This document shows positions 1 through 64,000 of a DNA stretch of 64,000 nucleotides, one piece after another. Within the stretch, counting starts at the first letter, position 1. Each line of letters starts with the position of its first letter. The notes beneath the pieces were generated by a model, which saw only the letters and a list, made by a program, of their open reading frames with translations, was not told the origin of the DNA and made no database searches. A program made the position numbers and the translations under genes. The stretch comes from Hanstruepera neustonica. Lineage in GTDB: Bacteria > Bacteroidota > Bacteroidia > Flavobacteriales > Flavobacteriaceae. The stretch lies in assembly GCF_002895005.1 (NCBI RefSeq), contig NZ_POWF01000007.1:1-64000 (forward strand), read 5' to 3'.

Positions 1-149
1 TAGGTAGATAAAGAGAGAGGATTATCATTGTTGACGGAATCTAAAGTTCCAACGTATAACATAACCTTAATTCTCTCTTTTGTTCTTTCTGATTATATAA
101 TAAATTTAGTGATTTGTAAACTTAAGACGTATAAGCCTACTACCAAAAA
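1..149. other. Left-edge non-coding stretch
   Basis: No coding region is seen. An AAAGAGAGAG tract near base 11 can pair with CTCTCTTTT near base 73, so a stem-loop of about 70 bases is possible. It encloses an imperfect inverted repeat (GACGGAA / TTCCAACGT). It may be the end of a structured RNA or cassette-like site that begins outside the window; identity unknown. Confidence 0.3.
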
Positions 150-1307
150 CTAACCATTAAACTTCGCCTTCTTACTCCCTTCATACATCACATATTTAAC
201 CAAGCGGGATTCCAGTTTGGCATTAAACAAATGGATTTTTCGGGAGGGTCGTAAACCCACATGTTTTAGGGCATCTAGATTGGAGGTAATAAACCAGGCA
301 TCGGTACCTGGGTAGCCTTGCTTGAGGGTATCGCCAATGTTGGCATAGAACTGTTCCATATCAATATTCAAGCGTTCGCCATAGGGTGGGTTAAACAGCA
401 TGTGGAGCTTCCCCTCACCTGCTTTTTGGGTTTTAAAGAAGTCTTCGTGCTGTATGGTGATAAACTCGTCTATATGCGCGTTTTTAATATTGGCCTTGGC
501 TTTGGCAACCGCAGATGGTGATTTGTCGTAGCCAATCATTTTATGATGGAAATCGCGAGTTTTCTTTAAGAGGGATTCTTCAATGGTTTCAAACAAATCG
601 ACATCCCAATCCTGCCAACGCTCAAAGGCAAACTCCTTACGCATGAGGTTTGGTGGAATGTTACAAGCTATCATAGCGGCTTCGGCCAAAATGGTACCAC
701 TACCACACATGGGGTCCATAAAATCGCACTGGCCGTCCCAACCGGACAGCATGACCATACCTGCTGCCAGGACTTCGTTAATGGGTGCGATATTGGTGGC
801 GGTTTTATAGCCACGCTTGTGCAGGGACTCGCCAGAGGTATCCAAGGAAATGGTACACTGTTGGCGGTCTATATGCACATTGATTTTTAAATCGGGGAAC
901 CGCAGGTCGATATTAGGACGTTCCTTGGTGGTATCGCGAAACTTATCGACAATGGCATCCTTGGTTTTTAGGGCAATGTATTTGGAGTGGGTAAACAGTT
1001 TGGAATGTACGGTTGCATCAACCGCCAAAGACCCTGTGGGTTTCAGGTATTGGGACCAGTCTATGTTATAGACTTTTTTATAAAGGTCTTCCTCGTTTTT
1101 AATCCAAAAGGATTCAATGGGTTTCAAGATTTTAATGGCGGTACGCAGGCCTAAATTGGCCTTGTACATAAAGCCCTTATCGCCTACAAAACTGACGTTA
1201 CGGACACCTTTTTGGATATCCATAGCACCCAGTTGCCGTAATTCCTTTTCCAGTAATTCTTCAAAACCATATAAGGTTTTGGCCACCATTTTAAAATTAT
1301 TCTCCAT
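150..1307 (-). CDS. THUMP-domain rRNA guanine N2-methyltransferase (RlmL/RlmK-type)
   Basis: A SAM-dependent methyltransferase expected to modify guanine in 23S rRNA. An N-terminal THUMP domain (about residues 1-160) is followed by a Rossmann methyltransferase domain with a DPMCGSGT SAM-binding loop and the NPPYGE catalytic motif typical of N2-guanine or N6-adenine methylases. The open frame extends 77 codons further upstream, but the protein family starts at MENNFKM, so the start at 1307 is chosen (385 aa); another ATG lies at 1289. It is transcribed divergently from the methyltransferase at 1401. Unlike the gammaproteobacterial RlmKL fusion, only the RlmL half is present, which is usual in Bacteroidota. 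Confidence 0.9.
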   Translation of the reverse strand: MENNFKMVAKTLYGFEELLEKELRQLGAMDIQKGVRNVSFVGDKGFMYKANLGLRTAIKILKPIESFWIKNEEDLYKKVYNIDWSQYLKPTGSLAVDATVHSKLFTHSKYIALKTKDAIVDKFRDTTKERPNIDLRFPDLKINVHIDRQQCTISLDTSGESLHKRGYKTATNIAPINEVLAAGMVMLSGWDGQCDFMDPMCGSGTILAEAAMIACNIPPNLMRKEFAFERWQDWDVDLFETIEESLLKKTRDFHHKMIGYDKSPSAVAKAKANIKNAHIDEFITIQHEDFFKTQKAGEGKLHMLFNPPYGERLNIDMEQFYANIGDTLKQGYPGTDAWFITSNLDALKHVGLRPSRKIHLFNAKLESRLVKYVMYEGSKKAKFNG

Positions 1308-1327
1308 CACTCCTATTAAATAGATTG

Positions 1328-1346
1328 CAAAAATACAGTATTTTTG
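1328..1346. promoter_or_regulatory. Palindromic divergent promoter element
   Basis: A perfect 19-base palindrome (CAAAAATAC, A, GTATTTTTG) lies in the 93 bases between two divergent genes. Each arm contains TATTTTTG, a match to the Bacteroidota -7 box TAnnTTTG, one pointing to each gene. No convincing -33 TTG was found at the usual distance on either side, so promoter activity is inferred. Confidence 0.4.
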
Positions 1347-1400
1347 TGGCATGATTGGGGAATCAGAACTTAAAAGATTCCTAGTTTCATGGGAATTATT

Positions 1401-2132
1401 ATGACAAAAGACACGACAGCTTGGTTTGCCTCTTGGTTTGACACACCATTTTACCATATTCTTTATAAGGATCGGGATTATGATGAAGCCCAGTTGTTTA
1501 TGGACAACCTGACTAATTACCTGAACCTGCCCGAGCATGGCACCATTTTGGATTTAGCCTGTGGGAAAGGGCGACATTCGGTGTATTTGAATTCTTTGGG
1601 TTATGATGTGACAGGAGCCGATCTGTCGGAAAACAGTATTGCTTATGCCAAGCAGTTTGAGAATGACAGCCTGCATTTTGAGGTGCATGATATGTGTAAA
1701 CCCTTTGGGAAGCATTTTGATGCGGTGTTTAATCTGTTTACCAGTTTTGGGTATTTTGAGCATGAAGCCGATAATCTGAAAACCATACAAGCCATTCAAG
1801 CCGATTTAAACGCCACTGGATTTGGGGTGATTGATTTTATGAACTCGGAATATGTGATGAATCATTTAGTGCCTGTGGAGACCAAAACGGTGGAAGGTAT
1901 CACCTTTGAACTGAAACGTTACGTTGAGGACGGTTATATTGTTAAAGATATTGCATTTACCTATGAGGATGAAACCTATCATTATCAGGAACGTGTGCGT
2001 GCCTTTACCCTAGCCGATTTTGAGGCGTTGTTTGAAAAAGCGGGTGTGTATTTACTGGATGTTTTTGGTGATTATAAATTGCGTAAGTTTGATGCCAAGA
2101 CTTCGGAACGTCTGATCATGATTTTTAAATAA
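1401..2132 (+). CDS. Class I SAM-dependent methyltransferase
   Basis: 243-aa methyltransferase with the SAM-binding motif LDLACGKGRHS (about residues 50-60) followed by the acidic motif VTGADLS. The methyl acceptor cannot be told from sequence. The start MTKDTTAW at 1401 is preferred; an in-frame ATG at 1389 would add four residues. It is the first gene of a compact operon: the ZIP transporter begins 2 bases after its stop and the DUF4268 gene 3 bases after that. A -7-like box lies in the palindrome at 1328-1346. Confidence 0.82.
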   Translation: MTKDTTAWFASWFDTPFYHILYKDRDYDEAQLFMDNLTNYLNLPEHGTILDLACGKGRHSVYLNSLGYDVTGADLSENSIAYAKQFENDSLHFEVHDMCKPFGKHFDAVFNLFTSFGYFEHEADNLKTIQAIQADLNATGFGVIDFMNSEYVMNHLVPVETKTVEGITFELKRYVEDGYIVKDIAFTYEDETYHYQERVRAFTLADFEALFEKAGVYLLDVFGDYKLRKFDAKTSERLIMIFK

Positions 2133-2134
2133 CG

Positions 2135-2806
2135 ATGCTGAATTATATACTTCCCATCCTATCGGTTTTAGTCGGTTTTTTAATTGTGCTTATTTTAAAG
2201 CCTTCGCAAATCAAGCATTTAAAATTGCTGCTGGCCTTTAGTGGGGCTTTTTTATTATCGATTACCGTTTTTAGTTTTTTACCAGAAGTGTATGAGCAGC
2301 AGGATGCCCATGTGGGTATCTTTATTATGGTGGGGATTCTCATTCAGATTATTCTGGAGTTCTTCTCCAAAGGTGCCGAACATGGGCATATGCATCTGGA
2401 CAAGAGTAAAACATTATTCCCCTGGGTGTTGTTTATCAGTTTGAGTATTCATGCCATTCTGGAAGGGGTTCCTATTGAAGCGCATGAGAATCTGGTGTAT
2501 GGCATTATTGTCCATAAACTGCCTGTGGCGATTATTCTGGCGACCTTCTTTATGCAATCGCAGTTATCTAAAGTCAAGATTGCCTTGTTTTTAATCCTCT
2601 TTGCCTTAATGACACCACTGGGTGTGTATCTCTCGGATTCCATTGGGTTTATTAAAAGCTATTACAATGAGATTTCGGCGATTGTGATTGGTATCTTTTT
2701 GCATATCTCTACCACCATTCTCTTTGAAAGCAATGAAGGGCATAAATTTAATCTCACCAAGATTTTAACCATTATAACCGCTATTGTTATTGCCTATTTT
2801 ATCTAG
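2135..2806 (+). CDS. ZIP-family divalent metal transporter
   Basis: 223-aa inner-membrane protein with about eight hydrophobic segments. The ZIP metal site is visible: H106 and E110 in HAILEG on one helix and H127 in HKLP on the next. A short histidine-rich loop (HGHMH, about residues 83-87) precedes them, as in ZupT/ZIP proteins. It should import zinc, iron or manganese; the metal cannot be decided here. Second gene of the operon starting at 1401. Confidence 0.85.
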   Translation: MLNYILPILSVLVGFLIVLILKPSQIKHLKLLLAFSGAFLLSITVFSFLPEVYEQQDAHVGIFIMVGILIQIILEFFSKGAEHGHMHLDKSKTLFPWVLFISLSIHAILEGVPIEAHENLVYGIIVHKLPVAIILATFFMQSQLSKVKIALFLILFALMTPLGVYLSDSIGFIKSYYNEISAIVIGIFLHISTTILFESNEGHKFNLTKILTIITAIVIAYFI

Positions 2807-2809
2807 TCT

Positions 2810-3238
2810 ATGTTCAATAAGGAAGAAAGCCGACAATTACGTGAAACATTTTGGATAAGTTTTGGGAAATCCTTCCCCAGAAAGTGGCTGCTATACAATA
2901 CCAAAATAAAGGGTTTTAGTTTTAAGTTTCATTTTGATACGAAACAGGCATTGGTGTCCTTGGATGTGGAAAGTGATTTGGAAAATCGTATTAATTACTG
3001 GGAGAAGTTAGTCGCGCTTAAAAGTATTCTTCTAGATGAGTATCTGCCTGAAGCGATTTATGAAGAAACCTTTTATTTGGATAATGGTAAGGAAATATCG
3101 CGTATTTATGTGCCGTTGGATGCTAAAGTGAGTATTCATAATAAGAATAGCTGGCAGGAGGTGATGGTGTTTTTTAATGAGAAAATGGGGTTGTTTGAGG
3201 CGTTTTTTGATGAGTATGAGGATGTGATAAAGGGTTAG
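2810..3238 (+). CDS. DUF4268 domain protein
   Basis: 142-aa soluble protein matching the DUF4268 family in whole length: an N-terminal basic/aromatic part (LRETFWISFGK), a central DVESDLENRINYW segment and a C-terminal acidic end. Function unknown; the fold is thought to be related to endonuclease-like domains, but no catalytic motif is obvious. It begins 3 bases after the transporter stop, so it is cotranscribed. The C-terminal sequence is rich in E, F and D. Confidence 0.75.
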   Translation: MFNKEESRQLRETFWISFGKSFPRKWLLYNTKIKGFSFKFHFDTKQALVSLDVESDLENRINYWEKLVALKSILLDEYLPEAIYEETFYLDNGKEISRIYVPLDAKVSIHNKNSWQEVMVFFNEKMGLFEAFFDEYEDVIKG

Positions 3239-3627
3239 ATTTGTTTTTGATGCATACTAATGATTGTGTAGATTTTTAATGTTCTTTTTAAGCACACAAA
3301 AGAACCAAAAGGTGCTTTTGCTATCGTGGGTATTTTTTCGGTAAACCGAAAAACCAAGCATCCATACCTAAATTTTCTCCAAGGCTTCAAAAATTATTAA
3401 CGGTATGTATGCTTATATACTGACGATAGCTGGTTCCTGCTGCGCAGGAAAGGGGTTTTAACTTATTTGTCATCCTGAATGGACGTTGAGGCTCTCGAAA
3501 CGTGATTCAGGATCTAAAATGTAATAGCTTTATTGCATGTCACTTTCCTAATCTGGCTTGACATGACGAAGATTTGGTAGGTCACTTTTCTTCCTGCTTC
3601 GCAGGAATGGGGTTTGATGTATTCAAA
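3239..3627. repeat. Intergenic cluster of inverted repeats
   Basis: No gene is seen in 389 bases. The stretch holds TTTTTCGGT/ACCGAAAAA near 3350, two nearly identical hairpins TTCCTGC-loop-GCAGGAA at 3434-3450 and 3591-3607, and between them an imperfect inverted repeat (ATCCTGAAT.../...ATTCAGGAT, 3472-3513). The whole looks like a mosaic of interspersed repeats between two convergent genes; the hairpins may also terminate transcription, although the T-runs are poor. Confidence 0.5.
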
Positions 3628-5340
3628 TTACTTTTTGATGAGCTTCCTGGTAAGGGTTTGGCCGTTATCTGCAGAAATTTTGACTAGATACATGCCTGAT
3701 GGTAAGGTAGACACATCGAGTTGGTTGTTGCCCTGACCTGAAACATTTGTGGTCATCATGCGTTTTCCTAGAATGGTGTAAATCTCAACCCGAGCATCTT
3801 CATTGACGGCCACCACCAAGTTGTCATTAACCGGGTTTGGATACAGTTCGGTGTTTTGTAAGTCGTATTCGGCAACACTTAACTCGGGGAAGGTGCCTTC
3901 TACCAAATCGATTTTTTGATTGACAGGCACATCATATAGGATATCCACAATACCACTTAACCAGGTTACTTTTATATAATCTATAGTGGTGTGGGTTCCG
4001 GTTCCAATGATTTTTGTTGCGGAGTTTTGCGATAAATAGCCTTCGCCACAATGAGTGTAAGCATATTGTTTTTCGCCATTGACGGATACTTCAATTACGG
4101 ATCCAATACCATCCCGATTACTAACCGTTCCTTCCAATTCCAGCTTGACCCAGTTATTGGTTTGCGGTGTGGTATTCTTCCAGAAAAAGATATCCTGATC
4201 AAAACTATTGGTGACAATCAAATCTGGATAGCCATCATTATCCACATCGCCCACTGCCGAGCTGTAGGCTGCCCGATTATCATCCGGGAAGCACTCGTTG
4301 CTCAAGTTGAAGGTTTCATCATCATTATTGGTATAAAAAGCCGCCAGTAAAAAATTGGTTTGGTTGGCATCAAACTCACCACAAACGTAGAGGTCTTGAT
4401 CCATATCATTTTCGGCATCAAAAAAGGAAGCACCCCAACTGATACTATTGAATACGGTGCCTGAAGATACCGCAATATCCGTAAAGGTTTCGTTACCATT
4501 ATTTTTAAGCAACACATTTCCGATAGGTCCGTTAGTGATGTAAATATCAAACCAACCATCGCTGTTAAAATCGGCTACCGTGACTGTCATGGCATCAATG
4601 GTCACGTCCGAACCTGATGAGGCACTGATATCGGTAAAGGTACCATCACCATTATTTTTGTATAGAATATTAGGATTTACAGGTCGGTCATTGGAGATGT
4701 AAATATCCTGAAAGCCATCATTATTAATATCGATGAAAGCACTGCAAAACGAACCACTACCAGAACCCGAAAGACCTGCTGCCAGCGTGACATCGGTAAA
4801 GGTGCCATCACCATTATTTCGATACAGAATGTTGTTGTGAAGGGCTGTTCTGTTGGACACGAAAATATCCAAATAGCCGTCATTGTTATAGTCGCCCCAG
4901 GAGGTACCATAGGAGAATTCATTGGTGGTGTCTATACCACTACTAACCGAAATATCCACAAAGGTCATACTGCCCGTGTTTTCAAAGAGTCGGTTGCCTT
5001 CGTAATCGCTGGTGACAAACAAATCCTTATCACCATCATTATCAAAATCCACCCAATTGACTTGTTTGGTTTGGTAGTCAAAATACGGTATGGTTGGAAA
5101 GATTTCAGCAAAGGTCCCGTTGGTGTTCTTAAAGAATCGGATTTCCTGACCAAACTCGGTGTTGAGGGTTAGATCGTCCCAGCCATCATTATCGAAATCA
5201 TAGAACGACACGCCATTTCCTAAATAGGTGGTTCCGCAGGACAGCTGAACCCCTAAATCGGATGCCTGATCTTCAAAACTGATTTGTGCCTGAAGCAAGC
5301 CCGTAAAAAAAACAAACAAAAGGAGGCCAATTTGTCTCAT
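3628..5340 (-). CDS. Secreted VCBS/FG-GAP repeat protein with ASPIC/UnbV and type IX sorting domains
   Basis: 570-aa exported protein. A signal peptide (about residues 1-18, ending LLQAQ) is followed by repeated DxDxDGxxD calcium-binding blades (DFDNDGWDD, DFDNDGDKD, DYNNDGYLD, DINNDGFQD, DVDNDGYPD), giving a beta-propeller. An ASPIC/UnbV domain (about 395-480, DGIGSVIEV) follows, then a C-terminal type A sorting domain (LYPNPVND ... GMYLVKI ... RKLIKK), so it should leave the cell through the type IX system and be attached to the surface. This is the CRTAC1-like family; the ligand is unknown. Monocistronic and convergent with the operon ending at 3238. Confidence 0.88.
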   Translation of the reverse strand: MRQIGLLLFVFFTGLLQAQISFEDQASDLGVQLSCGTTYLGNGVSFYDFDNDGWDDLTLNTEFGQEIRFFKNTNGTFAEIFPTIPYFDYQTKQVNWVDFDNDGDKDLFVTSDYEGNRLFENTGSMTFVDISVSSGIDTTNEFSYGTSWGDYNNDGYLDIFVSNRTALHNNILYRNNGDGTFTDVTLAAGLSGSGSGSFCSAFIDINNDGFQDIYISNDRPVNPNILYKNNGDGTFTDISASSGSDVTIDAMTVTVADFNSDGWFDIYITNGPIGNVLLKNNGNETFTDIAVSSGTVFNSISWGASFFDAENDMDQDLYVCGEFDANQTNFLLAAFYTNNDDETFNLSNECFPDDNRAAYSSAVGDVDNDGYPDLIVTNSFDQDIFFWKNTTPQTNNWVKLELEGTVSNRDGIGSVIEVSVNGEKQYAYTHCGEGYLSQNSATKIIGTGTHTTIDYIKVTWLSGIVDILYDVPVNQKIDLVEGTFPELSVAEYDLQNTELYPNPVNDNLVVAVNEDARVEIYTILGKRMMTTNVSGQGNNQLDVSTLPSGMYLVKISADNGQTLTRKLIKK

Positions 5341-5422
5341 ATGTCTTTATTTTACTACAAATTATACTTTATTACTTCAAAGATAAGGTATATTCCATAA
5401 ATTTCTTTTAAAGATATGAATT

Positions 5423-5992
5423 ATGCGTTTTCAAATCAATGATACCGTTTTTGAAAACTTTCCAGAATTGGAAAGTAACAGACTCCTATATCGCAATTTT
5501 AATGCTGGTGATGCTGCTGATCTGTTTTACCTAAAAACCGATGCGCGTGTGATGGCGCATATGGATTCCAACAAGCATGAAAGCATCAACGATTCATTGG
5601 AAGCCATAAAACGCAATCAGGATTCGTTTAAAGATAAAACCGGGATTAACTGGGCTATTGTTGACAAAGCCACCAACGAGTTTATTGGCTATTTTGGTTA
5701 CTGGCGCTTTTTTAGAGAGAACTGTCGTGGTGAGATTGGTTATAGTCTAAAACCCGAGTTTTGGGGCAAAGGCTTTATGACTGAGGCCATGACCCGATTG
5801 ATTGCATTTGGTTTTGAAGATCTCAATCTGCATAGTATTGAAGCCAATATCAATCCGAATAATGCCAATTCCGAAAAGCTATTGGTGAATTTTGGATTTA
5901 AAAAAGAAGCCCATTTTCGGGAGAATTACCTATTTAACGGTCAGTTTTTAGATAGTATTATTTACTGTCTGTTAGAATCAGACCTTAAATAA
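5423..5992 (+). CDS. GNAT N-acetyltransferase, RimJ/RimL type
   Basis: 189-aa acetyltransferase. The acetyl-CoA-binding pattern GYSLKPEFWGKGFMTEA (about residues 110-126) is the RimJ/RimL-type motif A, followed by IEANINPNNANSEKLLVNFGF, typical of the family that acetylates protein N-termini or small amines. The substrate is unknown. It is convergent with the hemolysin III gene, whose end overlaps it by 8 bases (5985-5992). Confidence 0.82.
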   Translation: MRFQINDTVFENFPELESNRLLYRNFNAGDAADLFYLKTDARVMAHMDSNKHESINDSLEAIKRNQDSFKDKTGINWAIVDKATNEFIGYFGYWRFFRENCRGEIGYSLKPEFWGKGFMTEAMTRLIAFGFEDLNLHSIEANINPNNANSEKLLVNFGFKKEAHFRENYLFNGQFLDSIIYCLLESDLK

Positions 5993-6611
5993 TATACCAG
6001 AACACCATAAAAAAGTGACAGATGGCACCACCCAATACAAACAAATGCCAGATGACGTGATTGTAGGGAATGCGTTCGATGGCGTAAAATACAATACCTA
6101 ATGTATACGCCAAGCCACCCGCGAATAGCCATAGTACCCCATTAGGCCCTAGAGATTCTGACAAGTAAGTAAAATCAAAAACCACCAGCCAGCCCATAGC
6201 CAGATATAACAATACCGAGAAGATCTCAAATTTACCTGTAAAGAATATTTTTAAAATCAGCCCCAAAGCCGCGATGCCCCAGACCACCCAAAACATAGGC
6301 CAGCCGTAACTGTTTTCCAAAGCAATGAGGGTTACGGGTGTGTAGGTTCCTGCAATGAGCAAGTAAATACTGATGTGGTCCAGCACCCGAAAATAGTGTT
6401 TGTGCTTTTCCCGTTTGATAGCATGATACAAGGTGGAAGCCGTAAAGAGCACAATGATGGATATGCCATAAACGATCACACTGAAGAGTCCCCATTCAGT
6501 TTGCTGGGTATTGTAAACAATCAATAAGACCAAGGCTGCAATACCCAACAAGGCCCCTATTCCATGGCTGATGGCATTGAGTTGTTCTTCTAAATCAGAT
6601 TGATGCCGCAT
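5985..6611 (-). CDS. Hemolysin III / PAQR family membrane protein (TrhA-like)
   Basis: 208-aa protein with seven predicted membrane helices and the PAQR signature residues: an N-terminal NAISHGIGA with its conserved histidine, a serine in the second helix (TLYHAIKR) and two histidines near the end (HVIWHLFVLGGAICHF). These residues form a metal site in the family. In bacteria such proteins affect membrane-lipid balance; a haemolytic role is not implied. The ATG overlaps the stop of the upstream DUF4294 gene (TAATG), so the two are translationally coupled. Confidence 0.88.
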   Translation of the reverse strand: MRHQSDLEEQLNAISHGIGALLGIAALVLLIVYNTQQTEWGLFSVIVYGISIIVLFTASTLYHAIKREKHKHYFRVLDHISIYLLIAGTYTPVTLIALENSYGWPMFWVVWGIAALGLILKIFFTGKFEIFSVLLYLAMGWLVVFDFTYLSESLGPNGVLWLFAGGLAYTLGIVFYAIERIPYNHVIWHLFVLGGAICHFFMVFWYII

Positions 6612-7288
6612 TATGGGTTGTCCTTTTCATTCAGCCACTTTTGGGTGAGTTCCAAAAAGTCAAAGTCCAAAGCCGATTGTTGTTCTTCCAGGCGTCCACT
6701 TTGAAAATTACGCTGTAGTATATCTTCAATTAAATAGTCTTCTTTATTATTCCAAGGGTCGAACTCCTCCTTGAGTGAAATATCGAATAATCTAGCCGTA
6801 TTATTAAACCAAAAAGCCCGCCAGCCACTGCGGAGATCCTTGACTAAATCAAAGGTGGTTTGACCCGTTTGCCTATGAATGAGTTTCACGAGTATCTGAC
6901 CTTCGGTTCTCGTGAGTTTTTTAAGCTCTTCGGAGAACTCTTCTTCAATGTATTTCTGAATGATTTTGGTATATCGTTTTTTATCACTTTTCCGTTCTAT
7001 CGAGTCGATGCGGTCATTCAGGGTTTGCAAACGCTCGGCAGCCAGTTTGGCATAAGGATACACCTTTATGGTCTTTCGTCTTAAAATTAAATAGCGTCTG
7101 CGGTCTTCGTTGCTATCAAATTTTAGCTTGTGCAGTAAAACGACCTCATTGAGGTTAATGGCCGTATGCGGTATGGAATCGCCTTCAATGATAATGTATT
7201 GCACATCGGTAGAATCCTGCTCAAATTCATGGACTTGAGCCAGTAAAAAACCAGGAATTAAAAAAAATAAATACAACAATCTGTTCAT
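6611..7288 (-). CDS. DUF4294 exported protein
   Basis: 225-aa protein with a signal peptide (MNRLLYLFFLIPGFLLAQ). The start at 7288 is chosen because it gives a normal signal peptide; the frame is open for 17 more codons, with ATGs at 7339 and 7312. The mature part contains the DUF4294 pattern: RRRYLILRRKTIKVYPYAKLAAERL followed by a basic helical region and GQILVKLIHRQTG. Function unknown; the family is restricted to Bacteroidota and often lies near the M42 peptidase that diverges from it here. Confidence 0.8.
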   Translation of the reverse strand: MNRLLYLFFLIPGFLLAQVHEFEQDSTDVQYIIIEGDSIPHTAINLNEVVLLHKLKFDSNEDRRRYLILRRKTIKVYPYAKLAAERLQTLNDRIDSIERKSDKKRYTKIIQKYIEEEFSEELKKLTRTEGQILVKLIHRQTGQTTFDLVKDLRSGWRAFWFNNTARLFDISLKEEFDPWNNKEDYLIEDILQRNFQSGRLEEQQSALDFDFLELTQKWLNEKDNP

Positions 7289-7402
7289 GGCAATCCTATC
7301 ATCTAAAATCATTCCAATTTCGACTATCAAAATTAACAATTTACAGCCTCTATAACCTTAAAATCTTATTAATATTATTATTTTAGTCCAAAATAATGAA
7401 AC

Positions 7403-8491
7403 ATGGCAAAAAAGAGTGTACTCAATAAAAAGTCGATGGACTTTTTGGAGAAATATTTAAACAATGCTGCCCCAACCGGTTATGAATGGGATGGGCAAAA
7501 AATATGGATGGATTATTTAAGACCATACGTAGATGAATTCATTACCGATACCTATGGATCGGCTGTTGGTGTTATTAACCCAAAAGCTAAATACAAGGTG
7601 GTTATTGAAGGTCATGCTGATGAGATCTCCTGGTATGTGAATTATATCTCTGACAACGGCTTGATATATGTTATTAGAAATGGTGGTAGTGACCATCAAA
7701 TTGCACCGAGTAAAATTGTGAACATTCATACCAAAAAAGGGATTGTTAAAGGGGTGTTTGGCTGGCCTGCTATTCACACCAGAAACAAAGCCAAAGAAGA
7801 ACCTCCAAAACTGGATAATATTACCATTGATATTGGTGCTAAAGATAAAGCGGAAGTGGAGAAAATGGGTGTTCATGTGGGTTGCGTGATTACCTATCCG
7901 GATGAATTCCATATACTGAATAAAGACAAGTTTGTTTGTCGTGCGCTAGATAACCGTATGGGTGGTTTTATGATTGCCGAAGTGGCGCGATTGCTTCATG
8001 AGAATAAAAAGAAATTGCCATTTGGTCTGTATGTTACCAACTCGGTTCAGGAAGAAATAGGCCTGCGTGGTGCTGAAATGATTACGCAAACCATAAAGCC
8101 GAATGTGGCCATTGTGACTGATGTGACCCATGACACCACTACGCCCATGATTGAGAGTAAAAAAGAAGGTCATTTGGAAATCGGTCTGGGACCTGTCGTA
8201 GCCTATGCGCCTGCCGTACAACAAAAGCTACGTGATTTAATTACCGATACCGCTGAAGCCAAGAAGATTCCATTCCAACGCTCGGCTTTATCAAGAGCTA
8301 CAGGAACTGACACCGATGCCTTTGCTTACAGTAATGGTGGCGTGGCATCAGCTTTGATATCTTTACCGCTACGCTATATGCATACCACAGTGGAAATGGT
8401 TCATAAGGATGATGTTGAAAACGTGATTCGTTTGATCTATGAAACCTTGTTGAAAATTAAGGACGGCGAAACGTTTTCTTATTTTGACTAG
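7403..8491 (+). CDS. M42 family metallo-aminopeptidase
   Basis: 362-aa cytosolic aminopeptidase of the M42 (tetrahedral TET/glutamyl aminopeptidase, endoglucanase M) family. Metal and catalytic residues are visible: H71 and D73 in EGHADE, the bridging Asp in RALDNRMGG, the Glu pair in QEEIGLRGA, Asp in VTDVTHD and a late His in RYMHTTVEM. It removes N-terminal residues from peptides with a two-metal centre, generally as a dodecamer. No signal peptide. Transcribed divergently from the DUF4294 gene. Confidence 0.9.
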   Translation: MAKKSVLNKKSMDFLEKYLNNAAPTGYEWDGQKIWMDYLRPYVDEFITDTYGSAVGVINPKAKYKVVIEGHADEISWYVNYISDNGLIYVIRNGGSDHQIAPSKIVNIHTKKGIVKGVFGWPAIHTRNKAKEEPPKLDNITIDIGAKDKAEVEKMGVHVGCVITYPDEFHILNKDKFVCRALDNRMGGFMIAEVARLLHENKKKLPFGLYVTNSVQEEIGLRGAEMITQTIKPNVAIVTDVTHDTTTPMIESKKEGHLEIGLGPVVAYAPAVQQKLRDLITDTAEAKKIPFQRSALSRATGTDTDAFAYSNGGVASALISLPLRYMHTTVEMVHKDDVENVIRLIYETLLKIKDGETFSYFD

Positions 8492-8510
8492 TTAAAAATA
8501 TGATGTCTGT

Positions 8511-8569
8511 TCGAGCGCAGTCGAGAACTTAAAAAATTGTTACGTAAAAAACATCTCGACTCCGCTCGA
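8511..8569. repeat. Inverted repeat downstream of the M42 gene
   Basis: TCGAGCGCAGTCGAGA (8511-8526) and TCTCGACTCCGCTCGA (8554-8569) pair with one mismatch around a 27-base loop. Sequences of this kind are spread through flavobacterial intergenic regions; it may act as a transcript 3' end or be a small mobile repeat. There is no T-run after the stem. Confidence 0.6.
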
Positions 8570-8589
8570 TGTGACAACTCTTATTTTAA

Positions 8590-9147
8590 ATGGATGAATT
8601 CATAGACATTGTTGACTCTTTTGGTAAGCCTACAGGGCAGTCCGCTTTAAAATCAGACATTCACAAACAGGGTTTCTATCATAATACCGCACACATCTGG
8701 CTATATACCCGAAAAGGTGACATTTTATTAGCACAGCGTGCCGCCAGCAAAACGATTTGTCCGCTGCTATGGGATGTTTCGGTGGCTGGTCATGTAGATG
8801 CTGGTGAAACTATTGAGAGGGCCGCTATTCGTGAAACCCAGGAGGAAATTGGTTTGCAAATCACAGCAGATGATTTAGAAAAGATTGGTGTGTTCTCTTG
8901 TTTTCAATCGTATGACAACGGGATTACAGACAATGAATTTCACCATACCTTTATTGTAGAGCTCAAACAAGGCCTGAACAATCTGATACCACAACCCCAT
9001 GAAGTTGACGACTTAAAGCTGGTTAGTACAGAAGAGTTTATTACCCTTTTGGAACATAGCAGCACCAATGGTCATTTTGTAGCCATTAATAAAGCCTATT
9101 ACCTATTTGTTTTAGACACCATTAAAAAACGCATGGAACAAAACTAA
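8590..9147 (+). CDS. Nudix hydrolase
   Basis: 185-aa protein with a complete Nudix box, GHVDAGETIERAAIRETQEE followed by IGL (about residues 77-99), matching GX5EX7REUXEEXGU. The N-terminal part (DSFGKPTGQSALKSDIH) and the size are like the isopentenyl-diphosphate isomerase / YfcD subgroup, which hydrolyses or isomerises nucleoside or prenyl diphosphates. The substrate is not settled. The PrsW gene follows after 19 bases. Confidence 0.85.
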   Translation: MDEFIDIVDSFGKPTGQSALKSDIHKQGFYHNTAHIWLYTRKGDILLAQRAASKTICPLLWDVSVAGHVDAGETIERAAIRETQEEIGLQITADDLEKIGVFSCFQSYDNGITDNEFHHTFIVELKQGLNNLIPQPHEVDDLKLVSTEEFITLLEHSSTNGHFVAINKAYYLFVLDTIKKRMEQN

Positions 9148-9166
9148 TTTTAGCTAATTTTCAAGT

Positions 9167-9838
9167 ATGGAACTAATTCTCTTATCAGTTGCACCTGCAG
9201 CCATCATCATTCTATATATTTATGTCAAAGATAAATATGATAAAGAGCCTTTACCCCTACTCTTATTTTGTTTTTTGTTTGGTGCTTTTGTGAGCATTTT
9301 TATTACCACGCTCTTATATGTTATTTTCGATTTTATTATTGTTCCTGAAGACTATAGCATATTCGAGCAATTTATTAAAGCTTTCTTCATCGTCGGATTT
9401 ACAGAAGAATTCAGTAAGTATATCATTGTGCGCTACTATGCGCAAACCCGCACCGCATTTGATGAACCTTATGACGGTATCATTTATGCGGTTATGGTAT
9501 CTATGGGGTTTGCAGCCACCGAAAATATATTCTATGTATTAGAGGGTGGTTATCAAGTCGCCTTATTACGAGCGTTTACAGCCGTTCCTGCCCATGCCAC
9601 TTTTGCCATATTAATGGGCTATTACATGGGCAAGGCCAAATTTTCGGAAAACCGCGTGAAACTAAATTTGATTGGACTCTCATTGGCTATTCTATTTCAC
9701 GGCGCCTATGATTTCTTTTTGTTCATCGATTTCATTCCCGGTGTATGGGTTGGGGCCTTTGTATCCTTGGCTGTAGGCATTGTACTTTCCCGAAGTGCCA
9801 TCAAGCGTCATCAGGAAAATTCACATTTTAAGCTATAG
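9167..9838 (+). CDS. PrsW family intramembrane metalloprotease
   Basis: 223-aa integral membrane protein of about seven helices. The PrsW/CPBP-type motifs are present: EEFSKY (about residue 80), HATFAILMGYYMG and FHGAYDF near the end, providing the Glu and His residues that bind the metal. In Bacillus PrsW cleaves the anti-sigma factor RsiW; the target here is unknown. It probably shares a transcript with the Nudix gene. Confidence 0.82.
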   Translation: MELILLSVAPAAIIILYIYVKDKYDKEPLPLLLFCFLFGAFVSIFITTLLYVIFDFIIVPEDYSIFEQFIKAFFIVGFTEEFSKYIIVRYYAQTRTAFDEPYDGIIYAVMVSMGFAATENIFYVLEGGYQVALLRAFTAVPAHATFAILMGYYMGKAKFSENRVKLNLIGLSLAILFHGAYDFFLFIDFIPGVWVGAFVSLAVGIVLSRSAIKRHQENSHFKL

Positions 9839-9869
9839 TTATTTAGCAAGAATTTATAAAATTCGATTC

Positions 9870-9898
9870 TTGTAAACTATTTAGATTATGTACCTTTA
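9870..9898 (+). promoter_or_regulatory. Probable promoter of the carboxylase operon
   Basis: TTG at 9870-9872 and TACCTTTA at 9891-9898 are separated by 18 bases and fit the Bacteroidota -33/-7 promoter (TTTG ... TAnnTTTG), apart from the last base. Transcription would start near 9905, leaving a leader of about 15 bases before the start codon at 9919. Confidence 0.5.
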
Positions 9899-9918
9899 CA
9901 ACTCTAAAATAGTATTTC

Positions 9919-10401
9919 ATGACAAAATTTAAAGCGTCTGTAAACAATGCAGATCATTTTGAAATTTCTTCAGAAAATATTCAATCGCTCGATGCCGTTT
10001 CAATCCATGAAAAGGCATTTCATGTTTTAAAAGGTAACCAATCCTACAAGGCAGAAATTGTAACAACCGACTTCCATAACAAAACCTATTCGGTAAACGT
10101 GAATAACACCCTTTATACGGTGGCTATTACCAACGACTTGGATCAGCTCATTAAAGATATGGGGTTTGAAGTAGGTGCTTCCAAACACGTGAATGATATC
10201 AAGGCACCAATGCCTGGTTTGATTTTAGATATTAACGTGTCGGAAGGTCAGGAAGTCAAGGAAGATGACAGCTTACTGATTCTAGAAGCCATGAAAATGG
10301 AAAACGTGTTGACATCACCACGTGATGGCGTTATTAAATCCATTAGTGTGCAGAAAGGTGATGCTGTAGATAAAAATCAACTATTAATTGAATTTGAATA
10401 A
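9919..10401 (+). CDS. Biotin carboxyl carrier subunit of an acyl-CoA carboxylase
   Basis: 160-aa carrier protein. The C-terminal biotinyl/lipoyl domain (about residues 92-160) contains EAMKMEN, with K126 as the biotinylation site, and begins with the usual KAPMPG. The N-terminal half is typical of the Bacteroidota propionyl-CoA/acetyl-CoA carboxylase carrier. The biotin carboxylase starts 2 bases after the stop, so the two are coupled. It carries CO2 from the carboxylase to the transferase encoded at 11946. Confidence 0.88.
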   Translation: MTKFKASVNNADHFEISSENIQSLDAVSIHEKAFHVLKGNQSYKAEIVTTDFHNKTYSVNVNNTLYTVAITNDLDQLIKDMGFEVGASKHVNDIKAPMPGLILDINVSEGQEVKEDDSLLILEAMKMENVLTSPRDGVIKSISVQKGDAVDKNQLLIEFE

Positions 10402-10402
10402 T

Positions 10403-11842
10403 ATGAAGAAGATACTGATAGCCAACAGAGGTGAAATCGCCATTCGTGTGATGCGAACCGCCAAAAAAATGGGCATTAAAACAGTTGCTGTTTATTCGAC
10501 GATAGACCGTAGTGCGCCTCATGTTAAATATGCAGATGAAGCCGTATTGATTGGTGAAGCGCCTTCCAATCAATCTTACTTATTAGGTGATAAAATTATA
10601 CAGGTGGCTAAAGACCTGAATGTGGATGCCATACATCCTGGATATGGCTTTCTTTCAGAAAACGCTGACTTTGCCGAATTATGTGAAGCCAACAATATCA
10701 CATTTATAGGCCCCAAAAGTAAGGCCATCAAAATTATGGGTAGTAAACTCGCAGCCAAAGAAGCTGTTAAAGCTTATAACATCCCTATGGTTCCTGGAAC
10801 CGATGAAGCCATTACGGACATTCCTGAAGCCAAGAAAATTGCCAAGGACATTGGTTTTCCAATCCTGATCAAGGCCTCTGCAGGTGGTGGTGGCAAAGGT
10901 ATGCGTATTGTGGACAAAGAAGCCGATTTTGAGTCTCAAATGAATCGTGCCATCAGTGAAGCCGTTAACGCATTTGGAGATGGTTCCGTATTTATTGAGA
11001 AATACGTGGCATCACCACGACATATTGAAATTCAGGTCATGGCCGATACCCATGGTAATGTTATTCATCTATTTGAACGGGAATGTAGTGTGCAACGCCG
11101 TCATCAAAAAGTTGTTGAGGAAGCACCGTCGTCTGTTCTGACTCCAGAATTGCGCGCACAAATGGGTGAAGCCGCTGTAAAAGTGGCTAAAGCCTGTGAT
11201 TATATTGGTGCTGGAACCGTAGAATTCCTATTGGATGAAAAGCACAACTTCTACTTCCTCGAGATGAATACCCGATTACAGGTTGAGCATCCGGTTACAG
11301 AATTGATTACACAAACCGATTTAGTTGAACTACAGATTCGCGTCGCACGAGGTGAAGCACTCCCGATTAAACAAGAAGACTTAAGTATTCATGGTCATGC
11401 CTTAGAATTGCGGGTTTATGCAGAAGACCCATTGAATGATTTCTTACCCAGTGTTGGGCATTTAGATGTGTACCAATTACCTGTAGGTGAGAATATTCGT
11501 GTGGATAATGGTTTTGAGCAAGGCATGGACATTCCTATTTATTACGACCCCATGCTGTCAAAATTAATTACCTATGGCAGTACTCGTGATGAGGCCATCC
11601 AATTGATGATAAAGGCTATTGAAAATTACCAAATTGAGGGTATTCAAACCACCCTCCCATTTGGCACATTTGTGTGCGAACACGAAGCGTTCCGTTCCGG
11701 TAACTTCGATACACATTTTGTGAAAAAGCATTATTCACCAGAAGCCATAAAAGCCAAACAAGAAGCCGAAGCCCAGATTGCGGCACTCATTGCCGTGAAG
11801 CAGTACTTGGAAGATCAAAAAATATTACGTGTACCAAACTAA
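10403..11842 (+). CDS. accC: Biotin carboxylase subunit (acetyl/propionyl-CoA carboxylase)
   Basis: 479-aa ATP-grasp enzyme that carboxylates biotin with ATP and bicarbonate. It starts MKKILIANRGEIA, has the glycine-rich ATP loop SAGGGGKGMR (about residues 160-170) and the metal/catalytic motif EMNTRLQVEHPVTE (about 288-301). The ATG at 10403 is chosen over a TTG five codons upstream that lies inside the carrier gene. The size equals that of a stand-alone AccC without a fused BCCP domain, in keeping with the separate carrier gene. It may be the shared AccC or be dedicated to this operon. Confidence 0.9.
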   Translation: MKKILIANRGEIAIRVMRTAKKMGIKTVAVYSTIDRSAPHVKYADEAVLIGEAPSNQSYLLGDKIIQVAKDLNVDAIHPGYGFLSENADFAELCEANNITFIGPKSKAIKIMGSKLAAKEAVKAYNIPMVPGTDEAITDIPEAKKIAKDIGFPILIKASAGGGGKGMRIVDKEADFESQMNRAISEAVNAFGDGSVFIEKYVASPRHIEIQVMADTHGNVIHLFERECSVQRRHQKVVEEAPSSVLTPELRAQMGEAAVKVAKACDYIGAGTVEFLLDEKHNFYFLEMNTRLQVEHPVTELITQTDLVELQIRVARGEALPIKQEDLSIHGHALELRVYAEDPLNDFLPSVGHLDVYQLPVGENIRVDNGFEQGMDIPIYYDPMLSKLITYGSTRDEAIQLMIKAIENYQIEGIQTTLPFGTFVCEHEAFRSGNFDTHFVKKHYSPEAIKAKQEAEAQIAALIAVKQYLEDQKILRVPN

Positions 11843-11927
11843 TCCGTGTTGAGTATTCAGTATCAAGTATTAAGTATCAAGAATTAAGTATTCAGAATGA
11901 GTACCTAGAACAATCAAGCATAATTGA
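11843..11927 (+). repeat. Degenerate AGTATYAAG-type tandem repeat
   Basis: About 50 bases between the biotin carboxylase and carboxyltransferase genes are built from variants of AGTATTCAGTATCAAGTATTAAG with an 8-10 base period. It interrupts an otherwise compact operon. I see no stem-loop or T-run that would terminate transcription. Confidence 0.5.
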
Positions 11928-11945
11928 TTGCAAATACAAAAAACT

Positions 11946-13487
11946 ATGCAAGACAAAATAAAAGACTTAAACGAAAAATTAGCCCAGGCCCAATTAGGTG
12001 GTGGCGAAAAACGTATAGAAAAACAACATGCCAGTAAAAAATTAACCGCGCGTGAGCGGGTTCAATATGTATTGGATGAAGGCTCCTTTGAAGAAATCGG
12101 TGCCCTGGTAACCCATCGTACCAAAGACTTTGGTATGGACAAACAACAGTTTTATGGTGATGGTGTTGTTACTGGTTATGGTACGATTGATGGCCGATTG
12201 GTGTATATTTTTGCACAGGATTTTACAGTCTTTGGTGGTTCGTTATCAGAAACCCACGCCGAAAAGATTTGTAAGATTATGGACCTGGCAGTGAAAGTGG
12301 GTGCGCCACTTATTGGATTAAATGATTCCGGTGGTGCCCGTATTCAGGAAGGTGTACGCTCTTTGGGTGGTTATGCCGATATTTTTTATCGAAACGTACA
12401 AGCCTCTGGGGTGATTCCCCAATTATCAGCTATTATGGGTCCTTGTGCTGGTGGAGCCGTGTACTCCCCTGCTATGACCGATTTCACCTTGATGGTTGAA
12501 AATACCAGTTATATGTTTGTTACCGGACCCAACGTGGTTAAAACAGTGACTAATGAAGCAGTGACCAGTGAAGAATTGGGCGGTGCATCTACCCATGCTT
12601 CAAAATCGGGTGTGGCTCATAAAACCTCTGCCAACGATGTGGAATGTCTGGAAGACATTAAAAAACTATTGAGTTATTTACCACAGAATAATCAGGAAAA
12701 ACCACAGGCCTTACCTTATGAATTGGGTGATGAATTGAGAGACCAACTGGCTAGTATAGTTCCCGATAATGCCAATAAGCCCTACGATATGCACGAAGTC
12801 ATTACGGGTATTATTGATGCTGATTCTTTTTATGAAATCCATAAAGACCACGCCGAAAATATCATAGTCGGTTTTGCCCGATTAGGTGGGAAATCGATTG
12901 GTATTGTTGCCAATCAACCGATGTTTTTAGCTGGTGTATTAGACGTCAACAGTTCAAAAAAAGCGGCGCGCTTTGTCCGTTTTTGTGATGCCTTTAATAT
13001 TCCGTTATTAACGCTTGAAGACGTGCCTGGATTCCTGCCTGGAACCGATCAGGAATGGAATGGCATTATTGTACATGGTGCTAAATTATTGTATGCTTTT
13101 AGTGAAGCAACCGTACCAAGAATTACTGTAATTACAAGAAAAGCCTATGGCGGTGCTTATGATGTGATGAATTCCAAACACATTGGCTCGGATATGAACT
13201 TTGCCTGGCCAAGTGCTGAAATTGCCGTAATGGGTGCCAAAGGAGCTGCAGAAATCATATTTAGAAAAGAAATCAAGGATGCCAGTGATCCTGAAGCCAA
13301 ATGGAAAGAAAAGGAAGCTGAATACGCCGAGAAGTTTGCCAATCCGTATAGCGCTACGGAACGCGGATTTATTGATGAAGTCATTTTACCAAAGGATACG
13401 CGCCGTAAACTCATTAAGGCTTTTGCCATGTTGGAGGATAAAAAAGTGGATGTACCCAAGCGGAAGCACGGCAATATTCCATTGTAA
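11946..13487 (+). CDS. Acyl-CoA carboxylase beta subunit (carboxyltransferase, PccB-like)
   Basis: 513-aa carboxyltransferase that moves CO2 from biotin to acyl-CoA. The two crotonase-fold halves carry oxyanion-hole glycines: SGGARIQEG and [11 protein letters not shown] in the N-terminal half, and [11 protein letters not shown] in the C-terminal half. The sequence is closer to propionyl-CoA/methylmalonyl-type enzymes (PccB, 510-520 aa) than to AccD (about 290 aa with a zinc finger). ATG 11946 is preferred over a TTG at 11928. With the two genes upstream it forms a full carboxylase; propionyl-CoA is the likely substrate, which would fit the PrpE-type synthetase at 34279. Confidence 0.88.
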
Positions 13488-13526
13488 TTTAGTATCTTTA
13501 TAAGACTAATTAATCCGTAAAACAAC

Positions 13527-14090
13527 ATGAAAAAACTAATCCTTTTAAGCATGGGCTTATTATTGAGCTTCACTGCTTTTTCTCAAACCCCAGAAGAAAT
13601 GAAAGCCTGGCAGGACAATATGACCCCAGGTGAAAACCACCAATGGCTGGCCTCTATGAATGGTGATTGGAACGCTAAAGTGAGTATGTGGATAGATCCC
13701 ACACAACCACCGTCAGTTTCACAAGCTACTACGAAAAACGAAATGATTTTAGGTGGCCTATACCAACGCTCACAACATAACGGTAACATGATGGGTATGC
13801 CATTTATGGGTGAAAGCATTACTGGTTATGACAATGCCAAAAAGGAATTCATTGCTACCTGGATAGACAACTTTGGTAGCAGTATTATGCTTATGAAAGG
13901 GCAATTGGATGAAGCAACCAATACGCTGACCCTTCGTGGCAGTATGATGGATCCTGCCACAGGACAAGATATGCAGGTCAAAGAGGTACTCACAAAATTA
14001 TCAGAAGACTCGCATAAATTTGAAATGTTTATGGTGATGGGTGATCAGGAAATTAAAAATATGGAAATAGTTTACACAAGAAAACCTTAA
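13527..14090 (+). CDS. DUF1579 exported protein
   Basis: 187-aa protein with a signal peptide (about 1-19, ending AFSQ) and the DUF1579 fold: WLASMNGDWNAKVSMW, GLYQRSQHNG, GYDNAKKEF and a C-terminal KNMEIVYTRK. It is a lipocalin-like periplasmic protein of unknown ligand. A TATCTTTA -7-like box lies just after the stop of the preceding gene, at about 13493-13500, and a strong terminator follows at 14117, so it is probably transcribed alone. Confidence 0.82.
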   Translation: MKKLILLSMGLLLSFTAFSQTPEEMKAWQDNMTPGENHQWLASMNGDWNAKVSMWIDPTQPPSVSQATTKNEMILGGLYQRSQHNGNMMGMPFMGESITGYDNAKKEFIATWIDNFGSSIMLMKGQLDEATNTLTLRGSMMDPATGQDMQVKEVLTKLSEDSHKFEMFMVMGDQEIKNMEIVYTRKP

Positions 14091-14116
14091 TTTAATTGTG
14101 AAATTACTAATACTAG

Positions 14117-14154
14117 AACTCCTTAATTGTTAATTAAGGAGTTTTTCTTTTTTT
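14117..14154 (+). terminator. Rho-independent terminator
   Basis: AACTCCTTAATT, short loop, AATTAAGGAGTT, followed by an uninterrupted T-rich tail (TTTCTTTTTTT). It ends the DUF1579 transcript before the Bcr/CflA gene. Confidence 0.85.
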
Positions 14155-14201
14155 AAGATAGCTTTAAGACTCTACGTTCAGGGCAATACAACAATTCCAG
14201 G

Positions 14202-14209
14202 TACTTTTG
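14202..14209 (+). promoter_or_regulatory. -7 promoter box of the exporter gene
   Basis: TACTTTTG is an exact TAnnTTTG match, 4 bases before the ATG at 14214. Transcription would start at or next to the start codon, implying a leaderless message or a start further inside. No -33 TTG is evident. Confidence 0.35.
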
Positions 14210-14213
14210 CATC

Positions 14214-15438
14214 ATGCTCAAACAACAATCCGAAAACGGTTCCGTAAATATTGAATTTATTGCCTTAATGGCATCACTCATGGCTATCGTAGCCTTGTCT
14301 ATTGATGCCCTGTTACCTGCCCTGCCTGACATTGGTCAGACTCTGGGCGTGGTAGATGTTTCTAAAAATCAGTTATTGGTGACTATGATCTTTTTAGGTC
14401 TGGGATTCGGACAGCTTATTTTTGGACCACTATCGGATAGTTATGGTCGCAAACCCATCATATATACCGGTTTTATACTCTTTGTAATTGCCAGTATCCT
14501 TTGCGTGACCACCAAACAGTTTGAACTGATGATACTGGGTCGTGTATTGCAAGGTGTCGGTCTTTCAGCACCGCGTACCATTAGTATCGCCATGGTTCGG
14601 GATACCTACAGTGGTGATTATATGGCCAAGGTGATGTCTTTTGTGGTTATGATTTTTATTTTGGTACCTCTGGTGGCGCCTACTTTTGGACAGTTCTTGA
14701 TTACGTTTTATGACTGGCAGTCCATTTTCTATTTTAATTTATTATTTGGTGTGGCTGTTATGATCTGGTTTTACAAACGCCAACCCGAAACCCTGACCAA
14801 ACCATCCAGAATTTCGTTATCCCGAAAGCAGTTGGTAAACGGCACTGTGACTTTTTTTTAAACACAAAGATGCGGTAGCTTATACCTTCATTTCCGGATT
14901 GATAACCGGCTCCTTTATGGTCTATTTGAGTACCTCGCAACAAATCTTTGAACATCAGTATCACCTTGCTGATTTATTCCCCTATATCTTTGCGAGTCTG
15001 GTCATATCCATTGGGTTTTCAACCTTTATCAATAGCACCTTGGTATTGCGTTTTGGTATGAGACGTATAGCCATTACAGCCGCCCTGGCTTATTGTGTGA
15101 TATCCATTTTATATGTGGTTCTCTTTCATAATGGTAACAACCCTGATTTGTTGGTACTGGTCATGTTTTTTGGACTCCAATTTACAGCCATCGGTTTTTT
15201 GTTCGGTAATTTACGTTCCTTGGCCATGGAACCCATTGGTCATATAGCCGGTATTGGCGCCGCGCTTAACGGCTTTATTTCAACCATCATGGCGGTACCT
15301 ATTGCCAACTATATTGGTAGTTTTGTAACCGACAGCGTGCTACCACTGTTTATTGGATTTTCGGTATGCGGTGTCTTGTCTGTCTTACTCTTCTGGGCAG
15401 TAAAAAATAAGTCTAGACTAAAGCCTGAGTCAAAATAG
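14214..15438 (+). pseudogene. Bcr/CflA-type multidrug MFS exporter, split by a frameshift in a T8 run
   Basis: Two successive frames (14214-14861 and about 14862-15438) encode the two halves of one 12-helix MFS drug exporter of the Bcr/CflA family. The first carries FGPLSDSYGRKP (motif A) and GVGLSAPRT; the second continues with VAYTFISGLITGSFMVYLS. The break lies in eight T at 14852-14859: removing one T restores a continuous reading of 407 aa, the normal family length. As written the first product stops after about 215 aa. It may be a recent pseudogene, a phase-variable gene, a site of polymerase slippage or an assembly error. The 3' end overlaps the convergent marC gene by 26 bases. Confidence 0.85.
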
Positions 15439-16045
15439 CTACGACCGAACCTTTGATGTATTCCACACCAATGGCAATGACAATAAACCCAATTATTCGG
15501 GATAAGGCATTGATACCTGACGCGCCCAAAAACTTGACAATGAAGTGTGCCGATTTGAGAATGAGATAAATAGCTATCGTTACCAAAACCATGGCTCCCA
15601 AAATGGTCCCGATTTGCGCAGTTGACTGGTATTCCTGATTGTAGGTAATCAGTAATGAAATAGTTCCTGGTCCTGCTAACATAGGAATGGCCAATGGCGT
15701 CAAGGAAATTGCAGCGCGGGTTTCAATGTCCTGCTGAATCTTATCACGCTTCATACCCTTGTGTTCTCGAAACTTACCCGTCAACAAGGCAAAACCGGAT
15801 GAGGCAATAATTAAACCACCAGCAATTTTAAGGGCATTGAGACTGATACCGAAAAAGGATAAAATATACTTGCCAGCAAAAAATGATAATAACAAAATGG
15901 CCAATACATCAATGGCCGTCCAAAAGGCTGTAACGGCTCGCTCTTTTTTGGAGCTTTCCAGGGTTAAACCTACAAAAACAGGCACCGTTCCCAAAGGATT
16001 CATAATGGAGAATAAAGCACCAAAACTCACTAAAAATAAGTCCAT
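15413..16045 (-). CDS. MarC family integral membrane protein
   Basis: 210-aa protein with about six membrane helices and the MarC/UPF0056 pattern: N-terminal FSIMNPLGTVPVF and a central LAIPMLAGPGTISLLI. The function of the family is unknown; an earlier link with multiple antibiotic resistance was not upheld in E. coli. It is convergent with the exporter gene and overlaps its end. Confidence 0.88.
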   Translation of the reverse strand: MDLFLVSFGALFSIMNPLGTVPVFVGLTLESSKKERAVTAFWTAIDVLAILLLSFFAGKYILSFFGISLNALKIAGGLIIASSGFALLTGKFREHKGMKRDKIQQDIETRAAISLTPLAIPMLAGPGTISLLITYNQEYQSTAQIGTILGAMVLVTIAIYLILKSAHFIVKFLGASGINALSRIIGFIVIAIGVEYIKGSVVAILTQALV

Positions 16046-16166
16046 AGTTTTTGCTGCAAATTCCGTGTTTTTTTTGATGACTGAAGTTACCGGAATATTA
16101 ACGAATAATCAGGAAATGGTAATTAATTGGCCCAACCATGTTACCGAATAGTATCGTGTTTGAATG

Positions 16167-16658
16167 TTAGGCTTGCAGCAACCTTCTATGATAATTTATC
16201 TGTCCTAAATGATAGGCCAAATGCATGGTTAAGTGTACCAAAAAGTATTCGGTAGTCATATAATCTTCAAAGGGGTTGCGTCTATATTCTTCTTGTAACT
16301 GTGCTTCGGTTAGTGATTTTAATGATTCGGTAATCATGACTTTGGTATCATCCACCATCTCCAAAAGGGTTTCTCGAGGGACATCCTTGCTTGAGAATTC
16401 CAGATCGCGTTGTCTGATATATCCTGTATTACCTAACTCGGCTCCAATAAAGTGATTGAGGTTGCCAACCAGATGCAAACACAGATTGCCTGCGGAATTG
16501 GAAATACCTTCCGTGACTTTCCACAGATCCTTTTCGTTGGAATAAGCCTGTATTTCCTCCTGCAATTTCGTGAGATCTCGAACAAACAGTTTGGTAAGTG
16601 TGTGGCTTAAAATACTACTTTTTTCTTCTTCTGGTTTGACGTTGTTTCTTGCGCACAT
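16167..16658 (-). CDS. DinB-like / DUF1572 protein
   Basis: 163 aa if read from the ATG at 16658. It is a four-helix-bundle protein of the DinB superfamily: HLVGNLNHFIGAELG in the middle and HLTMHLAYHLGQINYHRR at the end supply the histidines for a metal site, so a thiol-dependent transferase role is possible. The start is uncertain. The family normally begins at the stretch ILSHTLTKLFVRDL; the codon for that Ile is ATT at 16613, just after the stop of the upstream NYN gene (TAG-T-ATT), while the only ATG overlaps that gene by 44 bases. Confidence 0.78.
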   Translation of the reverse strand: MCARNNVKPEEEKSSILSHTLTKLFVRDLTKLQEEIQAYSNEKDLWKVTEGISNSAGNLCLHLVGNLNHFIGAELGNTGYIRQRDLEFSSKDVPRETLLEMVDDTKVMITESLKSLTEAQLQEEYRRNPFEDYMTTEYFLVHLTMHLAYHLGQINYHRRLLQA

Positions 16659-17376
16659 AAATGAGTTTAAAGCGTCCGTTACCGCCTTCGCGCTTATCAA
16701 TTTCAAACTCTTTAATAGACTCAATAAGCGGTGTTAGTTTTTGGAATCCATAATTACGGGAGTCAAAATTCGGTTGCTTTTTTTGTAACAGACTACCGAC
16801 ATCACCCAAAAATGCCCAACCGTCATCATCGGCTAAATCCTGAATGGTATGGGAAATCAGCTGAATGACCTTGGGTGTGATTTTATCGTAATTAGGTTTA
16901 GTCGTTGTTGTTTTATCCTTATCTGTAGCATCGGAGTCTGTTGCCTGCTGCTTGAGAATTTCAATGTATATAAACTTATCGCAGGCTACAATAAAGGGTT
17001 CCGGTGTTTTCTTTTCGCCAATGCCATAGACCTGCATGCCTGCTTCGCGCAAGCGCGTGGCCAAGCGTGTGAAATCGGAATCGCTGGACACCAGGCAGAA
17101 CCCATTGACTTTTTGACTATATAAGATATCCATAGCATCAATGATCATGGCGCTATCCGTAGCATTTTTGCCTTGGGTGTAGCCGTATTGTTGAATGGGT
17201 GTAATGGCATTTTCCAGAAGCATGTTTTTCCATTTGGACAGATGTGGTTTGGTCCAGTCGCCATAGATGCGTTTAATGGTTGGGTTGCCATACTTGGCTA
17301 TTTCCTCCATCATTTCCTTGACATAGGCTGATGGAATGTTGTCGCCATCAATGAGTACGGCTAATTTGATATCCAT
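16615..17376 (-). CDS. NYN domain RNase-like protein with OST-HTH/LOTUS domain
   Basis: 253-aa protein. The N-terminal NYN (PIN-like) domain has the acidic site residues D10 and D12 in LIDGDN, D in ATDSAMIIDAMD and SSDSDF, consistent with a metal-dependent ribonuclease of the LabA/DUF88 type. The C-terminal part (about 165-245: LISHTIQDLADDDGWAFLGDVGSLL ... DSRNYGF) is an OST-HTH/LOTUS RNA-binding domain, followed by a very basic tail (KKQRQTRRRKK). It probably binds and cuts RNA. A T-rich repeat region follows upstream on the same strand. Confidence 0.85.
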   Translation of the reverse strand: MDIKLAVLIDGDNIPSAYVKEMMEEIAKYGNPTIKRIYGDWTKPHLSKWKNMLLENAITPIQQYGYTQGKNATDSAMIIDAMDILYSQKVNGFCLVSSDSDFTRLATRLREAGMQVYGIGEKKTPEPFIVACDKFIYIEILKQQATDSDATDKDKTTTTKPNYDKITPKVIQLISHTIQDLADDDGWAFLGDVGSLLQKKQPNFDSRNYGFQKLTPLIESIKEFEIDKREGGNGRFKLIYVRKKQRQTRRRKK

Positions 17377-17603
17377 AAGGAAGGGGTTTTAATTGTTGGT
17401 TTTCCGTAAAGTTAATGAACTCCATTGAAACCATTTGTTTTTGGTTGCATTCATTTTAAAAAATGGTTAATACATTCTATTTTGACGGTTTACAGATTAT
17501 TTGTGCGCTTTAACAAATTTTTATGGTTATGTAATTAAAGAGGATTTATATTGGCAGTACCATAACATAAGTAGGTTAAGTTTATGGTAGATTTGGGGCA
17601 AAG

Positions 17604-17633
17604 AGGTAAGCATTCGTGCTTACCTTTTTTTTT
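17604..17633 (+). terminator. Orphan Rho-independent terminator
   Basis: AGGTAAGCA, loop TTCG, TGCTTACCT, then nine T. The stem is perfect (9 bp) with a TTCG tetraloop. No coding sequence ends upstream on this strand; the nearest gene, on the other strand, starts at 17376. It may end a small RNA encoded in about 17400-17633. Confidence 0.8.
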
Positions 17634-17677
17634 ATGCTTGTAATATGAACCCAAAAGCATAGCGTCGGTAATTTTAA

Positions 17678-17782
17678 TTTCTGGCGTTTTTACCGTTTTC
17701 TACTGTTTTTGCCAATTTCTGCTATTTTTACCGTTTTCTGTTGTTTTTGTTAAGTTCTGCTGTTTTTGTTCGTTTCTGTTGA
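17678..17782. repeat. T-rich degenerate tandem repeat
   Basis: Five to six units of the form TTTCTGnnGTTTTTRCCG with an 18-20 base spacing. Units differ from each other at several positions. No coding potential is seen. Confidence 0.55.
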
Positions 17783-17880
17783 AATGCCCCTTGCATACAC
17801 TAGCCATACCTTAGCCATACTTAAGCCATAGAGTAAACATGGTGAAGCCTTATCTAACTTGTAGTCCCTACCCTACATAC

Positions 17881-17950
17881 TTGACACAATTTGACACAGA
17901 TTGACACAGATTGACACAGATTGACACAATTTGACACAGATTGACACAAA
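17881..17950. repeat. Seven 10-base tandem repeats TTGACACARA
   Basis: Seven adjacent units, TTGACACAAT, TTGACACAGA (three times), TTGACACAAT, TTGACACAGA, TTGACACAAA. All share TTGACACA and only the last two bases vary. The spacing is close to one helical turn, so a protein could bind every copy on one face of the DNA. Confidence 0.9.
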
Positions 17951-18120
17951 ATCATGATTTTTAGGGGGTTTTGTTCGAGTGTTGTTCGAGGATTGTTCGA
18001 GAACAGGCTTTAAAAGTGCCGTTTTTAGGGAGGATTCTCGAAGGAATGTGGGAGAAACTGTATTAATACTATTAAAAACCCAGATGCATTGTAAGAATTT
18101 TAACTATTTTTAGCGGTATA

Positions 18121-18161
18121 AACATCACGGGGCTAAACGCCATTGTGTTTAGCCAATTGTT
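18121..18161 (+). repeat. attC-like imperfect palindrome upstream of an orphan gene
   Basis: AACATCACGGGGCTAAAC and GTTTAGCCAATTGTT pair with GGCTAAAC/GTTTAGCC as the perfect core and an imperfect outer part, starting with AAC and ending with GTT. This is the same architecture as the sites at 18762, 48789 and 49294, but shorter. It precedes the orphan gene at 18183. Confidence 0.5.
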
Positions 18162-18182
18162 GTGTTTAATGCTAAAAAAACT

Positions 18183-18749
18183 ATGGGGATATTTGACTTT
18201 TTAAAATCTAGAGATAATTCAAAGCCCTCGAAAAAGCATTTATCGTTTTCAAAATCAGCTTTAGAAATAATTGGAACTTTTGTAGAAGGGTATGGATTTC
18301 AATTACATAATAACAAAGTCGAAACCTATTTTACAACGATAATTTGGACAAAAAACCAACAGTATATAAAATTAACGGCATCGGATTTTCCAACAGATTA
18401 TCCATATACTTACGACATCAAACTCGGAGAAGGAAACTGCGATGATTTCTTTGAATCTGAATGGGATTCCATATCAATTTCTGCTATTCAAAGGTTAACC
18501 GAACCGAATAAAAAATACAATGGCTACGATTTTCCAAAAAAAAGTGAATTTAAAGGGAGTTTAGAGAAAGCTAAAAAGGAACTTTTAGAATTTGGAAACA
18601 ATTTTTTAAATGGAAATTTGGAATTGTTTTACAAAGCTAGAATTTTGACCAACGGGGAAAACAAACCAAAGAAAATTATTAAGAAAGATAAAAATGGGAA
18701 TGTCCTTTTTGAAGTCTTGCCGTATAACGTCAAAAAGAAAAAAGATTAA
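18183..18749 (+). CDS. Hypothetical protein, putative cassette gene
   Basis: 188-aa soluble protein that I cannot assign. It starts MGIFDFLKSRD (a common beginning of small Bacteroidota cytosolic proteins); an ATG seven codons upstream at 18162 touches the end of the attC-like palindrome. It has alternating beta strands (YFTTIIWTKNQQYIKLTASDFP) and a lysine-rich tail (KKIIKKDKNGNVLF ... KKKKD). It is clearly richer in A and T than the flanking genes and lies between two AAC...GTT palindromes, with 12 bases from its stop to the next one, so it looks like a captured single-gene cassette. Confidence 0.65.
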   Translation: MGIFDFLKSRDNSKPSKKHLSFSKSALEIIGTFVEGYGFQLHNNKVETYFTTIIWTKNQQYIKLTASDFPTDYPYTYDIKLGEGNCDDFFESEWDSISISAIQRLTEPNKKYNGYDFPKKSEFKGSLEKAKKELLEFGNNFLNGNLELFYKARILTNGENKPKKIIKKDKNGNVLFEVLPYNVKKKKD

Positions 18750-18761
18750 AAAACACTACAC

Positions 18762-18848
18762 AACACCGGCTATAGTTCCTTTAGACGTGCATAATAAAAA
18801 AGATAGTACCTTTAAATCCGTTACTGACGCCTACTTTTAGCCAGCGTT
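18762..18848 (+). repeat. attC-like imperfect palindrome
   Basis: The left end AACACCGGCTATAGT and the right end TTTTAGCCAGCGTT can pair (AACACCGGCTA against AACGCTGGCTA, 9 of 11). The left end shares the pattern AACAYYGNYTATARN with the sites at 48789, 49294 and 50206. It begins 12 bases after a stop codon and ends 30 bases before the next gene. Confidence 0.6.
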
Positions 18849-18878
18849 AATTAACCTAGAAAAATTGAGTCAAACAAA

Positions 18879-19490
18879 ATGCATTCAGACAGAAAAACCC
18901 ATTGGGAAACCGTTTATAAAACCAAAGGCCCTGAACAGGTGAGCTGGACTCAAGCGTACCCCAAAACATCGCTTGAATTTATTGACTCCTTCGGACTCGA
19001 AAAATCTGCTAAAATCATTGATATTGGTGGTGGCGACAGCAAACTTGTTGACTATTTGCTTGACAACGGATTTGAACATATTACCGTTTTAGATATCTCG
19101 GCGAAATCACTGGAGAAAGCACAAAAACGTCTAGGTAAAAAAGCCGAAATGGTTAATTGGATCGTTAGTGACATTCTGGAATTTGAACCTACTGAAGTCT
19201 ATGATGTATGGCACGACAGGGCTGCCTTTCATTTTTTGACTAACCAGCATGACATCAAAAGATATATAGAAATTGCAAGACAATCTGTTAGAGGATATGT
19301 CAGCATTGGGACCTTTTCAGAACATGGTCCAAAAAAATGCAGCGGACTTAATATTAAGCAATATAGCGAGACCGAACTAATCTCACAATGGCAGGATGGA
19401 TTTAAAAAGATTTCCTGTATGACTGAAGACCACGTGACTCCTTTTGATACCACCCAGCAATTTTTATTTTGCAGTTTTAAAAGGCAATAA
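18879..19490 (+). CDS. Class I SAM-dependent methyltransferase
   Basis: 203-aa methyltransferase of the small-molecule type: IIDIGGGDSKLVDYLLD (SAM loop, about residues 45-61), ITVLDIS (acidic residue binding the ribose) and VWHDRAAFHFLT (motif IV). The N-terminal W-x-x-VYKTKGPEQVSW is typical of a thiopurine/tellurite-like methyltransferase subgroup. The substrate is unknown. It follows the attC-like site at 18762 by 30 bases, so it could be a second cassette, but I see no site after its stop. Confidence 0.82.
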   Translation: MHSDRKTHWETVYKTKGPEQVSWTQAYPKTSLEFIDSFGLEKSAKIIDIGGGDSKLVDYLLDNGFEHITVLDISAKSLEKAQKRLGKKAEMVNWIVSDILEFEPTEVYDVWHDRAAFHFLTNQHDIKRYIEIARQSVRGYVSIGTFSEHGPKKCSGLNIKQYSETELISQWQDGFKKISCMTEDHVTPFDTTQQFLFCSFKRQ

Positions 19491-19690
19491 CATCAAAATC
19501 CAGTGGCTAAAAAAGGTTAACATTCTTTAGTCAATAGCTTTGTTTAGCTCAAGGATTCTAACAACCTTTTGAGATGGTATTACATTTCATCAAAAATATT
19601 CAACAATTCAGAGATTAAAAATTTCAATTCTGAACATATACAAGGAATTTTGCCAGTGTAATTATCTTAACTACTAAAATAACTATTACA

Positions 19691-20722
19691 ATGACCAAAA
19701 AGAAAACCACCATAATTAGAGTCATATTACTTGTTGGAACAATAACTTCCTTGTTTTTTGTACCATGGTTATTGGTAAAGGCATGGATTCTGCCGCTACC
19801 AGATTCAATACAGGAACAAACAGATGAAGCCATTGGTCATGGATTTGATGGTATGATTGTTTATGTAGACCAAGCAGGCAAACCACCACAATATTATGCT
19901 TCTGGCTGGCATAATCGAGAGTCCAAGATACCTGCCAATCCACACGCATTATTTAAGATTGCCAGTATTAGTAAGCTATACGATGCCGTAGCTGTTACCA
20001 AATTGGTAAATGACGGGCGACTTTCTCTAGATAAAACCGTTGCTGATTATTTACCAGAACTTAAGGGAAGAATCGAAAACGCCGATAGAATTACATTGAG
20101 GTTGCTGATAAAGCATAGAAGTGGCATTCCAAATTTTACGGATGCTCCGAATTTTTGGGCAGCACCAACCAAGTCCTATGAGGAAAGCCTGGCGTTGATT
20201 ATAGACAAGCCAGCCAATTTTGAACCTGACAATGACTATGAATATTGCAATACCAATTATTTATTAATCAATAAGATCATGGATCAGGCATTGGGTTATG
20301 ACAACTTTCAATTTATTCAGGAAGAAATTCTAACACCGCTTACTCTTAAGCATACATTTGGTTCTTTACACGACGTCAATTTGGATGATGTTATGAGTGG
20401 CTACCATGTAGGGCATCCTTTAGATTTAAAGCCAGACGACCATGGTATGATGGCCACAGCCGAAGACGTGGGTACGTTCTTGCGAGCCTTGAACGATGGA
20501 TCATTATTCGAGCCGGAAGAACAGGACATATATGCTTCCATATATGAGTATGAGCATGGCGGTTGGGTTCCAGGGTACCAAAGTTTTGCCAAATACTATA
20601 AGGACTTAGATACGGTTGTTGTTGCGTTTTATAGTACAACTGATTCCAAACTGTACAATTGGAATTTGTCAGAAATCATAAATAATAGAATTGCCAAAAT
20701 TCTGAAAAGACAACATAGCTGA
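19691..20722 (+). CDS. Serine hydrolase, beta-lactamase/DD-peptidase family (class C fold)
   Basis: 343-aa protein anchored by an N-terminal membrane segment (about 9-33). The penicillin-binding fold motifs are S92-x-x-K95 (SISK) and Y-x-N (YCN, about 188-190); the late HxG/KTG-like motif is HGGWVPG. Such proteins hydrolyse amide or ester bonds of D-amino acid peptides or small esters; the substrate is not predictable. The 200 bases upstream hold no gene and no clear signal. Confidence 0.82.
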   Translation: MTKKKTTIIRVILLVGTITSLFFVPWLLVKAWILPLPDSIQEQTDEAIGHGFDGMIVYVDQAGKPPQYYASGWHNRESKIPANPHALFKIASISKLYDAVAVTKLVNDGRLSLDKTVADYLPELKGRIENADRITLRLLIKHRSGIPNFTDAPNFWAAPTKSYEESLALIIDKPANFEPDNDYEYCNTNYLLINKIMDQALGYDNFQFIQEEILTPLTLKHTFGSLHDVNLDDVMSGYHVGHPLDLKPDDHGMMATAEDVGTFLRALNDGSLFEPEEQDIYASIYEYEHGGWVPGYQSFAKYYKDLDTVVVAFYSTTDSKLYNWNLSEIINNRIAKILKRQHS

Positions 20723-20828
20723 CAACATGTACAGTCATCGATTTAATGTTTATAATGCTAACTGATGTTCCTTATTATTTCGAAACTCCCATGAATAAAA
20801 TTTATATCTTTAGAGAAACGAATCTCTA

Positions 20829-21560
20829 ATGATAGCGTTCTTTAGAAAAATTAGACAAAACTTACTTACAGAAGGTAAAACCGTCAAGTATCTCAAATAT
20901 GCTTTGGGCGAAATTATCCTGGTTGTTATCGGGATTTTAATTGCGCTACAGATTAATAACTGGAATGAAGGCAAAAAGAACCAAGCCAAAGAAACCCTTT
21001 TGATTAAGAATATCGTTGAAGACCTGAAATCAGATACGGTCCATATGAATAAAGCTCTCAATGAATTAGACGAACAATTACAGGTTGTAGATTCCTTAAT
21101 TGCCAAGGCCACCGATTCCCTAAAAACCTTGAATTATAACACCATGGGACTGCTGCGCTACTCTTCGGACTTTCGCCCAAAATCACAGCGCAACCATACC
21201 GAAGCTGTGAGCAATATGGAACATGAAACCGTCCGTAAATTACTCCAAAACTATTTTATTGACGAAGACCAAGTAGTGGATATTTTTCTGGAATATGAAA
21301 AGATTGTACAAAATGAGATACGGCCTTATTTAAGGAATTCGGGTATGCATAACCTGAATTCACTTTATACCACAAGTAGTAACTTCAAGATTGATAGGAT
21401 GTTGCAACCTGAAGTCCTTGATACCGAATTAAAAAAAGTGGCATTTCAACAATTGCTGTTTGAAAGACGGCTGAAAACAGGTTCTTTTAAAAGATTGTTG
21501 AACGATCTAAAAAATAAAAATCAAGAACTCATTAACACGCTTACTTCAGAGGATCACTAA
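20829..21560 (+). CDS. DUF6090 family membrane-anchored protein
   Basis: 243 aa. It begins with the family hallmark MIAFFRKIRQNLL followed by YLKYALGEIILVVIGILIALQINNWNE, a single membrane helix (about 30-50), then a long helical soluble region with coiled-coil character. The function is unknown; flavobacteria carry many paralogues. A TATCTTTA -7-like box lies at 20805-20812, suggesting its own promoter. Confidence 0.8.
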   Translation: MIAFFRKIRQNLLTEGKTVKYLKYALGEIILVVIGILIALQINNWNEGKKNQAKETLLIKNIVEDLKSDTVHMNKALNELDEQLQVVDSLIAKATDSLKTLNYNTMGLLRYSSDFRPKSQRNHTEAVSNMEHETVRKLLQNYFIDEDQVVDIFLEYEKIVQNEIRPYLRNSGMHNLNSLYTTSSNFKIDRMLQPEVLDTELKKVAFQQLLFERRLKTGSFKRLLNDLKNKNQELINTLTSEDH

Positions 21561-21593
21561 TATCAAGATAATATAATGACCAAAAGGTTTGGT

Positions 21594-21977
21594 TTATTTT
21601 AGCCATTGATAAATGACATACGGCGCAATGGTAATCCAAATCAGTACCAATATCCAAACCCGACCTTCTAAAAGGTTATAATCATGTAGTAGTTTGCTCC
21701 AGGAATGTCCAGCCACATAATGCCCGAATAGAAATTCAAATATAACGGTTAGTACCAACCAAAGAATTCCTATTTGGAAGGTTTGACTGACTGTAGCAGG
21801 CATCCAGATTTTAAATAATAGCCAAACATAGCCTCCAAACAACAGTATCATACTAGCCGTGGAAAGCTGATGGGCGCGAAGTTCACTAACGTGATTTGCT
21901 ATAAACTGCTCCCTAAAAAGTCCATTTATAATTGCTACTAAAACCATGGGAAACCATGCCAACAAATACTTCCGCAT
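21594..21977 (-). CDS. Small four-helix membrane protein, unknown function
   Basis: 127 aa, four hydrophobic segments (about 5-14, 41-56, 66-88, 106-124) with a conserved-looking FEFLFGHYVAGHSWSKLLHDYN loop. I do not recognise a named family. It is convergent with the DUF6090 gene (33 bases between the ends) and divergent from the P1 peptidase. Confidence 0.65.
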   Translation of the reverse strand: MRKYLLAWFPMVLVAIINGLFREQFIANHVSELRAHQLSTASMILLFGGYVWLLFKIWMPATVSQTFQIGILWLVLTVIFEFLFGHYVAGHSWSKLLHDYNLLEGRVWILVLIWITIAPYVIYQWLK

Positions 21978-22118
21978 TGCATTTTAATTGTTACCGTGAT
22001 TCTTATAAAAATAATAAATATTGTGATTCCTTGTATGTTGTATTCAGTAAGTTATAAGATTTATATTTCGTTTTAATTATTCAAAAGAGTAATTTTATGA
22101 AAACAAAACCAACTACAT

Positions 22119-23288
22119 ATGAAACGCGTCATCGTATTTTTATGGATTGCCCTATCTATATCCCATACCTATGGTCAACAACGTAAAGCCCGAGATTTGG
22201 GTGTTCCCTTTTTGGGAGAAACTGGCACCTATAATGCCATTACCGATGTACCAGGTGTTGAAGTAGGTTACAGTACCATTATATCTGGTGACAATGACCA
22301 TATTTTAGGAAAGGGCCCTGTTAGAACAGGCGTGACAGCCATTTTCCCCAGAGGTAAGCAGAAAAAATTCAGTCCCGTTTTTGCTGATTGGCATAGCTTA
22401 AATGGCAATGGTGAAATGACTGGAACTACCTGGATTACGGAGTCGGGTTTTTTGGAAACACCCATCATGATTACCAACACCAACAGTGTGGGCGTTGTGA
22501 GGGATGCAGTATTGAAATGGTATGTTGATACCGATTGGTACCGTGGTGAAAATTGGTGGTACACCTACCCGGTTGTTGCCGAAACCTATGATGGCTTTCT
22601 AAACGATATTTACGGATTTCATGTAAAAGAAGAACATGTATTGGAAGCCATAAATGATGCCAAAAGTGGTCCCATTGCAGAAGGTAATGTAGGTGGTGGC
22701 GTAGGAATGACATGTTTGGGCTTTAAAGGCGGTACGGGAACTTCATCGCGTGTCATCAAACTTAAAGATACTACGTATACGCTTGGTGTACTCGTTCAAT
22801 CCAACTTTGGCGGTAAAAATAATTTCAGTGTATTGGGTGTTCCTGTGGGCAGAGCCTTGAAAGACACGCTTAATTATGAGTATCATGCGCCTCCAAAATC
22901 CAGAAGACAAGAAGGTGACGGTTCCATTATAGTCGTGGTTGCTACTGATGCACCCCTGTTACCACATCAACTAAAACGTATAGCCCAACGTGTAACCATA
23001 GGAATAGGCGTGGTTGGTGGCCGAGGCAGTAATGGCTCTGGAGATATTTTTATAGCCTTTTCCACAGCCAATGAAGATGCCTTTAGTCGCGAGAAGACTA
23101 CCGATTTAAAAATGTTATCAAACGATTGGATGACACCCTTTTTTGATGCCACAGCACAAGCAGTAGAAGAAGCCGTTATTAATGCCATGATTGCTGCAGA
23201 GACTATGGAGGGCATTAACAAAAACAAAGCCTATAACCTCCCTCCTGACCTATTAATCAAAACATTGAAAGACTATAACCGCATGTGA
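22119..23288 (+). CDS. P1 family peptidase (DmpA/BapA-type aminopeptidase)
   Basis: 389 aa, with a signal peptide (about 1-19, ending TYGQ). The family pattern is clear: DVPGVEVGYSTI, GKGPVRTGVTAIFPRG, EGNVGGGVGMTC and GGRGSNGSGD near residue 305. In P1 peptidases an internal Gly-Ser bond is cut autocatalytically and the new N-terminal Ser is the nucleophile; the GSNGSGD segment is the candidate. It would release N-terminal D- or beta-amino acids from peptides in the periplasm. Its stop overlaps the next ATG (TGATG). Confidence 0.88.
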   Translation: MKRVIVFLWIALSISHTYGQQRKARDLGVPFLGETGTYNAITDVPGVEVGYSTIISGDNDHILGKGPVRTGVTAIFPRGKQKKFSPVFADWHSLNGNGEMTGTTWITESGFLETPIMITNTNSVGVVRDAVLKWYVDTDWYRGENWWYTYPVVAETYDGFLNDIYGFHVKEEHVLEAINDAKSGPIAEGNVGGGVGMTCLGFKGGTGTSSRVIKLKDTTYTLGVLVQSNFGGKNNFSVLGVPVGRALKDTLNYEYHAPPKSRRQEGDGSIIVVVATDAPLLPHQLKRIAQRVTIGIGVVGGRGSNGSGDIFIAFSTANEDAFSREKTTDLKMLSNDWMTPFFDATAQAVEEAVINAMIAAETMEGINKNKAYNLPPDLLIKTLKDYNRM

Positions 23289-23680
23289 TGACTAAAGCTA
23301 TCCAAACTTACAATCAAACCCAGGAGGATTCAGACCAAGAAATCTGCAACACATTGGCCAAGTTCATCGACGGTGAATTACCAGAAAGTACCAGTAAGAT
23401 TTGGCATGGGCATCCTGTTTGGTTTTTAAGTGACAACCCCATAGTAGGTTACAGTAAACAAAAAGCGGGTTTGCGTTTGATGTTTTGGAGTGGTGCCAGC
23501 TTTGATGAAACTGGTCTATCCGTGCGAGGCAAAAAATTTAAAGATGCCTCCGTATATTATACATCACCTGAACAAATAAACCCAGCTGACTTGAAACGTT
23601 GGCTTCAAAAAGCCCAAGATATTCAATGGGACTATAAAAATATTGTCAAACGAAAAGGCCAATTGTTACGCCTTAAATAA
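23288..23680 (+). CDS. DUF1801 (YdhG-like) protein
   Basis: 130-aa small soluble protein of the DUF1801 superfamily: TSKIWHGHPVWFL, then KAGLRLMFWSGASF and a C-terminal WLQKAQDIQWDYKNIVKRKG. Members include the proposed iron chaperone Fra/YdhG, but no metal ligands are certain here. The ATG at 23288 overlaps the P1 peptidase stop; the frame would also allow a GTG one codon earlier. A related protein is at 57831. Confidence 0.72.
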   Translation: MTKAIQTYNQTQEDSDQEICNTLAKFIDGELPESTSKIWHGHPVWFLSDNPIVGYSKQKAGLRLMFWSGASFDETGLSVRGKKFKDASVYYTSPEQINPADLKRWLQKAQDIQWDYKNIVKRKGQLLRLK

Positions 23681-23689
23681 TAGTATACT

Positions 23690-24061
23690 ATGAAAGTTAC
23701 ACCAGAACATAATGAGAGAATAGCCAATATGACCTTTGCTTCAGTATATCCTCATTACGTGACCAAAATTGAAAAGAAAGGTAGAACCCAAGATGAGCTT
23801 CATAAAGTGATTGAATGGCTAACTGGTTTTGATAAAAACCAATTGCAAAAACTCATTGACGACAAGGCAACCTTTAAAACTTTCTTTGAACATGCTAACC
23901 TCAACCCCAACGCCCACTTGATAACTGGGGTTATTTGTGGCTACCGTATTGAGGACATTGACAACGAACTGACCAAACAAACCCGATATTTGGATAAACT
24001 GATTGATGAGTTGGCCAAGGGGCGTAAAATGGAAAAAATATTACGCGAACCCAAAAATTGA
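23690..24061 (+). CDS. DUF2200 domain protein
   Basis: 123 aa, matching the DUF2200 family over its whole length (MTFASVYPHYVTKIEKKGRTQDELHKVI ... NPNAHLITGVICGYRIEDI). Function unknown. It lies 9 bases after the DUF1801 gene, so probably in the same operon as the P1 peptidase. An inverted repeat ACACTTTT/AAAAGTGT (24061-24086) begins at its last base. Confidence 0.78.
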   Translation: MKVTPEHNERIANMTFASVYPHYVTKIEKKGRTQDELHKVIEWLTGFDKNQLQKLIDDKATFKTFFEHANLNPNAHLITGVICGYRIEDIDNELTKQTRYLDKLIDELAKGRKMEKILREPKN

Positions 24062-24105
24062 CACTTTTTTGACAATTCAAAAGTGTGTACAACAGTCCAT
24101 TCAGC

Positions 24106-24113
24106 TACTTTTG
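24106..24113 (+). promoter_or_regulatory. -7 promoter box of the propeller lipoprotein gene
   Basis: TACTTTTG, an exact TAnnTTTG match, 12 bases before the ATG at 24126. A perfect 8-base inverted repeat with a 10-base loop lies just upstream at 24061-24086. No -33 TTG at the right distance was found. Confidence 0.35.
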
Positions 24114-24125
24114 AAAAAAGTATTT

Positions 24126-25238
24126 ATGAGACGCACCCAATCTTTTCTATGGTTTGTTTTGGCAATGATAACCCTATCGTGTAATGGTCAAAAAGAACCC
24201 GTTGATTCCAAAAAAGATCAACCCACCAAAACGGAATCCCATTCCGACTACTTATTTGCGCCTAATGCCAAACCTGATAGCACTAACATTCCGAATGATA
24301 CCTTCGTACCACTTTTTTACGAAGGCCAATTGGCACATTGGATTCGAACCATCCACGAAGATCCTAAAGGTAACCTTTGGTTTGGCACCAATCATTATGG
24401 TGTTATACGATATGATGGTGAGGGTTTGACCTATTTCACTAAAGACAAAGGGTTTGGTGATAGCCGTGTATCGGCAGCAGTTGTGGAAGTCGATGGCAGG
24501 ATTTATTTTGGTACTTCTGAAGGCATCACACAATATCACCCTGAAGACGCGAGTTTTTCTTATTTAACTACCAATGATGGATTGGTTCATAATGAAATTT
24601 GGTGTATGACCAAGACCAAAGATGGTACGATTTGGATTGGCACAACAGAAGGTGTTAGTCAATTTGATGGTCAAACATTTTCAACCTTTGCCATACCTAA
24701 ACCCAATGTATCAAATCCAAAAGCCCTCATTTCCTGTAATCGTATAACCAGCATCCTAGAAGACCGCCAAGGTAACCTATGGTTTGGGACAGATGGTTAT
24801 GGTGTTTGTAAATATGATGGCAATAGTTTCATCCATTATACAAAAGCCGATGGCCTATGTGACAATACTATTTCAGGACTATTTGAAGATAGTTCTGGTT
24901 CTATATGGATTGGTACTATGTTTGGCGGTATCAGTTTGTATGACAGTCAGGCTTTCAAAAACCTTACTGACGAGGGTTTAATTACAGGTACAGAAGCTTC
25001 AGGTTTTTATGAAGATACGGATGGTTCTGTTTGGTTTGCCATGGAACATCAGGGTGTTTACAACTATGATGGCAATACCTATAGGCTGTATAACCAAGAT
25101 TCTGGTCTGGGCTCTACTGGTATTATTAGCATATTACGCGACAGTAAAAACCGGTTTTGGTTCGGTGGCTGGAAAGGCCTGTTTCGTTTTAAAAACCAAC
25201 AATTTGATACCATTACCAAAACAGGTCCTTGGGATTAG
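24126..25238 (+). CDS. Two-component-regulator-propeller lipoprotein
   Basis: 370 aa. The start at 24126 gives a lipoprotein signal peptide with lipobox ITLSC (Cys about 19); the frame is open 41 codons further up through the DUF2200 gene and is not used. The body is built of repeats with the pattern GNLWFGTxxxGVxxYDG and DGTIWIGT, the YY-type propeller blades found in the sensor part of hybrid two-component systems, here without kinase or receiver. It probably binds a ligand, perhaps a glycan, at the cell surface or in the periplasm. Confidence 0.82.
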   Translation: MRRTQSFLWFVLAMITLSCNGQKEPVDSKKDQPTKTESHSDYLFAPNAKPDSTNIPNDTFVPLFYEGQLAHWIRTIHEDPKGNLWFGTNHYGVIRYDGEGLTYFTKDKGFGDSRVSAAVVEVDGRIYFGTSEGITQYHPEDASFSYLTTNDGLVHNEIWCMTKTKDGTIWIGTTEGVSQFDGQTFSTFAIPKPNVSNPKALISCNRITSILEDRQGNLWFGTDGYGVCKYDGNSFIHYTKADGLCDNTISGLFEDSSGSIWIGTMFGGISLYDSQAFKNLTDEGLITGTEASGFYEDTDGSVWFAMEHQGVYNYDGNTYRLYNQDSGLGSTGIISILRDSKNRFWFGGWKGLFRFKNQQFDTITKTGPWD

Positions 25239-25243
25239 TGCAT

Positions 25244-25275
25244 AAAAAAACCACCCTTTCAGGTGGCTTTTTGAT
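25244..25275. terminator. Bidirectional Rho-independent terminator
   Basis: A7-CCACC-loop-GGTGG-C-TTTTT between two convergent genes; it can end the propeller gene on the plus strand and the YceI gene on the minus strand. Confidence 0.75.
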
Positions 25276-25300
25276 TTGGTTGCATGCAATTTGCTATTAA

Positions 25301-25858
25301 TTAAAACTGTAAGTCGGCTATGATGTCAAATTCATCATAGATTACTTTGTCTTGTAGGTTGTCAAAGAAACTACTAGAACCATAACGCACATCGTATTTA
25401 CTTCGGTCCACTTTTAAATTAGCTGTAGCTTTACTACCATACACAGACATGGTAAATGTTACAGGATGCGTGGTGCTCTTAATAGTTAAATCGCCGGTAA
25501 CCTCATACGAATTTTTACCCGTTGCTTTCACATCTGTAAAAACCAATTGCGACGTTGGGTATTTTTCAACACCAAAGAAGTCATCTGATTTTAAGTGACC
25601 ATCTAGCTTCCCTTTGTATTCTCCAGATAAATCCGTTGAACCAATAGTGGTCATATCCATTACAAAACTGCCACCTGTTAAGGTTTCACCATCAAATACC
25701 AAATTCCCTGATTGGATAGCAATAGTTCCTTCATGTGATCCTGTTACTTTATAGCCTTTCCATTGTACTTGGCTATCATCTTTCTTAATGTCTTTTTTTT
25801 GAGCATTCATAGTTGTGACTGTTGCGAATGCAACCAAAATTACTGTTAATCGTTTCAT
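25301..25858 (-). CDS. YceI family lipid-binding protein
   Basis: 185 aa with a signal peptide (MKRLTVILVAFATVTTMNAQ). The YceI lipocalin-like fold shows in VQWKGYKVTGSHEGTI, GSFVMDMTTI, HLKSDDFFGVEKYPTSQLVFT and TIKSTTHPVTF. Family members bind isoprenoids or other amphipathic molecules in a beta-barrel. The start at 25858 is chosen for the signal peptide; 16 more in-frame codons upstream are not used. The Crp/Fnr regulator lies upstream on the same strand. Confidence 0.87.
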   Translation of the reverse strand: MKRLTVILVAFATVTTMNAQKKDIKKDDSQVQWKGYKVTGSHEGTIAIQSGNLVFDGETLTGGSFVMDMTTIGSTDLSGEYKGKLDGHLKSDDFFGVEKYPTSQLVFTDVKATGKNSYEVTGDLTIKSTTHPVTFTMSVYGSKATANLKVDRSKYDVRYGSSSFFDNLQDKVIYDEFDIIADLQF

Positions 25859-25978
25859 TGTATTTAAATTATTAGTGTAATTAATTTTATAATGCAAAGT
25901 TGACACATAAGCACTGCTAAAAAAATGAACTAGATTATGAAATGATGTTAAACTAGTTTAATATGATTTTCTGAAGAT

Positions 25979-26557
25979 CTATTGGGAAGCCAACTGACTC
26001 TTTATTTTGCTTAAGAATTCTTTGGTAATACCTAAATAAGATGCCAATAAATATTGGGGAATGCGTTGCTCAATATTGGGATAGGTACTTCTAAAATACA
26101 GGTAACGTTCTTTGGCCGTCATACTAAAGTTTCGGATGATGCGCTTTTGGGAAGCCGCCAAACCACGCTCCAATAATTTTCTAAAGAACCGTTCCAAAGA
26201 TGGAATTTTTTGAAAGACCTCATCAATGGTATCCACATGGAATTGTGCCAACACCGTATCTTCCAAACACTGAATATTGAACTGGGCTGGTTTTTGTTCA
26301 ATAAAACTACCAATATCGGAAACCCACCAATCCTCTACACCCAGCATAATGATGTGTTCCTGACCGGTATCATCAACAAAAAACATTTTGGTACAGCCTT
26401 TCAAAATAAAGCTACTGTGTTTACAAACATCACCTTGCTGAAGAATATATTGCCCTTTTAAATACTTCCTTTCGGAAACATAGTTGGACAATACATCCAA
26501 TTCTTGAGGGGTTAGCTCAATATAATTACTGATATAATTGAAGAGTCGTTGGATCGT
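25979..26557 (-). CDS. Crp/Fnr family transcription regulator with no canonical start codon
   Basis: The cyclic-nucleotide-binding fold (YILQQGDVCKHSSFILKGC) is followed by a long dimer helix and a C-terminal part (RIPQYLLASYLGITKEFLSKI) that replaces a full winged helix, as in many Bacteroidota Crp-like proteins. No ATG precedes the domain in this frame; the first usable codon is TTG at 26500, which removes the N-terminal helix. The frame stays open upstream with a good family N-terminus (IQRLFNYISNYIELTPQELDVL), directly preceded by ACG at 26557-26555, one change from ATG. I place the original start there (192 aa). Whether it is still translated is unknown. Confidence 0.72.
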   Translation of the reverse strand, partial: TIQRLFNYISNYIELTPQELDVLSNYVSERKYLKGQYILQQGDVCKHSSFILKGCTKMFFVDDTGQEHIIMLGVEDWWVSDIGSFIEQKPAQFNIQCLEDTVLAQFHVDTIDEVFQKIPSLERFFRKLLERGLAASQKRIIRNFSMTAKERYLYFRSTYPNIEQRIPQYLLASYLGITKEFLSKIKSQLASQ

Positions 26558-26701
26558 TTTTTGCTTTAGAAATTTGAAATCAAAAATAATAAATAAAGCT
26601 GTTGTTTCGTGCCTTTAAAGACTTATTATCATTAATGAATTTTGAATAGTTTACAACAAAAAGCAGCAAACACCGTTTACATACTACTAAACCAAAAGAT
26701 T

Positions 26702-27295
26702 ATGAAAACCCTACTAAACCTTTTAGGCGTAGCCTTATTAATTATTACTTTATCATTCACGCCTTCCAAAACCAAAACAGTTGTTATTGATGTGAGTCAT
26801 GGCGGTCATGACCATGGGCAGCAGGAACACAGCATTACCGAAAAGGATATTGCCTTGCAGGTTGCCCAAAAACTTCAAGAACTCTCACAGAATAGTTCTG
26901 TGGAAATCATTCTAACCAGAGATTCAGATGCCTTTGTCAGTTTAAAAGATCGTTCAGCTTTTATAAACAAGCAGAAACCACATTATATGCTATCACTTCA
27001 CACCAATGGTCATACAGATAACTCTGTTTCAGGCTATGAATTGTTTTATGGCGGTGAAGATTACTACGAAGCTTCTAAAAAATTAGCTTCCAACCTTTCA
27101 GAAAGTCTGGATATTGATTTACCATCACGAGGTATTAAGCAAGCTGGTTTTTACCTATTAAAAAATACAACCTGTCCTTCAGCGTTTTTGGAAATGGGCT
27201 TTTTATCCAACTCTCAAGATCGTGACTACCTCACCAGTGAATCTGGTCAGATGGCCATTGCAACAGCTATTTTTAAATCTCTGGAACAACTTTAA
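26702..27295 (+). CDS. N-acetylmuramoyl-L-alanine amidase (Amidase_3)
   Basis: 197 aa. The start at 26702 yields a signal peptide or membrane anchor (MKTLLNLLGVALLIITLSF). The zinc amidase motifs follow: VVIDVSHGGHDHG with the first His, E in EKDIALQVAQ, LSLHTNG with the second His, and FLEMGFLSN with the catalytic Glu. It cleaves the stem peptide from glycan in peptidoglycan. Metal position one reads SHGGHD rather than the usual DPGHGG, a small departure. Convergent with a lipoprotein gene that overlaps its stop. Confidence 0.85.
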   Translation: MKTLLNLLGVALLIITLSFTPSKTKTVVIDVSHGGHDHGQQEHSITEKDIALQVAQKLQELSQNSSVEIILTRDSDAFVSLKDRSAFINKQKPHYMLSLHTNGHTDNSVSGYELFYGGEDYYEASKKLASNLSESLDIDLPSRGIKQAGFYLLKNTTCPSAFLEMGFLSNSQDRDYLTSESGQMAIATAIFKSLEQL

Positions 27296-27837
27296 TTTTG
27301 ATGGCTTAAATAGGAATCCAAATAGTTGCTAGTTGTCATATACTCCTTTTGAAGCATTCTTAAATGTGTTAAAACTGCTTCCCTTTCTGGATATTCTGGC
27401 TTTAGGCAATCCTGTAAATCGTCGTCATAAACCGTTAAGATGAGATACCAATGCCCTGTTCTTGTAGTATGATATCCATCCATTAAAGTAGATTTTCCTT
27501 CAGATTGTAACTTGGCATAAACTGTCAAAGGCACTAAATTGAGAAAGGTGGTGTTTTTTTCACGTTCGTGAAACGACAAGTAATAGGTTTTATTTTTTAT
27601 GGATATAGGCACATTGTATTCCACATCTATATGCTCGCGATTGTATTTGGTATTGATGAAATTATAGAATTCATTAGCTTCTTTCGGGTCTTCAAAAATA
27701 AACCCATAGCTCCGAGGCAAATCTTTTTTAAACTTTTTGGACAACTTAACAGTGTCTGTCTCAATGTTTGGAGCTACCTGCAAAGGAATACAGGCATAGA
27801 CCACTGTGAGCAGGACAATAACCAGTAGTTTTTTCAT
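27292..27837 (-). CDS. Hypothetical lipoprotein
   Basis: 181 aa. The start at 27837 gives a lipoprotein signal with lipobox VVYAC (Cys about 16); an ATG five codons earlier also exists. The mature part has alternating strands and one aromatic-rich segment (TTRTGHWYLILTVYDDDLQDCL). I do not recognise a family. Its last codons overlap the end of the amidase gene by 4 bases. Confidence 0.65.
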   Translation of the reverse strand: MKKLLVIVLLTVVYACIPLQVAPNIETDTVKLSKKFKKDLPRSYGFIFEDPKEANEFYNFINTKYNREHIDVEYNVPISIKNKTYYLSFHEREKNTTFLNLVPLTVYAKLQSEGKSTLMDGYHTTRTGHWYLILTVYDDDLQDCLKPEYPEREAVLTHLRMLQKEYMTTSNYLDSYLSHQN

Positions 27838-27904
27838 GGTTTGGTTTTTCAAGGAATATCAAACATTGTACCACAAACCATTATTGGTAAAAAACTTAAA
27901 ACCG

Positions 27905-29626
27905 CTATTCAATTTTATTAGCCGGCATATCCTGACCATTTTGGTGCAAAGTCAAACTATCTATTTTACCCTTTTCATTAGCATTAAAAGTTACTTGAGC
28001 ATCAACCACTTTTAAATAAAATTTGTTATGCGCCGATGCGAATAACTCAAATTGTGGCTGACCTGTAGCTTGTGCGAATAACTGATTATCTTGGCGTGTT
28101 ACTGTAATGATAAAACCGGGAGCCAATTCATATTGACCACAATAGGTATCCATCACATCAATGGGCACCTCAACATCCGTGACCAATTCTGTTTTGGCAA
28201 CACCTAAACTCAATAGCACCGTTTTGGCATTGTCATTAGCGGGATTTAACTCTAACGACTTCTTATAGTTGGTAATAGCCTGCGTGGTATCACCCACCTT
28301 TAAATAGCCTTCACCTAAAGAATCGTAAGGATTGGAAGCATTGGGAAAGGAAGCTACATTTAATTTAAAAAGTTCCAACGCTATAGTAGGCTTATCTTCA
28401 GAAAGGTATTTGTATGCCAAAGTATTGAGTTGGTTTTCATCAAATTTATAGGTGTCTGGTTGTTCTGTCTTTAACTGATGATACAGCTTAATAGCCGATT
28501 CCATACCATTGGCATCAATCTCCTTATTGATAACGGTTGCTATGGAAGTGGTTGGCTTTTCCAAAGGTCTCGGGTCTCCCAATAATTTCATACCCAACCG
28601 ACCAATATCAGTATCTGCATTACCCAAAACCACGACACCTTTTTGCGTTCCATCTACAAACCCAGTGAATGATTTATAACCACCTGTGGCACCATTATGC
28701 CAGATTATGGTATCATCGCCATTTTGTGCGTAGTGCCAACCCAGACCAATTTTAAATTGGTCATCCTGATTTTCATACGCTACCTGTTGACTGAATGTCA
28801 TGGCTTCAAAAATGGCTGGTTTTGAAACACCCATATTAACTTGTAAAAACCTGACCATATCTTCGGTTGTTGAACGAATACCTCCTGCCCCAGCCAAGCC
28901 AGTTAAATCCCAATTGGAAACTTCAACACCTTGTGCATGCGGTTTTGCCAAATGGTTTTTCATACTATCGGTTAATGTCAGTTTGGTACTCATCATGTTG
29001 CAAGGATGCGCTATTTTTTCTATTAAGAGTGTTTCATAGCTTTTGCCTGTATGCAATTCCAAAATATGTCCCAATAATCCCATAGCATAATTGGAATATT
29101 CATATTGTGAACCAATATCCCGAGTTAATTCATAAGAAGACAAAAATTCATAGATCAGTTCTGGTGTATAATCCACATAGGGATTTCTAGGATCTTTAGG
29201 GTTGAAATTGTCTGGCATTCTAGGTAAGGCTGACGTATGCGTAGCTAGATCCAACAGGGTAATTTCTTTACCATTTCTATTAGGAACCTTGACCCCTTTA
29301 GGTAAGTACATTGTAATGGGATCTGATAACTTCATAGTACCTTTCAAAACTTCATCAGCCAACATGATACAGGTAAAAACTTTGGATATGGACCCTATTT
29401 CATAAACCGTATGTTCATTTACTGGAATGTTATGTTTTAAATCGGTTGTACCATAATTATAGAAATCAACCTGATCGCCTTCAATGTAGGCTATAGATAT
29501 CCCCACATTCTCACCAGACTCTACTCTGGCTTGAATATTTTCTTTAACGGCATCTGGTATTAGTACTTGAGAAATGGCCTGAAAACTTAAAAAAAGAAAG
29601 AGGCAGCTTACTAGATATTTCATCAT
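27905..29626 (-). CDS. Exported serine hydrolase (beta-lactamase family) with TPR segment
   Basis: 573 aa with a signal peptide (ending QAISQ). The penicillin-binding/class C fold is seen in S79-x-x-K82 (SISK), Y-x-N (YSN, about 177-179) and HNGATGGYKSF as the third motif. A tetratricopeptide region (about 400-475: PYDSLGEGYLKVGDTTQAITNYKKSLELNP) and a C-terminal DUF3471-like beta domain (YCGQYELAPGFIITVTR) follow. It probably acts in the periplasm on D-amino acid peptides or esters. Related to, but not a close copy of, the hydrolase at 19691. Confidence 0.85.
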   Translation of the reverse strand: MMKYLVSCLFLFLSFQAISQVLIPDAVKENIQARVESGENVGISIAYIEGDQVDFYNYGTTDLKHNIPVNEHTVYEIGSISKVFTCIMLADEVLKGTMKLSDPITMYLPKGVKVPNRNGKEITLLDLATHTSALPRMPDNFNPKDPRNPYVDYTPELIYEFLSSYELTRDIGSQYEYSNYAMGLLGHILELHTGKSYETLLIEKIAHPCNMMSTKLTLTDSMKNHLAKPHAQGVEVSNWDLTGLAGAGGIRSTTEDMVRFLQVNMGVSKPAIFEAMTFSQQVAYENQDDQFKIGLGWHYAQNGDDTIIWHNGATGGYKSFTGFVDGTQKGVVVLGNADTDIGRLGMKLLGDPRPLEKPTTSIATVINKEIDANGMESAIKLYHQLKTEQPDTYKFDENQLNTLAYKYLSEDKPTIALELFKLNVASFPNASNPYDSLGEGYLKVGDTTQAITNYKKSLELNPANDNAKTVLLSLGVAKTELVTDVEVPIDVMDTYCGQYELAPGFIITVTRQDNQLFAQATGQPQFELFASAHNKFYLKVVDAQVTFNANEKGKIDSLTLHQNGQDMPANKIE

Positions 29627-29767
29627 TATTGGATTTTAGGAATAGCAAGATACCAAAAAAAGGGGCAAAATTATCCATACAACAACCTGATTTACAAAGT
29701 ATATCATTTTACCAATTTTATGACCATTATCATAGTTATACCTAACAATTATGACTAACTTTCTATC

Positions 29768-31660
29768 ATGAATACCATCGCACTGCGTATATCGGATTTC
29801 TTAAAGCAATATCCGCCATTTAACATGCTTCAGCAGGATCAATTGCTGGCTATATCTGGGGCTGTTGAAGTGATTTATGTGGAGCCCGAGAACTTTGTTT
29901 TTAAAACTACCGAGCCTGTCAAGAGTGTATTTTATGTGGTTCGAGAGGGAGCGATTGGTTTGTATCGGGAAGATACACAAAACCTCGTTGATGAATGCGA
30001 TGAAGGCGACATCTTTGGTTTACGCGCCTTAATCAGACAAGGCAACTACAAGCTCACAGCCAAAGCTTTAGAGGAAAGCATTGTTTATAGTATTTCATCT
30101 GATTTATTGGAGGAATACATTACTTCAAATATGGAGGCCAATATGTTTTTAATGAAATCCTTTGCCTCCAACACCTCGTTTCGCCAGGATGATACTTGGC
30201 AAAATCCTATTTCGGCCACATTCATTAGTGACTTTAACGACGCTGAAAGTATCACTTATAGTAAAAACCCCATTACCTGTCATTCGAATACACCAATACA
30301 AGAGGCCGCCCAAACCATGACCACCAATCGTGTGGGGAGTATTATAATCACCGATAATCAAAAACCCATTGGTATTATCACGGATAAAGATTTACGGGTT
30401 AAGATTGCAACAGGGAATATCCGTATTGAGGCGCCTGTTACTGAAATTATGTCCACTCCCGTTATTACCTATCCTGAAACCATTTCAGTTGCCGAGGCAC
30501 AAATTGCCATGTTGGAGCACAAAATCACCCACTTATGTATCACCAAAGATGGTACTCCTAATTCTGCTTTAACCGGTATTTTATCGGAGCACGATATTTT
30601 GGTTATTAGGGAAAACAATGCCTCTATATTGGTAAAGGAAATCAAACGCTGCCAAAGCAGTGTTGAATTACAACAAATTCGCATGCGAAGTGAAGCCTTG
30701 TTAAAACGGTATTTGGAACAAGATTTACCCATCAACCATATTTCTAAAATTATTTCGGCCATCAACGACAATATCACCAAGCAGGTCATTAGCTTGGCAC
30801 TTAAAGATATGCCGACAAAACCACCTGTTGACTTTGCTTGGATGTCAATGGGCAGTCAGGGCAGACATGAGCAATTGCTTTTAACGGATCAAGATAATTT
30901 TTTGGTTTTTGAGGATGTTGAGGACGCTAACTATGAAACAACGCAACACTATTTTTTAGAATTTGCTAAAAAAATCACAGAGGGTTTGAATACCGTCGGT
31001 TTTGAGTATTGTCCTGCCAATATGATGGGTAGTAATCCCAAATGGTGTCTATCATTATCTGAATGGCGATCCCAATTTAAACGTTGGATTACCCATCCTG
31101 ACCAAGACCATTTGATGCTTTGCACCATATTTTTTGATTTTGCATTTGTTTATGGTGATAAATCTTTAGCTGATAAACTATCTGAAAACATATTTGATGC
31201 TATTGATTCCCATGATATCTTTTTAAATTATCTCGGTTTGAATGCCCTTAACAATCCGCCACCTTTAAGTTTCTTTAGAAACTTTTTGGTTGAATCTTCA
31301 GGTGAACATAAGGATCAATTTGACATTAAGGCACGAGCCATGATGCCTTTGGTTGATGCCGCACGTTTGCTGATTCTCTCCAAACACATAGCGTCTATCA
31401 ATAATACCACAACACGCTATCAAAAACTGATGGATTTGGAGCCTCAAAACAAGGATATTTATGAAGCATGTCTCTTGAGTTATGAAGATTTGTTACATTT
31501 TAGAACCAAGCAAGGTCTCAAACATTCCGATTCCGGTCGTTTCATTGATTTACAGCAATTGAGCAAAGCAGATCGATTAGAGCTTAAAAGCAGTTTCAAA
31601 GCCATAAAGTCGGTTCAGGAACTTATTCAAACCCGATACAAATTATCACAACTCATGTAA
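29768..31660 (+). CDS. DUF294 nucleotidyltransferase-like signalling protein with cNMP and CBS domains
   Basis: 630 aa. Order: cyclic-nucleotide-binding domain (about 10-135), two CBS domains (about 165-290, GSIIITDNQKPIGIITDKDL), a DUF294 nucleotidyltransferase domain with GSQGRHEQLLLTDQDN at about 361 and a DUF294_C helical domain. The arrangement is that of the GlnD-like signalling proteins found next to acs in many bacteria. It may modify a partner in response to nucleotides or energy charge; the target is unknown. The exonuclease gene begins 1 base after its stop, and both converge on acs. Confidence 0.85.
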   Translation: MNTIALRISDFLKQYPPFNMLQQDQLLAISGAVEVIYVEPENFVFKTTEPVKSVFYVVREGAIGLYREDTQNLVDECDEGDIFGLRALIRQGNYKLTAKALEESIVYSISSDLLEEYITSNMEANMFLMKSFASNTSFRQDDTWQNPISATFISDFNDAESITYSKNPITCHSNTPIQEAAQTMTTNRVGSIIITDNQKPIGIITDKDLRVKIATGNIRIEAPVTEIMSTPVITYPETISVAEAQIAMLEHKITHLCITKDGTPNSALTGILSEHDILVIRENNASILVKEIKRCQSSVELQQIRMRSEALLKRYLEQDLPINHISKIISAINDNITKQVISLALKDMPTKPPVDFAWMSMGSQGRHEQLLLTDQDNFLVFEDVEDANYETTQHYFLEFAKKITEGLNTVGFEYCPANMMGSNPKWCLSLSEWRSQFKRWITHPDQDHLMLCTIFFDFAFVYGDKSLADKLSENIFDAIDSHDIFLNYLGLNALNNPPPLSFFRNFLVESSGEHKDQFDIKARAMMPLVDAARLLILSKHIASINNTTTRYQKLMDLEPQNKDIYEACLLSYEDLLHFRTKQGLKHSDSGRFIDLQQLSKADRLELKSSFKAIKSVQELIQTRYKLSQLM

Positions 31661-31661
31661 T

Positions 31662-32330
31662 ATGGGATGGTTTAAAAAACATAGCTATCCGCCTTTCTGG
31701 AATGAGTATCTATCGTCGTTTGACAACCATTCTCATCAAGACCTTCATGATTTCAGGTTCGTTGTTTTTGACACAGAAACCACGGGATTAAACCCTAAAA
31801 GTGATCGGATCTTATCCATTGGGACAGTAGCCATAATGAATGAAAACATCATCGTTTCTGATCAGTTGGAAGTCTATTTAAAGCAAGACACGTTTAATGC
31901 AGACACCGTTAAAATTCATGGGCTTTTAAAAACAGGCAAGCTAGAGAAAGTCTCTGAAGAAACAGCTATCATGGAATTTTTAAAACATATTAAAAATGCG
32001 GTACTCGTAGCACACCATGCAGCCTTTGATATTGCTATGGTCAATGCTTGCTTGAAACGATTGGGCTTACCTAACCTCAAAAACAAGGTTGTTGATACCG
32101 GCTTTTTGTATAGAAATACCTTGAACTCGTCAAACCCGAACCTGCATTTCAGTTTAGATGACCTATCGAAACAATTTAATATTCCACAACATGATAGGCA
32201 TACGGCTTCTGGTGATGCCTATATTACAGCCATTCTGTTTTTGAAATTGATAGCCCTATTAAAGCAGAAAAAAGTTAAATTAAAATTAGACGACCTAATT
32301 TTACCAAAAAAACGCATCGGTTTGTTATAA
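31662..32330 (+). CDS. 3'-5' exonuclease, DnaQ-like (DEDDh)
   Basis: 222 aa with the DEDDh exonuclease motifs: VFDTETTGLN (Exo I, about 33-42), LVAHHAAFDIAMVN (Exo II) and HDRHTASGDAYIT (Exo III with His and Asp). It resembles the epsilon proofreading subunit but here pairs with the DUF294 protein, as in other acetate loci (in Shewanella and Pseudomonas such a pair also stands near the CrbS-type kinase). Its role there is unknown. Coupled to the upstream gene. Confidence 0.85.
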   Translation: MGWFKKHSYPPFWNEYLSSFDNHSHQDLHDFRFVVFDTETTGLNPKSDRILSIGTVAIMNENIIVSDQLEVYLKQDTFNADTVKIHGLLKTGKLEKVSEETAIMEFLKHIKNAVLVAHHAAFDIAMVNACLKRLGLPNLKNKVVDTGFLYRNTLNSSNPNLHFSLDDLSKQFNIPQHDRHTASGDAYITAILFLKLIALLKQKKVKLKLDDLILPKKRIGLL

Positions 32331-32354
32331 AAAAAAGCGCTTCAACCGAAGCGC
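32329..32354 (-). terminator. Terminator of the acs operon
   Basis: GCGCTTC, loop, GAAGCGC (32337-32354), followed on the minus strand by eight T (32336-32329). On the plus strand the tail is only CTTCTTT, so it should work best for the minus-strand acs transcript. Confidence 0.85.
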
Positions 32355-32378
32355 CTTCTTTGCTATTAATTTCTACTC

Positions 32379-34286
32379 TTATAGAGCATTATCCATAATA
32401 TCCTGAACCACTTCTGGGTTTAGTAATGTACTAATATCTCCCAGGTTACTAGTGTCCTTATGGGCTATCTTTCGTAAGATGCGTCTCATAATTTTACCCG
32501 ATCGTGTTTTTGGTAAGCCTTGGGTAAATTGAATTTTATCTAATTTGGCAATCGGTCCAATATGTTCGGTGATAATCTGGTTGATTTCCTTGCGCAAATT
32601 ATCATGATTCCGCGTTTCACCAGTATCTTTTAAGATCACATAACCATAAAGCGCATTACCTTTTACATCATGTGGGAAACCTACAATTGCAGATTCAGAA
32701 ACGGCTGGATGCTCATTGATAGCATCTTCGATTGGTGCTGTTCCTAAATTATGACCAGATACAATGATGACATCATCCACACGACCCGTTATACGGTAAT
32801 AACCAACCTCATCCCTTAAAGCGCCATCACCCGTAAAGTACTTGTTTTCAAACGCTGAAAAATAAGTATCCTTATATCGTTGATGATTACCCCAAATGGT
32901 TCTTGCCATACTAGGCCATGGGAATTTAATACATAGACGCCCTTCTACCTGATTGCCTTTTAATTCTTCAGCATTTTCATCCATCAATGCTGGTTGGATA
33001 CCAATAAATGGTAAGGTAGCATAAGTAGGTTTTGTTGGGGTGACATAAGGGATTGGCGTTATCATAATACCGCCTGTTTCTGTTTGCCACCAGGTATCCA
33101 CAATAGGACTATTTTTCTTTCCAACATTATCGTTATACCAGTGCCATGCTTCTTCATTGATTGGCTCTCCCACAGAACCCAAAACTTTTAATGAGGATAA
33201 GTCATATTTTTCAACTAATTCAGAACCTTGCTTGGCTAAAGCACGGATAGCTGTTGGTGCTGTGTAAAACTGATTAACCTGATGTTTTTGAACAATCTCC
33301 CAAAAACGACCAAAATCCGGATAACTTGGCACACCCTCAAACATCACAGTGGTGGCACCATTACATAACGGACCATAGACTATATAACTATGACCAGTAA
33401 TCCATCCAATATCTGCCGTACACCAATAAACATCACCATCACGATATTGAAACACATTTTTAAAGGTATAAGCCGTATAGACCATATAACCAGCAGTGGT
33501 GTGTACCATACCTTTGGGTTGTCCAGTTGATCCCGATGTATATAAAATGAATAGCGGATCTTCAGCCTTCATGATTTCAGCTGGGCATTCATCTGAAGCT
33601 TGCTCTAATAATGGCTCCAACCATTCATCCCGACCGTCTTTCATAGTCACCTCATTGTTAATGCGTTTGGCTACGAGAACGGTTTCAACACCAGGACATG
33701 ATTCCAAAGCATCATCAACGATACCTTTTAAATCAATCGTTTTGGCTCCACGATAAGAACCATCACTTGTGATGACCATTTTGCAATCGCAGTCATTTAT
33801 CCGCGTTGCCAAAGCTGTAGAAGAAAATCCAGCAAAAACCACTGAATGCACTGCACCAATTCTGGCACAAGCCAATACAGCAATAGCCAATTCTGGAATC
33901 ATGGGTACATAAATACAAACCCTATCACCTTTTTGAACACCTTTGGATTTTAAAACATTAGCCATTTTATTGACCCTATGATACAGTTGTTTGTAAGTGA
34001 TATGTTCCGCCTTTTCACTAGGGTCATTAGGCTCAAACAAAATAGCTGTTTGATCTGCTCGTGTTGTTAAATGCCTATCTATACAGTTTTCAGTTATATT
34101 GAGTTGGGCACCTTCAAACCATTTAATTTCAGGTTTTGAAAAGTCCCAACTTAATACATTATTCCATTTTTTCCGCCAAAGAAAATGTTCACCAGCAACT
34201 TCTTCCCAGAAGTTTTCTGGTTCCCGAACCGATTTTCTATAAACTTGATAATACTCTTCTAAATGTTTTATATGATAATTACTCAT
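32379..34286 (-). CDS. acs: Acetate-CoA ligase (AMP-forming)
   Basis: 635-aa acyl-adenylate-forming enzyme that makes acetyl-CoA from acetate, ATP and CoA. Visible motifs: [19 protein letters not shown] (P-loop, about 247-265), WWQTETGG (acyl pocket), TGRVDDVI (hinge) and the C-terminal [11 protein letters not shown] with the regulatory lysine at about 598, the residue acetylated in Acs. It overlaps the upstream PrpE-type gene by 8 bases. Preceding genes on the strand encode a matching transport and sensing system. Confidence 0.93.
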
Positions 34287-36192
34287 GACTCGTTAAGTTT
34301 TTATGTATTCCTATTTGATTGATTTTATAAACTGCAGTTATTTCATTTATGATTTCAGGATCATCGATAGTCGATGGAATGTTATAACTCATCTCATCGG
34401 CTATATTGCGTAACAATTTACGAAGAATTTTCCCAGATCGTGTCTTTGGCAACCTATCGACCACCAAAACATCTCGAAATGAAGCAACCGCTCCAATTTC
34501 ATGTCGTACATCCTGAATAATCTGCTTTTGGATATCCTCCTCGCTATCATTGTTTTCTGCTTTTAACACCACTAATCCCAATGGTTTTTGACCCTTTAAA
34601 TCACAGTGAACACCAAAAACGGCACACTCCGCAACCGCTTTATGCGACGCCACAATTTCTTCCATTTCAGCTGTTGACAAGCGATGCCCAGCAACGTTGA
34701 TAATATCATCTACACGACCAGTAATAAATACATAGCCATCTTCATCTTTATAGCCACCATCTCCCGAAAAATAATAGCCCGGAAATTTTTCCAAATAACC
34801 TGATTTAAAACGTTCCGGATTTCCCCAGAGATTCATGAGCGTTCCAGGTGGCAAAGGTAGTTTTACTGCCACATAGCCCTCACTACTGGATGCGACTTCT
34901 TGGCCTTCTTCATTTAATATTTGGATATCATAACCACACACTGGAAATCCTGCTGATCCGGGTTGTACATCCTGTAATTCCAAACCAGCCATATTGGCTA
35001 ACATAGGCCAACCACTTTCTGTTTGCCACCAATGGTCAATGACAGGAACTTGAAGTTTTTCTTCTGTCCATTTTAAGGTAGCCACATCGCAGCGCTCACC
35101 CGCCAAAAATTGATATTTTAAACAAGACATATCAAACTTTTTTAAAAACTTGCCATTTGGATCTTCTTTTTTAATGGCACGGATGGCTGTAGGGGCTGTA
35201 AACATCACCTTCACCCGATGCTCACTAATGACCCGCCAAAAGGTTGATGCATCTGGTGTTTTGATAGGTTTTCCCTCAAAAAGAACCGTGGTATTGCGGT
35301 TGATTAACGGTGCGTAAACAATATAACTATGACCAACTACCCAACCGACATCGCTGGCAGCCCAGTAAACATCTCCCGGTTCTACCCCATAGATATATTT
35401 CATAGAGAATTTTAAAGCTGTGGCATAACCGCCTGTATCACGAATAATGCCTTTAGGTTTTCCTGTTGTACCAGATGTATATAAAATGTATGATGGATGC
35501 GTTGAAGGAATAGAAACAGCTTCTGATGGAACAGCATTCTCAACGAGCGTTTGATAATCCACATCATAATCCTGCTTTGGGATTTCAGCATTGAGATTTC
35601 TATTAAAAACTATCACATTTTGAGGCTTGTGGTTAGCCAATTTTATAGCCTCATCCACATAAGGTTTATACGGAATAATCCGCTGAATCTCAATACCGCT
35701 AGATGCGGTGATGACAGCTTTTGGTTGACAGTCGTCAATTCGGATGGCTAATTCATTGGGTGCAAATCCCCCAAATACCACGGAATGAATCACACCAATT
35801 CGCACGCAAGCCAACATGGCATAAATCGCCTGTGGTATCATAGGCATATAAATGATGGCCGTATCGCCTTTTTGCAGACCTAATGTCTGGAGACCTCCAG
35901 CCAATTTAGCGACTTCATCATGAAATTCATTAAAGGTTATATGTTGCTTGGTTTGAGTAACAGGCGAATCATAAATAATAGCTGTTTGACTTCCAAAGCC
36001 ATCTTTGATGTGTTTGTCGATACATAGGTAGCTTAAATTTAATTCACCATCATGAAACCATTGATAATAATCGTGTTGGTCTTTGGATAATATGGTTTGT
36101 GGTTTCTTAAACCATTCTAATGCATCACTTTGTTCTTTCCAAAAACCTGCTGGATCTTGGATACTGTTGTTGTAAAAATCCTGGTAGTTCAT
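34279..36192 (-). CDS. Propionate-type acyl-CoA synthetase (PrpE/ACSS3-like)
   Basis: 637 aa, same adenylate-forming fold: [19 protein letters not shown] (about 240-258), [17 protein letters not shown] and [11 protein letters not shown] with the lysine near 588. Compared with Acs it has RDTGGY after the P-loop and TESGWP in the acid pocket, as in PrpE and ACSS3, so propionate or another short acid is more likely than acetate. Propionyl-CoA would be a substrate for the carboxylase at 9919-13487. Overlaps acs by 8 bases and the small membrane protein by 4. Confidence 0.85.
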
Positions 36193-36413
36193 GACTTTGT
36201 TTTTTTAGAATTAAACAAGCCAAACCAGTTGGGATTCAATACTTTCAATTTAATTAAAACCCAAATAATCACAATAAAACAAACACCAATAACCATAGAG
36301 TTAACCGTACTTATGGGTGTGTCATTTTCAAATTTAAAACGAAGATATAGGGTAATTAAAACGTAAATACTAATAATAATATCTGACGTCAAGGGGTTGA
36401 TACGAAATTTCAT
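36189..36413 (-). CDS. Small two-helix membrane protein in the acs operon
   Basis: 74 aa with two hydrophobic segments (about 10-26 and 40-58) and a basic end. I do not recognise a family. It overlaps the PrpE gene by 4 bases (ATGA) and so is part of the acs operon. ATG 36413 is preferred; two more in-frame codons upstream (ATG 36419) are possible. Confidence 0.6.
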   Translation of the reverse strand: MKFRINPLTSDIIISIYVLITLYLRFKFENDTPISTVNSMVIGVCFIVIIWVLIKLKVLNPNWFGLFNSKKTKS

Positions 36414-36480
36414 AATCAATACTACTTTTCAAATAAGCACGTACAAAAGCCGTGACTTATTCTATTAAACATTGTTTGTT

Positions 36481-36496
36481 TGCACACAAAACCAAT
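36481..36496. promoter_or_regulatory. 16-base motif shared with the porin leader
   Basis: TGCACACAAAACCAAT on the plus strand, in the gap between the response regulator gene and the acs operon. The exact sequence recurs in inverted orientation at 43209-43224, upstream of the porin gene of the same locus. Possible operator; see findings. Confidence 0.35.
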
Positions 36497-36498
36497 GG

Positions 36499-36861
36499 TT
36501 AATTGAGTAGTTCAAGAATTTCTGAAACTATTTTTTTTACTGAAAACGGCTTGAGTAAATATTTGTCTGCCCCAAGTTTTAAGCCTTTTTCAATATCTGA
36601 AGCTTTATTTTTAGCCGTTAAAAACACCACTTTGGTATTCTTTAAACTGGCTTGTTCTTTTATAAATTTCAAGGTTTGATAGCCATCTACATTCGGCATC
36701 ATAATGTCCAGCAAAATTACATCTGGCACATCTTTTTTTAATATCTTAAGAGCCTCACTTCCATCTCTCGCTATATACACTTCAAAGTCTTGTTTTTTAA
36801 AAGCGTATTCCAACGTCATCACAATATTGGGCTCATCATCTACAATTAAAATCTTCTTCAT
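36499..36861 (-). CDS. Response regulator, receiver domain only
   Basis: 120 aa, a complete receiver: acidic pocket D8-D9, phosphoacceptor D52 (LLDIMMP), T82 and K104 (YLLKPF). There is no output domain. It lies 18 bases downstream of the SSF-histidine kinase and is probably its partner. In Vibrio and Pseudomonas the equivalent CrbR has a LuxR-type DNA-binding domain; here a second protein would be needed to reach DNA. Confidence 0.9.
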   Translation of the reverse strand: MKKILIVDDEPNIVMTLEYAFKKQDFEVYIARDGSEALKILKKDVPDVILLDIMMPNVDGYQTLKFIKEQASLKNTKVVFLTAKNKASDIEKGLKLGADKYLLKPFSVKKIVSEILELLN

Positions 36862-36879
36862 ATTTTACAGCAGTACAAT

Positions 36880-39567
36880 TTAGTCAAAAGGTAGCTTAAA
36901 ACCAAAGGTTACACCACTTTTTTGATTGTTTTTAACCCATATTTTTCCATGGTGTTTTTTAATGATTTGCCTACTAATGGCCAGCCCTAAACCACTACCC
37001 TGTGGTTTAATGGTATTTTGGTCACTGGTTTGATAAAATTTGTCAAAAATAAAGTCTATATCCTTATCTGAAATACCTCTACCATTATCACTTACCAACA
37101 CCTCAATGGAAGCATTTCCAAGCTTATAATCCACCACAATCCTACCCGTATTTGGTTCGCAAAACTTAATGGCATTGGATAGTAAATTGGTCAATACCTG
37201 AATGATCCGATCTTCATCGTAATTCAGTTTACACTTATGTGGGTTTTTAGTAACTATCTTAATATGTTTCTTGGCTGCAATCTGACTCACACCATTAATT
37301 GCTTTTTCAATAGTCACCTTAATATCATGTTGCCTCATGTCCAGCTCTTGTCTACCCGTTTCCAGCTTTTCAAAATCTAAGATATTATGTATCAATCGTG
37401 ATAAACGATCTGAATCCTGAAGAATATTGCTTAAAAATTGAGCCTTTACTTCAGCTGGCATATCGGCATCTTCCATAATTAACTCGGTTGCCGCACGAAT
37501 ACCCGTTATCGGTGTTTTTAATTCATGGGCTACAGTATCCAAAAACTCATCCTTTTGTTGGTCCTTCAGAATCAACTCATCATTGGCGTTTTTAAGTCTG
37601 TTGGTCAAATGCTGAAGCTCATCAGACTTCTCTTTTAGCAGCTTATTACTGGCAATGGTTTCTTTAGATTCCTCTAAAATTTTCAATACTTCAACCAAAC
37701 TAATCTGCTCTTCCTTCACCACACTCGAAATCAAAATTTTAGCCGAAGAACTACCGATACTACCAGTCAAAAGTTTTTCGGAAAAATTAATGAGTCGTGC
37801 ATCTGCGAGTTGCGTATCCTGTGGTAATTTATATTTTGTAAAAAAGATACTCAGAGCACGTTGCGCTCGTTGTTCTCCTAAAAATCGGTTGAGAACATTT
37901 TTGATATCAGACACATAGGCTTCCCCTTTCCAAACCAAAGCACTGTCCTGAAGCGACGCATAATTTTTGCTATCTACAAACATTTCAGCATAGTTACGCT
38001 CCCTGTAATTTCCTTTAAACATGAGAGACACCGTGAGGTATAATAAGGTATTGATACTCAAACTCCAGAAAAAAGCATGAGCTGGTGGACTTAAAAAGTC
38101 AATACCAAACAAGGCGCTTGGTCGCAATGCCTCAATATGAAACAAACCATAATCCGAAAATTCAGAAGTTCCAGTAAGCACCTGCATGACAAATGGTAAA
38201 ACCAAGGTATAGAGGGTTGTTAAAAAACCGGCAATAATACCGACTTTAGTTGCTCGGGAGGATCCTCTATTCCAAAATATTCCAATAAAAAACGACGGTG
38301 CCAACTGGGCAATGATTACAAAAGAAATCAAGCCTATGGAATATAAGGACAAGGCCTTTGAAAAGGACACATAAAAGAAATAGGCTAGAATGATGATGCT
38401 AAAAATGGAAACCCGTCTGATAACCTTAATGTATTTGGCATTTTTTTCTGGCTGACTTTTACTAAACTTATCTAAAAATCCATACGGAATGATCAGGTTG
38501 TTACTTACCATAGTTGATAGTGCCAAAGTGGACACTACGACCATGGATATGACTGCTGAAAAACCTCCCAAAAAAACCAATAAGGCCAATACCGTATTGT
38601 CTTGTTGCAGCGGCAGCAACAGGGTATAATATTCGGCATTAACATCATTACTGAAGGATAGCTTTCCTGCCCAAGCAATAAATATCACAAACACATTAAA
38701 CAGCAATAGATATAACGGGAATAACCAAATGGCTTGTTTTAAATATTTTTCTCGATTGTTTTCCAAAACCGATACTTGAAATTGTCTGGGCAATAGAAAT
38801 ATGGCCAAAAAGGATAACATAATCATAAAGAACCAATTGAATCCGTTTCCGATATCCCCAAAAGTGGACAAGCTTTTAAAAGACTCCACAGTTGAAATTC
38901 TATCATAAATATCTGTCGTACCATCAAAGAGGTAAAACGTGACATAGAAACCAATCACCAAGAAGAATGCTAACTTTAAAACCGACTCAAAAGCCACTGA
39001 TGCCACGATACCACGATGTTTTTCAGAAGCATCGGTAGCTTGTGTTCCAAAAAAGGTGGCAAAAACAGCCAAAAGCACCGCAATGTAAAATGTGGAATCA
39101 TCCCAAATACTCTTTGATATATAACTGGTTTCATCGACCATAATTTCAAAGGTTTCTGAAACCGCTTTTAATTGCAATGAAATATAAGGCACAATACCAA
39201 CCAAACACACTACCGTGACCAAAGCACCAATAAACCGATTGTTCCCATAACGCAAAGAAATAAAATCGGCAATGGACGAAATTTTATGCTGTTTGGAAAT
39301 TCGTATAATCTTTCGCAAAACGATAATCCATAAAGGCGCGGCAATAACTGGTCCTAAATAAATGGGCAAAAACTGCATTCCCGAGTTAGCCGCAATACCG
39401 ATACTGCCATAATAGGTCCAAGCGGAACAATACACTGCCAATGACAAGGTGTAAATGTATGGGTTGTTTACCCATTTGCTTTTGGCATTCTTTTCAGCAA
39501 TAAAAGCGATGTAGAATAATATTGCCAAGTAGATGATGATAATTATGAACAAACTATAATTACTCAT
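36880..39567 (-). CDS. Sodium/solute symporter-histidine kinase fusion (CrbS-like)
   Basis: 895 aa. The N-terminal part (about 1-500) has some 13 membrane helices of the SSF/SLC5 family, beginning with the usual YNNPYIYTLSLAVYCSAWTYYG-type helix. A STAC-like linker and coiled coil (about 560-670) leads to a HisKA domain with phosphoacceptor H681 (VAHELKTP) and a HATPase domain with NLLSNAIKF, DNGRGIS and GSGLGLAIS. CrbS proteins sense acetate, probably while moving it, and control acs. The partner receiver is the next gene. Its start overlaps the small membrane gene by 8 bases. Confidence 0.9.
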   Translation of the reverse strand: MSNYSLFIIIIIYLAILFYIAFIAEKNAKSKWVNNPYIYTLSLAVYCSAWTYYGSIGIAANSGMQFLPIYLGPVIAAPLWIIVLRKIIRISKQHKISSIADFISLRYGNNRFIGALVTVVCLVGIVPYISLQLKAVSETFEIMVDETSYISKSIWDDSTFYIAVLLAVFATFFGTQATDASEKHRGIVASVAFESVLKLAFFLVIGFYVTFYLFDGTTDIYDRISTVESFKSLSTFGDIGNGFNWFFMIMLSFLAIFLLPRQFQVSVLENNREKYLKQAIWLFPLYLLLFNVFVIFIAWAGKLSFSNDVNAEYYTLLLPLQQDNTVLALLVFLGGFSAVISMVVVSTLALSTMVSNNLIIPYGFLDKFSKSQPEKNAKYIKVIRRVSIFSIIILAYFFYVSFSKALSLYSIGLISFVIIAQLAPSFFIGIFWNRGSSRATKVGIIAGFLTTLYTLVLPFVMQVLTGTSEFSDYGLFHIEALRPSALFGIDFLSPPAHAFFWSLSINTLLYLTVSLMFKGNYRERNYAEMFVDSKNYASLQDSALVWKGEAYVSDIKNVLNRFLGEQRAQRALSIFFTKYKLPQDTQLADARLINFSEKLLTGSIGSSSAKILISSVVKEEQISLVEVLKILEESKETIASNKLLKEKSDELQHLTNRLKNANDELILKDQQKDEFLDTVAHELKTPITGIRAATELIMEDADMPAEVKAQFLSNILQDSDRLSRLIHNILDFEKLETGRQELDMRQHDIKVTIEKAINGVSQIAAKKHIKIVTKNPHKCKLNYDEDRIIQVLTNLLSNAIKFCEPNTGRIVVDYKLGNASIEVLVSDNGRGISDKDIDFIFDKFYQTSDQNTIKPQGSGLGLAISRQIIKKHHGKIWVKNNQKSGVTFGFKLPFD

Positions 39568-39754
39568 AATGCCGTTTTAGAATCATATAGGAGATAATTA
39601 TTGCCACACACCAAATGGCGAATATGGAAAAATAGATGACAGGAATTCCAAGAACCTGTCCTTCCATATTGAAGATGAATAGAAAAGGCACATTGAACAA
39701 CAGCAAAAGTGCCAACGCCAAAACTACTAATTTTTGTTCGTGTCTTTTTTTCAT
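39560..39754 (-). CDS. Small two-helix membrane protein upstream of the CrbS-like kinase
   Basis: 64 aa, basic N-terminus (MKKRHEQK) and two membrane segments (about 10-26 and 35-58). Start 39754 is chosen because the longer frame runs into the terminator at 39782-39817. It overlaps the kinase start by 8 bases, so it is translated with it. It resembles the small subunits that accompany SSF transporters, but the family was not identified. Confidence 0.65.
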   Translation of the reverse strand: MKKRHEQKLVVLALALLLLFNVPFLFIFNMEGQVLGIPVIYFSIFAIWCVAIIISYMILKRHYE

Positions 39755-39781
39755 AATTACAAATGCAGTTAAATGTAAGAA

Positions 39782-39817
39782 AAAAACAGTATGGTCTAAA
39801 AAGGCCATACTGTTTTT
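39782..39817. terminator. Strong terminator between symporter and sensor operons
   Basis: AAAAACAGTATGG and CCATACTGTTTTT form a 13-bp stem around a 10-base loop. On the minus strand it lies after the stop of the ActP-like gene and before the small membrane gene, separating the transport operon from the sensing operon. Confidence 0.85.
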
Positions 39818-39860
39818 ACTAACTAAACAAACTTTCAAATTTTATATAAATCTGAAATAA

Positions 39861-41636
39861 TTAATGACTGGAAGCTTCACCTGCTCCCGAAGGTATTCTG
39901 ATATTCTCAACAATCTCTTGAACATCAGCAGGAGGTGCTGCTGTCATTCTGGAAACTACTACAGAAACAATGACATTTACAATCATAGCCACCGTACCAA
40001 AACCTTCTGGTGAAGTTCCAAACCACCATTCACTGGCAGGTCTTGGATCCATCACACCAATTAATCCGGTTTTATAGCGTATCATGTAGAACAGCATTAA
40101 GGTAATACCCACAATCATACCCGCTATGGCGCCTTGCTTGTTCATACGTTTATCAAATATTCCTAAAATAATAGCTGGGAAAAATGAGGCTGCTGCCAAG
40201 CCAAAGGCCAACGCCACAACAGCCGCTACGAAACCAGGAGGATAAATACCGAATAGTCCCGCAATGATGATAGCCACTAAAATAGCGATACGAGCTGCCA
40301 TTAATTCTCCTTTTTCTGAGATGTTAGGCTTTAATTGCTTTTTAATTAAATCGTGAGAAATTGATGTTGAAATTACTAATAATAAACCAGCGGCAGTTGA
40401 AAGTGCTGCGGCTAATCCACCGGCTGCTACCAAAGCAATCACCCAATTAGGTAATTTAGCTATTTCAGGATTTGCCAATACCATGATATCTCTATCAACA
40501 TATAACTCGTTAACTTCGGCATTGGCATTGGAAATCAAACGCTCGCCATGCGCACCACGTTCACTAGTATACAATGGTTTTTTACCATCAATGGCACTAC
40601 CCGCTACATATTGAATTTTACCATCATTATTCTTGTCTGACCAAGCAATTAATCCTGTGTTTTCCCAGTTCTTGAACCACTCTGGAATCTCACTATATTG
40701 TTGCTCACTTACTGTTTCAATTAAGTTGGTTCTCGCAAACACCGCAATAGCTGGAGCCGTAGTATACAGAATAGCAATAAACAACAGGGCTAAACCAGCT
40801 GATTTTCGAGCATCTTTTACTTTAGGCACCGTAAAGAAACGTACGATTACATGTGGTAATCCTGCAGTTCCAACCATCAATGCCAAGGTAATGGCAAACA
40901 CATCCCAAGTAGATTTGGTGCCACTAGTATATTCATTAAAGCCCAATTCAGTATGCAAGGTATCCAGTTTATCCAATAGATAGGCACCACCTTCCAATTT
41001 GCCACCCATACCTATTTGAGGAATTGGGTTTCCAGTCATCTGCATGGAAATAAAGAATGCCGGTACCATAAAGGCAAAAATCAAAACACAATATTGTGCT
41101 ACTTGGGTATAGGTAATTCCTTTCATACCACCCAAAAAAGCAAATACTAACACAACTGTCATACCGATAATAACTCCAAGATTAATATCAACTTGAAGGA
41201 ATTGTGAAAATACAATACCCACACCACGCATCTGTCCAGCTACATAAGTAAATGAGACAATTAACGCACAGATGACCGCTACGGTTCTAGCTGTGTTGGA
41301 ATAGTAACGATCCCCTATAAAATCAGGTACTGTAAACTTTCCAAACTTCCGCAGATAAGGCGCTAACAGTAAGGCCAATAACACATAACCACCGGTCCAT
41401 CCCATCAGGAATACGGACCCATCATATCCCATGAAGGAAATCAATCCTGCCATGGAAATAAAGGAAGCGGCACTCATCCAATCGGCTGCAGTAGCCATTC
41501 CATTTGCCAAAGGTGAAACGCCACCGCCAGCAACATAAAAATCTTTTGTTGAGCCTGCTCGGGCCCAAATAGCGATTCCAAAATATAGAGCGAATGTTAG
41601 CCCTACTAAAATCCATGTCCATGTTTGTACACTCAT
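39861..41636 (-). CDS. Sodium/solute symporter, acetate permease type (ActP-like)
   Basis: 591 aa, about 13 membrane helices of the SSF family, beginning with LTFALYFGIAIWARAGSTKDFYVAGGG, the hallmark of cation/acetate symporters. A large loop (about 315-390) holds charged residues (WSDKNNDGKIQYVAG). It imports acetate or a similar monocarboxylate with sodium. The DUF4212 subunit is encoded 25 bases upstream, the usual pair of this subfamily. Confidence 0.88.
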   Translation of the reverse strand: MSVQTWTWILVGLTFALYFGIAIWARAGSTKDFYVAGGGVSPLANGMATAADWMSAASFISMAGLISFMGYDGSVFLMGWTGGYVLLALLLAPYLRKFGKFTVPDFIGDRYYSNTARTVAVICALIVSFTYVAGQMRGVGIVFSQFLQVDINLGVIIGMTVVLVFAFLGGMKGITYTQVAQYCVLIFAFMVPAFFISMQMTGNPIPQIGMGGKLEGGAYLLDKLDTLHTELGFNEYTSGTKSTWDVFAITLALMVGTAGLPHVIVRFFTVPKVKDARKSAGLALLFIAILYTTAPAIAVFARTNLIETVSEQQYSEIPEWFKNWENTGLIAWSDKNNDGKIQYVAGSAIDGKKPLYTSERGAHGERLISNANAEVNELYVDRDIMVLANPEIAKLPNWVIALVAAGGLAAALSTAAGLLLVISTSISHDLIKKQLKPNISEKGELMAARIAILVAIIIAGLFGIYPPGFVAAVVALAFGLAAASFFPAIILGIFDKRMNKQGAIAGMIVGITLMLFYMIRYKTGLIGVMDPRPASEWWFGTSPEGFGTVAMIVNVIVSVVVSRMTAAPPADVQEIVENIRIPSGAGEASSH

Positions 41637-41661
41637 AATAATTTGTTTTAATAGTTAAGGC

Positions 41662-41922
41662 TTACTCGTTGAAACCGTATTTTTTATCTAATTTATTCAT
41701 CAATCTGACGTATACGAAAATGAGAATAACGAATACGTAAATGGAACCTTGCTGTGCGAACCAAAATCCTAATTTGAATCCGCCCAGACGAATTTCATTT
41801 AAAGCATCTTTAAATAAAATTCCACAACCGTAGGAAACTAAAAACCATATAGATAATAGAATCACCAAATACTTGAGGTTTTCCTTCCAATAGGCTGTTG
41901 CGTGTTTTTGTTTATCTGACAT
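41662..41922 (-). CDS. DUF4212 small subunit of the sodium/solute symporter
   Basis: 86 aa with two membrane helices (about 17-34 and 52-70) and the DUF4212 signature: YWKENLKYLVILLSIWFLVSYG followed by GGFKLGFWFAQQGSIYVFV. It is the constant small partner of an SSF acetate/solute permease, here the gene at 39861. Confidence 0.9.
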   Translation of the reverse strand: MSDKQKHATAYWKENLKYLVILLSIWFLVSYGCGILFKDALNEIRLGGFKLGFWFAQQGSIYVFVILIFVYVRLMNKLDKKYGFNE

Positions 41923-41934
41923 AATATTTCTTTT

Positions 41935-43182
41935 TTATAAATAAATCATTGCTTGAAGCGTTACTGTACCCACACTATCATTATTTCCATATTTTGTGTT
42001 TTGGTACTCTAATGTTAATTTGGAATGATGTCCGCTGAAATAAGCGTTTGCCCCAATTCCAAATTGATTGGCATTATCATTAATAGCATCTATTGATCTA
42101 TTGGTATAATGTAAATACGGCTGGATCTTGGTGCTCTTTTGGGTTGGAATAACATATCCCACATGTGCATGAAACATATTACCAGTTTCATAAGTTTGAC
42201 CTAGCGTGTAATTATCGCCATAGTCATTGGTTTGAAACAAACCATAAGCTGTAATAGCCGAACCGTTATCGCCAATTGGTGCATCATAAAAAGCATCAAC
42301 AGCAAAAATGGCGACATCTTGACCTTCTAGGATACCGAAATTGTTCGCCGTAACCGCGCCTTTTGGATGTAAAAAGAAACCAGCTCCAACGTTGAATACG
42401 CGTTTACCACCCAGGTAGGTTCCTACTTTATAGGGTAAAAAGTTGGATTCCTGATCAAAAAAGTTGAAATCAAAATAACCAGCATAGGTTCTTCCAGCTT
42501 CTTTTGAGCCTAAAAGTCGTCTTCCAGAATATATGGCATCACCCCCATTAACTGGCACTGCAGAAGCTTGTAAGTTATTGGTTATGGCATCATTGATAGC
42601 TAATCTATATTGCAACTTTCCAAATTTACCTTTAAAGTAAACTCCCATGTGTCTTGCAAATTGGTCGGATAAACCAATGGTTGCCCAGGCTTGACGGGTA
42701 TTATCTAAAGTCATCATGTTTAGGGTACTTTGGTTATTGGCTCTGGAAATACCATTCCAATAGTGTAAACCACCACCAATAGAAATATAATCTTTGTAAA
42801 CCGTATACTCACCCCATACATCATGGAAAAATAATTGCGCGCTATCCCCTTTTCCTGTTGGTGACAAATTATCGCCATTTAAGCTATTTAAACCAAAATG
42901 TGTCAGAATTAAAAACTTTTTGTTTAATTGTGCGTACATCAGTACTCGTGCACGACGAATACTAAAGTCTAAATCACTTTGCTCGTTTCCATTGGCATCC
43001 AATGGTCGATCGGAATTATGTTGAGCCCAGAATTGCGCCCAGGAAATGATTCGGAAGTACTTTGTACCATCCTCATTGAGTTTTACTTTCATCCCTCCAG
43101 TATAATCAGGTGCTCCTTGAGAGAATACCATTCCAGTACTGGCAAAAGTAAACATGGCTAGTAACCATAGTGTTTTCTTCAT
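41935..43182 (-). CDS. Outer-membrane porin (OprP/OprO-like)
   Basis: 415 aa with a signal peptide (MKKTLWLLAMFTFASTGMVFSQ) and amphipathic strands ending in an aromatic or hydrophobic C-terminus (LQAMIYL), as in beta-barrel proteins of the phosphate-selective porin superfamily. It starts the transport operon, so it is probably the outer-membrane entry route for acetate or other small acids. A 10-bp inverted repeat (ATTTTTAGAG/CTCTAAAAAT) surrounds the leader at about 43184-43242, which could fold in the message. Confidence 0.8.
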   Translation of the reverse strand: MKKTLWLLAMFTFASTGMVFSQGAPDYTGGMKVKLNEDGTKYFRIISWAQFWAQHNSDRPLDANGNEQSDLDFSIRRARVLMYAQLNKKFLILTHFGLNSLNGDNLSPTGKGDSAQLFFHDVWGEYTVYKDYISIGGGLHYWNGISRANNQSTLNMMTLDNTRQAWATIGLSDQFARHMGVYFKGKFGKLQYRLAINDAITNNLQASAVPVNGGDAIYSGRRLLGSKEAGRTYAGYFDFNFFDQESNFLPYKVGTYLGGKRVFNVGAGFFLHPKGAVTANNFGILEGQDVAIFAVDAFYDAPIGDNGSAITAYGLFQTNDYGDNYTLGQTYETGNMFHAHVGYVIPTQKSTKIQPYLHYTNRSIDAINDNANQFGIGANAYFSGHHSKLTLEYQNTKYGNNDSVGTVTLQAMIYL

Positions 43183-43208
43183 AATTTTTAGAGTTAATTA
43201 GTTAATTA

Positions 43209-43224
43209 ATTGGTTTTGTGTGCA
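43209..43224. promoter_or_regulatory. 16-base motif shared with the acs upstream region
   Basis: ATTGGTTTTGTGTGCA, the exact reverse complement of 36481-36496, inside the porin leader and within the loop of the inverted repeat ATTTTTAGAG/CTCTAAAAAT. Confidence 0.35.
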
Positions 43225-43290
43225 GGACTAATCTCTAAAAATGTATGTGTTAAATAAAAATTGTTATAGGTAATTGCTAATTTACAATAT

Positions 43291-43710
43291 CTAATCGCGG
43301 AATCGCTCCCATTTAATGAGCATAAACTTATCCCCCAACTCGGTGACTAGGACACCAGCTCCGGATAAATTTTCGGTGTTTTGAAAGTATTTGGACAGTT
43401 CATTGGCGTTCAATATTTTATAGGTAGGATGGTAATCGGTTTTGTAGGGCCGTTTGATGTTGTATTTCTTCACCCAATTCATGATACTCACATGAGAAAT
43501 ACCCAATATGCGTTCAATCTCTCGGTAGGTTAACCCCTCTAAATACAATTGTAGTGCTTTATTGACGTAGTAATCATCAATGCGTTTCCCTAACTTATTT
43601 ACGGTAAAGAAATAGCCGCAAGACTTGCATTTATAGCGCTGCCGATCGTTCACAATGCCACTCTTGATGTATTGGTCTGAATTGCAATTTGGACAGAGAT
43701 CAATTTTCAT
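43291..43710 (-). CDS. Solo InsA-like zinc-finger/HTH protein
   Basis: 139 aa. A four-cysteine zinc ribbon (CPNCNSDQYIKSG ... YKCKSCGYFF, about 6-35) is followed by a helix-turn-helix (LTYREIERILGISHVSIMNWVKKY, about 58-82), as in InsA, the N-terminal DNA-binding protein of IS1. The InsB catalytic part and terminal repeats are missing; instead there is a different C-terminal domain (NANELSKYF ... AGVLVTELGDKFMLIKWERF). It is better read as a domesticated regulator. The start at 43710 is chosen because 12 more upstream codons lie in the repeat region at 43717-43745. Confidence 0.75.
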   Translation of the reverse strand: MKIDLCPNCNSDQYIKSGIVNDRQRYKCKSCGYFFTVNKLGKRIDDYYVNKALQLYLEGLTYREIERILGISHVSIMNWVKKYNIKRPYKTDYHPTYKILNANELSKYFQNTENLSGAGVLVTELGDKFMLIKWERFRD

Positions 43711-43716
43711 ATATAC

Positions 43717-43745
43717 TAATTTAGCATAAATATAGTAATTTAGCA
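43717..43745. promoter_or_regulatory. Direct repeat upstream of the InsA-like gene
   Basis: TAATTTAGCA occurs at 43717-43726 and 43736-43745, 19 bases apart, within 7-35 bases of the start codon at 43710. It may be an autoregulatory operator of the HTH protein. A TATATTTATG box-like sequence lies between the copies on the minus strand. Confidence 0.4.
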
Positions 43746-43766
43746 ATAATTGTGAATAATTATCTT

Positions 43767-45137
43767 TTACGACTTCAAACGCTGTTTATAAGCTTGTATT
43801 TCTTTCACCACACGTGGAGCCAAAATAAGAGTTGACAACATGGTTGGGAAGGCCATCAAGGCAAAAAAGCCATCGATAAGGTTAATCATCAAACTTAAGG
43901 ACGTGGTGGCTCCCATAATGATACTGGCAATGTACAGATAGTTGTAGTAATGTTTGTTGTGCGCACCTATTAAAAAGGACAGACACTTACTACCATAATA
44001 GGAATAGGAAAACAAAGAAGATACACTAAATACTATGATACAGAGCAATAACAGATACTTCCCAATACCCGAAAAGGTTTGCCCAAATGCTGAAGCTGTC
44101 AACGTCACGCCATTAGCATCGGTGGTTTGCCAAACACCCGTTACTAAAATAGCTAAGGCTGTTAAGGTACAGACTAACAAAGTATCAATGGCAGGACCCA
44201 TCATGGCTACCAGGCCTTCACGAACGGGTTCAGAGGTTTTGGCAGCGCCATGTGCCATAGGTGCGGTTCCGATTCCAGCTTCGTTGGAAAAAGCACCACG
44301 ACGAATTCCCAAGAGAATCAATCCGCCTACCATACCACCCAAGAAGGCATCGCCAGTAAAGTTTTTAGCCGCAAAGGCATCGGTAAAAATGAGTGCCAGA
44401 TAACGGGGCACCTCGTGGATGTTAACAATCAGAATGATGAGCACCAACACAAAGTACAACAACACCATACTCGGTACCAAACGTGCTGCCGTTTTACTAA
44501 TGCGGTTGAGTCCACCAAGGATAACGATGCTGGTCAATAACACCAGAATAATCCCAATTAAAAGGTTTGAGGTAAAATCTACTTCTACGCCATTGGGCAC
44601 TAACAAAATATCATTAATGGCCTGTGTCAATTGGTTAACATTAAACACGGGCAAAGCACCTACCAATCCGCAGAAACTAAAAAAGGCCGCCAAGGGTTTC
44701 CAGGATTTACCCAAGCCTTCCACAATAAAATACATAGGACCACCTTGAATGTCGCTATTGCTATCCTTACCACGATACATGATGGCCAAGGTTGCCGTAA
44801 AGAACTTGGTTGCCATACCAATAAGCGCACTAATCCACATCCAGAATACCGCTCCGGGACCACCAATGGCAATGGCTACCGCCACTCCAGCAATATTGCC
44901 CATACCAATGGTTGAGGATAGAGCTGTTGTTAGGGCCTGAAAGTGACTAATTTCACCAGGATCGTTGGGATTATCATATTTACCGCGAAGCACCTGTATG
45001 GCATGCCCGAAATACCGAAAGGGTAAAAAACGGGATAGGATGAGTAAGTAAAGTCCGCCACCGATGAGTAAGATGAGTAAGGGTAAGCCCCAAGCTGCGG
45101 ATGCGAAGCGTTCAATAAAGTGGTTAATGGTTTCCAT
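43767..45137 (-). CDS. Sodium:alanine/glycine symporter (AGCS family)
   Basis: 456 aa with about 10-11 membrane helices and the family signature GNIAGVAVAIAIGGPGAVFWMW (about 79-100), plus GIRRGAFSNEAGIGTAPMAHGAA. It takes up alanine or glycine with sodium. It is probably the first gene of a transcript that continues into the InsA-like gene 57 bases further on. Confidence 0.9.
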   Translation of the reverse strand: METINHFIERFASAAWGLPLLILLIGGGLYLLILSRFLPFRYFGHAIQVLRGKYDNPNDPGEISHFQALTTALSSTIGMGNIAGVAVAIAIGGPGAVFWMWISALIGMATKFFTATLAIMYRGKDSNSDIQGGPMYFIVEGLGKSWKPLAAFFSFCGLVGALPVFNVNQLTQAINDILLVPNGVEVDFTSNLLIGIILVLLTSIVILGGLNRISKTAARLVPSMVLLYFVLVLIILIVNIHEVPRYLALIFTDAFAAKNFTGDAFLGGMVGGLILLGIRRGAFSNEAGIGTAPMAHGAAKTSEPVREGLVAMMGPAIDTLLVCTLTALAILVTGVWQTTDANGVTLTASAFGQTFSGIGKYLLLLCIIVFSVSSLFSYSYYGSKCLSFLIGAHNKHYYNYLYIASIIMGATTSLSLMINLIDGFFALMAFPTMLSTLILAPRVVKEIQAYKQRLKS

Positions 45138-45478
45138 AGGGTGATTTCGTAGGACTAAAAATAGTAAAGTTATTTGGATTGTTGTTGATTGGTTGATGTG
45201 TTCTCAATACCCTTCACAGGACTTAACTAGGGCTTATCTATAACTTAAACACGGGTGAACCTAAACTCAACTAGGCCTATACACTCCATTTTGTATAGCT
45301 TTTGTAAGAATTTTCGATAGCTGACCCGAAGGACATCCGAAGGAGACCCGAAGGAAACCCGAAGGAGACCCGAAGGAAACCCGAAGGAGACCCGAAGGAG
45401 CACCCAGAAAAACCATCATTGTTTGTTTAAAAGAAAAATATTTAGGATTTTTACAATTCATCAATCAAATTAAACATT
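45138..45478. other. Intergenic region with an 11-base tandem repeat
   Basis: 341 bases between divergent genes, with no supported coding sequence. It holds the 7-unit repeat at 45324-45400 and AT-rich flanks. The promoter of the S41 peptidase must lie downstream of the repeat but no clear -7 box was seen. Confidence 0.5.
45324..45400. repeat. Seven 11-base tandem repeats ACCCGAAGGAR
   Basis: Seven contiguous units, ACCCGAAGGAC, ATCCGAAGGAG, then five copies ACCCGAAGGAA/G; the last base alternates A and G in units 3-6, giving a 22-base higher period. It is GC-richer than its surroundings and each unit contains a GAAGGAG/A purine tract. Confidence 0.92.
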
Positions 45479-46873
45479 ATGAAATCATCTTACACGCTTT
45501 CTGTACTGCTTTTAGCGCTTTTTTTAAATTTTAATTTAGGCTTTTCACAAGAAAACCCTTTAAGTCAAACCTATAAACAAGAAGTCATCACCAAGCTTTC
45601 GCAACTCATGAACGATCGCTACGTGTTTCCTGATGTTGCCAAAGCCACCGAAACCCATTTAAAAAACCAATTGGCGGCTGGACACTTTGACTCCTTTACT
45701 ACGTATGAAGCCTTTGCCGCTGCCCTCACCGAAAGTGTGCAAAGCATCAATAAAGACAAACACATGCGTATTCGAACGAATCCGCCGTATGTAGCGCCCG
45801 ACAATTCTCCGGAGCGTGCCATTGAAGAACAACTGGACCGCATGAACCGCACTCGTTGGTACAATGCGGGTTTTGTAGATGTAAAAGTGATACCCGGCAA
45901 TGTGGGCTATCTGGATTTACGAGGCTTTTCTGGTTTGGAAAATGGCCAAGCCCATGCCGATGCCGCCATGCAGTTTATCTCGCGTGCTGATGCGATTATT
46001 ATAGACCTGACCCAAAATGGTGGTGGTAGCCCCCGAATGGTGCAATATCTTTGCAGTTATTTCTTTGACGACCACAGACACCTGAACAGCCTTTACTGGC
46101 GTGAAGGTGATGTGACTGAAGAATTCTGGACCCTCGATAAGGTAAACGGTATCAAGTTACCCGATGTGCCTTTGTTTGTTATGACCAGCAACCGCACGTT
46201 TTCCGGTGCCGAAGAATTCTCCTATAATATGCAAACCCAAAAGCGTGCGACCTTGGTAGGTCAAACAACTGGTGGTGGCGCCAACCCTGGCGGAACCATG
46301 CCTATTAATGAAAACCTGAATGTGTTTATTCCCAGTGGGCGTGCTATCAACCCGATAACCCAAACCAACTGGGAAGGTGTTGGTGTGGTACCCGAAGTAA
46401 AAACCACTCCAGAAGATACCTATCAAACTACATTGGATCTCGCTGTAGAAGCTGCCAAAAACTATCGTGCCAAACGGGATGCGCACTTTACCCAATTATT
46501 GCAAGACCTGAACAGGCAGTTGGAACAATACACAGCCGGTAGCTCTGAGACGGCTATTTATAACCAGCTCAAAGTTTGCCAAGAAGCGACACTATTGGAT
46601 GAAGGTGGAATTAATAATTTAGGCTATACCTATTTAATGGAACACCAAAAGCCTCAAATAGCCACGTGTATTTTTAAAGCCAATACCCTATTGTATCCTG
46701 ACTCGCCTAATGTGTATGATAGCTATGCCGAAAGCTTGCTGGCTCAAGGTGACAAAAAGGCTGCTTTAAGCAATTACGAAAAAGCCGTGGCACTGGCTAC
46801 CTCACAGGAACATCCGAATTTGGATTTGTTTCAAGAGAATTTACAAAACGCCAAACAACGATTGCAAGACTAG
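45479..46873 (+). CDS. S41 family peptidase (IRBP/tail-specific type) with TPR end
   Basis: 464 aa with a signal peptide (ending GFSQ). The N-terminal helical domain (about 25-110) is followed by the S41 core: GYLDLRGFS, ADAIIIDLTQNGGGSP and TSNRTFSGAEEFSYNMQ, whose Ser is the likely nucleophile, then LVGQTTGGGANPGG. The PDZ domain of CtpA is absent, as in the retinoid-binding-like subgroup. The C-terminus (about 375-460) has TPR-like helices (PNVYDSYAESLLAQGDKKAALSNYEKAVAL). A periplasmic peptidase of unknown substrate. Confidence 0.88.
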   Translation: MKSSYTLSVLLLALFLNFNLGFSQENPLSQTYKQEVITKLSQLMNDRYVFPDVAKATETHLKNQLAAGHFDSFTTYEAFAAALTESVQSINKDKHMRIRTNPPYVAPDNSPERAIEEQLDRMNRTRWYNAGFVDVKVIPGNVGYLDLRGFSGLENGQAHADAAMQFISRADAIIIDLTQNGGGSPRMVQYLCSYFFDDHRHLNSLYWREGDVTEEFWTLDKVNGIKLPDVPLFVMTSNRTFSGAEEFSYNMQTQKRATLVGQTTGGGANPGGTMPINENLNVFIPSGRAINPITQTNWEGVGVVPEVKTTPEDTYQTTLDLAVEAAKNYRAKRDAHFTQLLQDLNRQLEQYTAGSSETAIYNQLKVCQEATLLDEGGINNLGYTYLMEHQKPQIATCIFKANTLLYPDSPNVYDSYAESLLAQGDKKAALSNYEKAVALATSQEHPNLDLFQENLQNAKQRLQD

Positions 46874-47024
46874 AACGAACCTCACAGGGATTGTTTTAAT
46901 GGGTTAAGCTTTTTAAGTATTTGGTTTCTGAATTATTTTAGAGTACCGAAAGGCACTCTGCATATTTTAGTAAATTGTTATTTTTAAACCCTTTTACAAA
47001 AACCCACCGAAGAAACCTTTTGAT

Positions 47025-47837
47025 ATGCGTAGATATTTAGGATTGCTATTCATGAGTGTACTATTTTGGAATTGTACCCAACAAAAAAAGGAATTGGTCC
47101 TACTGGGTACTGTTCATCAACCCGTAGCAAATTTTACACCGGACAGCCTGTATAATATTCTGGTTAAAATCAAGCCCGACCTCATCCTATTTGAAGTAGA
47201 TTCTTCTTTTTTTACAAAAAACTTTGAATTTAAAAAAACCTGGGATAGCAATGAAAATATTGCCACGGTAACATACATGAACACTTTTGATGTGGATGTG
47301 AGACCCTACGAATTTACGGGACGCAATGCATACCGCTTAAAAATAGGGTCCAGGCCAACCGATAGTAAGGCATCCCAATTGTTAGATAGTCTTTACAAAA
47401 ACAAGCAACTGAACGCTTTGGATACTAAAATCTATGAGCGCTTTCTTAATATAAATGATTCGTTAAATGCATTTGCCTATTTAGGAGCTCGGGCATTTAA
47501 TAGCGCGGAAACCGACAACACAGCTTCTATGAGGCAAGCTTATCAATACAAAGATTTGTTGGGCATTATGGATAAATACCCGATTTTTCATGAAACCTAT
47601 TATGTGAAACCAGATGGTGATAGCATTAGTTATTTTGAGGGGTATAAAAGAGCCTCTGAATTTTGGGATTTAAGAAACCAGACCATGGCTAAAAACATTC
47701 TACATTTTATCCAGGATGCTGATTACCAAAGAATTGTGGTGTTGAACGGTTATTTTCACCGGTATTACTTGAATGCCTTAATAAAGCCTAAGCAGGATTC
47801 TTTAAATTTCATGGTCAAAGAATTTTATGATTATTAA
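47025..47837 (+). CDS. TraB/PrgY-like lipoprotein, putative
   Basis: 270 aa. Lipoprotein signal with lipobox LFWNC (Cys about 17). The N-terminal LVLLGTVHQP and the C-terminal IVVLNGYFHRYYL, both with a conserved His or Gly-His pair, together with DLILFEVDSSF, look like the TraB/PrgY/GumN (TIKI) metalloprotease superfamily, though this is only a resemblance. If correct, the protein would be a periplasmic peptidase. It ends about 110 bases before the cassette array. Confidence 0.55.
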   Translation: MRRYLGLLFMSVLFWNCTQQKKELVLLGTVHQPVANFTPDSLYNILVKIKPDLILFEVDSSFFTKNFEFKKTWDSNENIATVTYMNTFDVDVRPYEFTGRNAYRLKIGSRPTDSKASQLLDSLYKNKQLNALDTKIYERFLNINDSLNAFAYLGARAFNSAETDNTASMRQAYQYKDLLGIMDKYPIFHETYYVKPDGDSISYFEGYKRASEFWDLRNQTMAKNILHFIQDADYQRIVVLNGYFHRYYLNALIKPKQDSLNFMVKEFYDY

Positions 47838-47949
47838 AGCTTCATGCTTTGTTAGGACTTTTCACGGGTTAGACTGAAGGAAATTTTAAGAAGCCAAAAA
47901 CTACGTACAAGTGCGTATGGGCAAAATAGATAAAATTAAGTAGATTTGA

Positions 47950-48040
47950 GTATCTGTATAACATAACGATGATGTTATCCACTCGATTTGGGTGTATATA
48001 TAATAAATATAACATTACTAGTGATGTTATTCATACGTTG
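47950..48040 (+). repeat. attC-like imperfect palindrome at the start of the cassette array
   Basis: The left arm (47950-47980, GTATCTGTATAACATAACGATGATGTTAT) and the right arm (48007-48040, ATAACATTACTAGTGATGTTATTCATAC) pair as an imperfect inverted repeat. Each arm is itself a small palindrome (47958-47978 and 48009-48030). The site ends with CGTTGGCAG 10-15 bases before the first cassette gene. Confidence 0.55.
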
Positions 48041-48053
48041 GCAGTAAGCTAAA

Positions 48054-48902
48054 ATGAACGAAACACATAAAAAACAAATTAGGATTCATTCAATAATTAT
48101 TTTAATTGGAATTTTAATTATCATAGTATTTGGAAATGAAACTTCTTGGTTGAGATACTTTAACATTTTAGCTATCTTCATAATATTGAGAAGTTTAATT
48201 TGGTTTATTTCTAACTCAGAAGAATTACTATTTTACATTTTTCCAACAAAAACAATCCGCGAAAAAAAACCAAAACTAAAAGATAAAATTTGGAGTCATA
48301 TATCAATGGTTTTATTTTTTTCTGGATTAGTGTTTTTAATATTTCAAATGAGCAATATTGAGAATATAATTGAGGAATCGAGTTTTTGGAAAAATTTTGG
48401 CATTTTAGGATTTAGTTTCAGTTTAGTTTGCCTGTTTTTCCTAAATAAATTTCAACCTTCAGTATTTAGTGAAAGTGGAAGAAGATATTCTGTTATTTTC
48501 GGTTTTGTTTTTGGCTTAACAGGTTTGACTATTTCAACATCAAGTTTTCTGAATAAAAAAAATGCCAAAAAAGAAACTATACAATCTGAATTTACTATTA
48601 GCCGAAAAAGTACTGGCGGAAAAAAGAATAAATCACATTGGATTTTTATTACAATAAAGCAATCTGAAAGAAGATTTGAAATAAAACCAAACTTATGGAA
48701 TAATTTAAAAGTTGGAGATAGAGTTTTAATAAAGCTACAAAAAGGATATTATGAATACGATTTTGTGACTGAAATAAAGCCTACTGCCAACACTGGCTAT
48801 AATTCAGCGTGGCTTATGCCCTATTCTGGAAAATATGTAAATTTAATCAAGCTGATTTCTTACGCGGAATGTCCTTCGGACGATTCCACGCCGAAATCAT
48901 AG
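48054..48902 (+). CDS. Hypothetical membrane protein, putative cassette gene 1
   Basis: 282 aa, AT-rich and unlike its neighbours in base use. There are about five hydrophobic segments in residues 10-165, then a soluble beta-rich tail (about 180-265: HWIFITIKQSERRFEIKPNLW, VGDRVLIKLQKGYYEYDF), which may be OB-like. I do not recognise a family. Its last 35-38 codons lie inside the attC-like palindrome at 48789, so the C-terminus (about YNSAWLMP onwards) is encoded by the recombination site itself. Confidence 0.6.
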   Translation: MNETHKKQIRIHSIIILIGILIIIVFGNETSWLRYFNILAIFIILRSLIWFISNSEELLFYIFPTKTIREKKPKLKDKIWSHISMVLFFSGLVFLIFQMSNIENIIEESSFWKNFGILGFSFSLVCLFFLNKFQPSVFSESGRRYSVIFGFVFGLTGLTISTSSFLNKKNAKKETIQSEFTISRKSTGGKKNKSHWIFITIKQSERRFEIKPNLWNNLKVGDRVLIKLQKGYYEYDFVTEIKPTANTGYNSAWLMPYSGKYVNLIKLISYAECPSDDSTPKS

Positions 48903-48913
48903 CCCAACCGTTG
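48789..48913 (+). repeat. attC-like imperfect palindrome overlapping the 3' end of cassette gene 1
   Basis: The left arm AACACTGGCTATAATTCAGCGTGG (48789-48812) pairs with the right arm CCACGCCGAAATCATAGCCCAACCGTT (48886-48912), GGCTATAATT-CAGCGTGG against GGCTATGATTTCGGCGTGG. A second hairpin (GGAATGTCC-TTC-GGACGATTCC, about 48865-48886) is nested at its right side. It begins AAC and ends GTT. It is the longest and best-paired site of the array. Confidence 0.65.
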
Positions 48914-48922
48914 TAAAATATT

Positions 48923-49282
48923 ATGACCAAACCCATAAGAATAGTTGATGACAACATTGAATTAGAACTTTATACTGGAATTTTTGGTGTATATGTTCTA
49001 GGAGGTTGGGATGTTGTTGTGGATGACTTCACTTTTGACCTGACAAATACTGAAACAGGCAGAATAATTAAACCAAAAGGTACGCAATGGAGATTACAAT
49101 CTTATGAATTTGGAAAAAGAGCAAAAAAAATAATGACTCTTGACATACCAGAAAAGGGGAATTATTTAGTTGAATTTAAAAATCAGAACAGTTTAAAAGT
49201 TTGGAAAGCGAGTTTACCAATAATTAATAGATTGATTAATCAGCCGATAGAAAAACAATGGATTCAGATTTTAATTAAATAA
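48923..49282 (+). CDS. Hypothetical protein, putative cassette gene 2
   Basis: 119-aa protein with alternating strands (IELELYTGIFGVYVLGGWDVVVDDFTFDLT) that suggest a beta-sandwich, and no signal peptide. No family recognised. It starts 10 bases after the GTT end of the preceding palindrome and stops 11 bases before the next AAC. It is AT-rich like the flanking cassettes. Confidence 0.62.
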   Translation: MTKPIRIVDDNIELELYTGIFGVYVLGGWDVVVDDFTFDLTNTETGRIIKPKGTQWRLQSYEFGKRAKKIMTLDIPEKGNYLVEFKNQNSLKVWKASLPIINRLINQPIEKQWIQILIK

Positions 49283-49293
49283 TAACGTTTTAC

Positions 49294-49362
49294 AACACCG
49301 TTTATAGCTCATTGCGGCTGAATTCCTAATCGGAATTCATTGCAAAATGCTATCATTCGGTT
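49294..49362 (+). repeat. attC-like imperfect palindrome between cassette genes 2 and 3
   Basis: The left arm AACACCGTTTATAGCTCATTGC is opposed by GCAAAATGCTATCATTCGGTT, with a perfect GAATTCC-TAAT-CGGAATTC type hairpin at the tip (about 49319-49338). It begins AAC (11 bases after a stop codon) and ends GTT. A further stem GGTTACGG...CCGCAACC follows (49359-49394) in the leader of cassette gene 3. Confidence 0.6.
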
Positions 49363-49432
49363 ACGGCAAAAATTATAACTAATTTTCCGCAACCAACCAT
49401 ACACAAAATCATAATAAACAATTATTCAAGAA

Positions 49433-50194
49433 ATGAATAAACTCTATAAATATTACTCAATTAACAATTTATCAGTCGCTTCACTTACCAATGGATATTG
49501 CTGGTACTCAAATCCAAATTCATTTAATGACCCATTTGATACAAAAATAATTCAGTGCGAACTACTTCAGGATTTAAGCTTTTCAAAAGAGAAAATATTA
49601 TGTCTCTCTGCTATCAATGACAATTTATTAATGTGGGCACATTATACCCAGTCACATAAAGGTTTTTGTATTGAATTTAGCGATCATACTGATGAAGAAC
49701 TTGTGAAATTAAAGTCAAAAGGAATCTTCCCAAATGAAAGTAATGACAAATTATCAATTGTTAGAAATGCCAGAGAAGTAGAATACAAATCTACAGAAGA
49801 AATCGAAGAATATATTGCTGATATCCCTTCTACAAATGATGAATTTTTAAAATTATACCATAATCTTGATGTAGAAAAACAAGCTGCTTTAATAAAGAAG
49901 ATTCAAAAAACTTCATTTATAAAACATAAAGATTGGAGCTACGAAAAAGAATACAGAATAATAAATACAAGTAGAAACTTAATAAGATTCCCAGGTAACA
50001 TTTCAGGTGTGTTTTTTGGGATGAATATGTCAAGTATTGAAAAAAGAATGATTGGTATGATTTTAAGTCCAGATTTAAAAAATAGAATCAAATTTTACCA
50101 AATGTATCGTCCTCATAACAAGTACTCCCTGAAGTATCGAGATTTTGATTTAAAAAAAGATTTACCTGATTTTGGAGAATCTCTGATAGCTTGA
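49433..50194 (+). CDS. DUF2971 domain protein, putative cassette gene 3
   Basis: 253 aa, matching DUF2971 over its whole length: LYKYYSINNLSVASL, WYSNPNSFNDPFDTK, LMWAHYTQSHKGFCIEF and the late KDWSYEKEYRII. The family has no fixed function; members occur scattered in accessory regions and have been met near phage-defence genes. It is AT-rich like the rest of the array and ends 11 bases before a half-site at 50206. Confidence 0.75.
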   Translation: MNKLYKYYSINNLSVASLTNGYCWYSNPNSFNDPFDTKIIQCELLQDLSFSKEKILCLSAINDNLLMWAHYTQSHKGFCIEFSDHTDEELVKLKSKGIFPNESNDKLSIVRNAREVEYKSTEEIEEYIADIPSTNDEFLKLYHNLDVEKQAALIKKIQKTSFIKHKDWSYEKEYRIINTSRNLIRFPGNISGVFFGMNMSSIEKRMIGMILSPDLKNRIKFYQMYRPHNKYSLKYRDFDLKKDLPDFGESLIA

Positions 50195-50205
50195 AAAAAA
50201 CACTT

Positions 50206-50222
50206 AACATCGACTATAGGTA
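50206..50222 (+). repeat. Half attC-like site
   Basis: AACATCGACTATAGG matches the left-end pattern AACAYYGNYTATARN of the three complete sites, 11 bases after the stop of cassette gene 3. No pairing right arm with GTT is seen within the next 130 bases, so the site may have decayed or been cut. Confidence 0.4.
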
Positions 50223-50352
50223 ATTGCTTGTTTCGCCTAGTAGGTATCAACAGCATTATATTCCTAATTTCCTGTTAAAAACAGCCTAACCTATCCCCTT
50301 TTACACCCAGCCTTTGTATCTTTAAGAAACCGCTTTCTTAAAACCCCACACG

Positions 50353-51216
50353 ATGGCAACCCATAACCCACTCGATAGACGTTCCAGCCTCAAGCTGGGA
50401 GCTTTGGCCGTATTGGGTTTGGCCATACCCAAAGTGGGATTTACAAACAACACCTCTAACTTATTTATCCCAAAAACCCAAGATACGGTTCCCGAGCATT
50501 TTCCTAATATACCACCAGAGGTTATCAGTGAGGTAGTTGGGAAATCGCATTTTGATTTGGATGCAGTTAAAGCATTGGTAGATAAACGTCCTGAACTGGC
50601 ACGCTCGGTTTGGGAATGGCGTTTTGGGGATTTTGAGTCGGCTATTGGTGCGGCTTCACATGTAGGCCGGCGTGATATTGCCCTATACCTAATTAAAAAA
50701 GGCGCACGCCCTACCCTGTTTACCTTTGCCATGCTGGGGCATTATGAGGCGGTGAAAGCTACAGTAGAAGCTTCGCCAGGTATTCAGCAAACCATGGGTC
50801 CGCATGGTATTAGTCTGTTGGACCATGCACTAAATGGCAAGCGTATGCAAAATAGTATGACCGTAATTGAAAATGAGAACCTGGAACGCACCATAGACTA
50901 CTTAAGTAACTTGGGAAATGCTAGCGGTCCTGACTATATAGACGTTTCGCCTGAAGACCAACAGCAATATCTCGGCGATTACAAATACGGAAACGATGAC
51001 ACGGATGGGTTTACCATAGCCATTAACATGCGAAAACTATTATCGTTAGGTCCTATTGGTGGGTTTGGTGGTGCACTCTATAAACTAGGTGACAACCTAT
51101 TTACCTATAATGGGGCACCATCGGTACAGATAACATTTGACATTGAAAATGGTGTGGTGCAATCACTTACCTTAACCGATCCAGATGTGCAAGTGACCGC
51201 CAAAAAGGTGTCGTGA
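50353..51216 (+). CDS. Ankyrin-repeat protein with a twin-arginine-like signal
   Basis: 287 aa. The N-terminus DRRSSLKLGALAVLGLAI resembles a Tat signal (RR followed by polar and Leu-Lys residues), suggesting export of a folded protein. Ankyrin-type repeats follow at about 70-155 (HFDLDAVKALVDKRPELARSVW, GRRDIALYLIKKGARPTLF). The C-terminal part (about 200-285) is a beta domain (DYKYGNDDTDGFTIAINMRKL). Function unknown. A TATCTTTA -7-like box lies at 50317-50324, with 28 bases before the start. Confidence 0.72.
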   Translation: MATHNPLDRRSSLKLGALAVLGLAIPKVGFTNNTSNLFIPKTQDTVPEHFPNIPPEVISEVVGKSHFDLDAVKALVDKRPELARSVWEWRFGDFESAIGAASHVGRRDIALYLIKKGARPTLFTFAMLGHYEAVKATVEASPGIQQTMGPHGISLLDHALNGKRMQNSMTVIENENLERTIDYLSNLGNASGPDYIDVSPEDQQQYLGDYKYGNDDTDGFTIAINMRKLLSLGPIGGFGGALYKLGDNLFTYNGAPSVQITFDIENGVVQSLTLTDPDVQVTAKKVS

Positions 51217-51310
51217 TGACATCTCTCTAAATTAATATCACTCGAATTAGTTCCTTTTTTATGAAATAAGCTATATTTTTAGCTGGATTGTATTTGTTGA
51301 CCAACCAACC

Positions 51311-52576
51311 ATGAAACATTTACTCACCCTTATAGTGCTATTACAAGTTATTCTTGTTTTTGGACAAGAACCTGCTGTCCCTAACAAACTTTATTTGACA
51401 CCGGAACTGTTGTTTGGCATCACGGGCGAAGCCAATACCGGTTTCCCAGAAACCAAACTACAAAAACAATTAAGCCTTAATGTGGCTTGGAACAACAGTC
51501 AAAACGCCCAAACCTGGGCCAGATTGCTCAATGCACCAAAAACAGGCTTGAGTTTGGGATTCACCGATTTTGGTAATCCTGATGCGGTTGGTTACGCTGT
51601 TTCCGTTTTGCCATTTATGGAATTTGGTCTTTTTAAAAAACAGACATTCCATATACACGTGGGTACGGGATTTTCATACTTTAATACCCAGTACGACCCA
51701 GTGCGTAATCCCAATAACAAAGCTATTTCAACCGACTTTACATGGTCGTTTAAACTCCTGACTTATTATTCGGTATTTCGTACCCAACATATCAACTGGC
51801 GACTGGCTGCTGGGTATTTTCATCATTCTAACGGTCATATTAAACTACCTAATCAAGGGCTCAATTCCTTTTTGGTGAGTATTTCGGCCGAAATAGGTGT
51901 TGTCAAGCAGTTGCATAATACTGTATTAGATGATGTGGCTGTTGATGCCGAATCAAAAGGCACCCAACAGTATTATGCCTGGCGGTTTGGTTATGGTAAA
52001 AACGCTCTTTCCAGAACCTTTAATGATGCCAATCCTGTATACACGTTTTCCGGTGAATATGGCAAGATATTCAATGGCATTTATAAAGTGGGTATTGGCT
52101 TTTACTATCGCTTTTACCAGAATTACTACAACTATATTGTGGACAACGAATCCTTGGTTCAGGATGGACAGGAATTTGATCATTTTAAAGAACGGCCGTT
52201 TTGGAGTGCCTCTAACCTTGGGTTGAGCATTAATGGTGAGTTGTTATTAAACCATGTGGGTATTGAGGTTCAGGTTGGATTTAATGTTTATAAACCGGCT
52301 TACGCTTTGGACTGGCGCATTAATCAGGGTTGGGAAATTGTACCTAGAGAGATTCCCGAAAACAGTAATATAGAATTGGGTGAATACAATACCTATTACC
52401 ATATCAAGCATTTGATTTCCTCGCGCTTGGGTCTGAAATATTATTTGATTGGCACACAAAAACAGCCGAAACACAATTTATACGTAGGCGCGTTTATTAA
52501 TGCTAATTTAGGTCAAGCGGATTTTACTGAAATTGCCATGGGTTATGTGCATACTTTTAAAAAGGCTTCCCTCTAG
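51311..52576 (+). CDS. Acyloxyacyl hydrolase / lipid A 3-O-deacylase-like outer-membrane protein
   Basis: 421 aa with a signal peptide (ending QVILVFGQ). The central part (about 160-190: WRLAAGYFHHSNGHIKLPNQGLNSF) has the HxSNG motif of the PagL-like acyloxyacyl hydrolases, where His and Ser act on the lipid A acyl chain. The rest is an amphipathic beta-barrel. It should modify lipid A in the outer membrane; the enzyme family is large and not all are active. Confidence 0.75.
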   Translation: MKHLLTLIVLLQVILVFGQEPAVPNKLYLTPELLFGITGEANTGFPETKLQKQLSLNVAWNNSQNAQTWARLLNAPKTGLSLGFTDFGNPDAVGYAVSVLPFMEFGLFKKQTFHIHVGTGFSYFNTQYDPVRNPNNKAISTDFTWSFKLLTYYSVFRTQHINWRLAAGYFHHSNGHIKLPNQGLNSFLVSISAEIGVVKQLHNTVLDDVAVDAESKGTQQYYAWRFGYGKNALSRTFNDANPVYTFSGEYGKIFNGIYKVGIGFYYRFYQNYYNYIVDNESLVQDGQEFDHFKERPFWSASNLGLSINGELLLNHVGIEVQVGFNVYKPAYALDWRINQGWEIVPREIPENSNIELGEYNTYYHIKHLISSRLGLKYYLIGTQKQPKHNLYVGAFINANLGQADFTEIAMGYVHTFKKASL

Positions 52577-52683
52577 TTTAGACCTTTAAAATAAATATCC
52601 TTTTCCCGAAACAATATACCTGAATTCCCTATCTTTAGGAAGACTATTTTATTTAGAATGAACAGCTTAACATTACGCCAATC

Positions 52684-53142
52684 ATGAAACAATTAGTATA
52701 TAGCATCACCGTTGATGCATCCGCCAAGAAAGTTTATGATACCATGCTAGGCCTAGAAAATATTAACACCTATGAGCAGTGGACGGCTGCTTTTAATCCC
52801 ACCTCAACCTATGAAGGCAGCTGGGACAAGGGTTCCAAAATTTACTTTGTGGGCACCGATGGCGATGGCAATCGCGGTGGTATGGTATCCGAAATAGCCG
52901 AAAATATCCCCAATGAATACGTGTCCATCAGGCACTATGGGATTTTAAAAGGTGAAACTGAAATTACCGAAGGTCCTGAAGTAGAACCATGGGCTGGTGG
53001 TTTGGAAAACTACCGCTTTACCGAAACAGATGGTAAAACCACGATTTCTGTAGAAACCGACAGTGACAGCGAATATGAAAGCTACTTTAATGAGACCTGG
53101 CCCAAGGCCTTACAAGTCCTCAAAGAGCTTGTTGAAGGATAA
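52684..53142 (+). CDS. SRPBCC family protein (START-like, AHSA1)
   Basis: 152 aa, beginning with the typical SITVDASAKKVYDTMLGLENINTYEQW and continuing with a helix-grip fold (YFVGTDGDGNRGGMVSEIAENIP, TISVETDSDSEYESYFNETWPKALQVLKELVE). A hydrophobic-ligand-binding fold; ligand unknown. A TATCTTTA -7-like box is at 52630-52637. The TfoX gene follows after 6 bases. Confidence 0.82.
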   Translation: MKQLVYSITVDASAKKVYDTMLGLENINTYEQWTAAFNPTSTYEGSWDKGSKIYFVGTDGDGNRGGMVSEIAENIPNEYVSIRHYGILKGETEITEGPEVEPWAGGLENYRFTETDGKTTISVETDSDSEYESYFNETWPKALQVLKELVEG

Positions 53143-53148
53143 TTTATT

Positions 53149-53514
53149 ATGGCTTACGATGCGTTTTTAGCCGATAGAATCCGGCAACAGTTACATGAAA
53201 AACATATTGGCTTTACCGAGCTGAAAATGATGGGTGGTTTGTGTTTTAAAGTAGATGATAAAATGCTCTGTGGCATTCATATTGATAAAAAGTATGGTGA
53301 TAGCCTCCTGATGGCCCGAATTGGTGAAGAAACCTATAAAAATGAAATAGACAAACGTTATTGCTTACCCATGGATTTTACAGGCAGACCTATGAAAGGT
53401 TATATTTTTGTCACACCCGACGGGTTTGATCAAGATAGTCAATTAGCCTATTATCTTGATTTGTGTTTAGCCTATAATCCGCTTGCTAAAGCTAGTAAGC
53501 GCCAAAACCGATAA
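53149..53514 (+). CDS. TfoX/Sxy N-terminal domain protein
   Basis: 121 aa, the TfoX N-terminal fold: FTELKMMGGLCFKVDDKMLCGIH, LMARIGEETYKN, MDFTGRPMKGYIFVTPDGF. In Proteobacteria Sxy controls competence with CRP; stand-alone proteins like this in Bacteroidota have unknown roles. It follows the SRPBCC gene by 6 bases, a frequent pairing. Confidence 0.82.
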   Translation: MAYDAFLADRIRQQLHEKHIGFTELKMMGGLCFKVDDKMLCGIHIDKKYGDSLLMARIGEETYKNEIDKRYCLPMDFTGRPMKGYIFVTPDGFDQDSQLAYYLDLCLAYNPLAKASKRQNR

Positions 53515-53571
53515 CCATATTTTACGGGATAGCCGAAACCCGATATCAGTAGGCACTAAACAACCAGAATT

Positions 53572-54099
53572 ATGAAAACACGAACCAGCAAATCCATCTT
53601 TATCACAATTGTTACTTTGGTTTTTGGTCTTCAAAGCTGTGACCAAAAACAACAGGAAACCATTCAAGAAGTTGAAGAAGTCGTTGAAGAAGTAGCAGTC
53701 GTAGAACCTGAAAAACCAGATTATTTTATGTTACGCCCCGAAGTGGAAAAGGCCTATGGTTATACCCATGCCGTAAAAATTGGGCATGATATTAAAATAT
53801 CGGGTGCTGTGAGTATGGATGATGAAGGGAACCCGACAGCCATTGGCGACCTTGAACAACAAATGAAAAACTGTTATGCCGATTTGGAAAAAATTCTAAA
53901 CCACTATGGCTGTACTTTTGATGATGTGATTGTGGAAAATATTTTTACCACAAACATGGCATTAATGCTGGAAAAATCAGCTTACCGTGCCGAAATTTAC
54001 AAAAACCATTTCCCAACGGGTTCTTGGCTGGGCGTAAAAGAATTGGCGCTTCCGGAATTTATGGTGGAAATCGAATTGGAAGTTTATAAGCCGGAATAA
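53572..54099 (+). CDS. RidA-like protein with a lipoprotein signal
   Basis: 175 aa. A lipobox LQSCDQ at about 22-24 would anchor the protein in a membrane, followed by an acidic linker (VEEVVEEVAVVEPE) and a RidA/YjgF domain (about 60-170: GYTHAVKIGHDIKISGAVSMD, NCYADLEKILNHYGCTFDDVIVENIFTT). The RidA family deaminates reactive enamines in the cytosol; a lipidated version must act in the envelope. The Arg that binds the substrate is not clear at the usual place near NIFTTNM. Next to an exported amidohydrolase. Confidence 0.78.
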   Translation: MKTRTSKSIFITIVTLVFGLQSCDQKQQETIQEVEEVVEEVAVVEPEKPDYFMLRPEVEKAYGYTHAVKIGHDIKISGAVSMDDEGNPTAIGDLEQQMKNCYADLEKILNHYGCTFDDVIVENIFTTNMALMLEKSAYRAEIYKNHFPTGSWLGVKELALPEFMVEIELEVYKPE

Positions 54100-54163
54100 T
54101 TTTTTTAGGCAACTGATTCCATTAATATCCAATTTTAAATAATCAACTTTTTACATACAAACC

Positions 54164-55873
54164 ATGAGAATACCGCAATTACTCGTTATTCTTCTTTGTT
54201 TCGGATTAGCCTTTTCGTGCAAAGACACATCCAAACCAGAGGGAAAAATTGAAAATAATGCAACCCTATATTTTGGTGGTGACATACTGACTATGGTTGG
54301 TGATAGGCCGGATTATGCTGAAGCGCTCGTTGTTCAAGATGGAAAAATTGCCTTTGTTGGCGACTTGGTCGAGGCCGAGAGTCTTGCAGGTAATGGACAC
54401 ATCAAAATAAATCTGCAAGGACAAACACTATTGCCTGGTCTGATTGATGGGCATGCGCATTTTGGTAGTTTTTCGGCTCAAGCTATCGGTGCTCAAATTT
54501 TACCGCCACCAGATGCGGGAGCGAGTAATATCCCTAAACTAATCGATATTTTGAAAGCATGGAATACACCTGAAAACAGAGCACTTACTGGGTGGATTTT
54601 TGGGATGGGTTTTGATGATTCGGTTTTGGAAGAACAACGCTTTCCTACGAAGTTTGATCTAGATCAAGTATCCACCGAGCATCCCATTATGATCATTCAT
54701 ATTTCTGGTCATTTTGCAGTGGTCAATTCCAAAGGGCTTGAACTTCTCAATATCACTGCTGAAACCAAAGATCCTGAAGGCGGTATCATCAGACGAACAG
54801 AAAATCAAGAACCCAACGGTGTGTTGGAAGAATTAGCTGCCATTCCTCATTACGCCAAAGCCTTGACACCGATTTCGGAAGCAGCAGCCAATCAGTTTTT
54901 TGAAGCTGGTCAAGACATGGCATTGTCTTATGGCTATACGACCGCACAGGATGGCCGTGCGATGGACCAAACCTTGTTTGTGAATGCCGCTGAAAATAAA
55001 ACTCTAAAACTGGATGTGGTTTCCTATATTGATTACACCTTTGTTGATAGTTTGATGGCAACGCCCTGGAACCGTAAAACCTATACCAATCATTATCGTA
55101 TTGGTGGCATGAAAATTACTTTAGATGGGTCTCCGCAAGGACGCACTGCATGGCGAACGGAACCCTACTTGTTAAAGCCAGAAGGTGCTCAACCTGGTTA
55201 CAAGGGTTACCCAGCTATTCCCGATGACCAAAAGGTTATCGAACTATTTAAAAAAGGTTATCAAAATAACTGGCAAGTATTGGCTCATGCCAATGGAGAT
55301 GCTGCCATCGATCAGTTTATTAAAGCTACACGGGCAGCTGCTAATGCTTACGGCATGACTGATAGACGTACAACACTAATACATGGACAATATATTCGGG
55401 AAGACCAATTGGATTCTTTAAAAACCCTTGATGTGATTGCCTCATTGTTTCCGCTGCACACGTTTTATTGGGGCGATTGGCATAAACAAATCATTGGAGA
55501 TGAGCTCGGTAACAAAATCAGTCCGGTGCGAACCGCTCTTAATAAAGGCGTCAAGGTGACCATTCATACCGATGCTCCTGTAGCCTTACCCAATTTGATG
55601 CGCATGGTTGGTATTTCCGTTGAACGAAAATCACGTTCGGGTGTTGTTATTGGTGCCAATGAAAAACTGACACCTTATGAAGCTTTGCAAGGCATAACCA
55701 TCTGGTCTGCTTACCAGCATTTTGAGGAAGATACTAAAGGAACCTTGGAAGCTGGTAAACTTGCTGATCTGGTCATAATGGACAAAAATCCGCTCAAGGT
55801 TCCGGAATCAGAAATAAAGACGATTCAGGTGATGGAAACCATTAAAGAAGGTACTACCGTATTCAAAAGGTGA
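54164..55873 (+). CDS. Exported amidohydrolase (YtcJ-like)
   Basis: 569 aa. Lipoprotein signal (lipobox LAFSC, about residue 19), then the amidohydrolase barrel with LPGLIDGHAHFGS (first metal His pair), VLAHANGDAAID, LIHGQY and VTIHTDAPVALP with the last Asp. The C-terminal GTLEAGKLADLVIMDKNPL closes the barrel. It is the YtcJ/NfdA-like group that hydrolyses formamides or related bonds; substrate unknown. It could share a transcript with the RidA-like gene 64 bases upstream. Confidence 0.85.
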   Translation: MRIPQLLVILLCFGLAFSCKDTSKPEGKIENNATLYFGGDILTMVGDRPDYAEALVVQDGKIAFVGDLVEAESLAGNGHIKINLQGQTLLPGLIDGHAHFGSFSAQAIGAQILPPPDAGASNIPKLIDILKAWNTPENRALTGWIFGMGFDDSVLEEQRFPTKFDLDQVSTEHPIMIIHISGHFAVVNSKGLELLNITAETKDPEGGIIRRTENQEPNGVLEELAAIPHYAKALTPISEAAANQFFEAGQDMALSYGYTTAQDGRAMDQTLFVNAAENKTLKLDVVSYIDYTFVDSLMATPWNRKTYTNHYRIGGMKITLDGSPQGRTAWRTEPYLLKPEGAQPGYKGYPAIPDDQKVIELFKKGYQNNWQVLAHANGDAAIDQFIKATRAAANAYGMTDRRTTLIHGQYIREDQLDSLKTLDVIASLFPLHTFYWGDWHKQIIGDELGNKISPVRTALNKGVKVTIHTDAPVALPNLMRMVGISVERKSRSGVVIGANEKLTPYEALQGITIWSAYQHFEEDTKGTLEAGKLADLVIMDKNPLKVPESEIKTIQVMETIKEGTTVFKR

Positions 55874-55935
55874 AAATTGCCATGATTTCAAAAAATATAC
55901 TACTTTTAATTCATTATCAATCCATTTAAAAATCC

Positions 55936-56379
55936 ATGGCACAAATTAATCCCTACATTCATTTTAATGGCAATGCCGAAGAAGCCTTTTTATTTTATCA
56001 GTCGGTTTTTGGAGGCGAATTTTTATCGGTTGTCCGTTTTAAGGACATGCCCAGTGACCACAACCATCCCATTGATGAAACTGAAGCTAACCGTATTATG
56101 CATATCGCCTTGCCCATTGGCAAAACGGATATCTTGATGGCCAGTGATACCCCAGAATTTATGGGTAAACATAGTGAGCAAGAAACCCGCAGTAAGATTT
56201 CCATTATCGCCGAATCAAAAGCCGAAGCCGATAAATTGTTTCATGGCCTTTCAGTAGGCGGCACGGTAGAAATGCCCATTGCCGATAGCCCTTGGGATTC
56301 TTATTTCGGGATGTTTCGGGATAAATATGGTATTGAATGGATGGTTGATTACGACCCGAATTTTAAAGCTCCACAATAA
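55936..56379 (+). CDS. VOC family protein (PhnB-like)
   Basis: 147 aa, glyoxalase/bleomycin-resistance fold of the PhnB type: NPYIHFNGNAEEAFLFYQSVFGGEF, HIALPIGKTDILMASDTPEF, MFRDKYGIEWMVDYD. Such proteins bind metal or small ligands; the catalytic role is unknown. The next gene starts 5 bases downstream. Confidence 0.83.
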   Translation: MAQINPYIHFNGNAEEAFLFYQSVFGGEFLSVVRFKDMPSDHNHPIDETEANRIMHIALPIGKTDILMASDTPEFMGKHSEQETRSKISIIAESKAEADKLFHGLSVGGTVEMPIADSPWDSYFGMFRDKYGIEWMVDYDPNFKAPQ

Positions 56380-56384
56380 ACCTA

Positions 56385-56942
56385 ATGAACTATAAGCATT
56401 TGTTCTTGTTGGGACTGTTGTTCTTTTTAATTGGACAAATTTTACTGGCCCAAGGTCAGGACTTTGTTTACAATCAGCAACCTATAGATTTTGCCCATTG
56501 GTTTTTGCTACTTGGTGCGGTTTGCTTGATGCCACAAGTTGTCCAGTTTCCCAAAAAACTGTTTAGCTATGTCGGTATTCCTTTGACAATAATTGGGATA
56601 GCTTGTATTATTGGTATGTGCGTTTTGGATTTTATTTGGTGGAGTTACCCCAATGAAGAAGCACGTATAGAATTCACTAAACATATTTCCAATGTACCTT
56701 CTATTTGGAAGCCTTTTATATCTATTGGCTCGACATCTAAAGTATTTAATCTGGGCTTAACGCTTTTGGCTTTGAATTATTTTAAGCATCACAAATGGGG
56801 TGTTGGATTGATTGTGTTAGGCACTTTAGTTTTGATGCATATCATTCCTGTTCCTTATCGCTTGGTTGTTGGTTATACGTTGACATTCATCGGGTTTAGC
56901 TTTGTGTTTTTAAAACGGGATAGTGTGCCCTTTTCTATATAA
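56385..56942 (+). CDS. Six-helix membrane protein, unknown
   Basis: 185 aa with about six hydrophobic segments (MNYKHLFLLGLLFFLIGQIL at the start). No family recognised. It begins 5 bases after the VOC gene, so it is in the same transcript. A TATCTTTA box for the next gene lies at 56995-57002. Confidence 0.6.
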   Translation: MNYKHLFLLGLLFFLIGQILLAQGQDFVYNQQPIDFAHWFLLLGAVCLMPQVVQFPKKLFSYVGIPLTIIGIACIIGMCVLDFIWWSYPNEEARIEFTKHISNVPSIWKPFISIGSTSKVFNLGLTLLALNYFKHHKWGVGLIVLGTLVLMHIIPVPYRLVVGYTLTFIGFSFVFLKRDSVPFSI

Positions 56943-57037
56943 TAACCATCTGGTTTCGTAATATTATGAATGAATATCTCTCATGATTATTCACTATCTT
57001 TAAATGCTACTTATTCAATTAATCAAGAATACAATAC

Positions 57038-57799
57038 ATGGATTTATTAAAGTATAACCAAGCCGCTTGGAATGGCTATGTGGATAAAAAAGATCGGTGG
57101 ACTATTCCAGTGACTGAACAGGAAATACAAGATGCTAAAGACGGTAACTGGAATATTGTGTTAACACCAAAAAAACCAGTTCCACATTCATGGTTCCCCA
57201 ATTTGAAAGGCTTGAAAGTTTTGGGACTTGCCTGTGGTGGTGGTCAGCAAGGTCCTATTTTGGCTGCTTTGGGTGCCAATGTCACTATTTTTGATAATTC
57301 TGACAAGCAATTACAACAAGACCAAACCTTGAGCGATTTATTTGACCTCAACATTAAAACTGTGCCAGGCGATATGCGAGACTTGTCGGTTTTTGCCGAT
57401 GCTCAATTTGATTTGATTTTTAATCCTTGTTCTATTCTTTTTGTTGATAATGTGTTACCTGTTTGGAAAGAATCCCATAGGGTGCTCAAACCCGGTGGTA
57501 TTTTAATGACTGGCTTGATGAATCCTTTGGCATTGCAATTAGATGAAGATGAACTGAAACTAATTTACAAACAACCTTATTCGGATATCCACTCCTTATC
57601 AAAAGCTGAATTGGAAGCTTTAAAAAAGGATCAAGAGCCATTAATATTTGGTCATAGTTTAAGCGACCAAATTGGTGGTCAGTTGGAAGTTGGTTTTCAA
57701 TTAACCCATATGTTTGAAGACTATTGGGACGTTAACAACAAGCTGAATGCCTATTTCCCTGCTTTTATAGCAACCCGAGCTGTAAAACCTAGTTTATAA
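57038..57799 (+). CDS. Class I SAM-dependent methyltransferase
   Basis: 253 aa, with the motif LKVLGLACGGGQQGPILAALGANVTIFDNSD (SAM loop, about 62-92) and VPGDMRDLSVFADAQFDLIFNPCS. The N-terminal NQAAWNGYVDKKDRWTIPV is a known group with unknown substrate. It has its own -7-like box at 56995-57002 and an ATG 36 bases later. Confidence 0.83.
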   Translation: MDLLKYNQAAWNGYVDKKDRWTIPVTEQEIQDAKDGNWNIVLTPKKPVPHSWFPNLKGLKVLGLACGGGQQGPILAALGANVTIFDNSDKQLQQDQTLSDLFDLNIKTVPGDMRDLSVFADAQFDLIFNPCSILFVDNVLPVWKESHRVLKPGGILMTGLMNPLALQLDEDELKLIYKQPYSDIHSLSKAELEALKKDQEPLIFGHSLSDQIGGQLEVGFQLTHMFEDYWDVNNKLNAYFPAFIATRAVKPSL

Positions 57800-57830
57800 A
57801 TAAAACATCTCAATTAAAAATACAGACATT

Positions 57831-58238
57831 ATGGGAAAACAAGGACCCATGCCCAGTTTTGAAACCATTGACGATTACATCGCGCATCAACCTAAACCTG
57901 TACAAGCTGTTTTACAGGAATTACGAACAATTATTAAAGAAGCAGCACCTGATACTGTAGAGGTTTTAAACTATAAGGTGCCTGCTTTTACTCTCGTACC
58001 AGGAGGCAAACGTGATCAGCAAATTATGATGGCTGGTTATGCCAAATTTGTTGGGTTTTACCCCTTCCCTACGGTTATGACTGCTTTTAAAGAAGAACTG
58101 ACAGGTTATAAAACCGGTAAAGGCTCTGTTCAGTTTCCATTGGATAAACCTTTACCTAAAGATTTAATCAAACGGATGGTTATTTATAGACATCAAGAAA
58201 TTTTGAAGAATTGGAAAAGTGGACTCAAAACGGAATGA
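57831..58238 (+). CDS. DUF1801 / YdhG-like protein (putative iron chaperone)
   Basis: 135 aa: FETIDDYIAHQPKPVQAVLQELRTIIKEAAPDTVEVLNYKVPAF is the classical DUF1801 N-terminus, followed by VGFYPFPTVMTAF and PLPKDLIKRMVIYRHQE. The Bacillus Fra protein of this fold was proposed as an iron chaperone, but no metal ligands are obvious here. Follows the methyltransferase by 31 bases. Confidence 0.8.
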   Translation: MGKQGPMPSFETIDDYIAHQPKPVQAVLQELRTIIKEAAPDTVEVLNYKVPAFTLVPGGKRDQQIMMAGYAKFVGFYPFPTVMTAFKEELTGYKTGKGSVQFPLDKPLPKDLIKRMVIYRHQEILKNWKSGLKTE

Positions 58239-58317
58239 AAGGTATTTTAATTATTACCGTCTTATTTTTAATCAGAATTTTATAGGAAACCCTGAAATAT
58301 TTAGGTTCAACTAAATT

Positions 58318-59148
58318 ATGAATTTAAGAGATTTAGATAAAATGACTTCCCACATGAACCCTGCAGCCAAAATGCCTGTCTTGTTTTTGGGTCACGGCAG
58401 TCCCATGAATGCTATTGAAGAAAACGAATTTGTACAAGGCTTTAGAAACATCGAGAAAGACATTCAAAAACCAAATGCCATAGTGTGTATATCGGCCCAT
58501 TGGGAAACACGTGGCACTTTTGTAACGGCTATGCAGCAACCCAGAACGATTCATGATTTTGGTGGTTTTCCGCAAGCCTTGTTTGATGTACAATATCCAG
58601 CTCCTGGCAGTCCGGAACTGGCCAAAGAAACAAAAGACTTGATTACCAGCACCGAAGTTGGATTGGATGATAACTGGGGACTGGATCATGGCGCCTGGAG
58701 TGTTATTAAGCACCTCTATCCAGATGCTGATATTCCTGTTATTCAAATGAGTATTGATTATACCAAACCTGCACGTTACCATTTTGAATTGGCGCAACAA
58801 ATCAACAGTCTGCGTCATAAAGGGGTTCTTATTATTGGTAGTGGCAACATGGTACATAATTTACGAATGGTCGCCTGGAATAGACTTAATGAGATTTATG
58901 CTTTTGATTGGGCTACTGAAGCCAACGAAACCATGAAAAAGCATATTTTGAATGGCGATTATCAACCCCTAATAGATTTTAAATCTCAAGGAACCGCATT
59001 TGATTTGGCGATACCCACACCCGAACATTACTTGCCGCTACTTTATACTTTAGCCTTAAAAGACCCAAAAGAAAGTATTTCACTTTTTAATGATAAACCC
59101 GTAGCTGGTTCCTTAACAATGACATCGGTGGGTATTGGCTTGAATTAG
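58318..59148 (+). CDS. 4,5-DOPA dioxygenase extradiol (LigB/YgiD family)
   Basis: 276 aa, ring-opening non-haem iron or zinc dioxygenase fold. Visible: H26 and S28 in FLGHGSPMNAIEEN, CISAHWETRG with the second His, LDHGAWSVIKHLYP with a catalytic His, and IGSGNMVHNLR. The size equals YgiD. Natural substrate of bacterial members is not established. The gene stands alone. Confidence 0.87.
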   Translation: MNLRDLDKMTSHMNPAAKMPVLFLGHGSPMNAIEENEFVQGFRNIEKDIQKPNAIVCISAHWETRGTFVTAMQQPRTIHDFGGFPQALFDVQYPAPGSPELAKETKDLITSTEVGLDDNWGLDHGAWSVIKHLYPDADIPVIQMSIDYTKPARYHFELAQQINSLRHKGVLIIGSGNMVHNLRMVAWNRLNEIYAFDWATEANETMKKHILNGDYQPLIDFKSQGTAFDLAIPTPEHYLPLLYTLALKDPKESISLFNDKPVAGSLTMTSVGIGLN

Positions 59149-59220
59149 TTGATAATTGCACCTTTTTACGTCTTAATTTGTTGTAAATACGTATCTTACG
59201 TGATAATTAAAATTTCATAA

Positions 59221-59727
59221 ATGATGAAACATCTAATTTTAGTAATCTTAACTGTAAGTCTGTTTTCCTGTAATCAAACTAAAAATAATGCATCCACTGA
59301 AGAAATCATTACTGTTGAAGCTGAACCGAAACTTGATTTAGATGCCGAGCTAGCATCTATTGAAAGAACACGAGCCGCTTTTCAACTAGCGATTAAGGAA
59401 AAACGATATGGCGATTTAAAGCAATATGGTACTCCAGATGTCAAATCCCTGACCCCAAATTGTGGTCCTTGGGAACCTTTCAAAACGCTTCGTGATAATC
59501 CGAAAGGAAGCTTTAGTTATGATAGTTTAGTTATGCGACCACGAGAAACTATCATTGTTAGTGATAGTATTGCTTATGATTTTGGTGCGAGTTCTACCTA
59601 TTATACTAATGAAGCAGGCGAACCTGTAGAATTGATTGCTACGTTTTTGGCTTTGCTAAAAAAGGACAAAACTGATGGTGTTTGGAAACTTCATCGTGAA
59701 GTAGCCAACACTTTAAACCTTGAATAA
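59221..59727 (+). CDS. Hypothetical lipoprotein with a SnoaL-like domain
   Basis: 168 aa. Lipobox SLFSC at about 17. The mature domain has ERTRAAFQLAIKEKRYGDLKQYG and DSIAYDFGASSTYYTNEAGEPVELIATFLALLKKDKTDGVWKLHREVANTL, the pattern of the cystatin/NTF2-like SnoaL group. Function unknown. It ends 2 bases before the convergent purC stop. Confidence 0.72.
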   Translation: MMKHLILVILTVSLFSCNQTKNNASTEEIITVEAEPKLDLDAELASIERTRAAFQLAIKEKRYGDLKQYGTPDVKSLTPNCGPWEPFKTLRDNPKGSFSYDSLVMRPRETIIVSDSIAYDFGASSTYYTNEAGEPVELIATFLALLKKDKTDGVWKLHREVANTLNLE

Positions 59728-59729
59728 AA

Positions 59730-60677
59730 CTAGGATAGATAGTTCAAAACGTTTTCTTCAATACGCTTATGAATATCTGATAAGTCGGCTCTTTTGAAGG
59801 ACTCTCCCGTAATGTTTTCGTAGAGTTCTATATATCGCTCACTAACCGTTTCGATATAATCGTCCGACATTTCAGGTACCTGTTGCCCTTCTAACCCCTG
59901 AAATCCATTAGATATCAACCATTGACGGACAAATTCCTTGGACAATTGTTTCTGGGCTTCGCCTCTATCCTGACGTTCCTGATAGCCATCCGCATAAAAA
60001 TAGCGGGAGGAATCTGGTGTGTGAATTTCATCAATCAACACAATTTCACCTTCCTTGGTCTTTCCGAATTCGTATTTGGTATCCACTAAAATTAATCCGC
60101 GTGAAGCTGCAATTTCGGTACCACGCTGAAAGAGTTTTCGCGTATAATCTTCCAAAACCAAATAATCTGCTTCCGATACAATGCCGCGTTTTAAAATATC
60201 TTCTCGAGAAATATCTTCATCGTGGTCACCCATTTCAGCTTTTGTTGCTGGCGTGATGATAGGCTCTGGAAACTTGTCGTTTTCCTGCATCCCTTCCGGC
60301 ATGGAAACACCACATAACAAACGTTTACCCGCTTTATACTCCCGTGCCGCATGACCCGATAAATAGCCCCTAATGACCATCTCTACTTTAAAAGGCTCAC
60401 ATAAATGACCAACCGCCACATTGGGGTCTGGTGTGGCAACCAACCAGTTAGGTACCAAATCCTCGGTAGCTTTCATCATTTTGGTCGCTATCTGATTGAG
60501 TATTTGTCCTTTGTAGGGAATCCCTTTTGGCATGACCACGTCAAACGCACTCAAGCGGTCTGTGGCGATCATCACCAATTGATCATCATTAATATTATAA
60601 ACCTCACGAACCTTGCCTTTATATACACTTTTTTGGCCTGGAAAATTAAAATTGGTATCTATTATGGTATTACTCAT
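59730..60677 (-). CDS. purC: Phosphoribosylaminoimidazole-succinocarboxamide synthase
   Basis: 315 aa, SAICAR synthetase of purine biosynthesis that joins aspartate to CAIR with ATP. Signature parts: [14 protein letters not shown] at the start, [23 protein letters not shown]-type ATP site [20 protein letters not shown] and [37 protein letters not shown]. The length is that of the longer eukaryote/Bacteroidota type. Its ATG overlaps the phoH stop (TAATG). Confidence 0.93.
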
Positions 60678-61630
60678 TATTCTCTATTCTCAATACTTTT
60701 ATAGGCTTCGATAACCTTTTTAACTAATTTGTGACGAATGACATCTTTATCATCTAAAAAGACCATACCAACACCTTCCACATTCTTCAAAATCAATAAG
60801 GCTTCTTTCAATCCTGAAATGGTACGTCTTGGTAAGTCAATCTGACCCGGATCACCTGTCAATAAAAACTTGGCATTTTTACCCATACGCGTTAAGAACA
60901 TTTTCATTTGGGCGTGTGTGGTATTTTGTCCCTCATCCAAGATCACAAAGGCATTATCTAGTGTACGACCACGCATAAATGCCAAAGGTGCAATCTGTAT
61001 AGTACCATTTTCTATATAATGTGCCAACTTCTCTGGTGCAATCATATCCCGTAAAGCGTCGTACAAAGGTTGCATATACGGATCTAGTTTTTCTTTTAAA
61101 TCACCAGGTAGGAAACCCAAGTTCTCCCCTGCTTCTACAGCCGGACGTGTTAAGATAATTCGTTTAACCTCTTTGTTCTTTAGTGCCTGAACAGCCAAAG
61201 CGACACCTGTATACGTTTTCCCTGTACCTGCAGGACCTATGGCAAATACCATATCGTTTTTACGCATACTTTCCACCAGTTTACGCTGGTTGGTGGTTTG
61301 AGCCTTAATCAATCGACCACTAACACCATGCACAATCACTTCGCCACTGGCATCATTAGTGGTATAGTCTTCTTTACTGTTACTCGTTAGAACACGCTCA
61401 ATGACATTTTCATCCAGTTTATTATACTTGATGTAATGCTCCATAAGCATCGTGAAACGCTTATCAAATTCTTCTAGTTGGTCTTCATCGCCGTAGGCTT
61501 TTATTTTGGTGCCTCTGGCTACAATTTTTAGTTTAGGAAAGTGCTTTTTTAATAGTGTAATGTTGGTGTTTTGGGCTCCAAAAAAATCTTTTGGCGACAC
61601 CTCTTCAAGTTCGATAATGATTTCGTTCAA
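60677..61630 (-). CDS. PhoH family P-loop ATPase
   Basis: 317 aa: an N-terminal KH-like part and a P-loop ATPase with Walker A GPAGTGKT (132-139), Walker B in [12 protein letters not shown] and the C-terminal [17 protein letters not shown]. PhoH proteins are linked to RNA metabolism and, with YbeY, ribosome quality control, but the activity is not settled. Coupled to purC by one base. Confidence 0.92.
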
Positions 61631-61670
61631 AAGCTGGGTGATTTAATTAAAAATATCTATTAAGTTTTAT

Positions 61671-61678
61671 TAGATTTG
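61671..61678 (+). promoter_or_regulatory. -7 promoter box of the SAM hydrolase gene
   Basis: TAGATTTG, an exact TAnnTTTG match in the divergent gap between phoH and the SAM hydrolase, 64 bases before the start codon. No -33 TTG at the normal spacing was found. Confidence 0.4.
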
Positions 61679-61741
61679 TGTCTAAACAAAGCTACACATT
61701 TTTAAAACGTGTTAGGTTAAAAAAATATCAACAATTCCTAT

Positions 61742-62578
61742 ATGGCCATTATCACTTTGACGACCGACTTTGGAGAGAAAGATCACTTTGCTGGTGCGAC
61801 AAAAGGAGCTATTTATAATGAATTACCAGATGTTAGAATTGTTGATATCTCACACTCTGTATCACCTTTCAGCATTCCAGAAGCCGCATATATTATTCAA
61901 AATGCCTATGAGAGTTTCCCCAAGGGGACCATCCATATTATTGGCATTGACTCTGAAATAAATGTTGAAAACAAACATATTGCCGTGTTGTTGGATGGAC
62001 ATTATTTTATTTGTGCCAACAATGGAATCATGAGTATGATTACCAATGAAATTGCTCCAGAAAAAATAGTTGAAATTAACATACATGATAAAATTCAGAC
62101 CAGTTTTCCGGTATTGGATGTTTTTGTAAAAGTGGCCTGCCATATTGCCCGTGGTGGTACCTTGGAGGTGATTGGAAAAGTGATTGAACACATCAAACCT
62201 ATTAAGAATATCATTCCGTTTGTAAATGATGACAAGACGCAGATTATTGGCAGTATTATCTACATTGACAACTATGGCAACGTAATTACCAACATCAAAA
62301 AAGGTTTTTTTGAAACCATTCAAAAAGGGCGATCCTTTGAGATATCGGCCAGAAACCATAAGTTTAAAAAGATTTACGAAAAGTATAGTGATATTGTTGA
62401 TTTCACTATTCCGCAGGACAAGCGAAACGATGAAGGCCGTGGCTTGGTCGTATTTAACGCCTCCAACTATATGGAAATTGCGGTTTACAAAAGTAATTCG
62501 GCAACGGTTGGCAGTGCATCAAGTCTTATGGGGCTTGATTTAAGGGATACGGTAACGGTTAACTTTAGCAAAAAATAA
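61742..62578 (+). CDS. SAM hydroxide adenosyltransferase (DUF62/duf-62 family)
   Basis: 278 aa: ITLTTDFGEKDHFAGATKGAI at the N-terminus (with the conserved Asp pair), HSVSPFSIPEAAYII and IIYIDNYGNVITNI in the C-terminal domain. The family splits SAM into adenosine and methionine by a nucleophilic water, and is related to fluorinases and chlorinases. Halogenase-specific residues were not assessed, so hydrolase is the default reading. The monooxygenase-like gene begins 5 bases later. Confidence 0.88.
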   Translation: MAIITLTTDFGEKDHFAGATKGAIYNELPDVRIVDISHSVSPFSIPEAAYIIQNAYESFPKGTIHIIGIDSEINVENKHIAVLLDGHYFICANNGIMSMITNEIAPEKIVEINIHDKIQTSFPVLDVFVKVACHIARGGTLEVIGKVIEHIKPIKNIIPFVNDDKTQIIGSIIYIDNYGNVITNIKKGFFETIQKGRSFEISARNHKFKKIYEKYSDIVDFTIPQDKRNDEGRGLVVFNASNYMEIAVYKSNSATVGSASSLMGLDLRDTVTVNFSKK

Positions 62579-62583
62579 ATGGT

Positions 62584-62880
62584 ATGTTTGTACGTATTGT
62601 GAAAATGAGTTTTGAACCTGAACATATTGATACCTTTCTCAATAACTTTCATCAGAAGAAAGACCTGATTCGCCAATTTGAAGGCTGTCAGTTTTTAGAA
62701 TTATACCGTGACAAAGACCTAACAAATGTTTTTTTTACGTATAGCTACTGGAATTCCGAAAGTGATTTGGAAGCTTACAGACATTCCGATTTGTTTCAGG
62801 ATGTATGGTCGAAAACCAAACCGTTATTCAATGCCAAGCCAGAGGCCTGGAGTGTTGACAAACTCGTGTCACTACATTAA
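62584..62880 (+). CDS. Antibiotic biosynthesis monooxygenase (ABM)-like protein
   Basis: 98 aa, ferredoxin-like ABM fold: FVRIVKMSFEPEHIDTFLNNFHQKKDLIRQFEGCQFLELYRDKD, then SYWNSESDLEAYRHSDLFQDVW. Members are cofactor-free quinol oxygenases or merely dimeric ligand binders; a precise role is unknown. It sits between the SAM hydrolase and gldF as in related flavobacteria. Confidence 0.8.
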   Translation: MFVRIVKMSFEPEHIDTFLNNFHQKKDLIRQFEGCQFLELYRDKDLTNVFFTYSYWNSESDLEAYRHSDLFQDVWSKTKPLFNAKPEAWSVDKLVSLH

Positions 62881-62916
62881 TTTTAAATATAGAATCAACC
62901 GATAAACCCAATATTC

Positions 62917-64000
62917 ATGCTTGCCATATTACGAAAAGAAATAACCAGTTTTTTTGCTTCACCTATTGGCTATTTGGTCATGGCTATTTTTTTGATTTTA
63001 AACGGTCTGTTTTTATGGTTGTTTAATGGGGAGTTCAATATTCTAAACAACGGGTTTGCAGATCTGTCGAGTTTTTTCACTTTGGCACCTTGGATTTTAC
63101 TGTTTTTAATACCCGCTGTAACCATGCGGAGTTTTTCGGATGAGAAAAAACAGGGAACCCTGGAATTATTGCTGACCAAACCTATTAGCACCTTTCAAAT
63201 TGTATTAGGTAAATATTTAGGTGCCGTACTGCTGATTATTTTGGCTTTAATTCCAACGCTTCTGTATGTGTATTCGGTTTATCAATTAGGCAATCCTATT
63301 GGAAATTTAGATTTTGGAAGCACCTTGGGCTCCTATTTGGGGCTTTTGTTTTTAGTAGCCGCCTATACCGCCATAGGCATATTTGCTTCCAGTATTACCG
63401 ATAATCAAATAGTCGCTTTTATAGTAGCTGTTTTTGGCTGTTTCTTTTTCTATATGGGTTTTGAGGGCCTTGCTGATTTTATAGCCAGTAACTTTTTAGA
63501 GCAGTTGGGTATGGATGCCCATTTTAAAAGTATGAGTCGTGGTGTTTTGGATACACGGGATATTCTGTACTTTTTAAGTGTGACCCTTTTTTTCATGATG
63601 CTCACAACTGCCAATATTGGTGTTAAAAAGTTTGATAAAAAGGGCTTTACAACTATCACCCTACTATTGCTGGGTTTATTGGTTTTAAACATTTTTACAC
63701 ATTCCATTTACAAACGCTTTGACCTGACCAGTGACAAACGCTACACCTTGAGTGAAGCCGCTATAAATACTATTCAAACCGCAGACTCGCCTATAGAAAT
63801 CGATGTGTTTTTGGATGGCACCAACTTACCTTCTGAATTCCGAAGATTGCAAACCGAAACGAAGCAGTTGTTAGATGAATTTGCTGCACAAAATAGCCGT
63901 ATTATCTATAAGTTCATAAATCCGCTAGAGGATGATAATTTACGTGAAAGCAACATTCAACAGTTAAATAATCGTGGCTTGACACCCATGCAAGTTAGTG
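62917..64000 (+). CDS. GldF-GldG fusion of the gliding-motility ABC transporter (partial, runs off the window)
   Basis: Open from ATG 62917 to the end of the window (361 codons, no stop). Residues 1-240 are a GldF-type permease: LAILRKEITSFFASPIGYLVMAIFL, MRSFSDEKKQGTLELLLTKP, six membrane helices. Without a stop it continues into FTTITLLLLGLLVLNIFTHSIYKRFDLTSDKRYTLSEAA (about 248-285), the start of GldG, and then the GldG ABC-type extracytoplasmic domain. In Flavobacterium johnsoniae these are separate proteins (GldF about 241 aa) that form a transporter with GldA and are needed for gliding. A T7 run lies in the junction at 63587-63593. The 3' part is outside the window. Confidence 0.85.
   Translation, partial: MLAILRKEITSFFASPIGYLVMAIFLILNGLFLWLFNGEFNILNNGFADLSSFFTLAPWILLFLIPAVTMRSFSDEKKQGTLELLLTKPISTFQIVLGKYLGAVLLIILALIPTLLYVYSVYQLGNPIGNLDFGSTLGSYLGLLFLVAAYTAIGIFASSITDNQIVAFIVAVFGCFFFYMGFEGLADFIASNFLEQLGMDAHFKSMSRGVLDTRDILYFLSVTLFFMMLTTANIGVKKFDKKGFTTITLLLLGLLVLNIFTHSIYKRFDLTSDKRYTLSEAAINTIQTADSPIEIDVFLDGTNLPSEFRRLQTETKQLLDEFAAQNSRIIYKFINPLEDDNLRESNIQQLNNRGLTPMQVS

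Follow-up and report, generated by a model that had tools for sequence, protein, structure and literature searches.

Integron-type gene cassettes in Hanstruepera neustonica and a candidate flavobacterial capture system with an insert-less, XerA-like recombinase

We describe a gene-cassette array in a window of 64,000 nucleotides from contig C14 of Hanstruepera neustonica and interpret it, with a probability of about 0.87 for the explanation as a whole, as a stranded, CALIN-like piece of a flavobacterial integron-type gene-capture system, in which a XerA-like recombinase without the insert of integron integrases would work together with an attI site and attC arrays. The parts and their linkage, the complementarity of the cores, the covariation, the strand bias and the GTT breakpoints can be read directly from the sequences, by which the flavobacterial system is, as far as they tell, an integron by anatomy and not by integrase. 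In the proposed mechanism, the recombinase gene directly precedes attI, TATAACNNGTT, which lies behind the gene's own stop codon, and it is read in the direction of the cassettes. The XerA-like recombinase, despite having no IntI-specific insert, would recombine attC with attI, so that circular cassettes would be inserted and excised at GTT, most likely via the folded bottom strand of attC.

As originally predicted, three genes (282, 119 and 253 aa) lie head to tail in the window, and left ends of sites are present at 18762, 48789, 49294 and 50206. The 282-aa cassette opens with the core GTTGGCAGTA (48037..48046, + strand), a 10-nt reverse complement of 48782-48791, followed by an ORF (48054..48902, +) with a weak, below-cut-off match to DUF7489. 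Contrary to the prediction, the stop codon of this ORF does not precede its site; the reading runs to 48902 through its own attC (48789..48912, modelled on the bottom, - strand), which scores 57.8 bits (E 2.3e-10) with our covariance model and folds at -19.2 kcal/mol as bottom strand versus -14.7 as top strand. The 119-aa cassette (start core GTTGTAAAA at 48910..48918, +, a 9-nt reverse complement of 49288-49296; ORF at 48923..49282, +, without Pfam match) ends in an attC at 49294..49413 (-; 49.1 bits, E 1.8e-8) whose right end has decayed. Next comes the DUF2971 ORF (49433..50194, +; Pfam E 1.3e-13), in a cassette that has lost its start core and shows a core match of just 5 nt, and then the left half of an attC (50206..50263, +), recognized by the left-end motif; in the sister genome G002, homology to the window starts at 50264 by flank BLAST, where this half site stops. 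Elsewhere in the window, a single cassette starts with GTTGTGT (18159..18165, +), a 7-nt reverse complement of 18758-18764, and holds a 195-aa ORF without Pfam match (18162..18749, +) and a degenerate, 87-nt attC-like site running from AAC to GTT (18762..18848, +), identified by the left-end motif and the 7-nt core, with a fold of -8.5 for the bottom strand versus -5.5 for the top. Three of the four window cassettes thus bear the signature of integrons: they open with 7-10 bases that are reverse-complementary to their own R'' box.

Several details of the original prediction had to be revised. Not all sites end in GTT: in the model, site 49294 ends at 49413 with ATA in place of GTT, and not at the GTT at 49360, and site 50206 is a left half only. 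Sites 18762 and 50206, proposed as attC, score at background level with the covariance model, also with filters off, and the site placed to the left of the 282-aa gene (about 47960-48039) comes down to the GTT core at 48037. An Rfam scan of the window at gathering thresholds gave no match. The relaxed left-end motif AACANNGNNTATA, searched with letters 4-6 slightly restricted, picks out exactly the four left ends, all on the + strand, with nothing on the - strand; 30 dinucleotide shuffles of the window gave on average 0.6 matches over both strands together. The stricter left-end pattern, allowing 2 mismatches, is at chance level (36 matches vs a shuffle mean of 27.9, with 9 of 100 shuffles reaching 36) and genome-wide gives 11 exact matches vs 8 for the reversed pattern, L009, L013 and L019 looking unrelated by eye. 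The distances from stop codon to AAC had been given correctly as 11, 11 and 12, and the commonest distances in relatives are also 11, 12 and 13 (14, 12 and 8 of 79 cassettes). Moreover, sites 48789-48912 and 49294-49413 match a covariance model built from other genomes only, and the genome contains 18 sites at E <= 0.1. CALINs have been delimited as at least two attC within 4 kb with no integrase nearby (PMC9668308); the window array has sites 48789 and 49294, on a contig without IntI-like match.

The array had been described as lacking an integrase, which is right for the window and wrong for the genome, where two tyrosine recombinases occur, both with an attI-like site and cassettes behind them. 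The reported absence of a recombinase from the window itself stands for the integron-integrase-like family, since the whole-genome search for that family listed no match on contig C14. In relatives, the same recombinase is followed by attI in 74 of 80 Flavobacteriaceae loci; of the six remaining, two are cut by contig ends and four, all from Lutibacter, have no attI. The 9-nt core of the first cassette recurs downstream in 43/75 loci, compared with a mean of 1.4 and a maximum of 7 for swapped cores. These 43 include two matches at less than 70 nt that do not look attC-like (L054, L097) and two loci without the usual L'' motif (L056, L090), and the 32 failures are mostly, but not solely, due to too little downstream sequence. 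Since the motif of the original prediction had 8 forward matches in the 80 loci of relatives, we walked along core complements instead, which yielded 103 sites over 34 of 74 loci. The longest cassette ORFs lie on the array strand in 79 of 81 cases, and 22 of the 103 cassettes have no ORF of 60 aa that ends before attC. Arrays can be long: nine consecutive cassettes lie behind the recombinase of Tenacibaculum L103, and genome G018 has 58 sites on one strand over 69 kb. In the latter, cores vary from cassette to cassette yet match within each, neighbouring pairs having a core match in 53/57 cases against a mean of 3.3 and a maximum of 12 after re-pairing. Chance palindromes were rejected on these grounds, by the window cores and motif against shuffles and by the G018 core pairing against re-pairing.

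Our covariance model, built from 63 of the 103 walked sites (118-130 nt, no N, at most 90% alike), describes attC as a bottom-strand hairpin with R and L boxes and an unpaired spacer. Covariation in the sites is 0.402 vs 0.107, and the bottom strand is the more stable one in 77 of 79 sites vs 45% of 237 controls. These features bear on the possibility that the insert-less recombinase moves double-stranded cassettes, the hairpin being a relic or serving another purpose. The recombinase is indeed XerA-like, without the insert that in IntI reads extrahelical bases, and no conserved extrahelical base is seen in the attC alignment, where 18 of 63 sites have an extra base at column 21, none of them conserved, and G.T wobbles are conserved instead. 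However, 13 of 20 pairs have changed on both sides, and the conserved wobbles pair on the bottom strand only (cells paired: 97.1% on the bottom, 80.7% on the top), so we hold a double-stranded route to be improbable. The folded single-stranded attC would be the substrate of the recombinase.

The core reads GTTR followed by AAT at positions 10-12, and GTTRRRY fits only 13 of 177 cassette starts, in line with the deviating core noted for the window. Homology breaks at GTT, among the matches listed, between sister species, and does so also inside the H. neustonica genome, with no common base before GTT. One moved cassette was found in two places (L071/L103). The first cassette of L064 also resembles a cassette of L103 (gene 92.1% over 873 bp). 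This similarity, however, stops early in attC, and the gene is of a widespread cation-efflux kind, so that only L071/L103 was counted as moved. Since the palindromes are repeated and similar to each other, tandem arrays of orphan genes could in principle have spread by homologous recombination between them, with no site-specific recombination; breakpoints at GTT without any shared base before it, cores that differ between cassettes while matching within each, and a conserved attI adjoining a recombinase leave us giving this idea hardly any credence. With a threshold of E <= 1e-60, the right-hand flank gene was found in one of four same-genus relatives (G002), where gene order is unlike that of the window and the anchors are about 6 kb apart, a single model site (43.5 bits) lying in between; no empty site for the window array was found in the four. 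Taken together, the original observation was confirmed in part, and its interpretation as an integron-type array with a divergent recombination system is supported by core complementarity, bottom-strand folding, recombinase-adjacent arrays and the GTT breakpoints in relatives. Neither of the two outcomes named beforehand as refuting it came about, given the 18 model sites in the genome and the position of the breakpoints at GTT.

The arrays could also be built by an ordinary integron, through a canonical IntI that works in trans or has since been lost, the insert-less recombinase being incidental. Of 395 genomes of the phylum, 105 have canonical IntI, and model sites are found in some families that have it. 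In a Polaribacter phage, two attC sites were tested with IntI1, which recombined one of them (PMC9892861). Nevertheless, whole-genome search found no match above the integron-integrase cut-off in H. neustonica, whose two recombinases score 219 and 212 bits against the TIGR02249 cut-off of 265 bits, and none of the 41 genomes of its own family among the 395 passes it. It is the insert-less gene that attI and the arrays adjoin, and model sites lie near 20 of 30 insert-less recombinases vs 0 of 15 canonical IntI loci, within the stretch retrieved. We therefore consider an ordinary integron very unlikely, and the insert-less recombinase to be the probable acting enzyme. The linkage of sites and recombinase is not exclusive, because at least 19 of 46 relatives without a recombinase match at E <= 1e-60 carry at least 3 sites and because sites also occur in the families with canonical IntI; per-genome counts are minimum values, from two surveys in which 43 and 8 candidates a genome were scored. 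A plain IntI integron was rejected on the lack of an IntI match in the genome and in its family among the 395, the missing 42-residue insert and the canonical loci without model sites.

The 42-residue insert of integron integrases is absent from 35/35 recombinases of relatives. The catalytic K to H spacing is 63 residues in these 35 and in both H. neustonica recombinases, and 105 residues in IntI1 and 14/14 aligned canonical IntI of the phylum, in a comparison with no ORF from L191 (of 15 canonical IntI), L043 and L051 (of 14 distant insert-less recombinases) or the genome's own Xer, L006; the recombinase alignment was made without L080 and L124, which have stop codons, and L092. The I2 helix of the insert is described as necessary for cassette capture (PMC7790495), and its absence was counted against our proposal. 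By family and by structure, the catalytic part is matched best by XerA-type recombinases (NF040815; 5hxy, 4a8e), but the matched XerA entries begin at the core-binding domain, whereas the flavobacterial proteins carry about 80-95 further residues as an N-terminal domain and, unlike XerA, adjoin cassette arrays. This domain may help to read folded attC. In a PDB profile search it matched 4o66 (HARP) weakly (E 0.12) and 7uek better, though in two fragments. With Pfam, 6 of 32 gave weak HARP matches at E <= 1, the best being 0.015, and 12 of 32 gave DUF5710 matches, the best being 0.0062. The predicted recombinase model has a pTM of 0.56, with pLDDT below 50 at residues 350-357, catalytic Tyr included. 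In a midpoint-rooted tree of 45 rows, IntI and the insert-less family form separate clades (99/93 and 99/99), whose order of origin is not decided by the tree because of this root and the very long branch of its sole Xer row.

The flavobacterial arrays share with integrons, superintegrons and CALINs an attI beside a recombinase gene and co-oriented cassettes; in both, attC combines R and L boxes with a spacer that stays unpaired and an end that varies, the core complement spans 9-11 nt, the bottom strand is favoured and breakpoints fall at GTT (PMC2727003). They differ in their recombinase, which has no IntI insert and scores below the family cut-off, in the core, which is not GTTRRRY, and in the direction of the recombinase gene, the same as that of the cassettes. 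IntI genes are usually oriented opposite to their cassettes.

We lean towards the view that Flavobacteria possess a second integron lineage that, lacking the I2 helix, would recombine attC as a folded single strand, either as a survivor from before I2 or as an independent solution in which the N-terminal, perhaps HARP-like, domain reads the fold. Such a lineage would build superintegrons of dozens of cassettes, move restriction-modification and other cassettes, reach phages and plasmids, and be missed by tools based on IntI and GTTRRRY. If so, marine Bacteroidota would hold a large pool of mobile cassettes that has so far escaped counting. For Bacteroidetes proper, one complete integron, that of Salinibacter, is named in the paper on IntegronFinder 2.0 (PMC9024848), and a Tenacibaculum genome other than L103, scanned with that program, was reported integron-free (PMC10013915). 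Within the open-access literature, our search found no earlier description of the flavobacterial cassette system. Single-strand recombination is said to occur only in integron integrases, and direct causal proof for I2 to be unavailable because its deletion kills IntI1 (PMC7790495); natural attC-like hairpins with a recombinase that lacks I2 make its necessity directly testable.

Finally, the Polaribacter phage P12002L has model sites among its methyltransferase genes, but has been published as a phage CALIN without a tie to a flavobacterial recombinase (PMC9892861). Its attC2, which we do not equate with a given model match, was recombined by IntI1 as bottom strand, the top strand giving no clones (PMC9892861). 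By eye, neighbouring sites in this phage have core matches of 8-9 nt.

As far as can be seen from sequence, the system to which the window array belongs appears to work as integrons do in almost all respects, but differs in its integrase, which lacks an insert and scores under the family cut-off, and in its core consensus. We therefore class it as integron-type, with an integrase of another kind, and the array of three cassettes at ~48037-50263 as a CALIN (an attC cluster with no integrase nearby) of that system. The positions that the original prediction gave to the three genes and the four left ends hold: a relaxed left-end motif (~AACANNGNNTATA) matches the forward strand of the window at exactly those four sites and the reverse strand nowhere, compared with a mean of 0.6 matches on both strands in 30 dinucleotide shuffles. 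An integron cassette is set apart from other palindromes by the complementarity of its ends, since both halves make one site in the circular cassette and the R'' box is therefore the reverse complement of the cassette's own start. On the forward strand, start and R'' are complementary in the 282-aa cassette (start GTTGGCAGTA at 48037, end TACTGCCAAC at 48791), the 119-aa cassette (start GTTGTAAAA at 48910, end TTTTACAAC at 49296) and the separate 195-aa cassette (start GTTGTGT at 18159, end ACACAAC at 18764). The DUF2971 cassette failed this test, with a match of 5 nt only; the start of this cassette has decayed, and the site preceding it ends in ATA where GTT is expected. All four sites had been proposed to have attC geometry, and a covariance model built from 63 attC sites of other genomes recovered two of them, 48789-48912 (57.8 bits, E 2.3e-10) and 49294-49413 (49.1 bits, E 1.8e-8), with no other window match below E 1; the sites at 18762 and 50206, as well as the vicinity of 47960, were not accepted, even with filters off.

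A whole-genome search gave no match to the integron integrase over the family cut-off. Proteins encoded on two other contigs, C9 and C15, matched it in two pieces each (130 + 93 and 122 + 94 bits), with the remaining tyrosine recombinases of the genome well below them (76 + 59 bits and less), and in all these proteins alike model positions ~183-238 were unmatched. At most ~60 bases after both the C9 and the C15 gene lies TATAAC[G/C]AGTT, a candidate attI beyond which the DNA differs; in C9 this DNA opens with GTTGTGCACAAT, and the R'' box of the next downstream site is GTGCACAAC. Near-identical blocks seen by eye, short TTGACACA repeats followed by TTTTTAGGGGGTTTTGTTCGAG..., are shared by window positions 17880-18060 and positions 950-1110 of locus L002, one lying upstream of the 195-aa cassette and one upstream of the C15 recombinase gene. 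The genome holds 18 model sites at E <= 0.1, eight of them within 6.4 kb of the start of contig C2. On contig C10 (locus L012, from ~1560), an attC-like left end leads directly into an extended series of divergent repeats, each of ~24 bases and ATTGACCATGTTCTACTTTTG-like.

Contigs C9 and C15 terminate in the same 127 bases, which start exactly at GTT, with no common base ahead of it, and are preceded by an attC in C9 and by attI in C15. Contig C6 (3,049 bases, reversed) has these bases at its start and constitutes a single complete cassette that closes with an attC and whose R'' box and start match over nine bases. Encoded on it are a 232-aa protein and, on the reverse strand, a 570-aa protein that resembles an adenine methyltransferase, a restriction-modification reading made by eye and not by family search. 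The attC of this cassette also opens contigs C2 and C4, which diverge straight after GTTG. The simplest reading is that the two integrons contain one and the same cassette, whose breakpoints both fall at the crossover; since the shared length of 127 bases looks like an assembly word, the evidence for the two places comes from the assembly graph.

In the recombinase protein, R232, K257, H321, R324, H347 and Y356, whose catalytic roles we assign from the family, are invariant among 35 aligned relatives. The distance between the catalytic K and H is 63 residues in all 35 relatives and both own proteins and 63-64 in 12/12 more distant insert-less proteins, versus 105 in IntI1 and in 14/14 canonical integron integrases of the phylum. 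The gap relative to IntI1, around residues 211-249, takes in the I2 helix; a mutation at position 220 has been assigned to I2 (PMC7790495). The own proteins score 219 and 212 bits against the NCBIfam integron-integrase family, under its cut-off of 265, and the NCBIfam family that they fit best is NF040815, of XerA type, with 221 and 224 bits for a cut-off of 220; the title of that family, 'site-specific tyrosine recombinase/integron integrase', is no evidence of function. The predicted structure (pLDDT 81.9, pTM 0.56) best matches XerA and next IntI4. Ahead of the recombinase core stands an N-terminal domain of ~80-95 residues carrying the motif WSxTLKSWY; predicted alone, it adopts a strand-strand-helix-strand-strand-helix order (pLDDT 83.6) and weakly resembles HARP, a domain that binds branched and single-stranded DNA.

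Searching genome contigs with the C9 protein yielded 80 loci, which with few exceptions carry the label Flavobacteriaceae or Flavobacteriales. In 74 of them the recombinase gene is followed by the attI motif; of the other six, two are truncated by contig ends and four, all from Lutibacter (L104, L108, L121, L126), lack it. Over 70 loci the information content of the motif approaches 2 bits in TATAAC and GTT and drops beyond GTT. When the reverse complement of the first nine bases after attI was sought 60-4,000 bases downstream, 43 of 75 loci passed (49 of the 75 have at least 800 bases of downstream sequence), compared with a mean of 1.4 and a maximum of 7 using the cores of other loci (200 rounds). 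At least two of the 43 passes, L054 and L097, were rejected as attC, being local hairpins whose match lies under 70 bases away. A walk from one cassette to the next, requiring core complement, inner complement and GTT, passed 103 sites in 34/74 loci, at most nine consecutive cassettes (Tenacibaculum sp. AHE14PA). In a relative's one-contig genome (G018) the walk passes 35 cassettes, and the model finds 58 sites on a single strand over 69 kb. The model does not contain the variable core; cores of neighbouring sites match over at least 7 nt in 53/57 pairs, versus a mean of 3.3 and a maximum of 12 pairs in 1,000 re-pairings. The proteins of 81 cassettes are mixed, with 43 Pfam families at E <= 1e-4; cation efflux is the commonest (4/81), and DNA methylases, Fic and GmrSD are also present.

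In the two closest sister-species pairs among the matches listed, from Confluentibacter (90.8% over 1,292 bases) and Maribacter (92.5% over 8,193 bases), homology spans recombinase and attI as far as the final T of GTT and no further. For the remaining pairs among the matches listed the end point falls between -40 and +26, and between L064 and L071 homology extends to +860 because their first cassettes carry the same gene. One cassette appears to have moved, standing at position one in L071, from a Flavobacteriales MAG, and at position eight in a Tenacibaculum locus, L103 (89.5% over 974 bases).

Integron attC sites consist of R and L boxes, an unpaired central spacer and a variable terminal structure, formed on the bottom strand (PMC2727003), and the flavobacterial sites are alike in their R and L stems, spacer and bottom-strand bias. 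Aligned as bottom strands, the 63 sites have in common an R stem of 4 bp and an L stem of 16 bp, with 4-5 bases between the stems on one side and 2 on the opposite side. With the structure drawn from the same alignment that was used for scoring, 97.1% of cells are paired versus 81.0% when shuffled, 13/20 pairs have changes on both sides, and covariation is 0.402 versus 0.107 (0/500 shuffles as high; slid versions at most 0.106). Placed on the top strand, the structure pairs 80.7% of cells, and three conserved pairs that read G.T in the bottom strand become A.C. DNA-energy folding of 79 non-redundant sites, which share kinship and are therefore not independent trials, found the bottom strand more stable in 77/79 (mean -19.4 vs -17.1 kcal/mol), compared with 45% of 237 control segments. 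Covariation and strand bias together suggest that the recombinase uses the folded strand. No conserved extrahelical base was seen in the sites. Complementarity of R' and R'' spans 9-11 nt in integron attC (PMC2727003). Flavobacterial cassettes start with GTT[G/A] and have AAT at positions 10-12, and only 13/177 starts fit the integron core GTTRRRY. A second attC size class of ~187 nt (for example, 15527-15712 of L062) has the outer stems in common with the first class, together with a long inner arm of its own; a gene present in L064 and L103 is found with either class.

Recombinase and sites are linked across genomes. In a phylum sample of 395 genomes, 41 of them from the own family as counted from the listing, the recombinase (E <= 1e-90) is present in 14/41 own-family genomes; model sites occur in all 14, versus 12 of the 27 without it (p 4e-4). 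Among 80 relatives, site-less genomes number 1/34 with the recombinase (E <= 1e-60) and 22/46 without (p 4e-6), and 19 of those 46 nonetheless carry at least three sites. Within the fetched stretch, model sites accompany 11/16 close and 9/14 distant insert-less recombinases and none of 15 canonical IntI loci (20/30 vs 0/15, p 1e-5). This linkage, together with the absence of any IntI match above the cut-off from the own genome, points to the insert-less protein as the enzyme. A Chryseobacterium plasmid (NZ_CP041688.1, locus L151) holds an insert-less recombinase and three model sites in 13 kb, so the system also resides on a plasmid. Canonical IntI over the curated cut-off is not rare, occurring in 105/395 phylum genomes, with no own-family genome of this sample among the matches; its frequency is above what the literature consulted suggests. 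Some families with canonical IntI have model sites as well, and the two systems may therefore share cassettes.

We found no prior description of the system in the open-access literature, and subscription journals or preprints may hold one. Integrons of Bacteroidetes are mentioned for In0 elements and Salinibacter (PMC9024848), the phylum is named in lists (PMC8618304, PMC9668308, PMC2426708), and the 11 taxa with attC models in PMC8352920 include no Bacteroidetes. Of two attC sites tested from the lytic Polaribacter phage P12002L, IntI1 recombined one, through its bottom and not through its top strand (PMC9892861). In this phage (L196, 30910-32924), several model sites lie among and beside methyltransferase genes, and the cores of neighbouring sites match by eye over 8-9 nt.
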